A DNA stretch of 38,729 nt, taken from Balneolales bacterium (GTDB taxonomy: Bacteria; Bacteroidota; Rhodothermia; Balneolales; Cyclonatronaceae). Every line of letters starts with the position of its first letter. The first letter of the stretch is position 1. The notes under the pieces are model-generated. The model was not told the DNA's origin and ran no database searches. It saw only the letters and a program-made list of their open reading frames with translations. The translations under genes and the position numbers were made by a program. The stretch lies in NCBI GenBank assembly GCA_022565805.1, contig JAIULZ010000023.1, positions 1-38,729 on the forward strand, written 5' to 3'. Shown here piece after piece: positions 1-38,729 of the stretch.

Positions 1-109
1 TCTTCTTCCTTGGATCAAAAATAAAATCCTCGATTAGAGTAACTAAGCTCCGGTTATATTTTTGATCAGGCGTCGAATACGAACAAAAAAGGCTTTTTCA
101 AAGCCTTCT
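1..109 (+). repeat. Interspersed hairpin repeat, copy 1 (left end outside window)
   Basis: This copy aligns with the stretch beginning at 4279. Shared blocks are the TCTTCTTCCTT start, an AAATCCTCGA block in the loop, CTCCG, and GCGTYGAATACGAAC after the stem. A perfect 11-bp inverted repeat, GATCAAAAATA (13-23) and TATTTTTGATC (57-67), encloses a 33-nt loop. The right end, CAAAGCCTTCT (99-109), is the exact reverse complement of the left end of copy 2 at 4248. By alignment the full unit is about 140 bp, with roughly 30 bp lying left of the window. It is non-coding; whether it is a MITE-like element or an RNA is not known. Confidence 0.6.
84..107 (-). terminator. Rho-independent terminator, minus strand
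   Basis: Arms AAGGCTTT (89-96) and AAAGCCTT (100-107) form an 8-bp stem with a 3-nt loop. Read on the minus strand the hairpin is followed by a run of T (complement of the A run 85-90). It could end minus-strand transcripts from the gene at 363-866, although it is about 255 nt from that stop. It coincides with the right end of the interspersed repeat. Confidence 0.5.
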
Positions 110-362
110 AAAACTGAACTCTGGTTAACTCAATGAATAAAAGCGAATTATAGTTTTAAAACAAATCCTTTGGTCTTATAAATTGTGGAACTCAGCCTTT
201 GTTAAGCTTGGTGGGAATATACGTATAAGCCCTTGCAATTACGCATACAAGACAAATAAATCTTTACCTATTTACAGCTTTAGTTTTTGAGAGATACACG
301 TATGCATATTTTAAAGAAGAAATTTCATTTCATAGTTACAAAAATGCAGAGTATAACAACTA
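110..362. other. Gene-free AT-rich stretch
   Basis: Together with the repeat at 1-109 this makes 362 bases without a gene. I see no supported coding frame, tRNA or strong dyad between 110 and 362; the sequence is AT-rich and unstructured by eye. Confidence 0.5.
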
Positions 363-866
363 TCAGGAAGTAACTTTAATCGCTTTTTCTTCAATTATCT
401 CATCAACAATGCTTTGTATTTCCTTTTTACCCGGCAATTCTGAAATTAGCTCATCTTCAAGCAGAGATGCAAAGCTACGCATATACAAAACGACATCGTC
501 TCTCCTTTTGTGATTCATTGACTGACGCCTTTCTGGAGCGATTCGGTACAATACACGCTGATCAGAAAGACGTTCTAGATGTAGAAGATCTTGTCTCGTT
601 AAACCAATCTCGAGCATAGTTTGAATAATATGATCAATCGTAAGACCGGTGGTTGTACAATGTTCTACAGACTGACTACTCCAGTCACCGGCTTTTTCAA
701 GAGCCATTTCATGGATTCTGGCAGGGCTCAGTTTCGTGATTGTTTGCGCCAGGTGACCACAGTTACATCTGCCCATATGGCACCAATTATAATCTGCACC
801 ATTTGCCAGGCGCTGGGCAGTATTTCTTAAGGCATTTATTAACTCTGCGTTGGCTCTTGTTTGCAT
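363..866 (-). CDS. Conserved hypothetical protein with CxxGRCNCGH motif
   Basis: This is a soluble protein of 167 residues without signal peptide or membrane segment. Near residues 29-38 it carries a tight Cys/His cluster (C, H, GRCNCGHL), and a further Cys-Thr-Thr-Thr-Gly occurs near residue 70. This arrangement could bind a metal or Fe-S centre, but that is inference. The C-terminal third is rich in Glu and Lys and probably helical. I recall similar uncharacterised proteins sharing the HxGRCxCGHL and LERLSD segments in Bacteroidota and other Gram-negatives, with no assigned function. It stands alone on the minus strand. The ATG at 864-866 is the natural start; no strong Shine-Dalgarno is visible. 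Confidence 0.8.
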   Translation of the reverse strand: MQTRANAELINALRNTAQRLANGADYNWCHMGRCNCGHLAQTITKLSPARIHEMALEKAGDWSSQSVEHCTTTGLTIDHIIQTMLEIGLTRQDLLHLERLSDQRVLYRIAPERRQSMNHKRRDDVVLYMRSFASLLEDELISELPGKKEIQSIVDEIIEEKAIKVTS

Positions 867-1289
867 ATTTCTAACTTTTGTTTTGCAGTTTTTTTGTTAA
901 AATAAAGCCTAAGGGTACTTATGAAGAATCCTCAAATGCTTAATCACATATGATCTGGAGATTCACTGGTTTTATGCCTTAGGCACTGTTCTATTAATTA
1001 ATATAATCAATAAGCCACAACAGATAAATTCAATTTTTCGTGCATTCTTAGCGGGCAAAAGTGAATTATATCTGTACTCAAAAGTACAAAAATACTAAGA
1101 AACATGAAGTAGAAACCTCTTGAAATTCGATTCTTACAGTTTTATAAGCCATTAATTACAAAGGTTTGAACAACATTTTATGTGTCTATGAATATTTTCA
1201 ACTACGCAAAAAAGCCATGACTCTTATGTAAGAATCATGGCTTTTTTAAGAATTTCTATAAATCAGTTTCGTGATTTAAGTATACGCTA
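867..1289. other. Intergenic region without gene
   Basis: These 423 bases contain no supported reading frame. The only clear structure is the terminator hairpin at 1208-1247 that belongs to the gene at 1290-2555. The remainder is AT-rich and should include the promoter of the 363-866 gene, which I could not pin down. Confidence 0.5.
1208..1247 (-). terminator. Strong intrinsic terminator
   Basis: Arms AAAAAAGCCATGA (1208-1220) and TCATGGCTTTTTT (1235-1247) pair perfectly over 13 bp. The stem continues inward through TCTTA/TAAGA after one mismatch. T runs on both strands make it potentially bidirectional. It lies 43 nt beyond the stop codon of the minus-strand gene at 1290-2555 and most likely ends the lipoprotein/coiled-coil operon. 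Confidence 0.85.
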
Positions 1290-2555
1290 CTACTTTTTAG
1301 CTTCTGCTGTTTTGCCCGATTTGGTAACATAAAGTACAACCATCACCAGAGCAACTAGTCCTAGAATAATTGCCAAAATAAGGTAGTTACTGCCTCTTGG
1401 CTCTGCCAGAACGCCCCACTCACTTAATTTACGATCGATTGTAGCAATATTTTCGTGTGTCAGAACGCGGCCATCAATTATATTTCCTTGCCAGTTCATT
1501 TTCACATCGTTATGCCATACATCAGCAAAAGTTTCAAAACGAGCCTTTTCTTCTTCGCTACCAGCTTCATCACGAAGTGAATTGATGCGACCATCAAGAT
1601 ATGAGTTTAATGCACTGTAAAAAGCTGAAGATGAGTTAAAAGATGCCAGTTGAAGGCCTCTGTTCTCAAATGAAGCAGAAAGTGAACGCCACACAGACTG
1701 ATCCAAGCGATTCTTCCAGGTATCCATCATGCCATTTACTTCATTTACTTTTTCGGCACGGCCTTCAGAACTTTCATAAACTGTCGCCAGTTTGTTACCA
1801 AGCTTAGACCATGCGTTTTCGAAACGATAGTAGTTAGCACGAAGATCAAGGAAATCTGCGCTTGATAGCTGTGTGTGAGTATCTACAAAAGAAATATTGC
1901 TTTCAACTACAGCTGCTATATGGCCAACTACATTATCCCGATCTGCTCTAAGGGCAAATTCTTGCCTTTCTGAAGCAGAAAGAGAAGCTAAGCTTAGATT
2001 ATCGTAAGCAATAAATAAGGAGTCTACAAGACCGAGAATAAATTCATCTCTGCTTTCGAGCTGGCGACGTAGATTCTGAGCCACAGCGCGGTTAGCGTTT
2101 CGGTCGCGCGTCATTTGCTGTAGCGCATTTCTCAATGAATCAGATTCGGTGTTAAAACGCTCGATCTGATTGGTGAGATCACCTACTCTTTCATTGAGTT
2201 GAGTAATCTCATTGGCCTGAGAAGCAACCCGATTTAAATGTCGCCTTGAGGCGTTTGCCAAATCGCGCAGGCTTGCAACCTGTGTATTAAAATTCTCAGG
2301 GAAAATGTAGCGATTAATTAATGCTGCATTACCGGAAAAATCACTGTTCAGTCTGTCAATACGGCCAATTACGCGATCTGCGTCCTCAACGGAATCAAGG
2401 GTCTTAATTGCATTAAGCACCGTTTGATATTCGGCCTGATAGTTACGAACAATTTGGTAATCGGATTGATGCTGTGCGTTAAGCTCTGCGTTAAAACCGG
2501 CAAAAACGACCAGTATCACAGCAAGAACGGGTATGCGGGAAATAGTTTTCATCAT
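1290..2555 (-). CDS. Coiled-coil envelope protein, C-terminally membrane-anchored
   Basis: This 421-residue protein of unknown function has a signal peptide (residues 1-27, ending around NAQ). An alpha-helical periplasmic region with heptad-like coiled coil follows at about 95-175 (LNERVGDL, IERFNTES, LRRQLESRD). After a helical or globular middle part comes one C-terminal membrane segment (about 389-410, YLILAIILGLVALVMVVLY) and a short basic cytoplasmic tail (TKSGKTAEAKK). The layout suggests an inner-membrane protein with most of its mass in the periplasm. No LPXTG or PEP-CTERM motif is present. It starts 35 nt after the stop of the upstream lipoprotein gene, so the two are probably co-transcribed, and a strong terminator follows. 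Two ATG codons are adjacent (2553-2555 and 2550-2552), and either could start. Confidence 0.85.
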   Translation of the reverse strand: MMKTISRIPVLAVILVVFAGFNAELNAQHQSDYQIVRNYQAEYQTVLNAIKTLDSVEDADRVIGRIDRLNSDFSGNAALINRYIFPENFNTQVASLRDLANASRRHLNRVASQANEITQLNERVGDLTNQIERFNTESDSLRNALQQMTRDRNANRAVAQNLRRQLESRDEFILGLVDSLFIAYDNLSLASLSASERQEFALRADRDNVVGHIAAVVESNISFVDTHTQLSSADFLDLRANYYRFENAWSKLGNKLATVYESSEGRAEKVNEVNGMMDTWKNRLDQSVWRSLSASFENRGLQLASFNSSSAFYSALNSYLDGRINSLRDEAGSEEEKARFETFADVWHNDVKMNWQGNIIDGRVLTHENIATIDRKLSEWGVLAEPRGSNYLILAIILGLVALVMVVLYVTKSGKTAEAKK

Positions 2556-2590
2556 CTTTTCTGTGTCCTTAGATCAAAGTTATCTTCGTC

Positions 2591-3049
2591 TTATGATTGA
2601 ATGCCGTTTTTAGTCAGGTTAATTATGCGGTCACCATCGATTAGCTGTATAAGCGGATTTCTTTGGTTAAAAGCAGGGCCCTGCAGTCTATTGTCGGACA
2701 CACGAATGATGTTCGTGGAACGAAGCTCGTTTTCACGAACCTGCATAACGTAGACATTTCTAAAGCCGGCAGCGGTTACAAAGTAATACCCCTGGTGGTT
2801 ACGAATAAAACGTACTTCGGCACCACTAAAAGCAGAGAGTTCTATCCCCTCTTTTTCGAGCATAGGTAGCACATTAAACGTAAGACCAGACCGTACATCT
2901 TCGAACTGTCCCTGGGCATTAGTTTGAGCTACAACCTCGATTGGTTGTGCAAAATTTACATCCTGAATGGCGACTCTGCTGCTGCAGGCTGAGAGCAGCA
3001 ATGCAAAAGATAAGACAATCAGGATTTGGGTAATCAGATTTGATTTCAT
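2591..3049 (-). CDS. Small predicted lipoprotein
   Basis: This 152-residue protein begins with a lipoprotein signal, a hydrophobic stretch followed by LLSAC with the lipidated cysteine at residue 22. The mature part (about 130 residues) has alternating short hydrophobic and polar stretches typical of a small beta-rich domain; no catalytic motif is seen. I do not recognise the family. It is the first gene of a two-gene unit with the coiled-coil membrane protein 35 nt downstream, so a shared envelope role is likely. Apt lies upstream on the same strand, but 165 nt away, and is probably a separate unit. Confidence 0.8.
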   Translation of the reverse strand: MKSNLITQILIVLSFALLLSACSSRVAIQDVNFAQPIEVVAQTNAQGQFEDVRSGLTFNVLPMLEKEGIELSAFSGAEVRFIRNHQGYYFVTAAGFRNVYVMQVRENELRSTNIIRVSDNRLQGPAFNQRNPLIQLIDGDRIINLTKNGIQS

Positions 3050-3214
3050 ATTTCTATTATCGTTCGTGTTCGTTGTGTGTTATATAAACATGAAGTTGCT
3101 ACATTAGCATTACTACAGCCTAAAGTTAAACGGCTCTGCCAGCAAGCTGAATATAGGTAATTCAACCGCCTTTATAAACGCGGAAATGAATTTAAACAAT
3201 ATATTTTTTAGTCA

Positions 3215-3757
3215 CTAAAATGTTAATAATGCGTCGAAAAGTACATTGTTTTTTAGTTTTTTTGTTCCTTCAAGAAAAGACAGGTTAATTAGAAAGGAGT
3301 AGCCAACTACTTCTCCCCCCAAACGTTCTACCAGCTCGGTAGCAGCCGCAGCTGTACCCCCTGTTGCTATTAGGTCATCATGAATTAATACACGATTTCC
3401 TTTAATTATTGAGTCTGCATGAATCTCAACACTGTCCTCTCCGTACTCCAGCTTATATGAAGCTGAAATAGTCTTTGCAGGTAACTTGTTGGGCTTACGT
3501 ATGGGTACAAAACCCGCATCTAATCGCATAGCAAGAGATGGACCAAAAAGGAATCCCCTTGACTCAAGCCCTACTATTAAGTCTACCTTTTCTTTTAAAA
3601 ATGGTTTGGCCAACAACCTGTTTGTCATGTATAGCGTATCCGGGTCCCTCAATAAAGGTGTTATATCTTTGAAAATAATACCCGGTTTCGGAAAGTCCTT
3701 TATATCCCTAATTTTACTATTTAGCTGTTCAAGACAAATTTTGTCAAACCCTGACAT
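3215..3757 (-). CDS. apt: Adenine phosphoribosyltransferase
   Basis: It converts adenine and PRPP to AMP and pyrophosphate (purine salvage, cytoplasm). Length (180 aa) is normal for the family. The N-terminal segment with [15 protein letters not shown] (about 22-36) is the Apt signature. ESRGF (65-69) contributes to the active site. The type I phosphoribosyltransferase PRPP-binding loop reads [16 protein letters not shown] at about 123-138, with the usual two acidic residues and the TGGT turn. The ATG at 3755-3757 fits the family start. It appears monocistronic: a 657-bp gene-free region lies upstream and 165 bp separate it from the next gene on the same strand. Confidence 0.95.
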
Positions 3758-3817
3758 GTATTATACCCGAAATTAAATATTATTTTAATTTATTAATTCG
3801 TCAACTCACCTGCTGCA

Positions 3818-3839
3818 ACCGTTTAGCTAATCAGAACGG
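3818..3839 (+). repeat. Short dispersed repeat (copy A)
   Basis: The 22-nt block from ACCGTTTAGC to ATCAGAACGG matches 38365-38386 at 19 of 22 positions. It can fold with CCGTT pairing AACGG around an 11-nt loop. It lies about 60 bp upstream of the apt start. Confidence 0.35.
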
Positions 3840-4247
3840 CTTATTATTTTACCCCAAGCTTTTAATTGCTGTCCTTATTTATGACACATACAATCTACTA
3901 ATCTTAAACCAAATCAATTTTGGGTCTGTAATGTATCAAAAATAGTAAATTAAGACCTCACGATAAAGCTTAAAGGTTTTTTTATCTGAAGTAGCTTTGG
4001 AATGTGATTTAAACCGTTTGTTAAGCTTTACACTTAATAAAACCGTTACGACTAAACAAAATGTAAAAAAAACTGATTAAAGGAAGTTTTTCACTAAAGT
4101 TTTCACCTTATGCATGCACTTTTACAAATATAGTTGAATTTGACTTTAAAATATAGGCTTTGTTTCAATTGAATGAATAAACCAATTTTATCTCATTTTG
4201 GTAATGTATATGTTCATTTAATGCATCATATATAGCCGATTACTATT

Positions 4248-4387
4248 AGAAGGCTTTGCAAAACTACTCTTTTGCCCTTCTTCTTCCTTTGAGCAAAAAT
4301 TAAATCCTCGAATAGATAACCTATACTCCGTTTTTTTGCTCCAGCGTTGAATACGAACGCAATTAAAAACTTTTCAAAAATTAATAA
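4248..4387 (+). repeat. Interspersed hairpin repeat, copy 2
   Basis: The left end, AGAAGGCTTTGCA, starts at 4248. The inner stem is GAGCAAAAA (4291-4299) pairing perfectly with TTTTTGCTC (4333-4341) around a 33-nt loop, the same loop length as copy 1. The stem's third base pair is G-C here and T-A in copy 1, a compensatory change. GTTGAATACGAACG follows the stem, as in copy 1. The right end is degenerate. The element ends about 30 nt upstream of tadA in the same orientation, so it may lie in the tadA 5' leader. Confidence 0.6.
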
Positions 4388-4414
4388 GAGACAATAATTT
4401 AGCTAAAGAAAAAC

Positions 4415-4882
4415 ATGTTTAATAATAAAGGTGAAAACAAACACAGAAAATTCATGCAAATGGCATTGGCAGAAGCGCAGCTTGCACTTGCTAAAGGTGA
4501 AATTCCAGTGGGAGCTATTGTTGTTAAAGAAGATCAGGTTATTGGTCGCGGCCATAATTTAGTGGAGCAGCTTAAAGACCCAACAGCTCATGCCGAAATG
4601 ATCGCCATATCGGCCGCATGCAGCACAATTAATGATAAATTTCTGAGCTCATGCACTATTTATGTAACCATGGAGCCATGCCCTATGTGTTCCGGCGCAC
4701 TAGTATGGTCGAGGCTAAAACAGGTTGTTATTGGCTGTCTTGACCCTAAAACCGGATCATGCGGTAGTTTATTTAATATTGCTTCCAACAAAAAGCTGAA
4801 TCATCAGCTTGAAATTGTTCACAATGTTATGGAAGAAGAATGTAGTCAGCTGGTTAAGCTATTTTTTAGAATGAAGCGTTAA
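4415..4882 (+). CDS. tadA: tRNA-specific adenosine deaminase
   Basis: It deaminates A34 of tRNA-Arg(ACG) to inosine. The zinc-dependent cytidine/deoxycytidylate deaminase fold is clear: H59-A-E61 supplies a zinc ligand and the catalytic glutamate, and PCPMC (88-92) gives the two cysteine ligands C89 and C92. Length (155 aa) is usual, and the N-terminal MxxALxEAxxA helix and the substrate loop after PCPMC (SGALVWSR) fit TadA better than cytidine deaminases. It is the only + strand gene in this part and converges on nadD with a 32-nt gap. No strong terminator is visible in that gap. Confidence 0.93.
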   Translation: MFNNKGENKHRKFMQMALAEAQLALAKGEIPVGAIVVKEDQVIGRGHNLVEQLKDPTAHAEMIAISAACSTINDKFLSSCTIYVTMEPCPMCSGALVWSRLKQVVIGCLDPKTGSCGSLFNIASNKKLNHQLEIVHNVMEEECSQLVKLFFRMKR

Positions 4883-4914
4883 AAATGGCTTAATTAGTGA
4901 AACCCAATAATAAT

Positions 4915-5511
4915 TCACGTATTTACGTACAAATTATTCTGCAAAATATAATCCGTGATAACAGGGTTTAATGGCATTTGATGTATACTACTTCGGCTCT
5001 GCATGCTAAGTTTTTTGCGCACCTCAGTAGAAGAACAGGCTTGGGGTTTATGCGGTACAACAATAAATGAAGGGCTGTTTTTTGCAGCAATTGTAGATAC
5101 ATCAGGTCGCTCTGCTACTAAAACTTTTGTTAGCCTGAGAATTTTTTCCGCGTCTTTCCATTTATGAAAAGACGCAAGATTATCTCCTCCAATACAAATT
5201 CTAAAACCGTATTCCGGATATTTAGCCAGTAAAAACTCTACAGTTTGGATGGTGTAGCTAGGCTGTGGCAAATGGCGCTCAATATCGCATACTCTTACAT
5301 TTTCTAAGTAACCAAAGGCCAGCTTTGCCATTTCTAACCGATGTTCGAAGGTTGTAAAATGACCATTTTCCTTAAACGGTGAAGCCGCAGCCGGAAGAAC
5401 CCAGACTTCATCGCATAGTTCTGATGCAAGAAAACGATCAATAAGAGTTTCATGCATAATATGTGGCGGATCAAAAGATCCGCCGAATAACCCAATTTGT
5501 CTTTTTGCCAT
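4915..5511 (-). CDS. nadD: Nicotinate-nucleotide adenylyltransferase
   Basis: It adenylates nicotinate mononucleotide to deamido-NAD in NAD synthesis (cytoplasm). The nucleotidyltransferase signature GGSFDPPH lies at residues 10-17, followed by IMH so that the HxxH pair (17, 20) is present. The second signature SSTEVR occurs near residue 163. The WVLPAAASPFK segment (about 37-47) is typical of NadD. Length (198 aa) is standard. It follows bamD by 66 nt on the same strand and is probably the last gene of a polyprenyl synthase-bamD-nadD unit. Confidence 0.93.
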   Translation of the reverse strand: MAKRQIGLFGGSFDPPHIMHETLIDRFLASELCDEVWVLPAAASPFKENGHFTTFEHRLEMAKLAFGYLENVRVCDIERHLPQPSYTIQTVEFLLAKYPEYGFRICIGGDNLASFHKWKDAEKILRLTKVLVAERPDVSTIAAKNSPSFIVVPHKPQACSSTEVRKKLSMQSRSSIHQMPLNPVITDYILQNNLYVNT

Positions 5512-5577
5512 TTTGGGATTTACACTTTTACTTATTTAAAAGCAGCAACCAAACAGGAAGTTTTCCCGCAGATGCGG

Positions 5578-6456
5578 TTAATTCACAGCAGATCTGTCTT
5601 CTTGAGTAGTATTTGAAGAAGCACGGTTGAGGTTAGCAATCGCAGTTACGGCCCTATCGTTATATCTTTCGGCAATATCTCTCGATTCTCCCCTGGGAAA
5701 GAGCTGTACGTATGTTTCATAGGCTTCTACTGCTTCCTGAAAGCGCTCTAACTGGCGGGCAGAAACACTATTCTCCGCAAAATAAACATGCGCCATAATT
5801 TTATTCGCTAGCGCCTTTTCTGCATAAATGGTTTCCGGGAAGCGGTCGAATGTAATTCCAAAGTAAATAGCGGCAGCTCTATAATTCCGCGCCTCACGTC
5901 CGGCAAGACGTACATATTGTTCAGCAGCTCTAAATCGTTTAAGAGCAAGCTTTTCTCTTAACTCATCTATATAATCGGCTGCTTCTGAAGCCTTTTGATT
6001 ATTTGGATTTCTGCTTATAAAAAGCTGAAAGAGTTCAATTGATCGGATCGTATCCGACTGATCTAAATTGTATCGCGGGCTTAGTCTGTAGTAGCTAAAA
6101 GCTTCGGCAAATTGAGCATCAGCGGCTCTTGCAGAACGAGGAAAAAACACATGATATCTTTGATACTCTGCCGCTGCTAAAAGAAATTGCCTGTTGTTAA
6201 AATAGCTTTCAGCAAGAAAAAACTGCGCTTCCTGGCCAATCTCGGTTCCGCGTCCAACAGTAATTACTGTTTCGAAAGCTTGTGCGGCATCTCCAAATCG
6301 GCCACGATCGTAAAATGCCATGGCTTTATCGAAAGCAACTTCAAGAGTGTCGCCCGGCCTTATTTGATTTCGGTTGCCGCATGATGCGAGGATAATGACT
6401 GCAAGAAACAGGACTGATAGCTTGAGGATACTGTTTTTCAAAATGATAATCTGCAA
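5578..6456 (-). CDS. bamD: Outer membrane assembly lipoprotein BamD (YfiO family)
   Basis: BamD is the essential lipoprotein partner of BamA in beta-barrel insertion. The protein has a signal peptide ending in IILASC (lipidated Cys at residue 26). Tandem TPR-like helical repeats follow (for example AMAFYDRGRFGDAAQAFE, FYNNRQFLLAAAEYQRY, and the later FQEAVEAYETYVQLFP repeat). Length, 292 aa, is in the BamD range. The first codon is TTG (6454-6456); another TTG five codons in (6439-6441) is an equally reasonable start, since neither has an obvious ribosome site. It sits 43 nt after the polyprenyl synthase gene and 66 nt before nadD. Confidence 0.88.
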   Translation of the reverse strand: MQIIILKNSILKLSVLFLAVIILASCGNRNQIRPGDTLEVAFDKAMAFYDRGRFGDAAQAFETVITVGRGTEIGQEAQFFLAESYFNNRQFLLAAAEYQRYHVFFPRSARAADAQFAEAFSYYRLSPRYNLDQSDTIRSIELFQLFISRNPNNQKASEAADYIDELREKLALKRFRAAEQYVRLAGREARNYRAAAIYFGITFDRFPETIYAEKALANKIMAHVYFAENSVSARQLERFQEAVEAYETYVQLFPRGESRDIAERYNDRAVTAIANLNRASSNTTQEDRSAVN

Positions 6457-6499
6457 TGGATTTTATAATGATTAATATCTTTTTTTATGATGAACCGGT

Positions 6500-7477
6500 C
6501 TAGGACTTCCTTTTTCTAAGCGACTCTATAAGCTGTACAACAGCAGACTTAAACGGGCCATCTTCGAAATGCTCTAAAGCCGACAAGCACGTAATATAAC
6601 GATTATTAATTGCTTTTTCAGTTTCTTCTATTACTCCTAAATCGTAATATAACTGCGTAACGTAGCTAACCTCTTGTTGAGTACATGCATCATTCTGCAA
6701 AATAGAAGAAAGTTTTTCTTTGGTTTCGTTTTCTGCTCTCTGAAGGGCCATTAAGCTTAAAAAAGTTTTTTTACCCTCATAGATATCACCACCCTTTTTC
6801 TTCCCGAAATCTTTCGGATCTGCAATAGCATCAAGTAAGTCGTCTTGTATTTGAAAAGCTACGCCGGCTTCTCGGCCAAGCGTGCCAAGAATTTCAATTT
6901 TTTGTTCAGAGGCGCCTGCTACAATACCGCCCATCTGAAAACTCGCCTGCAGCAATGCTGCCGTTTTGGCGCCTATCATATCCAGGTATTCGTCTACAGC
7001 TACATCCAAACGTTTCTCGAACTCCATATCGCTCGCTTGCCCTTCACAAACAATGCGTGTTGCGTTACCGAAAACAGTTAGAAGATCTTTCATGCGATGT
7101 AAGCCATACTCTGTTTGAGCATAAACAAAGAGCTGTTCATAGGCCATATTAAACATCACATCGCCGCTCAAAATGGCAACCGATTCATCCCATTTTTTGT
7201 GAACTGTTGGCTGCCCTCTCCTGCTATCGGCCTTGTCCATAATATCATCGTGGATAAGGGTGAAATTATGCAACAATTCTACGGCTATAGCAGCAGGCAT
7301 AGCTTCTTGTGGATTGCCTTTTGCCATACCGCAGGCATTCAGCACTATTAATGGCCGTATACGTTTGCCGCCAAGAAGTAAAATATAGCGAACAGGATCA
7401 TAAAGTCCGGAGGGGTATTCTGGAATAATCAGGGCTTCCAAAGCCTCTTCAAATTCGGTTAGAAAAGGAAGTTTCAA
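6500..7477 (-). CDS. Polyprenyl diphosphate synthase (trans-type)
   Basis: It condenses IPP with allylic diphosphates. Both aspartate-rich motifs are intact: DDIMD at 77-81 and DDLLD at 212-216. LGGKRIRP (about 35-42) is the IPP-binding GKR motif and KT at 171-172 is also conserved. The residue five before the first aspartate of the first motif is Phe72; bulky residues there usually limit the product to C15-C20, so a farnesyl/geranylgeranyl-type product is more likely than a long quinone tail (inference). The start codon is TTG (7475-7477); the nearest in-frame stop lies only a few codons upstream. The IPP isomerase gene lies 267 nt upstream on the same strand, giving a small isoprenoid neighbourhood, and bamD follows by 43 nt. 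Confidence 0.9.
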   Translation of the reverse strand: MKLPFLTEFEEALEALIIPEYPSGLYDPVRYILLLGGKRIRPLIVLNACGMAKGNPQEAMPAAIAVELLHNFTLIHDDIMDKADSRRGQPTVHKKWDESVAILSGDVMFNMAYEQLFVYAQTEYGLHRMKDLLTVFGNATRIVCEGQASDMEFEKRLDVAVDEYLDMIGAKTAALLQASFQMGGIVAGASEQKIEILGTLGREAGVAFQIQDDLLDAIADPKDFGKKKGGDIYEGKKTFLSLMALQRAENETKEKLSSILQNDACTQQEVSYVTQLYYDLGVIEETEKAINNRYITCLSALEHFEDGPFKSAVVQLIESLRKRKS

Positions 7478-7744
7478 AAGAATATGATCGTTGGTGTTTT
7501 AAGATTCGGATATTTAAGATACAACATCGCTGTGTCACGAAAAATAATATCTGGCTTCATAATCCGGGTTTAAGAAGGCATCTGCTTTTGTAGTTTTCGG
7601 CAAATATATCTATAGTAAAAATTGCAATTTATTTGAATATATTTCTATCAACAATTACATCATATATTATGCTATATATCTTATTTTTTGCAGATGACTA
7701 TATTCGAAGGTTAAACAAATAGATTCATAGGTTCTTCATATAAA

Positions 7745-8773
7745 TTAATGAAGTGGAATTAAACAGTCGGGGCCTAAATCTTCGATGGTATCACAACCAA
7801 GTAAACACATGGCTATTGTAAATTGTTTTTTCCAGGTATCAAATAACTGCTGTAAACCAACTTCACCGTCTTGAATTACTGCTTTTATTACAGGCTGAGC
7901 ACTCCCACCCAGAGTTGCGCCCAAACAAATTGCCTTAAGCAGATCTAAACTGCCCGTAATGCCTCCAGAAGCGATAATGCTAACATTCTGCTCCTTACCA
8001 AGCTCATTTTTAATTTCCTGAATGCAGGTAGTTGTAGGGATGCCCCAATTATTAAATATCTCTGATACCGGATCTATACTTATTTTCCGATCATTCTCGA
8101 CTTTAGCCCAACTTGTACCGCCAGCTCCGGCTGTATCAATTACCCGAATACCAGCTTCGTAAAGTTGACGTGCAGTACGTCCGTCTATTCCGGCGCCGGT
8201 TTCTTTTACAATCATCGGCACGCTCAGTTCGCCACACAAGACCCTTATGGCATTTAAAATACCTCTGAAACGGGTATCTCCCTCAGGCTGCATCAGCTCT
8301 TGTAACGGGTTAAGATGAATGATTAACGCATTGGCTTGCACACAATCTATCATTTTCTGGCATTCTTCTTTGCCAACATTTTCGATTAGCTGACACCCTC
8401 CTATATTTGCAGCAATAAATGCAGTTGGCGCTATGTCACGAACAAGAGAAAAAGATGATGCAGAATCAGGATTTTCCAGCATTACTCGTTGACTCCCTAC
8501 TCCGAAAGGTATTTTATTTTTCTCACAAAACGCTGCTATAATGGCATTTACGGCTCCACCCCCAGTGTAACCACCAGTCATTGAAGAAATAAACAGCGGA
8601 AATGAAATTGTTTTACCCAGAAAAGACATTGAGGTGTCAATCTCTTTAAGGTTTACTTCTGGCAGAGCTTTATGCCTGAAATCATACAAGTCGAATCCCG
8701 CAGACTTTTGGTAGGATACATCACCTTCCGCACATAGCCTTACATGGTCTTTTTTTCTGGCCTCTATGTTCAT
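7745..8773 (-). CDS. fni: Type 2 isopentenyl-diphosphate delta-isomerase
   Basis: It is an FMN- and NADPH-dependent enzyme interconverting IPP and DMAPP in the cytoplasm. The N-terminal RKKDH (6-10) and the catalytic HxNxxQE motif, HLNPLQE at 153-159 with Q158 and the Mg-binding E159, are intact. A TIM-barrel FMN phosphate site (SGGITGSLDLLKAICLGA, about 269-286) is present near the C terminus. Length (342 aa) is normal. It stands 267 nt upstream of the polyprenyl synthase gene, its pathway neighbour. The ATG at 8771-8773 matches the family start. Confidence 0.94.
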   Translation of the reverse strand: MNIEARKKDHVRLCAEGDVSYQKSAGFDLYDFRHKALPEVNLKEIDTSMSFLGKTISFPLFISSMTGGYTGGGAVNAIIAAFCEKNKIPFGVGSQRVMLENPDSASSFSLVRDIAPTAFIAANIGGCQLIENVGKEECQKMIDCVQANALIIHLNPLQELMQPEGDTRFRGILNAIRVLCGELSVPMIVKETGAGIDGRTARQLYEAGIRVIDTAGAGGTSWAKVENDRKISIDPVSEIFNNWGIPTTTCIQEIKNELGKEQNVSIIASGGITGSLDLLKAICLGATLGGSAQPVIKAVIQDGEVGLQQLFDTWKKQFTIAMCLLGCDTIEDLGPDCLIPLH

Positions 8774-8952
8774 TTCAGCTATATTTTGGAAAAGTAAACA
8801 ATTTAAAAGGTGAGGGTACTATACAGTAACTGAATTCTTAAGAAAAACTAAGGTTTTTTTAAAACAGATTATAATGCTCATAATAAGATACTTGCTGAAG
8901 TCTTTACCAGCCAGGGTTAAAACCTCACCAAATTATAACATAGCATAAACAA

Positions 8953-9468
8953 TTATACTGCTTTGGGCTGCTTTGATTTTTTATAAACGGGTACAAAAGA
9001 ACAAGCCTCACCATACATTAACCTCTCGGTGTAGGGTAAAATACAAGCTGTAGCGGCAGCGTATATTGCCGGGTTGAGCTGTTCAACGCTACATCCTTTA
9101 AAAAGAACTCTTTTACCATCGTATTGTGCCCAATTGTGAGCCTCAAGATTTTTTATAGATAGCGACAGACGAACACTTTCTGGATTTCCAAACACTGTTT
9201 TACTGGCATAATCAGACGCATGAGAAACAACAAGCATGAATGCCCAGTGCGCAATGATTGCGTCTGTAGAACAATGCACAGCAATAATTTTATTTGTACA
9301 ACTAGTCCAGTCAAATTCTTTAAGGGATTCACGAAAATCTTTTTCTTTCAATATCAGTTCCATGAAAAGAAAATCTTTCAGATCGAAAGAAACAATTTCT
9401 GTTTTTTCTACAAACTTCTCTAAATCGAGAGTAATGAGACCCGATTTAGCTACTTTATTTTCAAACAT
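8953..9468 (-). CDS. DUF2480 family protein
   Basis: This 171-residue soluble protein matches the DUF2480 family known mainly from Bacteroidota. The N-terminal pattern (TLDLEKF, then VSFDLKDFLFMELILKEKDFR) is recognisable. So are the central DAIIAHWAFMLV segment and the C-terminal RLMYGEACSFVPVYKK. A conserved Cys lies in VHCSTDA (about 70), another in FKGCS, and one in GEACS. The function is unknown. In many relatives the gene sits near Fe-S assembly genes, and here it follows the suf operon, but the suf terminator (9746-9784) separates it, so it has its own promoter. The ATG at 9466-9468 is the likely start. Confidence 0.85.
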   Translation of the reverse strand: MFENKVAKSGLITLDLEKFVEKTEIVSFDLKDFLFMELILKEKDFRESLKEFDWTSCTNKIIAVHCSTDAIIAHWAFMLVVSHASDYASKTVFGNPESVRLSLSIKNLEAHNWAQYDGKRVLFKGCSVEQLNPAIYAAATACILPYTERLMYGEACSFVPVYKKSKQPKAV

Positions 9469-9812
9469 AGTATTTTTTTATTTCAATGTTGTGCATTTAA
9501 CAGCATGGCAACAAATTTCAACCTTATTCACGGGAAATAATTTCTATATCTAAATTGTATAGAACAACCAAAAACAGGCTTTGAAAAGCAATAAATTTTG
9601 TTTGTATGCAAGGTCGAAGCAAAAAAAGAACAGATACCAGCACCTTTGGTCAGGTTTACAGGCAATTGAGATTGTCGGAGAAATTGTTCATGAACGTCAT
9701 ATAATTCATATAAAAGATTTTCTCGTCAATGCCCTTTTTCCAATTAAAAAAGGCCTTGATCTGTTTAGCGATACAAAGCCTTTTATTAATTTAAAATGTC
9801 ACACTTTTCTTG
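9469..9812. other. Gene-free region between iscA and the DUF2480 gene
   Basis: These 344 bases hold the suf operon terminator (9746-9784) and must hold the promoter of the DUF2480 gene. A 95-codon open frame on + crosses the region, but it runs through the terminator and into iscA on the opposite strand and looks spurious. Confidence 0.6.
9746..9784 (-). terminator. suf operon terminator
   Basis: On the minus strand, arms complementary to CAAAGCCTTTT (9774-9784) and AAAAGGCCTTG (9748-9758) form an 11-bp stem with one G-T wobble and a 15-nt loop, followed by a T run (complement of 9746-9751). It lies 29 nt past the iscA stop codon and closes the seven-gene suf operon. Confidence 0.8.
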
Positions 9813-10151
9813 TCATACTGCGAAGGATTCACCACAAGAGCAGGTTCTGCTTGCATTTGGGTTGCTAAAATGAAATCCTTTTCCTGTAAGACCGTCAGTA
9901 TAATCTAGTTCGGTTCCGGCCAAATACAGAAAACTTCTCATGTCTACGATGAAATTTATTCCGTTGCTTTCAAAAAGTTTATCTTTTGTTTTTTCGTCAA
10001 GACCGCTTTCATCGAAATCCAGCTTATAAGTTAAGCCAGAACATCCACCGCCTGCTACTCCAATACGAAGTAAACAGCCGCTTGATCTATTCTCGGCTTC
10101 ACGAATTTCCTCGATTCGCTTTGCGGCCCGCTCACTAATTGAGATTGCCAT
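9813..10151 (-). CDS. A-type Fe-S carrier protein (IscA/SufA/ErpA family)
   Basis: It carries Fe-S clusters to client proteins. Length (112 aa) and all three conserved cysteines are present: C37 in GGGCSGL, and C104 and C106 in the C-terminal CSCGESF. It is the last gene of the suf operon, 31 nt after nfu. A strong Shine-Dalgarno AGGAGG lies 8 nt before the ATG, unusual in this window, where most genes lack one. The sequence cannot separate SufA, IscA and ErpA roles; the context favours a SufA-like carrier. Confidence 0.93.
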   Translation of the reverse strand: MAISISERAAKRIEEIREAENRSSGCLLRIGVAGGGCSGLTYKLDFDESGLDEKTKDKLFESNGINFIVDMRSFLYLAGTELDYTDGLTGKGFHFSNPNASRTCSCGESFAV

Positions 10152-10159
10152 TCAGAAGT

Positions 10160-10165
10160 CCTCCT
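10160..10165 (-). promoter_or_regulatory. Strong Shine-Dalgarno before iscA
   Basis: AGGAGG on the minus strand, 8 nt upstream of the ATG at 10149-10151. It stands out because most starts in this window have weak or no Shine-Dalgarno, and it fixes the iscA start. Confidence 0.7.
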
Positions 10166-10182
10166 GTTGTTTCAATTTTGAT

Positions 10183-10731
10183 TTAAACAGACTTAACCTC
10201 TATTTCGGGATGAATTCTTTTCACCATACTTTCGATAGCGTAAAGTGTTCCCGTTGTGGCTGTAGGGCAAGTACCACAAGCGCCCTGATAATGAACTTTA
10301 AGTATATTTCCATCTAATCCCAGAATTTTGAGACCACCGCCATCTGCAAGCAAATAAGGGCGTACCTGCTCATCCAGCATATCGTTTATTTCTACGAGTC
10401 TGGGATCATTTAGCGCCTCTTTCGAAACATGTACTTCATCATCGTCTGATTCAAGCACGCCAACGGCTTCTGCTTCCCTAATAGGCGGCGCCAATTTTCG
10501 TAGCAAATCGTTCCAGTCTGCTTCACCGTCTTGTGTAATGGTAACATACTTATCTACGTAATACACATTAATTACGTGATCTATTTCAAAAAGCTGTGAT
10601 GCGAAGGGATCCTTACCTGCCAGTTCGGCAGACTCATAAGAACGTGTAACTCCCTGAGAAATAGGATCTTTAAGCACAAAGCGAATTGCATTGGGGTTTG
10701 GTGTACGTTCTATTTCAGCTATTTTTGGCAT
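10183..10731 (-). CDS. nfu: Nfu-type Fe-S scaffold/carrier protein
   Basis: Two domains are visible in 182 residues. An N-terminal Nfu_N domain (about 4-88, with TPNPNAIRF and INVYYVDKYVTI) is followed by an acidic linker (SDDDEV). The C-terminal NifU-like domain (about 108-182) ends in GACGTCPTATTGT, with the cluster-binding pair C152/C155. It receives assembled clusters and passes them to apo-proteins. It lies 18 nt after sufU and 31 nt before iscA, inside the suf operon. A GGAG site stands just before the ATG. Confidence 0.92.
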   Translation of the reverse strand: MPKIAEIERTPNPNAIRFVLKDPISQGVTRSYESAELAGKDPFASQLFEIDHVINVYYVDKYVTITQDGEADWNDLLRKLAPPIREAEAVGVLESDDDEVHVSKEALNDPRLVEINDMLDEQVRPYLLADGGGLKILGLDGNILKVHYQGACGTCPTATTGTLYAIESMVKRIHPEIEVKSV

Positions 10732-10749
10732 AATAATCTCCGCTGTTTT

Positions 10750-11208
10750 CTATTCTGTTGAAATAATTTCTTTGTTGTTAAGCGCTGCATCCAAAGTGTG
10801 CCAGGCAAGTGTTGCGCATTTAACGCGTGCCGGGAGATCTTTAACTCCTTCAAATACGCGAAGTCTTCTAAGCGCGGGATCTTCCGAAGCACTAATATTA
10901 CCTACGGCCATATTGTGAAATCCATCGAAAAGCTTTCTTACTTCGTCTATGTGCTTTCCTTTTACGACGGTCGTCATAATTGAAGCCGATGCTTTGGATA
11001 TTGCGCAACCATCCCCGATAAAACCAATTTCTTCAACTATTTTTTCATCATTAAGCAGCAAAAACAAATCCAGCTTATCGCCGCACAGAGGATTATTACC
11101 CTTGGCGAAATGGCTGAAACGCTCTGGCTGTGAATAATTTCTGGGATTTTTGTTATGATCAAGAATTACTTCCTGATACAGATTTTTTGATCTGTTATTT
11201 AGTAACAT
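10750..11208 (-). CDS. sufU: SufU-type Fe-S assembly protein
   Basis: SufU is a zinc-containing IscU-like protein that accepts persulfide sulfur from SufS. The metal ligands are all present: C42 and D44 in LCGDKLDL, C68 in GDGCAISKAS, and C131 in VKCATLAWHTL. Length, 152 aa, is typical. The start ATG (11206-11208) lies inside the end of sufS, a 14-nt overlap that implies translational coupling with its enzymatic partner. No sufE gene is present in the operon, consistent with SufU filling the sulfur-acceptor role. Confidence 0.93.
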   Translation of the reverse strand: MLLNNRSKNLYQEVILDHNKNPRNYSQPERFSHFAKGNNPLCGDKLDLFLLLNDEKIVEEIGFIGDGCAISKASASIMTTVVKGKHIDEVRKLFDGFHNMAVGNISASEDPALRRLRVFEGVKDLPARVKCATLAWHTLDAALNNKEIISTE

Positions 11209-12469
11209 TAAAAAGCTCCGTTACTTTATGTAATGCAAGTACCAGCTCATCAATTTCTTCGAATGTATTATAGAAAGACATAGAGGCCCGGGTTGTAGCA
11301 GGTATTCCAAATCGTTTCATTACCGGCTCTGCACAGTGCTGACCTGTTCTCACCGCAACACCTTCCCCATCCAATATAGATCCAATGTCGTGCGGGTGCA
11401 CGCCATCAATTACAAAAGAGTGCAGGGAAACTTTATTTGCGGCCTTGCCAACTATTCTAAGTCCCGGTACCGTAATCAATTTTTCTTCGGCATAATGCAA
11501 TAATGAATCTTCGTATTTCTTTACTTCTACTCTGTCCAAACTATTTAAATAGTCTGCAGCGGCTCCCAAACCAATTGCCTGTGCAATAGGAGGCGTACCT
11601 GCTTCGAACTTAAATGGAAGCTCGTTCCACTCAATATGTTCGAAAGAAACGCTAAGAATCATATCTCCACCGCCCTTAAAGGGCTCCATGCCTTTTAAAA
11701 TATCTTCCCGGCCATACAGAATTCCAATTCCGGTCGGTCCGTGCATTTTATGACCAGAAAAAGCGTAGAAATCAGCTCCAATAGATTTTACATCTACACT
11801 ATCGTGGCTTACAGCCTGTGCGCCATCAATTACGGTAATAATACCCTTTTCTCTGCAAAGAGCACATATTTCCGCTACCGGGTTAATGGTACCCAAAGCA
11901 TTTGAAACATGATTTACGCAGAGGATTTTAACTTTCTCGTCACGAATCATTTCATGAAGGGCATTCATGTCGAGAGTGCCATCATCCAAGATCGGAATTA
12001 CTTTAATTATTGCACCTGTTCGCCTGGCAACCATGTACCAAGGCACAATGTTAGCATGGTGCTCCATTTCTGAAATAAGGATAACATCACCTTGTTTCAG
12101 GTTATAGCCACCATAGCTGTTTGCTACCAGATTTATTGAGTCTGTTGTTCCACTTGTAAAAATAACTTCACGCTCGCTGCTAGCTCCAATAAAAGCGCGA
12201 ATTTTCTCTCTGGCACCTTCATAAAGTTCCGATGCTTCCTGGCTAAGTTGATGAACACCTCTATGCACATTAGCATGATGGAAGCTGTGGTATGCTGTGA
12301 TGGTTTCCATTACCTGACTAGGCATCTGCGTAGAAGCTGCATTGTCGAGAAAAACCAAAGGTTTCTCATACACCATTCTATCAAGTATGGGAAAATCTTT
12401 ACGATACTCCCGGACAAAGCCGGGAGTATTTGTAAATGCTAAAGTGGAGAGTTCTGCAGTTGTTTGCAT
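11195..12469 (-). CDS. sufS: Cysteine desulfurase SufS
   Basis: It is a PLP enzyme that takes sulfur from L-cysteine for cluster assembly. The PLP lysine is K241 in FSGHKMHGPTG; other cofactor residues include TSGTTDSIN (about 105-113) and EMEHHAN (134-140), whose His stacks on PLP. The persulfide cysteine is C379 in VRTGQHCAEP, in the short-loop context of group II (SufS-type) desulfurases. At 424 aa it is slightly longer than the usual ~406 because of an N-terminal extension of roughly 15-20 residues. It lies between sufD (51-nt gap) and sufU (14-nt overlap). Confidence 0.95.
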   Translation of the reverse strand: MQTTAELSTLAFTNTPGFVREYRKDFPILDRMVYEKPLVFLDNAASTQMPSQVMETITAYHSFHHANVHRGVHQLSQEASELYEGAREKIRAFIGASSEREVIFTSGTTDSINLVANSYGGYNLKQGDVILISEMEHHANIVPWYMVARRTGAIIKVIPILDDGTLDMNALHEMIRDEKVKILCVNHVSNALGTINPVAEICALCREKGIITVIDGAQAVSHDSVDVKSIGADFYAFSGHKMHGPTGIGILYGREDILKGMEPFKGGGDMILSVSFEHIEWNELPFKFEAGTPPIAQAIGLGAAADYLNSLDRVEVKKYEDSLLHYAEEKLITVPGLRIVGKAANKVSLHSFVIDGVHPHDIGSILDGEGVAVRTGQHCAEPVMKRFGIPATTRASMSFYNTFEEIDELVLALHKVTELFNVTK

Positions 12470-12520
12470 GAATATTACTTATAACGAGTTGTAAAGTGCC
12501 GGATATACGGCGAAACAAAT

Positions 12521-13861
12521 TTAAACGATATCTTTAGCTTCGATAGATGCGCCGGTAAACGCGGCCACATTGTAGCTTAACTGCTCACGTAAAGACGGCA
12601 CGGGAATATTTTCAATTACTTCAAGTGCGTATCCATAGGTTAACAGCTGAATGGCCTCAGATTTGGTAATACCACGGCTTTGCATATAAAAAACTTCCTC
12701 ATCAGAAAGTTGACCGATGGTAGCACCGTGGCTGCACTTAACGTCGTCTGCGAAAATCTCAAGCTGAGGCTTGGTAAATACATTCGCATCTTTCGACAGC
12801 AACAGGTTTCTGTTTTCCTGAAAAGCATCAATAAGCTGTGAATCTTTTCGGACAAAAATCTTTCCGTTAAAGACCGACTTACCTCTGCCATTAGCAATTA
12901 CCTTATGAAGCTGATGGCTTGTACAATTTGGCTTTAGATGGTCTAAAGTACTATGAGTATCAGATATCTGATCCTGATCTACAAGTACAAGACCGTCTAT
13001 GGTAGCATGTGCATTTTCAGCATCTACAAGGGAAAGCGGCTCATTTCGGAACATTTTAGCACCGTTAGAGATCATGTAGGAGTTAAAATTACTTCCACGC
13101 CCCAGTTTTGAGGCAACTCTGCTGATATGAACAGCTTCTGCAGTTTCACGCTGCATTTTTACGTGCAGTATGTGAGATTCATCTTCCAGAACACTTTCCG
13201 AAACCGAAGTCGTAAAATAAGCATGCTCACCTTTGCCTATAAAATCTTCAATAACGGTTGAATCGCTGTGGCGCTCTGCATAAATAAATACACGGGGGGC
13301 AGTATACACAGAGGCATCAGAAGCATCTGTAACATGCAATATATGAATTGGGTTTTCGAGTGCGACACCCTTCTTTACAAAAACAATTACAGGATCGTGT
13401 GTTACAGCCGTATTAAATGCAGTGAAAGCATCCCGCCCGTATTGCGCAACTTTACCGTAAAAATTGTTTACCTGATCAACCACATTAATCGGTGCTTTGC
13501 TTACGGGTCCGGCATAGCAACCTGTAGGCAACTTATCAACATTAGATAATTCGGGGCTGAAATAGCCATTTACGATAACTATTCTGGCCGACGCAGCTTC
13601 AGTAATAAGAGCATGTTCTATGTCGGAATGCGCTATTCCTGAATTTACGGGTGCAGGAGCGAAATGCTTCCGCACTAATGGTTTAAGAGGAAATTGCTTC
13701 CAGTCTTCATCCCGCAGGCTTGGAAGATCCCATATACTGAGATCGTCGGCGGCCTTTAATCTCGCCTGCTCAATAACAGAAACACCAGTTTTAACGGGCG
13801 AAGAAGCAAGCTGCAATTCCTTAAGATAATGCGTCTTCTTGTTCTCTTCGTTAACTGTCAT
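12521..13861 (-). CDS. sufD: Fe-S assembly protein SufD
   Basis: SufD is the partner of SufB in the SufBC2D scaffold. The protein (446 aa) has the beta-helix region and the C-terminal SufB/SufD signature. Conserved stretches include LVDQDQISDTHSTLDHLKP, the KSVFNGKIFVRKDSQ segment, and DDVKCSHGATIGQL with the conserved Cys-Ser-His. The MQSRGI element and the Leu-rich C-terminal helices follow. Its ATG shares one base with the sufC stop (TGATG), so translation is coupled. It is shorter than SufB and lacks SufB's N-terminal extension, which separates the two paralogues. Confidence 0.93.
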   Translation of the reverse strand: MTVNEENKKTHYLKELQLASSPVKTGVSVIEQARLKAADDLSIWDLPSLRDEDWKQFPLKPLVRKHFAPAPVNSGIAHSDIEHALITEAASARIVIVNGYFSPELSNVDKLPTGCYAGPVSKAPINVVDQVNNFYGKVAQYGRDAFTAFNTAVTHDPVIVFVKKGVALENPIHILHVTDASDASVYTAPRVFIYAERHSDSTVIEDFIGKGEHAYFTTSVSESVLEDESHILHVKMQRETAEAVHISRVASKLGRGSNFNSYMISNGAKMFRNEPLSLVDAENAHATIDGLVLVDQDQISDTHSTLDHLKPNCTSHQLHKVIANGRGKSVFNGKIFVRKDSQLIDAFQENRNLLLSKDANVFTKPQLEIFADDVKCSHGATIGQLSDEEVFYMQSRGITKSEAIQLLTYGYALEVIENIPVPSLREQLSYNVAAFTGASIEAKDIV

Positions 13862-14631
13862 CAGGCTTCTCCATTTACGTGAGTTTCTGTCACAAGCCAG
13901 TCGTAACCCTGATCTTCGAGCTCAAGTGCGAGTGAAGAATCTCCGGAACGAACAATGCGACCCTGCATTAAAACATGCACTTTGTCAGGCTTTATGTAAT
14001 TGAGTATTCGCTGATAATGCGTTACAAGCAGAAACGCGTTCTCTTCGGACCGCAGCGAGTTAATTCCTTCAGAAACAATGCGCAGAGCATCGATATCCAA
14101 ACCTGAATCGGTCTCGTCTAAAAGAGAAAGTTTGGGGTTCATAGCAGCAAGCTGCAGTATTTCATTCCTTTTTTTCTCTCCACCAGAGAACCCGGCATTT
14201 ACACTCCTATCCAGAAATTTCTCGTCCATTTCTACGAGCTTAAGCTTTTCAGCGATAAAATCTTCAAACTCAAGAGGATCCAGTTCTTCTTCACCGCGAG
14301 CTTTTTTAACAGCGTTTACGGCTTGGCGAATAAGCATAGAATTGCTAACACCCGGAACTTCTACAGGGTATTGAAATGCAAGAAACATGCCCATACGCGC
14401 TCTTTCATCGGGATCCATTTCGAGAATATCTTCTCCGTTAAACAAAATCTGACCATCAGTTACTTCATACGCAGGATGGCCTGCAATAACTTTTGCAAGG
14501 GTGCTTTTACCGCTGCCGTTTGGACCCATTATAGCGTGTACTTCACCCTGATTAATCTCTAGGTTAATCCCCTTAAGTATTTCTGTCTTTTCGCCCTCAA
14601 CTTTGGCGTGTAGATTAATTATTTTTAACAC
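13861..14631 (-). CDS. sufC: Fe-S assembly ATPase SufC
   Basis: It is the ABC-type ATPase that drives the SufBC2D scaffold. Walker [10 protein letters not shown] lies at 36-44 (K42). The Q-loop is at FQYPVEVPG (85-93), the signature FSGGEKKR at 147-154, and Walker B with the catalytic Glu in LLDETD (169-174). The H-loop is LLVTHYQ near 201-207. Length (256 aa) is typical. The start codon is GTG (14629-14631). It follows sufB by 42 nt and overlaps the sufD start by one base. Confidence 0.95.
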
Positions 14632-14673
14632 TTTAAATGAACTTTAGAATTAATATTAGTATGTAAAACCCTT

Positions 14674-16125
14674 TTATCCTACGCTGCCTTCGAGTTTAAT
14701 ACTCAGCAACTTGGTAGCCTCTACGGCAAACTCCATCGGTAATTCTTTAAATACTTCTTTACAAAAACCATTGATGATGAGCGAAATCGCTTCTTCCTCA
14801 TCAAGACCTCTTTGTTGCAGATAAAAGATCTGATCTTCACCAATTTTGGAAGTAGTTGCTTCATGCTCTACCGAGGCAGTGTTGTTAGATGATTCAATAA
14901 ACGGAAAGGTGTGTGCGCCGCACTCAGAACCGATAAGCATAGAATCACACACAGAATAATTTCTTGCCCCATCGGCCTTTTTGCCAATTTTAACCAAACC
15001 ACGATAGCTGTTTTGTGATCTTCCGGCAGATATTCCCTTCGAAATAATGGTACTACGGGTGTTTTTCCCGAGGTGAATCATTTTGGTACCGGTATCGGCC
15101 TGCTGATAATCATTGGTTAGGGCTACAGAATAGAATTCTCCAACAGAATTATCGCCTTTGAGAATAACGCTTGGATATTTCCAGGTAATAGCAGAACCAG
15201 TTTCTACTTGTGTCCAGGAAATTTTTGCGTTGTTACCTTTACAGATACCGCGTTTGGTCACAAAGTTGTAGATACCACCTACGCCATTTTCGTCGCCGGG
15301 GTACCAATTTTGTACCGTTGAATATTTAATATCGGCATCATCCAACGCAACAAGCTCTACAACTGCGGCATGTAGCTGATTAGTATCGAACATGGGCGCT
15401 GTACACCCTTCAAGATAGCTTACCTGTGCGCCTTCCTCAGCAATAATAAGTGTACGCTCGAACTGACCTGAATCCTGATTATTGATCCGGAAATAGGTAG
15501 ATAGTTCCATCGGGCATTTAACCCCTTTCGGTACAAAGCAAAAAGAACCATCCGAAAACACTGCTGAATTCAAAGCTGCGAAAAAGTTATCGTTGGTTGG
15601 TATTACGCTCCCCATGTACTTCTTCACTAACTCGGGATGATCCTGTATAGCTTCACTTATAGAACAGAAAATTACCCCTGCTTCTGCTAATTTCTTTTTA
15701 AATGTAGTGGCAACCGAAACGCTATCAAACACAGCATCTACAGCTACGTTTTGAAGCATTTTCTGCTCATGCAAAGGAATACCCAGCTTCTCGTAAGTAG
15801 CAAGTATTTCAGGATCGACCTCATCCAGGCTCTGCTTTTTAGGCTTTTCCTTAGGAGTAGAATAATAGATAATCTGATCGTAATCCGGCTTTTTGTAATG
15901 CACATTTGGCCAATCCGGTTCTTCCATTGTCAGCCAGTGGTGAAACGCCTTTATACGAAACTCAAGCATCCATTCGGGTTCATTCTTTCGTTTAGAAATT
16001 TCCCTGATGATATCCTCATTCAGACCCCGTGGAAATTCTTCATATTCAATGTTTGTCTTGAATCCATATTTATATTTTCTCGATGCGGCCTGATCTACCG
16101 CTTCTGCTTCTGTAAGTCTTGACAT
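14674..16125 (-). CDS. sufB: Fe-S assembly scaffold SufB
   Basis: SufB is the main subunit of the SufBC2D scaffold on which clusters form. At 483 aa it has the expected length. Family stretches include [20 protein letters not shown] (35-54), [44 protein letters not shown], the C-terminal [17 protein letters not shown], and [18 protein letters not shown]. The conserved Cys in LEGCTAP and the Cys/Glu in the C-terminal segments are present. It is the first gene of the operon, so the suf promoter should lie in the 888-bp gene-free region upstream, where an AT-rich dyad occurs at 16256-16275. Confidence 0.96.
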
Positions 16126-16255
16126 TTTATGGAATATTTTAAGTGGGTTCGCTTTTTCGAATTATGTTATAAAAAACAATCGGATGAAAGCAGTCGTTCA
16201 GTCTCTGCGAAACATATCATCTCTTTTTCATCACTAACACAGAGTACGTTTTGTA

Positions 16256-16275
16256 ATATTATCGGTCAGTAATAT
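16256..16275. promoter_or_regulatory. Possible operator dyad of the suf operon
   Basis: ATATTA (16256-16261) and TAATAT (16270-16275) form a perfect inverted repeat with an 8-nt spacer, TCGGTCAG. It lies about 130 bp upstream of the sufB start. It does not match a site I know for IscR or SufR, and simple AT-rich dyads are common by chance, so this is only a candidate. Confidence 0.2.
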
Positions 16276-16979
16276 AAGCAATCATAACCTTTATTTCTAA
16301 TCAATCTAAATAAGCATTAGTATATTCTAATATTTACATGATAGATTTACTCATCTGGAATCTGTTGCATTTATACTTTTGTTAATTAGCATTTTGCTTT
16401 AATTGCCGAATCAGTTTGATTTATGCAAAAAAAGAAGCCTTCTGCTTTAAACCCGATTCTATACAGAATTTTACACTCACTTAACAGGCATTGAATTAAT
16501 TAATACTAACTGAAAAGCCTGCATTGCTATTTTTCTGAAACATATTTTCCACAAGCCTTTTTATCAATTGGCCCAGCCACATCCTTTTCGGTTTTAACAC
16601 AGAGCAGAGCTCTAAAATCTTTATTCTGTTGTGACGTATTTGGCAATAAATGCGAATATTCCAAAAGTCTTTGATAATTATACGGCAATTACCGTGCCAT
16701 ATTATATTAAACTGACACCTCTTATTTTAAATCCTTATCTAAATAACGACTAACCCTGCCCCGAAAACCCTGTTCTTTTGTCTGTATTTTTAGCAATCAG
16801 AAATTATGAGCTGTATTAAACTAAACTTTTGGCTTGAAATCAGAGATTTATACTCAGAAAATGGGAATGAGATGATATTGGGATGAATCCTATAATTAGC
16901 CGAGGTAACTTACCTTAGCTGCCTTTTATTACCATCGAAACTATTTTTATCCAATATACGCAACGCCATTAATAGCACC

Positions 16980-17004
16980 AGAAGGCCTTGCAAAACCACC
17001 CTTT
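16980..17004 (+). repeat. Relict end of the interspersed repeat
   Basis: The stretch starting AGAAGGCCTTGCAAAAC matches the left end of repeat copy 2 (4248-4272) at 22 of 25 positions, and all three differences are transitions. It stops near the stop codon of the histidine kinase gene; no inner stem follows, so only this end is present. Confidence 0.4.
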
Positions 17005-17013
17005 GATTGTGTT

Positions 17014-19155
17014 TCAACCCGCCTTAGAAGGAAGTGTAATACGGAAAGTTGTTCCGCTTCCCTTTGTACTCTCAACTTTTATGTCTCCTGAAATTAAACG
17101 GATATAGCTGCGGCAGATATGAAGTCCGAGTCCAGTACCCTGAAATTTCCGGCTGATTCCCGAGCTCACCTGTGTGAAAGGTTCAAAAACCTTATCCAAA
17201 AACTTTTCTTCAATACCAATTCCGGTATCGCTCACCTCTATTATGGCCCTATCTATATCGGCATCACCGAAAATACGTATACTTATACCACCTCTCTCTG
17301 TAAATTTAATAGCGTTTTTTAAAAGAATATCGAGTACTCTGCGTAGTAAATCCGGGTCTGTTATGGCAATTATTCCGGTATCTGCTTCAACATTCAGACT
17401 TAAACCGGAAGAAGTAGCCTGATCTTTATAATGCTTGAAAGTGCCCCTGTAGTAACTACCCAATTCTACTTCCTGCATTTGACGCTTAATTTTACCAGAC
17501 TCAATCTCTGCCAGCATCAAAATATTGTTCATAGTTTCAAGCAGGCGCTCTCCACTTTTTTTAATGCTCTCTATAAATATGAGCGACTCGTCCTCTTTAT
17601 CCTGAAATTGATCTTTCAAAATAGAAGCGAAACCGATGATACCCGTAAGCGGAGTTCTCAACTCATGGCTCATATTCGAAATAATATTCGATTTAAGCGC
17701 ATTTGCTTCCTCGGCTTTCTGTTTTGCCTCCAATAACTTATGCTCGGCTTCTCTGTCTTTTGTAATATCTCTGGCAATAGCCATCAGGGCTACGGGCTCA
17801 TCAAATTCATCTTTTATAAATGAAGTAGACAGGGCTACCGTTATAAGCTTGCCATCCTTCGTTTTATTTATAATTTCTCCGGAGAAACCATCTTTTGCTA
17901 ATGTATTTTCAAAGATAGTACTACCTATGTTGGGTGCATCAATATCCGGATAAAATATTTCGGAGGTCTTTCCGTGTATTTCTTCGATAACATAGCCATA
18001 GAGATCTGTAAATGCTTTATTAACGTAAATAATACGATCATCCAGAGAAGCGATATTAATGCTGTCGTTAACATCATCTAGAGAAGCCATCAATTTGGTC
18101 AGAAACAGTTCATTTCTGCTTTTTTTGCTGGAATCGAATACCGTGCCCTGAAGCCAAATTAACTTACCCTCCGCGTTTTTCACTCCAACTGTAGTACCAA
18201 AAAGCAAGGCTGAAGAGCCGTCTTTCTTTATAAACTCAGACTCTGAGCTAATTATATGAGACTGTTCATTCAGTTTTTCTATTAGTTTATATCTTCGTTC
18301 CGGATTCTTATAGATACTTCTGGCATCTGAAACATTTAAAAGAAAATCATTTTCATCGGAGTAGCCGAGCAATTTACAAAACTCAGGATTTACGATTATA
18401 AATTCCCCTTCCGGGGTAGACTGATACAAGCCAATTCTGGCATTACGAAATACAGCCTTATAGCGAGAATTACAATCGAATAAAGCCTGATAAACGGCTA
18501 CATTTTCGGTAATATCTTGCAGGCGGGCGACGTAGGTATTGGCAAATGGGTCTCTTTTGTGAATATTTACTGCGAGGTACTTACGACTAATTTTTGTGCT
18601 GTAGCTTATGGTATCCTGACTTTTAATCCATAGTTGTGGCAGGTTTTTGATCACCAGTTCAACTATTAGTTTTTCGGGGCTCATTCCAACAGTGGCTGCC
18701 AGCTCAAGTGCCGCCTGATTACAGTTTGTAACTATTCCGTTCAAAGAAAAAGTTAATCCAGGTGTATCAGATTCCTCCCTGTAAGTGTAAGGAAGCTGTT
18801 TTGTGCTCCTACTATTCTGAACAAAACTTGATTCAAAAATCAGTATATGCCTGTTTTCACTTATGGGTATGGCTGTATACGAGTATGTTTTACTCTTATG
18901 CTCAAATCTCCCGGCAACCAGATCTTTAGCTATTTTTGCCAGTAAAAACGCATGCAACTTCTCAGTTTCTTTTAAATCCGTTATTTCACTGAAAAAACTG
19001 TAGAACTCCTGGTTGCTGTCCACGTGTATTAAATCATGATCATTTTTGATGATACATGCAGGAGCTAATATGTGATTTAATGTGAAAGACACGTATTTAG
19101 AATAAATATGTTTAATTAAAAAAGCATAGACAACGCTAATAGCCTCTAAGGCCAA
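17014..19155 (-). CDS. Cytoplasmic multi-PAS sensor histidine kinase
   Basis: The 713-residue protein has no convincing membrane span. About four PAS-like segments come first (roughly 30-115, 125-215, 230-350 and 355-475), the third and fourth with PAC-type ends. A HisKA dimerisation domain follows, with the phospho-accepting His497 in NMSHELRTPLTGIIGF. The HATPase domain has an N-box (LLKNAIKF), G1 (SDTGIGI), F-box (FEPFTQ) and G2 (GTGLGLHIC). No receiver domain and no response regulator gene lies nearby, so it is an orphan kinase with unknown signal. The first codon here is TTG; a GTG at 19090-19092, 21 codons in, is an alternative that removes a leader not expected in a PAS domain. There is no ATG before about residue 137. 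Confidence 0.9.
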   Translation of the reverse strand: MALEAISVVYAFLIKHIYSKYVSFTLNHILAPACIIKNDHDLIHVDSNQEFYSFFSEITDLKETEKLHAFLLAKIAKDLVAGRFEHKSKTYSYTAIPISENRHILIFESSFVQNSRSTKQLPYTYREESDTPGLTFSLNGIVTNCNQAALELAATVGMSPEKLIVELVIKNLPQLWIKSQDTISYSTKISRKYLAVNIHKRDPFANTYVARLQDITENVAVYQALFDCNSRYKAVFRNARIGLYQSTPEGEFIIVNPEFCKLLGYSDENDFLLNVSDARSIYKNPERRYKLIEKLNEQSHIISSESEFIKKDGSSALLFGTTVGVKNAEGKLIWLQGTVFDSSKKSRNELFLTKLMASLDDVNDSINIASLDDRIIYVNKAFTDLYGYVIEEIHGKTSEIFYPDIDAPNIGSTIFENTLAKDGFSGEIINKTKDGKLITVALSTSFIKDEFDEPVALMAIARDITKDREAEHKLLEAKQKAEEANALKSNIISNMSHELRTPLTGIIGFASILKDQFQDKEDESLIFIESIKKSGERLLETMNNILMLAEIESGKIKRQMQEVELGSYYRGTFKHYKDQATSSGLSLNVEADTGIIAITDPDLLRRVLDILLKNAIKFTERGGISIRIFGDADIDRAIIEVSDTGIGIEEKFLDKVFEPFTQVSSGISRKFQGTGLGLHICRSYIRLISGDIKVESTKGSGTTFRITLPSKAG

Positions 19156-19567
19156 ATACCTTTATTCAAATACAACAACAAAACCGATGGCTTATATCCT
19201 GTAATTCAGAATCGTATTTATTATTAATACACTCTAGTGCGTCTTCCCGATAAGAAATCTATCCTTCAATCAGGTATATCGAAGTATACAAAATAGACCC
19301 TTTGGTACAAAACAATTACTTCACTTTATCGGCAAAGTAGGTTCATATCCGGTTTTAAACAAGCTTTGTTATGGTTGAACTGCAATTATAGATCAAGTAA
19401 TTCTTTAAAATAGTAAACGCCAATTTTCCATGAACTTCCTATTCCTTTTCTGCACAGTTTTATCAATTCATGCCCAAAAAACAGGACCACGATATAATCA
19501 TAATTTGTATATTTACAATGTCTTATAATATCTGTTTTGGGATTGCAAGGTTTGTTAAATTAAAGAA

Positions 19568-19581
19568 TGTAAGCGCTTACT
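19568..19581. promoter_or_regulatory. LacI/CcpA-type operator-like palindrome
   Basis: TGTAAGCGCTTACT contains the perfect 12-bp palindrome GTAAGCGCTTAC with the central CG step typical of LacI-family regulator sites and catabolite response elements. It lies about 400 bp upstream of the GH13 amylase gene, a plausible target of sugar control. The regulator itself is not in the window. Confidence 0.5.
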
Positions 19582-19690
19582 TTTTTTCTTAAATTAGAAT
19601 AACAAATTTCACTCCGGCTAATCAAAGGCTTTGTATCTGCAAATTAATTCGCTTGGCATTACCCCTCTGTCTTATTTAGGTAAAGTAATA

Positions 19691-19700
19691 AAAGCGCTTT
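19691..19700. promoter_or_regulatory. Second GCGC palindrome
   Basis: AAAGCGCTTT is a perfect 10-bp palindrome sharing the AGCGCT core with the site at 19568-19581, about 122 bp away between centres. It could be a weaker second operator; this is inference. Confidence 0.25.
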
Positions 19701-19718
19701 GTGCGTTACATGGCGATG

Positions 19719-19767
19719 AAAAAAGCCGTAGTGCCTGGCTTGCCAATGCCATTTAATTGGCTTTTTT
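19719..19767 (+). terminator. Terminator-like hairpin in amylase leader
   Basis: An outer pair AAAAAAGCC (19719-19727) / GGCTTTTTT (19759-19767) competes with or encloses an inner hairpin GCCAAT (19742-19747) / ATTGGC (19756-19761) that runs directly into a T run. The mutually exclusive pairings resemble an attenuator. It is oriented for + strand transcription. Confidence 0.5.
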
Positions 19768-19907
19768 AAGTAAAGTAATATTTAACCATCGTTTTAGGAC
19801 GATTTGTTTTGATTTTTAATACAGTGATCGCTCTTATCCTTCTTTTACAGATAAATTAGCGATTAAATTTTTAGAGGACTTTGATAAGCTTCTAATTGTG
19901 TATTGGT

Positions 19908-19934
19908 CGGTGCTACGTCAAGTGCCGTTTTTTT
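19908..19934 (+). terminator. Second terminator-like hairpin before amylase
   Basis: CGGTGC (19908-19913) and GTGCCG (19922-19927) pair over 6 bp, two of them G-T wobbles, around an 8-nt loop. Seven T follow (19928-19934). It ends 46 nt upstream of the amylase ATG, so read-through would be needed for expression from any upstream promoter. Confidence 0.4.
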
Positions 19935-19980
19935 CAATTTCAAATCACAAGATTATTTTGATAACCCGATTTAGATTTAT

Positions 19981-21348
19981 ATGAACAGAATTATATTATT
20001 GACAGCAACCTTGCTTGTCACTCTGCTTACCTTCTCTTGTCAGACCGCAAAAAATGGAGACCATCCGGAGTTTTCTCCCCCTGAATGGAGCTACAATGCA
20101 ACCATTTATGAGGTAAATATCCGTCAGTTCTCCGAGGAAGGCACCTTTAGTGCAGTTGAAGCACATCTACCCAGGCTAAAAGAACTGGGTGTTGATATTG
20201 TTTGGCTTATGCCTGTTCACCCTATTGGCGAGAAAAACCGGAAGGGCACAAAAGGTAGCTACTACGCCGTTTACGACTATTTCGATGTCAATCCGGAATT
20301 TGGTTCAAAAGACGACCTTCGATCTTTAATCCAAACTGCCCATAGCCTGGATATGAAAGTTCTTTTAGACTGGGTAGCTAACCACACGGCATGGGATAAC
20401 CCCCTAACACAGACCAACCCTGATTTCTACGTTCTTAATGAAGAAGGAGATTTTATCATTCCGCCCGACACCGACTGGGAAGATGTTATTCAGCTGAATT
20501 ACGACAATCCCGCGGTTCATGATTATATGGCTTCTGCCCTTCGCTATTGGGTAGAAGAGTTTGATATCGATGGATACCGCGCTGATGTGGCCTACTTAGT
20601 GCCAACCGAATTTTGGATAAGAGCCCGCAGAGATCTGGATGCTATCAAACCGGTTTTTATGCTCGCTGAAGCGCACACTCCAGAGCTACACCCCGCCTTC
20701 GACATGGGCTACAATTGGGAAATGCATCACCTTATGAATCGCATAGCCCGTGGGGAGTCTGTCCCGAATGATATTGATGCTGTCTTGAATGATGTGCGAA
20801 ATAATTTTCCTGAGAATACATTTATGATGAATTTTATTACCAATCATGATGAAAACTCATGGGCCGGCACAGAATTCGATCGTCTGGGTGAAGGCAAAGA
20901 TGCCTTTGCGGTTCTTGTGGCCACAATGGAAGGTATGCCGCTGCTCTACAACGGACAGGAAACGGGATTTAACAGAATGCTCGAGTTTTTTGAAAAAGAT
21001 CCTATTGACTGGGATTTCGACAGCAAATATATCGAGTTTTACACGAGGTTGAATCAATTGAAGCAAACACATGCTGCCTTACAAAATGGTGCGCGTGGTG
21101 GCAAAATGGAGCGCGTTGCTACTACTGCAAACGATCAGATTTACGCCTTTACGCGAAGTGCTGGCGACGAGCATATTCTCGTGGTGCTGAATCTGAGTAA
21201 TTCGATAGCTTCTTTCGAAATAGAATCACAGCTTCCTTCGGTCGGGATGGATGCATTTTGGGGTGATTTAAGCTTTGAGGCCGGGAGTTTCCCAACAGAG
21301 CACCAATTTGGCCCCTGGGAGTATCAAATCTTCACCAGCTCGAGATAG
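19981..21348 (+). CDS. GH13 alpha-amylase family lipoprotein
   Basis: It is a secreted glycoside hydrolase acting on alpha-glucans. The N terminus is a lipoprotein signal, LLTFSC with Cys20, so the enzyme is probably anchored in the outer membrane or facing the periplasm. All four GH13 regions are present: DWVANH (D130-H135), GYRADVA with the nucleophile Asp202, the acid/base Glu230 in LAEAH, and the transition-state Asp290 in ITNHDEN. A beta-sandwich C domain occupies about 375-455. Length (455 aa) fits a compact family member. The exact substrate cannot be read from sequence. No susC/susD genes are adjacent. The ATG has no Shine-Dalgarno; LacI-type control is suggested by the palindrome at 19568. 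Confidence 0.93.
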   Translation: MNRIILLTATLLVTLLTFSCQTAKNGDHPEFSPPEWSYNATIYEVNIRQFSEEGTFSAVEAHLPRLKELGVDIVWLMPVHPIGEKNRKGTKGSYYAVYDYFDVNPEFGSKDDLRSLIQTAHSLDMKVLLDWVANHTAWDNPLTQTNPDFYVLNEEGDFIIPPDTDWEDVIQLNYDNPAVHDYMASALRYWVEEFDIDGYRADVAYLVPTEFWIRARRDLDAIKPVFMLAEAHTPELHPAFDMGYNWEMHHLMNRIARGESVPNDIDAVLNDVRNNFPENTFMMNFITNHDENSWAGTEFDRLGEGKDAFAVLVATMEGMPLLYNGQETGFNRMLEFFEKDPIDWDFDSKYIEFYTRLNQLKQTHAALQNGARGGKMERVATTANDQIYAFTRSAGDEHILVVLNLSNSIASFEIESQLPSVGMDAFWGDLSFEAGSFPTEHQFGPWEYQIFTSSR

Positions 21349-21679
21349 TACTATTTAAGGTTTTAGACGATTTCCATTTTTACGTAATAATTTTACTGAT
21401 GGAAACAGTTTTCAAATTTAACCAAAGGCTTTGTCGTGTATACGGCAAAGCCTTTGTAAATTCAATTTGAGGAATAAGTACGCCAAGGTCTTAAATATCT
21501 ATTTTCTGAGATTGAATTCAGCTTGTAAATAATTTCATACCCACGGCATTTCATCAAAATTTTGATTCCTTGCACCAGATAGATTTATCCCGTTTATCAC
21601 TCAAGCTATGGAATCGAATACCTATTGAGCTATCCAATAACTCCTCCATTTATTTTATTTCAATAGCTGAAGTTCTTGC
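21349..21679. other. Convergent intergenic region
   Basis: These 331 bases separate the amylase from the converging glutamine amidotransferase gene. Apart from the strong hairpin at 21423-21456 I see no gene or further signal. Confidence 0.5.
21423..21456. terminator. Strong hairpin, probable terminator between convergent genes
   Basis: CAAAGGCTTTG (21423-21433) and CAAAGCCTTTG (21446-21456) form an 11-bp stem, extended inside by CGT/ACG. It lies 75 nt after the amylase stop. There is no clean T run on either side, so termination is likely but not certain. The AAAGGCTTTG word also resembles the end of the interspersed repeat. Confidence 0.5.
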
Positions 21680-22378
21680 TTAATCTGACAATTTGGACAG
21701 AATAGCAATCAAATATTCGTTTGATGCATTACAGTGATGGGCTTGGTTTAAAATCTCATTCTCATTTTGAATAAAATCGTCTTCTATAAGTTCGTGACGT
21801 CCGTTTTCGGTCATTAATGATAATGCATCAGGAGTTACTTCAAGGTGAAACTGCAGCCCTAAAACTTTATCTCCATAAAGAAAGGACTGATTAATGCAGG
21901 CTTCCGACTCCAATAAATTTACAGCTTTGTCTGGCAGTTCAAATGAATCGCCATGCCAGTGAAAGGAAATAAACTCCTCAGGTATCTCGCTCAATAAGCT
22001 GTTTTTTTTGCCTTCTTTAGTTTTGGTCAAAGAAAACCAACCGATTTCCTTTTTCTTACCCGGATAAACTTTAGCACCTAATGCAGATGCAATTAGCTGT
22101 GAGCCAAGACAAATACCAATTACTGTTTTTCGGGCCTCAATAGCTTTGAGTATAAACTCTCTTTCGGCCTTTATCCAGGGATATTGATTTTCTTCATAAA
22201 CCCCCATTGGCCCGCCCATTATAATAAGCCAATCGAAGTCATTTAAACCGGGCAAAGTATCTTCTTCAAAGAATTTTGTACTGCTCAGAGAATGTCCGTT
22301 ATTCTTTGCCCAAGTTTCAATACAGCCCAATCCTTCAAAAGCAACATGTTGTAAATAATGTATGAGGAATTGCTTCAT
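21680..22378 (-). CDS. Class I glutamine amidotransferase (GMP synthase-like)
   Basis: The 232-residue protein has the class I triad: Cys90 in the nucleophile elbow GICLGSQL, His178 and Glu180 in QFHLEVT. The early MGGPMGVYEENQYPW segment (54-68) forms the oxyanion-side strand typical of stand-alone GMP synthase-like amidotransferases. No synthetase domain or partner subunit is present, so the in vivo substrate is open; relatives include glutamine amidotransferases and gamma-glutamyl hydrolase-like proteins. It is minus-strand and lies 63 nt after pta, perhaps in the same transcript. Confidence 0.85.
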   Translation of the reverse strand: MKQFLIHYLQHVAFEGLGCIETWAKNNGHSLSSTKFFEEDTLPGLNDFDWLIIMGGPMGVYEENQYPWIKAEREFILKAIEARKTVIGICLGSQLIASALGAKVYPGKKKEIGWFSLTKTKEGKKNSLLSEIPEEFISFHWHGDSFELPDKAVNLLESEACINQSFLYGDKVLGLQFHLEVTPDALSLMTENGRHELIEDDFIQNENEILNQAHHCNASNEYLIAILSKLSD

Positions 22379-22441
22379 TGTTTCGGAGTCTTTCGTTTAG
22401 AAAATTACATTTCTGCCGTAACATCGTAAACCCTTAATATC

Positions 22442-23437
22442 TTAATCGCACAATAGCGACGTTACTGCAGACATAAGCACAATATCTGCAGTACTACAAC
22501 CACGAGACAAGTCATTTACGGGTTTTGCCAATCCTTGCAGAATAGGACCAAGTGCAACGGCCCCGCCTACTCTCTCCGTTATTTTATAGCCAATGTTACC
22601 GGCATCAAGATTGGGGAATATATACACGTTGGCTTTTCCTGCTACCGCAGAATCGGGCGCTTTCCTGTTAGCGATTTCAGGCATAAATGCGGCATCGAAC
22701 TGTAGCTCGCCATCGGCTTCTAAAGTTGGCTGCTCCTCTTTTAGCAAGGCAAGCGCGTTTTGCACGAGTTCTACTCTTTCGTGACGCGCGCTTCCTTTGG
22801 TAGAAAAAGACAGAAGGGCAACCTTAGGTTTCTCTGAAGTAAGTTTACGGTGTGTTTCTGCAGAATCTGCTGCAATTCTTGCGAGCTGTATTTCGTCGGG
22901 ATAAGGGATTACCGCACAATCGCCATAGGTAATTTCTTTTCCATCGGGAAGAATCATCAAAAAGCAACTGGAAACCATGCTTCCTTTTTTCTTTACTCCA
23001 ACCGATTGCAATGCCGAACGTATTACCTCTGCAGTAGTATGGGTAGCACCGGCCAGAGTGCCGTCAGTCAGCCCGTTTTTTAGCATAAAATTGGCAAACC
23101 AAAGGGGCTGAAAAAGCATATTATTTGCGGTTTCGAGAGTCAAACCCTTTGCTTTTCTGGCTTCAAAAAGTTGCGCCGCAAAATGCTCTCTTTCGGGATG
23201 TAAAGCGGGGTCGGTTATGGCTATACTATCGGGTAATTCAACATTATTTTTTTCGGCGGCATCTCGTATTTGTGCTTCGTTGCCAATTAAAACAGGGGTA
23301 ACAATACTATCGGCATGTAATTCGACTGCAGCTTTTAGTGTACGAACATCTGTAGCTTCTGGCAATCCGATTTTTTTACCAAGTACCGATGCCTGTTTCA
23401 TAATTCGTTCTACAGGTGTTAGTTTTTCCTCACTCAT
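22442..23437 (-). CDS. pta: Phosphate acetyltransferase (short form)
   Basis: It converts acetyl-CoA and phosphate to acetyl phosphate and CoA (cytoplasm). The 331-residue protein contains just the PTA/PTB catalytic domain, without the N-terminal DRTGG and P-loop-like domains of the long E. coli type. Family stretches include GTLAGATHTTAEVIRSALQ (about 131-149), SMVSSCFLM, and the C-terminal GNIGYKITERVGGAVALGPI and DLSRGCSTADIV. No acetate kinase gene is adjacent. A purine-rich AAGGAA site precedes the ATG. The 123-nt gap to the EamA gene upstream contains an AGAAGG/CCTTCT dyad (23474-23496), so it may have its own promoter. Confidence 0.92.
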   Translation of the reverse strand: MSEEKLTPVERIMKQASVLGKKIGLPEATDVRTLKAAVELHADSIVTPVLIGNEAQIRDAAEKNNVELPDSIAITDPALHPEREHFAAQLFEARKAKGLTLETANNMLFQPLWFANFMLKNGLTDGTLAGATHTTAEVIRSALQSVGVKKKGSMVSSCFLMILPDGKEITYGDCAVIPYPDEIQLARIAADSAETHRKLTSEKPKVALLSFSTKGSARHERVELVQNALALLKEEQPTLEADGELQFDAAFMPEIANRKAPDSAVAGKANVYIFPNLDAGNIGYKITERVGGAVALGPILQGLAKPVNDLSRGCSTADIVLMSAVTSLLCD

Positions 23438-23560
23438 AAATTTCCTTTTTTTAAAATAAAAAATCAGTTTAACAGAAGGTTCTGAAAAATCCTTCTAATA
23501 ATGCTTTTCATAAAATAACGGTTAAGCTTCCCTCATTAAAGAAGCAATTTTTGAATATGC

Positions 23561-24436
23561 TTACGTCAAAAAAGTTAAAATATAAATTGCGGCAACGGCA
23601 AGCATAATCCCTGATATCTCTTTTAGAGCTGGTCTGTCTTTCCAGAAAATAATTCCGGTAATGGTTCCGGTAACTACTACGAGTACGTTAACAGTGCTAT
23701 ACACCACGCTTGCATCGAAATACCGAAATGCTTGTATCAAAAAATAGGACGACAGTAAATTCGGTATCCCTATTGCGACTCCAAGACCTGCCTCGGCTGG
23801 TTTCATTTTAAATAAGCTGCCAGACTTTACGGCAGAAATTATACCAATTATCAATGCGGTAAGAAAAATAAAGCTGAGCATCTGTGCTTCGGTTGCGATA
23901 CCACTGAATTCTTCCTCATATACTTTTAAGGATGCATCTGCCATGCCGGAGCCCAGAAAAAGAAGTATCAATAAAGATGCGCCGCTTATTCTGGTAAAGC
24001 TAATATCTTCACGAGCCCACAGTATAAGCCCAAGTGCCGCAAAAACCAGAAGAATTCCGGCAACCCGCATCGGACCAAGAGTATCCTGATACAAAAATAT
24101 AGAAAGCAGCACCGGCAACAGTAAAGACATTCGCATGCTTGCGATACTTACACCTACCCCGTTTGCGTGAACTGAACGGCTAAATATGAAAAAATTAGCA
24201 ATAAATAGGGTGCCGGTTAACAGACAGAAAACCCAAAACCAAAGGTTGTACGCAGCCAATAATGTTATATTTCCCGCAATATTTATGAAAAAAGCTACAG
24301 CCACAGCAGTAGCGTAGTTCCATGTAAGTACGTTTATAGTTGAATAAGACCGGCTTTCGCCAAGTTTCAGGAAATTGGCAAGCAGTACAGAACAGCTTAC
24401 GCTAAGCAGAATAAAAATAATACCCGGGGAAGCCAA
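23561..24436 (-). CDS. EamA/DMT-superfamily transporter
   Basis: This inner-membrane protein of 291 residues has about ten hydrophobic helices arranged as two EamA-type repeats (roughly 1-135 and 145-291). The first repeat ends in RVAGILLVFAALGLILW and the second in LKEISGIMLAVAAIYIL, the typical internal repeat. The substrate is unknown (drug/metabolite exporter family). The start codon is TTG (24434-24436), only 5 nt after the sprA stop codon, so translation is probably coupled to sprA. There is no ATG near this start. Confidence 0.82.
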   Translation of the reverse strand: MASPGIIFILLSVSCSVLLANFLKLGESRSYSTINVLTWNYATAVAVAFFINIAGNITLLAAYNLWFWVFCLLTGTLFIANFFIFSRSVHANGVGVSIASMRMSLLLPVLLSIFLYQDTLGPMRVAGILLVFAALGLILWAREDISFTRISGASLLILLFLGSGMADASLKVYEEEFSGIATEAQMLSFIFLTALIIGIISAVKSGSLFKMKPAEAGLGVAIGIPNLLSSYFLIQAFRYFDASVVYSTVNVLVVVTGTITGIIFWKDRPALKEISGIMLAVAAIYILTFLT

Positions 24437-24441
24437 CGGAA

Positions 24442-27400
24442 TTAAGACCTAATGGTTATTACGATATTGAACATAATATCCTGATCTGTTCTCGGAAATA
24501 CACCGCTCGACCTTGGCGATAGCTGGAAATAACGATACTCGAAGTTAGCGCGTATGGTTTGTGAAAAGGTATAGCCAATACTTGGCGTAATAGTTATCCG
24601 GGCATCTCCCCTTTCGGTAGGCTCTGCAGGCTCATAGAAATCAGCATCCCGAATAATTTCATCGGCAGGTCCGCGGAATACATCGGCTAAATCTGAAATA
24701 AGGGCGTAGGTTCTTCTCAGGTCTTCGGCGTAATTAACGTTCAAATTTAAATCAAGCGTATTTGAAAATCTTCGGAAAAACGGAAGTCTGAAACCACGCT
24801 TGCTGTAGCCAATCTGTACCGTAACTCCACGCGAGTCTGTTTCTACTACATTACTGTTATTAAGACTTAAGGTAGTCGTTCTGGATTGGTTATAATTGAT
24901 GGTCGCACGAATGCCATTGGTAAACGTAAAGTTTGCTCCAATTAATGGCTGGAATGATCTGGTTAAGGTTATATTTTGCGGCTCAAACTCTGATCTGAAA
25001 TCGACCGATGAGAAATCTCCCACATTTCTGCTAACCTCATTACCGGCATCAGGGAAGAATCTCCAGTCGAGCCTGTAGTTCGAGCTGTAATTATGTGAAA
25101 GCGTTAGGCGCGTAACATAAGACCTAAGAAAGCCAATTCTTCGCTCCCAACCGCCCCAGTTTACCCTCCAGGTAGGCATTGGAAACGGAAGATAGTCCCT
25201 GCTGTCTAAACTGCCGCCAATGCCGGCAAGGTAAGATGCCCTAAACTCCCGCTGTATAGTGTTTGGACTCAAAAGCACATCCCCATCTTCAGAAATAATC
25301 TGATTTCCGGATTCCGGTAAGTTATCCAGACCGGTTTGCAGGTGTCTTCGGTATAAAGCACGATACCCCCCGCCAAAAGACCAAACAGAGGTTTCTATAC
25401 CACCACTCTGTCGCAAATCTGTGCTCACAGAATCCTGGAAAATAGTTAATGTATTATCACGATTTTCCCGCAGACGAATGTTCCAGTCCAGATCCACCCG
25501 GAAATCCCGGAATGGTGTAATAGAGGTTCGAACTCTTAAATCGTTATTCTCGGTAATTCTGGTAACCGCATCTATAGAAGTAAATTCGTCTTCGGGCCGC
25601 ACTAAATCCAAAAATGGTATGGAATTACTAAGACCCAGACGGTAACCAAAGTCCGGAGAGAAGTTCGTATCTGTGCTTTCATTAAATGCATCGAAAATGG
25701 ATGCACCACCCCGGTAACCCGACTGATCGTGCGTTCGGTTTGTGTTGTAGGTAATATCGAAACTTTGCATACTTACAGTTGCAAGAAGTATCTGTCGCAA
25801 TCTGTACTGTACATTATCTGCAAGTGTTCTGTCTTCGGCAGGCGGTTGAGAACCACGCCCTCCTCGCCTCAGTGATGCCGGCTCCGGTGGGTGCTCTTCG
25901 CCACGTTCCAGGGCACGCTCTTTTTCACGCTCCCATCTCCGCTGCTCCCGCGCGCGTTGCCGTTGTTCCACTCTTCTTCGGGCCTCGGCTTCACGCTGCC
26001 GGAATTCCTGCTCATTAGCTCTAACCGCATTATCGTAAAACGGTACTCTTCTAAACAAATCCTGTATACGAAGCCCAACAGTTTGATCTAAACCGAAGGT
26101 GTTGCCGACACGGTTTCCTAAAATAGAACCCTGCTGTGCATTTCTCCAGTTAAATCCACCTCTGTAGTTGGCCTGATATGTTAGCCAGTTTAATGATCTG
26201 ATTTGATTAAAGCGTGGTCGCCAGCTGGCTGTATAATTTTCCTGATAGCTTTCTCTGCGAACATCTGTATCCGAATCAAAAAGGGCATCATTTAGTATAT
26301 CAAAAGTTGGTCTGATGTTAAATGAAGTGGAGTCGGCATCAAAGACACGTGAAATATTGTCGAAATTGTATTCCGACCTCGTGTTCATTCGAAGGGAGAT
26401 CGGTGGAGTAATATCGTAGTTAATATTAAAGGTATTCACATAAGTGAACTGGTGCTGTTGCTGCAAATCGAAAGCTGGCTGTTCGTCGAAAGAGCGACGT
26501 TGCAGCTCGGAATAGCTTCGGTTTAGCGTGTGCTGCATACCAATGCTTCGCGGCACATACGCCAGTCTAAACCCTGAGATTAAATTTAAAACCGGTAAAT
26601 CTTCAAGAAAGCCAAGGGGGCGCACCGTTTCTACGTTACGAAACGTAAGGTTATAGTTTAAACCCGCAGTGTAGTTCCATCTGTCATCAAACGCATTATT
26701 AGGGCTACTTGCCTGCGATGTAGTGTAGTTATACGAAAGCGTAAACGGATCTACCAAATTTCTTAATAAGAAAGATCGGGAGTTATTCTTTGTTAGCCCG
26801 GTTAAGTTAATGGTGTACGATTCATTCCGTGTCTGTATTTCTTCCAACTGATTTCGTATGATCTCGTCTCTAATATCGGGATCAGGCTCGTCTGCTTCTA
26901 CAGCCGAACGAAATTCAGAAAAGCGGATATCCCCTTCTCTTGGCAAAAACCGCGGGGTCGATACCGAATTACGCGTACTTAAACTCACGGGGATATTCCA
27001 ACCATACCCCTCCGGTATAAACCGGTGCAGATTTACGGTTGTGCTTAGATTATATGATGTTTCGTCGCTTTTACTGCGGTCTACCATTCGTGAATCGATA
27101 GAGCCAAAACCATCTTGCCTGTGGCTAAAGGTTGCGTTAAAAGTGGCAAAGTCGGCCATTTGTATCCGTGCCGATACATTACCTGCCCAAGCTCTCTGAT
27201 TATCAAAACCCGACACCCTGAGTTCATTTACCCAAATCTGTGCATCCAGATTTGGCACACCCTGGCTATTGCCCCGACGCAAATCATTTGGTCTTCCCAC
27301 AGCTGCATCTCCCCTTATCGTTGGCACTACGGGGTTTGGATCCCGGCCTGTGCCATGGGGGTTTCGAATACCGATTCCTATTTCTGTTATACGGTCGAGC

Positions 27401-30400
27401 GAAGGATTTCCAACTATGGCCACAAGTGCACCGGGAACCGCATCCCTTAAAATATCGGCTCTTTCATAAATTACATCTTCCGGAACACCTTCGAGTCTTC
27501 TAAGTTGCTTTAGCTCGTTAAAAGTGCTCAGCACGATATTCATACTATTCTCGTCGGGCAGCCACACCTGCTGCGCATCTTCGGCAAGCAGAGCGTCGCG
27601 GTTTGTCGTAGAGCCCGATACATTACTAAATTGAAAAGTAGTATCTGTTGGTGTAACCGGCTGACGATATTCGTAATAATTATTTTGTAAATCCCGCCCC
27701 AGGCGAACAACAAGCTCAACATCCTCGCGGTTTTCATAACCCTCACCATGCACAAACATTCTCATATTTGAGTAGTTTACCAAACTTAGGTTACCGGGAT
27801 AAACACGGCTTATCATCCGTATATCCTGCGATTTCAGGTTTTCTACCGTTAGCACAAGCGACTGCTCGTTATCTACAATAGTCTCCTGCTGACCACGAAT
27901 TGTGGAACGAATTGCTCCCGGAGGAATACGATACGGAACCGGTCTGCGGGTTGCATTTTCTTCGAAATTTATGGTAGAAATATCAAAAATAGTTGTCTGA
28001 TCTTCGGTATTGCCCACATTATCGGCCTTACGCCACAGGTTACCAACAAATTCGAATGTTGCAAAGCGAAGCGTAAAAGGCTCATTATAGCCCGTCATCC
28101 ACATACGGATATGCGTAACACGCTGTAAATCTTCTATACTTCCTACAGAACGCACGAAATCGCGAAGAGGAATTCTTACCTGATACCAGGGCGCGACATT
28201 ATCCGGTGAATCCTGACGATCTACCACGTAGTTTTGGCCCACTCTTAGCGAGGTCGTATCTGCAGGGTTCAAATTAAACTCAAACTGGAAAAACGCATTT
28301 TCGGTATTTACAACCGCTGGATTTAGCAAACCTTCAGAATCAGGACGATTGGTTACCGCACGTTGTGTACCTTCCGAGATAGAATTACGCTCATAGTAAC
28401 CATACATTCTGTAAAAACGCTCGTGTAATGGTAAACTGCGCACACGGGCATCATCATAGTAAACATAATTATCGTTAGAAGGGTCGTCTCTGAACTGCTG
28501 CGCACGATCGGGCATATCAGCAAACTGCGACTCCATTTGATTTACAAACTCCATGAAAACCTGTTGCTCATTCAGACCATCATTACCTGTTGAGGGCAAA
28601 CCGTCCAGACCTACATCCTCACGATTAATATTTGCAACAGAAAACTGACCGTTAAATTCAACAGGCGAGCGAAGAACATATGAACGTGTGTTATCCGGAT
28701 TATCGGGACGCAGGTTATTTTCGCGCTCGTAAAGACCGTCTTCGGTATTAAGAGTATTGTTTGGAATTACATCTTCTGTTACTGTACCAATATCGAATAT
28801 AATTTTACCATTATAATCAGATGGGTTTAGGGATCCGGGAGGAGCGCCATCCGGTAAAACAGGCTGCACCCAGAATTCCAGAAATTCAATATTTTGCTGC
28901 GTAAAGTCACCTAATCCGCCGGGAAGAACCGCCGTCATACCGCCCCACATGTCTTCTCTTCTGTTTTCAAGAAGATTGCGCATTTCCATATTATAATTGT
29001 ATTGCCCGCGCTCGTGAGGATTAAAATAGATATCCAGCGTTTGTAGCGTACGCTGGTCCTGCGTACTTATTTGTCGGTTCGGGAAAACGTCTTCAATCAG
29101 GATTTCGGCAGATTCCGGAAAGAACGTACCACTACGATTAATAGTGGTTGGAATCATGTAATACGAAAACTGAGCGCGGAAATCAGATCTGATTCCACGT
29201 TCTGCAATGGATTGACCAGCATTCGACATATCCGGATCTAATGCTGGAAGTGCATATGGCGCGGCAGCAAGAAACCAGCGGCCGGGATTTAAAAAGCTGA
29301 TAGTTGAGCGCGAGCCTTCAAAATCGTCGATAAATGCGAGACCATTTTCTTCATCCGGGAAAAGCTCGTTTCTGTCAATAGCCCGTTGAACAGCAGAAGT
29401 TTGCGCAATTCCGGGCCTAAGCTGCGCCCATTCGCCGGAAAGATCGATGGTTGATGGTGCTCTGGTTTGAAGTAACGGCAGGGCATTTAAAGCTCTCGTA
29501 AGCCAGGGGGCTTCGAACCTGGCATTGGCATCAAAACCGATAATTGTATTATTGATGGGCTCATCGCCAACCGGAATTTTATCCTGAATTGGACGTTCAC
29601 TAAGGCGGAAATAAGTACCACCAAGGCGAATATTATCCGTAAAATTATATTGGGCCCGAACTCCCGTAAACGTAGTTTGTTGAATCTGAAGCATCGCATT
29701 ACTCTCATACTCCACTTCAATATCCTGACCCGCAGAAAGATACGAACGATTTGTAATTATAATATTACCAAGTATATAATCCACCTCATAATCGATACCT
29801 TCAGAAAGCTCGATACCGTTAGCTCTAACGCGTACAGACCCCGGTATTAAACCAAACCCCAGCATAAAACTATCAGAAACGCCGCCTCGTGCAAGCCCTC
29901 TAAGCCTGTAAATAGAATTTCGTGAATTTTGTCCTGCAGTATTTGGTCTCGAAGTGTAAAGCTGAGGAAAGGCAAAATCATTTATAGCTGCTTCTCTTTC
30001 TGCTTCCGGCAGTCCCGAGGCGTTTATAATATCAATAATACGCTGACCAAATGGCTCCAGATAAGGAAAGATCACGCGCCCGTTTCTGGGATCGAGCGTA
30101 AAGGTATTAAAGTCGATTCTGTTATCGGGTGTAGGATTTCCCTGAGCATCCACGCGGTCGAGCCCTAAATCCTGAAGCAGAATATTATTCAGGCCGGGTA
30201 TATTAACTTGATCTACGTTACCACCCGTAAAGAAAACATCCAGCTCGAGATTATCGCGGCTTAAGTTGGAAGTATTCAACGAGTAAACGTTACGCATTGT
30301 AAGCGGCCATGCACGGCTGCTTGTACTCAGGTTAGAAGGGCGAAGTAATTTCAGAAAAAGACGATCATTAGAACCGGTAGACTCATCACCAACATATACA

Positions 30401-32064
30401 ATTTCATTGGTATTTCTGTCCCGGTAAGAAAAAGCAATAGCCAGAGCCTGACGCTCATCAAGGCGGGCCCGAAGCAAAGATATGTAACCCAGGTTTTCGT
30501 TAATCTCATAATCGATGTTGGGCTGCAGCGGAATAAAAATACCCTCTTCGAATTCATCTGAAGCAACCCCAAGCTCCTCGGGAGATACAGGAATAGTGGG
30601 ATCGCGATACTGATTAAGTAAACCGGGGTCGAAACGGTCGAACTCTTCATTAGGCGGGCCGAAAACTCCACCCGTTTGAATAGTACCTAAATCCAGAAGT
30701 GCAATAGCCGGTACACGACCTTCCTGCTCTGTCGAAGAAATATCCAGAACATATACATCAATATTAATGATGTCGAATAATCGTCTGGGATTCAATACAT
30801 CGGCCATAATGCCTTCAAATTCCTGCCGGGAAAAGAAATCGAGGAAAAAATGTCGATCATTCTCGTACTGATTGGGCGCAATATCTATAATAGTTTCCTG
30901 CGAACCACCCGAAATAGTCTGGGTTTGCGAATCACTCTCCTGCTGCGATACAACCGTAGTAATATCCAAAGCACCAAGCTTCGCGCGCGCCTTAATCCCA
31001 AACAGTGATCCCCCACCGCGAATTAGGCGGTTTCCTGTTTCCATGGAAACATTACCCAGCTCAATCGACTGTATAATTTCATCTTCGTAGCCGGTGTAGA
31101 GAATGTTTAGCCTGTTTTCATATTCGAACTGCCTTTCTGTATCCCAGTCTGTCGAAATCGTAAGCTTATCCCCGATTGTACCGGCAATATTTAGTTTCAG
31201 ATTCTGATCGAATTTTGGATCGACCCGCCGCTGCTGATCAGCCGGAAGCGCCGGATCTTCGGAATCTGATATAGATACACCCACATTCATATTCGCGCTA
31301 CCCGTTACACGCAAATTTACTTCAGGACGGCCAAAAATAGTCGTAAAAGCCGAACTTTGCCCGCCGGGCACTGTAATCCGGAAATCTAAAACCCCTCTCC
31401 TGCGCTCTCTCCTTATTTCTTCTTCGCGAATTAAATCTTTAAATACTTGTATTTTATGATGACTTTTGTGCTCTTCAGCAAACTGCTCAAATGTATATCT
31501 GCTGCTAAAGGGAACTTCAACCCCGGTAATCGTTCTCCTTACTATCATATCGCCCGAAGCACTGTCTCGTTCTACTTCGGTTCTGTCGTCGTTAAGACGT
31601 ATTTGCAGCAATTTGGGAAGCGTTCTTAGGAATGGCCTTGCATGAACAGATGATCTTGGAAACGGCCATACATTTAAAGAATCCTGGGCAGGCTGGTCAG
31701 ATTCTTCGAGTAACTTAATGGTATCAGAGTCTTCATCATCTTCTGTATCCGGCATGCCATCCTGTTCGGGCTCTTCTTCTTCTGGTTGCTGCTGTGTGGG
31801 AGTGGGAACCGAAGGGGTTGTATCGGCAGCTGCCACAAAAAAACCCGTCCCAAATGGGTTAAGAAAACCTGTAAGGCCTTCTCCAAGAATAAATGCGGGC
31901 GCATCATTATTATCAAAATCATGACCGGACCAATCCCCATACTCTTGATTTGAGACCTTTTTATCTGATGATGATATTAATTCTGAAGCCACCGATACAT
32001 GAGCAAACAGAATAAAAATCAGTACAGAATTCGTAAACCAGCGGTAGTGCTCAGCAATATGCAC
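24442..32064 (-). CDS. sprA: Type IX secretion outer-membrane translocon SprA/Sov
   Basis: SprA is the very large beta-barrel through which type IX secretion substrates cross the outer membrane; related proteins are needed for gliding in Flavobacterium. The product is 2540 residues, in the family range. A signal peptide (about 8-28) precedes an acidic, Pro-rich low-complexity stretch (about 85-130). Family segments include FQRFAEEH-like and DFRITVPGG regions, RGGGSLFGIKARAKLGALDI (about 349-368), and long runs of alternating aromatic beta strands to a final TIRS. A highly charged Arg/Glu-rich insertion lies at about 2012-2085. The start is GTG, with an in-frame stop nine codons upstream. No other type IX genes are in the window. 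The EamA gene follows by 5 nt; lptF is divergent. Confidence 0.92.
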   Translation of the reverse strand: MHIAEHYRWFTNSVLIFILFAHVSVASELISSSDKKVSNQEYGDWSGHDFDNNDAPAFILGEGLTGFLNPFGTGFFVAAADTTPSVPTPTQQQPEEEEPEQDGMPDTEDDEDSDTIKLLEESDQPAQDSLNVWPFPRSSVHARPFLRTLPKLLQIRLNDDRTEVERDSASGDMIVRRTITGVEVPFSSRYTFEQFAEEHKSHHKIQVFKDLIREEEIRRERRRGVLDFRITVPGGQSSAFTTIFGRPEVNLRVTGSANMNVGVSISDSEDPALPADQQRRVDPKFDQNLKLNIAGTIGDKLTISTDWDTERQFEYENRLNILYTGYEDEIIQSIELGNVSMETGNRLIRGGGSLFGIKARAKLGALDITTVVSQQESDSQTQTISGGSQETIIDIAPNQYENDRHFFLDFFSRQEFEGIMADVLNPRRLFDIINIDVYVLDISSTEQEGRVPAIALLDLGTIQTGGVFGPPNEEFDRFDPGLLNQYRDPTIPVSPEELGVASDEFEEGIFIPLQPNIDYEINENLGYISLLRARLDERQALAIAFSYRDRNTNEIVYVGDESTGSNDRLFLKLLRPSNLSTSSRAWPLTMRNVYSLNTSNLSRDNLELDVFFTGGNVDQVNIPGLNNILLQDLGLDRVDAQGNPTPDNRIDFNTFTLDPRNGRVIFPYLEPFGQRIIDIINASGLPEAEREAAINDFAFPQLYTSRPNTAGQNSRNSIYRLRGLARGGVSDSFMLGFGLIPGSVRVRANGIELSEGIDYEVDYILGNIIITNRSYLSAGQDIEVEYESNAMLQIQQTTFTGVRAQYNFTDNIRLGGTYFRLSERPIQDKIPVGDEPINNTIIGFDANARFEAPWLTRALNALPLLQTRAPSTIDLSGEWAQLRPGIAQTSAVQRAIDRNELFPDEENGLAFIDDFEGSRSTISFLNPGRWFLAAAPYALPALDPDMSNAGQSIAERGIRSDFRAQFSYYMIPTTINRSGTFFPESAEILIEDVFPNRQISTQDQRTLQTLDIYFNPHERGQYNYNMEMRNLLENRREDMWGGMTAVLPGGLGDFTQQNIEFLEFWVQPVLPDGAPPGSLNPSDYNGKIIFDIGTVTEDVIPNNTLNTEDGLYERENNLRPDNPDNTRSYVLRSPVEFNGQFSVANINREDVGLDGLPSTGNDGLNEQQVFMEFVNQMESQFADMPDRAQQFRDDPSNDNYVYYDDARVRSLPLHERFYRMYGYYERNSISEGTQRAVTNRPDSEGLLNPAVVNTENAFFQFEFNLNPADTTSLRVGQNYVVDRQDSPDNVAPWYQVRIPLRDFVRSVGSIEDLQRVTHIRMWMTGYNEPFTLRFATFEFVGNLWRKADNVGNTEDQTTIFDISTINFEENATRRPVPYRIPPGAIRSTIRGQQETIVDNEQSLVLTVENLKSQDIRMISRVYPGNLSLVNYSNMRMFVHGEGYENREDVELVVRLGRDLQNNYYEYRQPVTPTDTTFQFSNVSGSTTNRDALLAEDAQQVWLPDENSMNIVLSTFNELKQLRRLEGVPEDVIYERADILRDAVPGALVAIVGNPSLDRITEIGIGIRNPHGTGRDPNPVVPTIRGDAAVGRPNDLRRGNSQGVPNLDAQIWVNELRVSGFDNQRAWAGNVSARIQMADFATFNATFSHRQDGFGSIDSRMVDRSKSDETSYNLSTTVNLHRFIPEGYGWNIPVSLSTRNSVSTPRFLPREGDIRFSEFRSAVEADEPDPDIRDEIIRNQLEEIQTRNESYTINLTGLTKNNSRSFLLRNLVDPFTLSYNYTTSQASSPNNAFDDRWNYTAGLNYNLTFRNVETVRPLGFLEDLPVLNLISGFRLAYVPRSIGMQHTLNRSYSELQRRSFDEQPAFDLQQQHQFTYVNTFNINYDITPPISLRMNTRSEYNFDNISRVFDADSTSFNIRPTFDILNDALFDSDTDVRRESYQENYTASWRPRFNQIRSLNWLTYQANYRGGFNWRNAQQGSILGNRVGNTFGLDQTVGLRIQDLFRRVPFYDNAVRANEQEFRQREAEARRRVEQRQRAREQRRWEREKERALERGEEHPPEPASLRRGGRGSQPPAEDRTLADNVQYRLRQILLATVSMQSFDITYNTNRTHDQSGYRGGASIFDAFNESTDTNFSPDFGYRLGLSNSIPFLDLVRPEDEFTSIDAVTRITENNDLRVRTSITPFRDFRVDLDWNIRLRENRDNTLTIFQDSVSTDLRQSGGIETSVWSFGGGYRALYRRHLQTGLDNLPESGNQIISEDGDVLLSPNTIQREFRASYLAGIGGSLDSRDYLPFPMPTWRVNWGGWERRIGFLRSYVTRLTLSHNYSSNYRLDWRFFPDAGNEVSRNVGDFSSVDFRSEFEPQNITLTRSFQPLIGANFTFTNGIRATINYNQSRTTTLSLNNSNVVETDSRGVTVQIGYSKRGFRLPFFRRFSNTLDLNLNVNYAEDLRRTYALISDLADVFRGPADEIIRDADFYEPAEPTERGDARITITPSIGYTFSQTIRANFEYRYFQLSPRSSGVFPRTDQDIMFNIVITIRS

Positions 32065-32970
32065 GAAATGTAAAACTCTGCTTATCTAATAGGTTTTTAT
32101 TTACACCAAACATTGAACAGATTATTCTTGTTTAAATACAGATTCGCCTTGTATAGCCGTATTGAACCAGCAACAGCATAAAAGCTGATATCTTGAAAAA
32201 CATACAAGCTGAAATAAGAGCGGCATCACTTTTAAGGGCTGTTCGTGACAGGCATATTTATGATTTCAGGACTAAATAATGGCAAACCTAACTGTTCTAC
32301 CGCTGATAAATTAAGTATTGCGGAAGACTTAATAAGATAATGGCCACTTGAAAAATCTGAGTTCCGTATCAATTGCTGAATAGGCAAAAAACTTACAGTT
32401 GAAAAATTAGATAAACGATACATACCTTTTTGCCGGTAAATATCAGGTAGTAAAGCGTTAATGATTACAAAACCAAATGCTTTAATGCAGTATTTATAGC
32501 ACAGGCTGTTTGTGAAGCGATAATATAAGAAAGCATGGTTCAAAAACACAGAGCAACCTTACATCTGATCAACAACTTTTTATGCGATCATTTATTTTAG
32601 CCACAGATTCTTGAGTATTCTTATGTTTAATGGGATTTTCATTTATTACAGGAGGTTTAGTCTCAATTGGTAGTTAATACAATATTCATAAGGGCTGTAA
32701 ACCTGCATTTATATTTTTTGTTCCTAAGTTTATACCCGGCAAATCCTCTTTATAATGGATAAGAATTACCTTACTTTATTTTTCTGCAAAATGAATGAAA
32801 TAGTGGTGCGTTTTCAGATGATCCGGAACCGGAGGTAAACGAATTTGCCGGAAATGATTCTGGTAAGGATCTATATTCTGGCAAAATAAACGTTGCAAAA
32901 CTTCTGGAAACAAGGAACAAAATGTTTTTGGAACGGCATTTCAAGCCCCGCAATTTGAACTCGATATAAC
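32065..32970. other. Divergent intergenic region sprA/lptF
   Basis: Of these 906 bases most carry no supported gene. They must hold the promoters of both divergent genes. An AGGAGG word occurs near 32651 without a frame behind it. The right end (32799-32969) is an open frame with coding-like composition, listed separately. A 105-codon minus-strand frame at 32232-32549 is rich in Phe, Leu, Tyr and Ile and looks spurious. Confidence 0.45.
32799..32969 (+). pseudogene. Coding-like frame just before lptF; small gene or gene remnant
   Basis: After an in-frame TGA at 32796-32798, this frame stays open for 56 codons and ends with TAA at 32967-32969, one base before the lptF GTG. The translation reads like real protein: an acidic stretch (SDDPEPEVNEFAGNDSG), then a basic helical end (KINVAKLLETRNKM, LERHFKPRNLNS). 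No ATG or GTG start lies at its head. A short ATG frame in another phase (32755 on, starting MDKNYLTLFF) precedes it, so one frameshift could join the two. It may be the decayed 3' end of a gene once co-transcribed with lptF, or chance. Confidence 0.3.
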
Positions 32971-34707
32971 GTGAAAATCAAGCGTAAGCTACAGGCAGAA
33001 ATACTTAAAAGGCACCTTGGTCCTTTTTTATTTTGCTTTTTGATTGTGATGTTTCTGTTGCTGATGCAATTTCTGATTCTGCACATCGATAAGCTCATTG
33101 GGAAAGGAATACCCACAATGATCATCATCGAGCTAATTGCTACCAACCTGGCTTATATGGTAGTACTGGCCGTTCCCATGTCGGTTCTTGTGGCCTGCCT
33201 TATGGCTTTTGGCAAGTTTTCTGAGCTTAATGAATTTACCGCTATTCGAGCCGCCGGAATAAACCCGCTTAGCATAGTGAGGCCGATTTTTATAGCCTCT
33301 TGCATGCTCGCTGCTTTTCTGATGTATTTCTCCAACGATATTCTTCCGGAAGCCAATTATAAAGCCCGTTCTCTGTTTCTGGATATACGCATGCAGCGAC
33401 CTGGTTTTGACCTTCAGGAAAATATTTTTTATGATGGTATAGATGGCTATAATTTTCTGGTGCGCAAGATTCCGCCTGCTTCAGATAGTTTGTTTAATGT
33501 TACGCTCTTCAGGGAAGGTACCGATGATATTGAAGCAGCCGTAATTAAGGCCGACCGTGGTATTTTAAAATCTGTAGAACAAACTGACTTTCTGAGCCTC
33601 ATACTGCTGGATGGCTCTATAAATCGAAACCTGAGCAACAGCCCGGATGGCAAAACCCGGATTGAGCGGACTTTTTTCAATTCCTACCGCATCAATTTCG
33701 ACATGTCGGATCTCAGCTTTTCCCGAACCGACCCAAACAGGAGGCGACGAGACGATCGCACAATGAGTTCCCAAATGATGATCGCCATCATCGATTCGCT
33801 GCACCGCGATACAGTTACAGATTTCGACCGCTTAACCGCAGGACAAGGAGTTCGACAGTTAAGACAATTATTTGATGAAGAAGAAGTCCGGCTTCGTCAG
33901 CTCAGAGAAAGGGTAAGCCGAGCCGTAGAAAACGAATCTGCTCATTTAGCCTACACCCCTTCCGATTCTGAATACGGCGCAAATACCATAACATCTAATA
34001 TAGTTTACGCGAGCACCTTTACGGCAGATGAATCAACCGAACTGTTCTATCAAACAGAGGCAACTTTATCAGATGCAGGCTCAGACAATGAAGTCGGTCC
34101 GTACAATAGTCGCCTTAAGGTTTTGAATAAGCTGGATTCTATTGAGCGTCAGATCGATGTAACAAACCGATCCATAATTACTCTGCGAAACTCAAGCTCG
34201 CAGCTGTCTTCCCTGCAAAATAATATAAACTGGCGCGCAGAGCGTATTGCTCAGTACATGGTGGAAATACATAAAAAGATTTCCATTCCGGTGGGCTGCA
34301 TAATTTTTGTACTTGTTGGTGCACCACTCGGAATTTTAACCCGGAAAGGGAATTTGGGATTTAATGCTCTTATCAGCTCTATTTTATTCACGTATTATTG
34401 GATAACGGTAATTCAGGGCGAAAAGCTGGCCGACCGCATGATAATATCTCCCTTCTGGGGGATGTGGTTCGGAAATGTAACGCTCCTCATTCTTGGTATT
34501 TATTTGATGGCTAAGGTGATGTTCGAGTTTAAGTTCTCTGATCTGTGGACACGAACTAGCGGCGACACGGAAACCCAAAGCCGGTCAGAAGTTTCATCAA
34601 ACGGCCACGGAGCTACTCAGCTTCCAAAAAAAGCTGATAGTGGCAGCAACAAAAGAGAAGCGGCATCCGGTATCAATAAAGACGCAGAAACGGATTCCCT
34701 ACGATGA
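32971..34707 (+). CDS. lptF: LptF/LptG-family LPS export permease (LptF-like, long form)
   Basis: It belongs to the YjgP/YjgQ permeases that extract LPS from the inner membrane with LptB. Three N-terminal membrane helices (about 17-40, 50-78, 103-125) and three C-terminal ones (about 435-455, 462-482, 497-520) flank a periplasmic domain. The family's FTAIRAAGINP coupling region (89-99) follows helix 2. At 578 aa it is longer than the ~365 aa of E. coli LptF: about 180 extra charged, partly coiled-coil residues sit between about 240 and 425, and a polar ~55-residue cytoplasmic tail ends the protein. The start is GTG, with an in-frame TGA five codons upstream. Its stop overlaps the lptG start (ATGA). 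Confidence 0.9.
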   Translation: MKIKRKLQAEILKRHLGPFLFCFLIVMFLLLMQFLILHIDKLIGKGIPTMIIIELIATNLAYMVVLAVPMSVLVACLMAFGKFSELNEFTAIRAAGINPLSIVRPIFIASCMLAAFLMYFSNDILPEANYKARSLFLDIRMQRPGFDLQENIFYDGIDGYNFLVRKIPPASDSLFNVTLFREGTDDIEAAVIKADRGILKSVEQTDFLSLILLDGSINRNLSNSPDGKTRIERTFFNSYRINFDMSDLSFSRTDPNRRRRDDRTMSSQMMIAIIDSLHRDTVTDFDRLTAGQGVRQLRQLFDEEEVRLRQLRERVSRAVENESAHLAYTPSDSEYGANTITSNIVYASTFTADESTELFYQTEATLSDAGSDNEVGPYNSRLKVLNKLDSIERQIDVTNRSIITLRNSSSQLSSLQNNINWRAERIAQYMVEIHKKISIPVGCIIFVLVGAPLGILTRKGNLGFNALISSILFTYYWITVIQGEKLADRMIISPFWGMWFGNVTLLILGIYLMAKVMFEFKFSDLWTRTSGDTETQSRSEVSSNGHGATQLPKKADSGSNKREAASGINKDAETDSLR

Positions 34708-35783
34708 ATCGAATAGATCGCTTTATCTACGTTCGATTATTGATGGCTACGCTAATGGTGCTGGGTGTCCTTATCTTTGTATTTATCATCATCGATTTTT
34801 CGGAAAACAGCGACAGCTTTACCGATCGGGGCGCCACTATGGCACAAATTTGGGGACAGTATTACTGGAACTACATCCCCGAAATGATCCGGCTAGTGTC
34901 TCCCATGGCCGTTTTTGTAGCAGTGCTGTTAGTTGCCGGACAAATGACAGATCGTCTTGAGCTAACCGCTATAAAAGGTGCCGGCGTTAGTCTTTATCGC
35001 TTCATGCTTCCTTTTCTCGTTTTTTCGCTTGGCATTACTGCTGCCGTAAGTTATTTGGATGGCTTTGTAATTCCGGGCGCAAACAGCGAGCGTATTGCAT
35101 TCGAAAGAGAGTTTTTAACCAGAACCAGCGACAGAATCGACAGAAGTCGACTATACCGGCAAGAAAGCGAGCAAACCATTGTAACCATTAACTATTTTGA
35201 TGTTCGAACGCAGTCGGCCTATCAAACGCGCATTATTCATTTCGAGGGCGACCAAATTACACAGATCATTGATGCTGCCCGTATGGACTGGCAGGAAGAC
35301 ACCAAGAAATGGCGCAAAATAAGGTCTAATAGGCGGGTTTTTAACGAAACCGGATTCGATAATTTTTACCATGTAGAACGCGACACTCTCCTTAATATAC
35401 TGCCGCGGGATATTGCACGAACGACATCAGATATTTACCAGCTTACCTATCCCGAAATATTAGACTATCTCGCATCGCTGCGCAGAAGCGGAGTGGGCGG
35501 GATTGCCTTGCCTCAGGTGCAGTTCTACAGCAAGCTTTTTTACCCATTCGGCATTTTTGTGATCTCACTTATTGGCTTGGGAATTTCTACACAGCGAAGA
35601 AAAGGCGGGCGGGGTGTTTTATTGGGCATCGGTCTCATAATCAGCTTTTTTTATCTTGCCTTTATGAAGCTTATGGAGCCCTTTGGCTCAAGCGGGCAAA
35701 TCGATCCGCTAACGGCTTCGGTCCTGCCGCATGCCGTATTCTTTTTTATAAGTTTACTCCTAATCTGGAGAACACCAAAATAA
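34704..35783 (+). CDS. lptG: LptF/LptG-family LPS export permease (LptG-like)
   Basis: This is the second permease of the LPS export complex, at the usual length of 359 aa. It has three N-terminal helices (about 12-33, 60-82, 100-122), a periplasmic jellyroll domain (about 125-270) and three C-terminal helices (about 282-300, 307-327, 337-355). The LELTAIKGAGVSLYRF stretch after helix 2 matches the coupling region of the family. Start ATG overlaps the lptF stop by 4 nt (ATGA), so both are translated as a pair. Assignment of F versus G is by order and length; the two are paralogues. No lptB or lptC gene is nearby. Confidence 0.92.
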   Translation: MNRIDRFIYVRLLMATLMVLGVLIFVFIIIDFSENSDSFTDRGATMAQIWGQYYWNYIPEMIRLVSPMAVFVAVLLVAGQMTDRLELTAIKGAGVSLYRFMLPFLVFSLGITAAVSYLDGFVIPGANSERIAFEREFLTRTSDRIDRSRLYRQESEQTIVTINYFDVRTQSAYQTRIIHFEGDQITQIIDAARMDWQEDTKKWRKIRSNRRVFNETGFDNFYHVERDTLLNILPRDIARTTSDIYQLTYPEILDYLASLRRSGVGGIALPQVQFYSKLFYPFGIFVISLIGLGISTQRRKGGRGVLLGIGLIISFFYLAFMKLMEPFGSSGQIDPLTASVLPHAVFFFISLLLIWRTPK

Positions 35784-35850
35784 ATGGCCTGACTCAGCCA
35801 GATAAAATCGTCTGCACAAATAAATATTGTAATGAAGTGCAGGAAACCCT

Positions 35851-35901
35851 AAAAAAAATTCCTTCAGCCACTCAATTTTATACAATGAATGGCTGAAGGA
35901 A
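35851..35901 (-). terminator. Strong terminator of the DUF3467 gene
   Basis: TTCCTTCAGCCA (35859-35870) and TGGCTGAAGGAA (35890-35901) form a perfect 12-bp stem with a 19-nt loop. On the minus strand it is followed by eight T (complement of 35851-35858). It begins 14 nt beyond the stop codon of the minus-strand DUF3467 gene and may also stop lptG transcripts from the other side. Confidence 0.88.
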
Positions 35902-35915
35902 AACCCGAGTTGAAA

Positions 35916-36239
35916 TCAGGCTTCGGGCAGTGGCCCGCGATAATTAAACGGGATATCCTGTTTTCCGGAAGACTTAATTTGCCCGTGCTGCTGTTCATAC
36001 CTGGAAATATTATCATTCAAGGCATTGGCAAGCCGCTTAGCATGGTCGGGGGTAAGAATAAGTCTCTTAACGACTTTTGCCTTTGGCATACCGGGCAAAA
36101 CCGCGATATAGTCAAACACGAACTCAGATGGTGAGTGCGTAATCATCACCAGATTGGAATAAGTACCTGATGCCTCTTCTTTGGTAAGCTCGATCTCGAG
36201 CTTATTCTGCTTTTTTTTACCTGGGTTATTCTGATCCAT
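35916..36239 (-). CDS. DUF3467 family protein
   Basis: This small soluble protein (107 aa) matches DUF3467, found in many Bacteroidota and other bacteria with no known function. The core runs through GTYSNLVMITHSPSEFVFDY (30-49), FV.DFV-like AVLPGMPKAKV, and the C-terminal RLILTPDHAKRLANALNDNI helix. The first ~20 residues are polar and Lys/Gln-rich (GKKKQNK) and probably disordered. It is a single-gene unit: its own strong terminator follows by 14 nt and a 550-bp gene-free region precedes it. Confidence 0.87.
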   Translation of the reverse strand: MDQNNPGKKKQNKLEIELTKEEASGTYSNLVMITHSPSEFVFDYIAVLPGMPKAKVVKRLILTPDHAKRLANALNDNISRYEQQHGQIKSSGKQDIPFNYRGPLPEA

Positions 36240-36671
36240 GGAATTTTTAGTTTAAATACATATTTGGCTTACAAGCAACAAAATGAAAAACAAATGGAGG
36301 TAAAGCAAATAAAGCATTTGCAGACCATCTGCATTACCAGGAACGGCCAGCTATCTTAATAAGCGGATTCCCGGAATAGCTTTTAACCCTTTCAGCTACC
36401 TTCTGAAACGGATCATCAAAAAAGTCATTCGTTATACTCAAATAATGAGCTTGCAAATTATTTGAACAAAATGGGGCGTATTGCTAAAGCATTTTCGCCC
36501 GAATATACTTCTGCAGACCTTAGCCTGAGATATCACCATGCATGCAACTCACATTCCCGTTAGAAGCGGTCTGCCAAACAGGCGTAATGTATGCCAAATT
36601 CAGATAAAGGTATCGCATTGCATTAAAAAACACGTCGTGAATGACACGTTTCCTTATCGCCCGGCGGACAG

Positions 36672-36708
36672 TTTATTTCAGATGGGTACAGAACCTGTCT
36701 GAAATAAA
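36672..36708. repeat. Perfect inverted repeat next to terminator
   Basis: TTTATTTCAGA (36672-36682) and TCTGAAATAAA (36698-36708) pair perfectly over 11 bp; GGT/ACC inside can extend it. It directly abuts the terminator stem at 36713, with the A run between them. Function unknown; it may back up the terminator or be a processing site. Confidence 0.5.
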
Positions 36709-36758
36709 AAAAGCCCGGTAAAAGCTCCGCTCTACTAAAGCGTCACTTTCAACCGGGC
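36704..36758 (-). terminator. Terminator of the cystathionine beta-synthase gene
   Basis: GCCCGGT (36713-36719) and ACCGGGC (36752-36758) form a GC-rich 7-bp stem with a 32-nt loop that can fold further. On the minus strand a T-rich tract follows (complement of 36704-36712). It lies 31 nt past the stop of the minus-strand gene at 36790-38175. Confidence 0.8.
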
Positions 36759-36789
36759 GAATTTTAAAAAAATCAAACAGCGAATAACT

Positions 36790-38175
36790 CTACTGCTGTT
36801 GCGAAAGCGTTTGAATTAGATCACTACGCGTAATAATGCTGTATCCACCATCTTTAAGCTCTACCACAACCGCAGGATTATTTCTGTTTAATAATCCGCT
36901 AACTTCCTCCATACCCGCAGCATAGCTGATTACCGGGAACGGAGCATCCATGATTTCAGAAGCCTTCATTTCCCTTGCCGCAGGATCCTGTATCAGTCTC
37001 GACAAAATCATGGAATCGGTAACGCTTCCCACAAACTCTCCCGTATGATTCTGTACAGGAAGCTGAGAAATACCGTTTTTATTCATTACCGAAATTACAT
37101 CCGACAGGGCATGATCGAGGTTAGCGGTAATGAAAGTCTTGGTGGCTTCACCCTTCATTTTCAGCACTTGTTCTGCTGTTCTTGAAGTAGGCGGCTGTAG
37201 AAAACCGTTTTGCATCATCCATTCATCATTATAAATCTTGGAAACGTAGCGCGTTCCGCTATCCGGCAAAATAACTACCACCACATCATCTTTAGTCAGT
37301 TTTTCTCTTTTTGCGTATTCAATAGCGCCCCAAGCCGCCGCACCGCAGGATCCGCCAATGAACAAACCTTCTTTTCGAGCCAGTGCGCGGGTGGTGTCGA
37401 AAGCCTCATGATCGGGGCATTGAATTACATCATCTATGTAATCAAAATCTATATTACCTGGGATGATATCCTCACCTATTCCCTCGGTGAGATAGGGGGC
37501 TATCTGCGATTTATCAAACTCACGTGTTTTATAGTACGATAGATATACCGAACCAACAGAATCCACGCCCACAACCTTAATATTCGGATTTTTCTCCTTA
37601 AGAAAGCGCGCTGTTCCCGTGATGGTGCCTCCGGTACCCATTCCGGCTACATAGTGGGTTACTTTACCATCGGTTTGTTCCCAGATCTCAGGGCCAGTCG
37701 TTTCATAATGAGCCTGACGATTACTCAAATTGTCGTATTGATTGGGGTAGTACGAGTTCGGGATTTCTTCACTTAATCGCTTTGCTACAGAATAATAGCT
37801 TCGCGGATCGTCGGGCTCTACGTTGGTCGGGCAAATTTTAACTTCGGCACCCAAAGCCCGAAGCAGATTCACCTTTTCCATGCTTTGCTTGTCTGTAGTG
37901 GTAAAAATACACTTGTAGCCTTTCACCACTGCGGCTAAGGCAAGCCCCATACCCGTATTACCGGATGTACCTTCTATAATTGTGCCACCCGGCTTAATTT
38001 TGCCTTCTTTTTCGGCATCCTCAATCATCTTAATCGCAATGCGATCCTTCACACTTTGACCAGGATTAAAATATTCTACCTTTGCCAGTATTGTTGCCGG
38101 CACATCTTTTGCAACACGCTGAAGCTTAATAAGCGGTGTATTGCCAATGGTTTCTAATATGGAATTATACCACAT
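36790..38175 (-). CDS. Cystathionine beta-synthase/cysteine synthase with CBS pair
   Basis: This PLP enzyme joins homocysteine or an activated serine with a thiol or sulfide in cysteine/transsulfuration metabolism. The fold-type II catalytic domain (about 1-320) has the PLP lysine K43 in GQSVKDR. The phosphate/substrate loops are GTSGNTG (69-75) and GMGTGGTITG (178-187), and SGTRYVSK falls near 306-313. Two CBS motifs (about 340-395 and 402-461) form a regulatory Bateman module, as in human-type CBS. Length is 461 aa. The haem-binding N-terminal extension of animal CBS is absent. Sequence alone does not separate cystathionine beta-synthase from O-acetylserine sulfhydrylase activity. The ATG at 38173-38175 fits; it is a single-gene unit with its own terminator. 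Confidence 0.9.
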   Translation of the reverse strand: MWYNSILETIGNTPLIKLQRVAKDVPATILAKVEYFNPGQSVKDRIAIKMIEDAEKEGKIKPGGTIIEGTSGNTGMGLALAAVVKGYKCIFTTTDKQSMEKVNLLRALGAEVKICPTNVEPDDPRSYYSVAKRLSEEIPNSYYPNQYDNLSNRQAHYETTGPEIWEQTDGKVTHYVAGMGTGGTITGTARFLKEKNPNIKVVGVDSVGSVYLSYYKTREFDKSQIAPYLTEGIGEDIIPGNIDFDYIDDVIQCPDHEAFDTTRALARKEGLFIGGSCGAAAWGAIEYAKREKLTKDDVVVVILPDSGTRYVSKIYNDEWMMQNGFLQPPTSRTAEQVLKMKGEATKTFITANLDHALSDVISVMNKNGISQLPVQNHTGEFVGSVTDSMILSRLIQDPAAREMKASEIMDAPFPVISYAAGMEEVSGLLNRNNPAVVVELKDGGYSIITRSDLIQTLSQQQ

Positions 38176-38612
38176 AAAATTTTAAAAATATTAGGTTTCA
38201 AAACCGGGATTGTTACTATCTTTCTGCCCGGTTTGTTTGATCAGTTTAAAGTGATGTTAATTTCCATCACTTAATTTAAGAGTATCAATAGCGCAAGTTC
38301 CCGCCAGCCATCGCCATCTGTAACAGATTTGCATTTTTTGTGAATATTCTCCTATTTAAAGTAAACCGTTTAGCAGATCAGAATGGTTTGTCAGTTTTTT
38401 TGCAAATCTTTCTGTCAGCCGATTCAGCCTTTTAGGTATTCTTGTCATCAGGCGGACTTCCTTCCAGCCAGAAACACAGTCGAATGAGCTTCTTTGTTGA
38501 GATAAGCCGGACGCACTCCATATAACGACCTAATATAATAAAATCGTTACTGAAGGTCTTCCTAACCAGTAAATCATTTGTAAGAAAGCTTAGAAAACAG
38601 ATTTGGTGAAAC
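38176..38612. other. Gene-free region upstream of the CBS gene
   Basis: These bases contain the short repeat at 38365-38386 and no convincing gene. A 60-codon minus-strand frame (38432-38614) shows no recognisable features. Confidence 0.45.
38365..38386 (+). repeat. Short dispersed repeat (copy B)
   Basis: The block from ACCGTTTAGC to ATCAGAATGG matches 3818-3839 at 19 of 22 positions. Here the hairpin is longer: AAACCGTT (38363-38370) pairs with AATGGTTT (38382-38389) through one G-T wobble, and a T run follows at 38395, so it looks like a + strand terminator although no + gene precedes it. Confidence 0.4.
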
Positions 38613-38729
38613 ATGACAGCGATAACTCAGTGGCTTGAATTTGAGTACCACATCAAATCTGCCGAGGGTAAGTTTGACCGAGGACCGAAGACGGAAGACC
38701 GGGGGATTGTGGTCAGAAGTCAGAAGGCA
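38613..38729 (+). CDS. Possible partial reading frame at window edge
   Basis: From the ATG at 38613 a frame stays open for 39 codons to the end of the window, beginning MTAITQWLEFEYHIKSAEGK. Its second half is encoded by the degenerate heptamer repeat, giving Lys-Thr-Glu-Asp-Arg-like residues. Too little is visible to identify it, and it may simply be open by chance. Confidence 0.2.
   Translation, partial: MTAITQWLEFEYHIKSAEGKFDRGPKTEDRGIVVRSQKA
38676..38725. repeat. Degenerate heptanucleotide repeats
   Basis: Consecutive 7-mers read GACCGAG, GACCGAA, GACGGAA and GACCGGG (38676-38703), then after an 8-base break GTCAGAA twice (38712-38725). Composition (GC-rich, G-strand bias) differs from the AT-rich neighbourhood. 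Similar heptamer arrays occur between genes in some Bacteroidota and cyanobacterial genomes. The array continues past the window end. Confidence 0.6.

Follow-up and report, generated by a model that had tools for sequence, protein, structure and literature searches.

A LacI-type operator, a long leader and two weak T-tailed hairpins upstream of an alpha-amylase-family gene in Balneolota

The cre sites of CcpA and the sites of MalR are LacI-family operators of sugar regulons. Leaders that combine a repressor with an attenuator are also known, such as trp-type leaders and those in which a cre is accompanied by a LicT/RAT leader, as in bglPH. We analyzed a 38,729-nucleotide stretch of DNA (the window), which is one (number 23) of the 290 contigs in a 4.47-Mb draft genome; the organism was placed in Balneolia, phylum Balneolota. 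Like the leaders mentioned above, this locus has an operator and then T-tailed hairpins before a gene. It differs from them in that no leader-peptide homolog was found for the frames of the leader, and no CAT_RBD protein (BglG/LicT-type antiterminator) was found in the organism's own genome (0 matches; the control was found in 4 of 14 genomes). BglG-type antiterminator control was rejected because no such protein was present.

LacI-family operators were described, in the available part of PMC4052901, as even palindromes of 16–22 nt with a central CG, more than 75% of which lie 30–140 bp upstream. The window site resembles these sugar-regulon operators in its even palindrome with central CG, its core AAGCGCTT and its occurrence before starch genes, but differs in its distance to the start codon (412 bp), its Balneolota host and its regulator, for which there is only a candidate. 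Long 5' UTRs with short reading frames were reported for Bacteroides thetaiotaomicron, a member of the same FCB group (PMC7366714, available part), and the leader analyzed here is likewise long and contains short frames. Transcripts were mapped in B. thetaiotaomicron, whereas the window leader is known from sequence alone. Among the literature matches listed, as far as their available parts go, none dealt with this leader or with amylase attenuation in Balneolota.

The operator and its recurrence near starch genes

The region contains the following genes and operator-like sites:

17014..19155, minus strand: divergent PAS-domain histidine kinase gene (Pfam; TTG start, which may be later)
19569..19580, no strand assigned: LacI-type operator GTAAGCGCTTAC, an even palindrome with central CG (sequence; 41 versus 3 control matches; ortholog leaders)
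19691..19700, no strand assigned: second, weak operator-like core AAAGCGCTTT, 121 bp from the first, which may be chance
19981..21348, plus strand: GH13 alpha-amylase-family gene (Pfam PF00128, E 2e-34; ATG at 19981)

The first-pass annotation had placed a LacI-type palindrome about 400 bp before the GH13 gene, and we read it there, 412 bp from the ATG. The palindrome GTAAGCGCTTAC is perfect over 12 bp and its 15-nt arms are 87% complementary; it has the even symmetry and central CG given for LacI-family operators (PMC4052901, available part). In 20 genomes (own and relatives), the GTAAGCGCTTAC pattern had 41 forward matches, compared to 3 for the control, which was the same pattern read backwards. 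It was present in 16 of these 20 genomes, own genome counted, including 4 sites (and 0 control matches) in the own genome; the relatives G007 and G010 had no perfect sites. The 4 own-genome sites and all 18 others in the window's family (eight relatives) formed a set of 22 perfect sites, 11 of which adjoin a gene with a Pfam starch domain. The neighbors of these sites were as follows:

GH13 (Pfam): window, C55, L192, L207, L208
Pullulanase (Pfam): L191, L196
GH57 (Pfam): L197, L199
CBM26 (Pfam): C257, L201
Non-starch, C95: phosphoglucomutase, 819 bp away
Non-starch, L193: site inside a frame
Non-starch, L194: PATR repeat only
Non-starch, L198 and L200: one neighbor scanned each, no Pfam match
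Non-starch, L205: chitobiase-type C-terminal domain
Non-starch, L206: OmpA
Counted as non-starch, L195, L202, L203 and L204: neighbors without a Pfam scan

Six further sites of the GTAAGCGCTTTC form were detected in the own genome, for which the search pattern had 2 control matches; the genes near them include an MFS transporter and a PATR protein.

We further examined 29 relatives' amylase loci, 12 of which belonged to family f3. The exact AAGCGCTT core was found upstream of the amylase in 11 of the 29, always as GTAAGCGCTTTC. All carriers (L012, L013, L015–L022 and L025) were members of family f3, representing 11 of its 12 amylases; the twelfth, L023, was without a GTAAGCGCTTTC site. The distance from GTAAGCGCTTTC to the ATG in these loci was 89–195 bp, with start codons chosen by us. 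Within the same genus, G003 had GTAAGCGGTTAC at -90 before the amylase ATG, and no recognizable operator was found upstream of the amylase in the other three of the four orthologs (G001, G004 and G005). The motif recurs, as LacI-family operators do, both before related genes and in orthologous leaders. Because of this recurrence next to starch genes and the near-identical sites before orthologous amylases, GTAAGCGCTTAC is probably a functional operator. The original proposal that a LacI-type operator controls the amylase is well supported by this conservation and by the genes adjoining the same motif. By eye, an inverted repeat resembling CAG.GCC....GGCCTG was also seen shortly behind the operator in several f3 leaders (L018, L012, L013, L015 and L017).

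The second AAGCGCTT core had a motif score of -1.6, compared to 27.4 for the first site (per-position background 1.8e-4), and the 24-nt stretch around it is 71% identical to the surroundings of the first. DNA looping between the two cores was rejected because the second is too weak to rely on.

Six LacI-family genes were identified in the own genome, none of them linked to the GTAAGCGCTTAC site. The repressor is perhaps encoded by the LacI gene on contig C186, a 7-kb contig in which no AAGCGCTT core was found. This gene (G000:C186, L133, positions 2838–3839) is flanked by a CBM20-domain gene and a GH13 gene.

A lengthened leader and its candidate promoter

The leader contains the following features, all on the plus strand:

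19581..19613: probable location of the amylase promoter, immediately behind the operator, from local alignment
19668..19690: copy 1 of a 23-nt direct repeat, 87% identical to 19758–19780
19710..19769: 19-codon reading frame overlapping hairpin 1, with its stop at the end of the T-tract; probably chance
19719..19767: hairpin 1, inner fold GCCAAT/ATTGGC (19742–19761) or outer fold A6GCCG/UGGCU6, with T6 tail
19758..19780: copy 2 of the direct repeat, holding most of the hairpin 1 3' arm and the T-tract
19908..19934: hairpin 2, CGGUGCU/AGUGCCG with two G-U pairs and T7 tail, -8.2 kcal/mol

No plus-strand protein gene precedes the hairpins, as had been noted earlier; the upstream neighbor is the minus-strand histidine kinase gene. 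The divergent intergenic region between kinase and amylase measures 825 bp in the window; in the six relatives whose upstream gene is also kinase-like it is 208–318 bp. Leaders of such length do occur elsewhere, since G008, a member of the same family with a different upstream gene, has an 886-bp region before its amylase. The kinase gene separates the amylase from sufB (14674–16125) in the window; in 12 of the 19 relatives' loci checked (L009–L012, L014, L016–L018, L021 and L023–L025, from families f3 and f5 and from G010 of f1), sufB is divergent and upstream of the amylase. We also collected 31 operator-to-ATG leaders, comprising 9 of the 10 own-genome sites, 10 of the 18 other family sites, the 11 f3 leaders and G003; sites outside this set lacked a clear start or downstream gene, or their gene was found later. 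The window leader (412 bp) was the second longest of the 31.

The leader was locally aligned with the 300-bp regions upstream of 11 relatives' amylases, and the scores were compared with those of 200 shuffles. The best alignment with G003 covered 19565–19600 (G003 at -94; 12 of 200 shuffles reached the score), and the best alignments with L013 and L018 covered 19563–19595 (6 and 1 of 200, respectively). By eye, ATTTCAC behind the operator was common to the window, G003 and G001. This suggests, from alignment, a probable promoter on or just behind the operator. The Bacteroidota-type pattern TAnnTTTG was rejected as a promoter guide: it occurred 51 times in 305 upstream regions of the own genome versus 30–48 times in ten shuffles, a slight excess only, and did not rank in the top 25 when patterns of its kind were ordered by enrichment. 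We therefore assigned no start site.

From the probable promoter to the ATG, the stretch exceeds that of G003, a species of the same genus, by about 300 bp. Because the leader and the intergenic region are longer than in most of the relatives compared, a lineage-specific expansion is likely. The 23-nt direct repeat, whose score as the best in 19540–19980 was reached by 0 of 150 shuffles, suggests a local duplication in the leader. Two other origins were considered. A mobile or repeated element was rejected, as the leader matched only itself in the own genome at E 0.01 and had no match in plasmids or phages. A gene remnant was also rejected: the 41-codon frame at 19631–19756 gave nothing below E 0.035 in the remaining 29 of the 30 genomes searched and nothing below E 0.19 in Pfam.

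Two hairpins measured against the genome and against orthologous leaders

Two T-tailed hairpins oriented with the amylase had been proposed between operator and ATG, and all of the bases listed for them were found in place. Hairpin 1 consists of A6GCC (19719–19727), GCCAAT (19742–19747), ATTGGC (19756–19761) and T6 (19762–19767), with GGCTTTTTT at 19759–19767 forming the 3' part of its outer fold. The inner fold has an energy of -8.0 kcal/mol, and the outer fold with its inner helix -15.4 kcal/mol. The stem of hairpin 2, CGGTGCT..AGTGCCG, occupies 19908–19927 and is directly followed by T7. The two folds of hairpin 1 share bases, as the first-pass annotation stated, but they do not look like alternative on/off states: since both use GGC at 19759–19761 before the same T-tract, they are two ways to a terminator-like end.

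A generic terminator scan of 15000–24000 found 7 sites versus 6.6 expected, both leader hairpins included. A strict scan (stem of at least 6 with at least 3 G-C, and T6 directly after) found 2 hairpins in the leader; among 2000 dinucleotide shuffles, 15 had one and 2 had two. By this criterion, which was set after the leader hairpins had been seen and so inflates the rarity of the pair, the pair is above chance. Applied to 718,729 bp of own sequence, made up of the window plus 34 pieces of 20 kb each, and with genes crudely called as longest frames, the same strict scan gave 49 T6-tailed hairpins, of which 32 were after a same-strand gene, 9 in genes, 4 in divergent regions, 3 antisense-flanked and 1 at a contig edge. 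The divergent group comprised the two leader hairpins and two others (-5.9 and -17.7 kcal/mol), so that some 82 kb of divergent intergenic strand held 2 matches besides those of the leader. The shuffles and the scarcity of such matches elsewhere make pure chance an uncomfortable explanation. The stronger of the two other matches lies at local position 18925 of L167 (G000:C6:20001-40000), minus strand, 693 nt from the preceding gene, and is a better candidate for a small-RNA terminator than the hairpins of the window.

Each hairpin shows a G-C-rich stem and then a T-tract, the form expected of an intrinsic terminator, but the stems are weak for this genome. Among the strict matches, 28 of the 32 post-gene hairpins were at -9.1 or stronger, and all 9 in-gene hairpins at -8.5 or weaker; with strict-scan energies of -6.8 and -7.6, hairpins 1 and 2 fall in the weak group, weaker than 29 and 28 of the 32 post-gene hairpins, respectively. 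When the last 60 nt to the end of T6 were folded, 27 of the 32 exceeded hairpin 1 (-16.0) in stability and 29 exceeded hairpin 2 (-12.5), both values being inside the range of these matches (-28.4 to -10.9). An A-rich flank is ordinary in this genome: in 14 of the 32, five or more of the 8 nt before the stem are A. When 318,729 bp were scanned under a looser rule (T-run of at least 6, energy of -7 or below), 60 hairpins were obtained: 21 after a same-strand gene, 24 in genes, 6 divergent (including both leader hairpins), 7 antisense-flanked and 2 at edges.

The hairpin pair was absent from the same-genus and same-order orthologous leaders compared, an outcome that the first-pass annotation had listed as speaking against its proposal. 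In the set of 31 leaders, any T-tailed hairpin under the looser rule was found in 3, and T6 directly after the stem only in the window. Under the looser rule, the 480 bp upstream of ten relatives' amylases (L002–L011) contained such hairpins in two cases: G005 has them at -79 and -68, and L007 has one at -399 that lies within its upstream gene. The G005 hairpin at -79 has a T-poor tail and is weakly similar to hairpin 2, at its place. The stretch 19914–19943, which overlaps hairpin 2, aligned marginally with G005 at -71 (8 of 200 shuffles, uncorrected for 11 comparisons). Alignments whose scores were reached by at most 15 of 200 shuffles were confined to the operator stretch (L018, L013 and L005), 19937–19964 (L003) and this G005 segment; among the 11 relatives, none of them touched hairpin 1, whose T-tract match with L008 was chance (172 of 200). 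The comparison of orthologous leaders therefore counts against an attenuator for the pair, with one marginal resemblance for hairpin 2 in G005. Even the nearest species compared have amylases only 64–68% identical, so the absence of the pair from their leaders carries little weight against a recent origin.

Possible functions of the leader

We favor, with moderate confidence, a starch-regulon amylase repressed at GTAAGCGCTTAC and preceded by a long leader whose hairpins are weak by-products. In this view the amylase would be one member of a Balneolota regulon for starch (alpha-glucans), and the region would control it. Its repressor, a LacI-family protein, would bind GTAAGCGCTTAC, on or just before the amylase promoter, and leave it when a glucan-derived sugar is present. 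The stretch from promoter to ATG may have been lengthened in this lineage, perhaps partly by local duplication, and the T-tailed hairpins would be by-products of its AT-rich sequence, acting at most as leaky, constitutive terminators. Leaky termination may occur in the leader, and regulated termination is presumably absent.

An unlikely arrangement is that the amylase promoter lies downstream of hairpin 2 or between the hairpins, which would then stop stray intergenic transcripts. Such a nearer promoter would be usual, because the leader is short in most of the relatives compared, and the G005 stretch that hairpin 2 marginally resembles lies at the same distance and holds TATATTTG. However, the two best-scoring operator-like sites of the window are not near the ATG. 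Counts of promoter-like patterns over 15000–24000 (30 versus 25.6 expected, sd 5.2) neither help nor hurt this arrangement.

We consider it still less likely that the hairpins form a functional attenuator, at which the repressor-controlled transcript would stop (at hairpin 1, hairpin 2 or both) unless a protein, translation of an upstream frame or a metabolite permitted read-through. The promoter is probably upstream of both hairpins; these have T6 and T7 tails, point the same way as the amylase and outnumber those in shuffles, and a weakly similar hairpin exists in G005. In addition, in the best fold of 19611–19770 both arms of hairpin 1 pair upstream with 19616–19640 instead, and the 19-codon frame overlaps hairpin 1. 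However, the leaders compared do not share the pair, its stems are weak for the genome, and the folds of 19611–19770 (z -0.85), 19710–19770 (z -1.31) and the whole leader (z -1.04) were no better than shuffles. ATG frames of at least 19 codons arose in 1559 of 2000 leader shuffles, and the longer form of this frame (start at 19701) had no Pfam match. The window had no Rfam match over cut-off (four sub-threshold matches, E 1.4–4.8), and the own genome has no CAT_RBD antiterminator.

It is very improbable that a distinct small RNA, about 150 nt long and with its end at hairpin 1, is driven from the operator while the amylase promoter lies further down: the operator, an alignable promoter-like stretch and a T-tailed hairpin do occur in the right order, but when 59 genomes were searched at the DNA level (E 0.01), there were, besides the window, 8 short matches (36.5–41.9 bits), 7 on or overlapping the operator stretch and 1 on 19671–19692, and neither the fold of 19611–19770 nor Rfam lends it support. 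The attenuator or small RNA suggested earlier thus found no backing in conservation, stem strength, folding or known partners. We give the least credence to a lineage-specific double control, in which LacI repression would be joined by translation-coupled attenuation, with ribosomes on the 19710–19769 frame melting hairpin 1 and hairpin 2 serving as a second leaky gate; if true, this would mean that an attenuator arose recently in Balneolota.

The hairpin result is mainly a caution: a T-tailed hairpin in an AT-rich leader should be compared with the terminators of the same genome and with the leaders of orthologs. Our findings point to a starch regulon in Balneolota whose LacI-type operator is conserved, which is useful for annotating regulation in this phylum.
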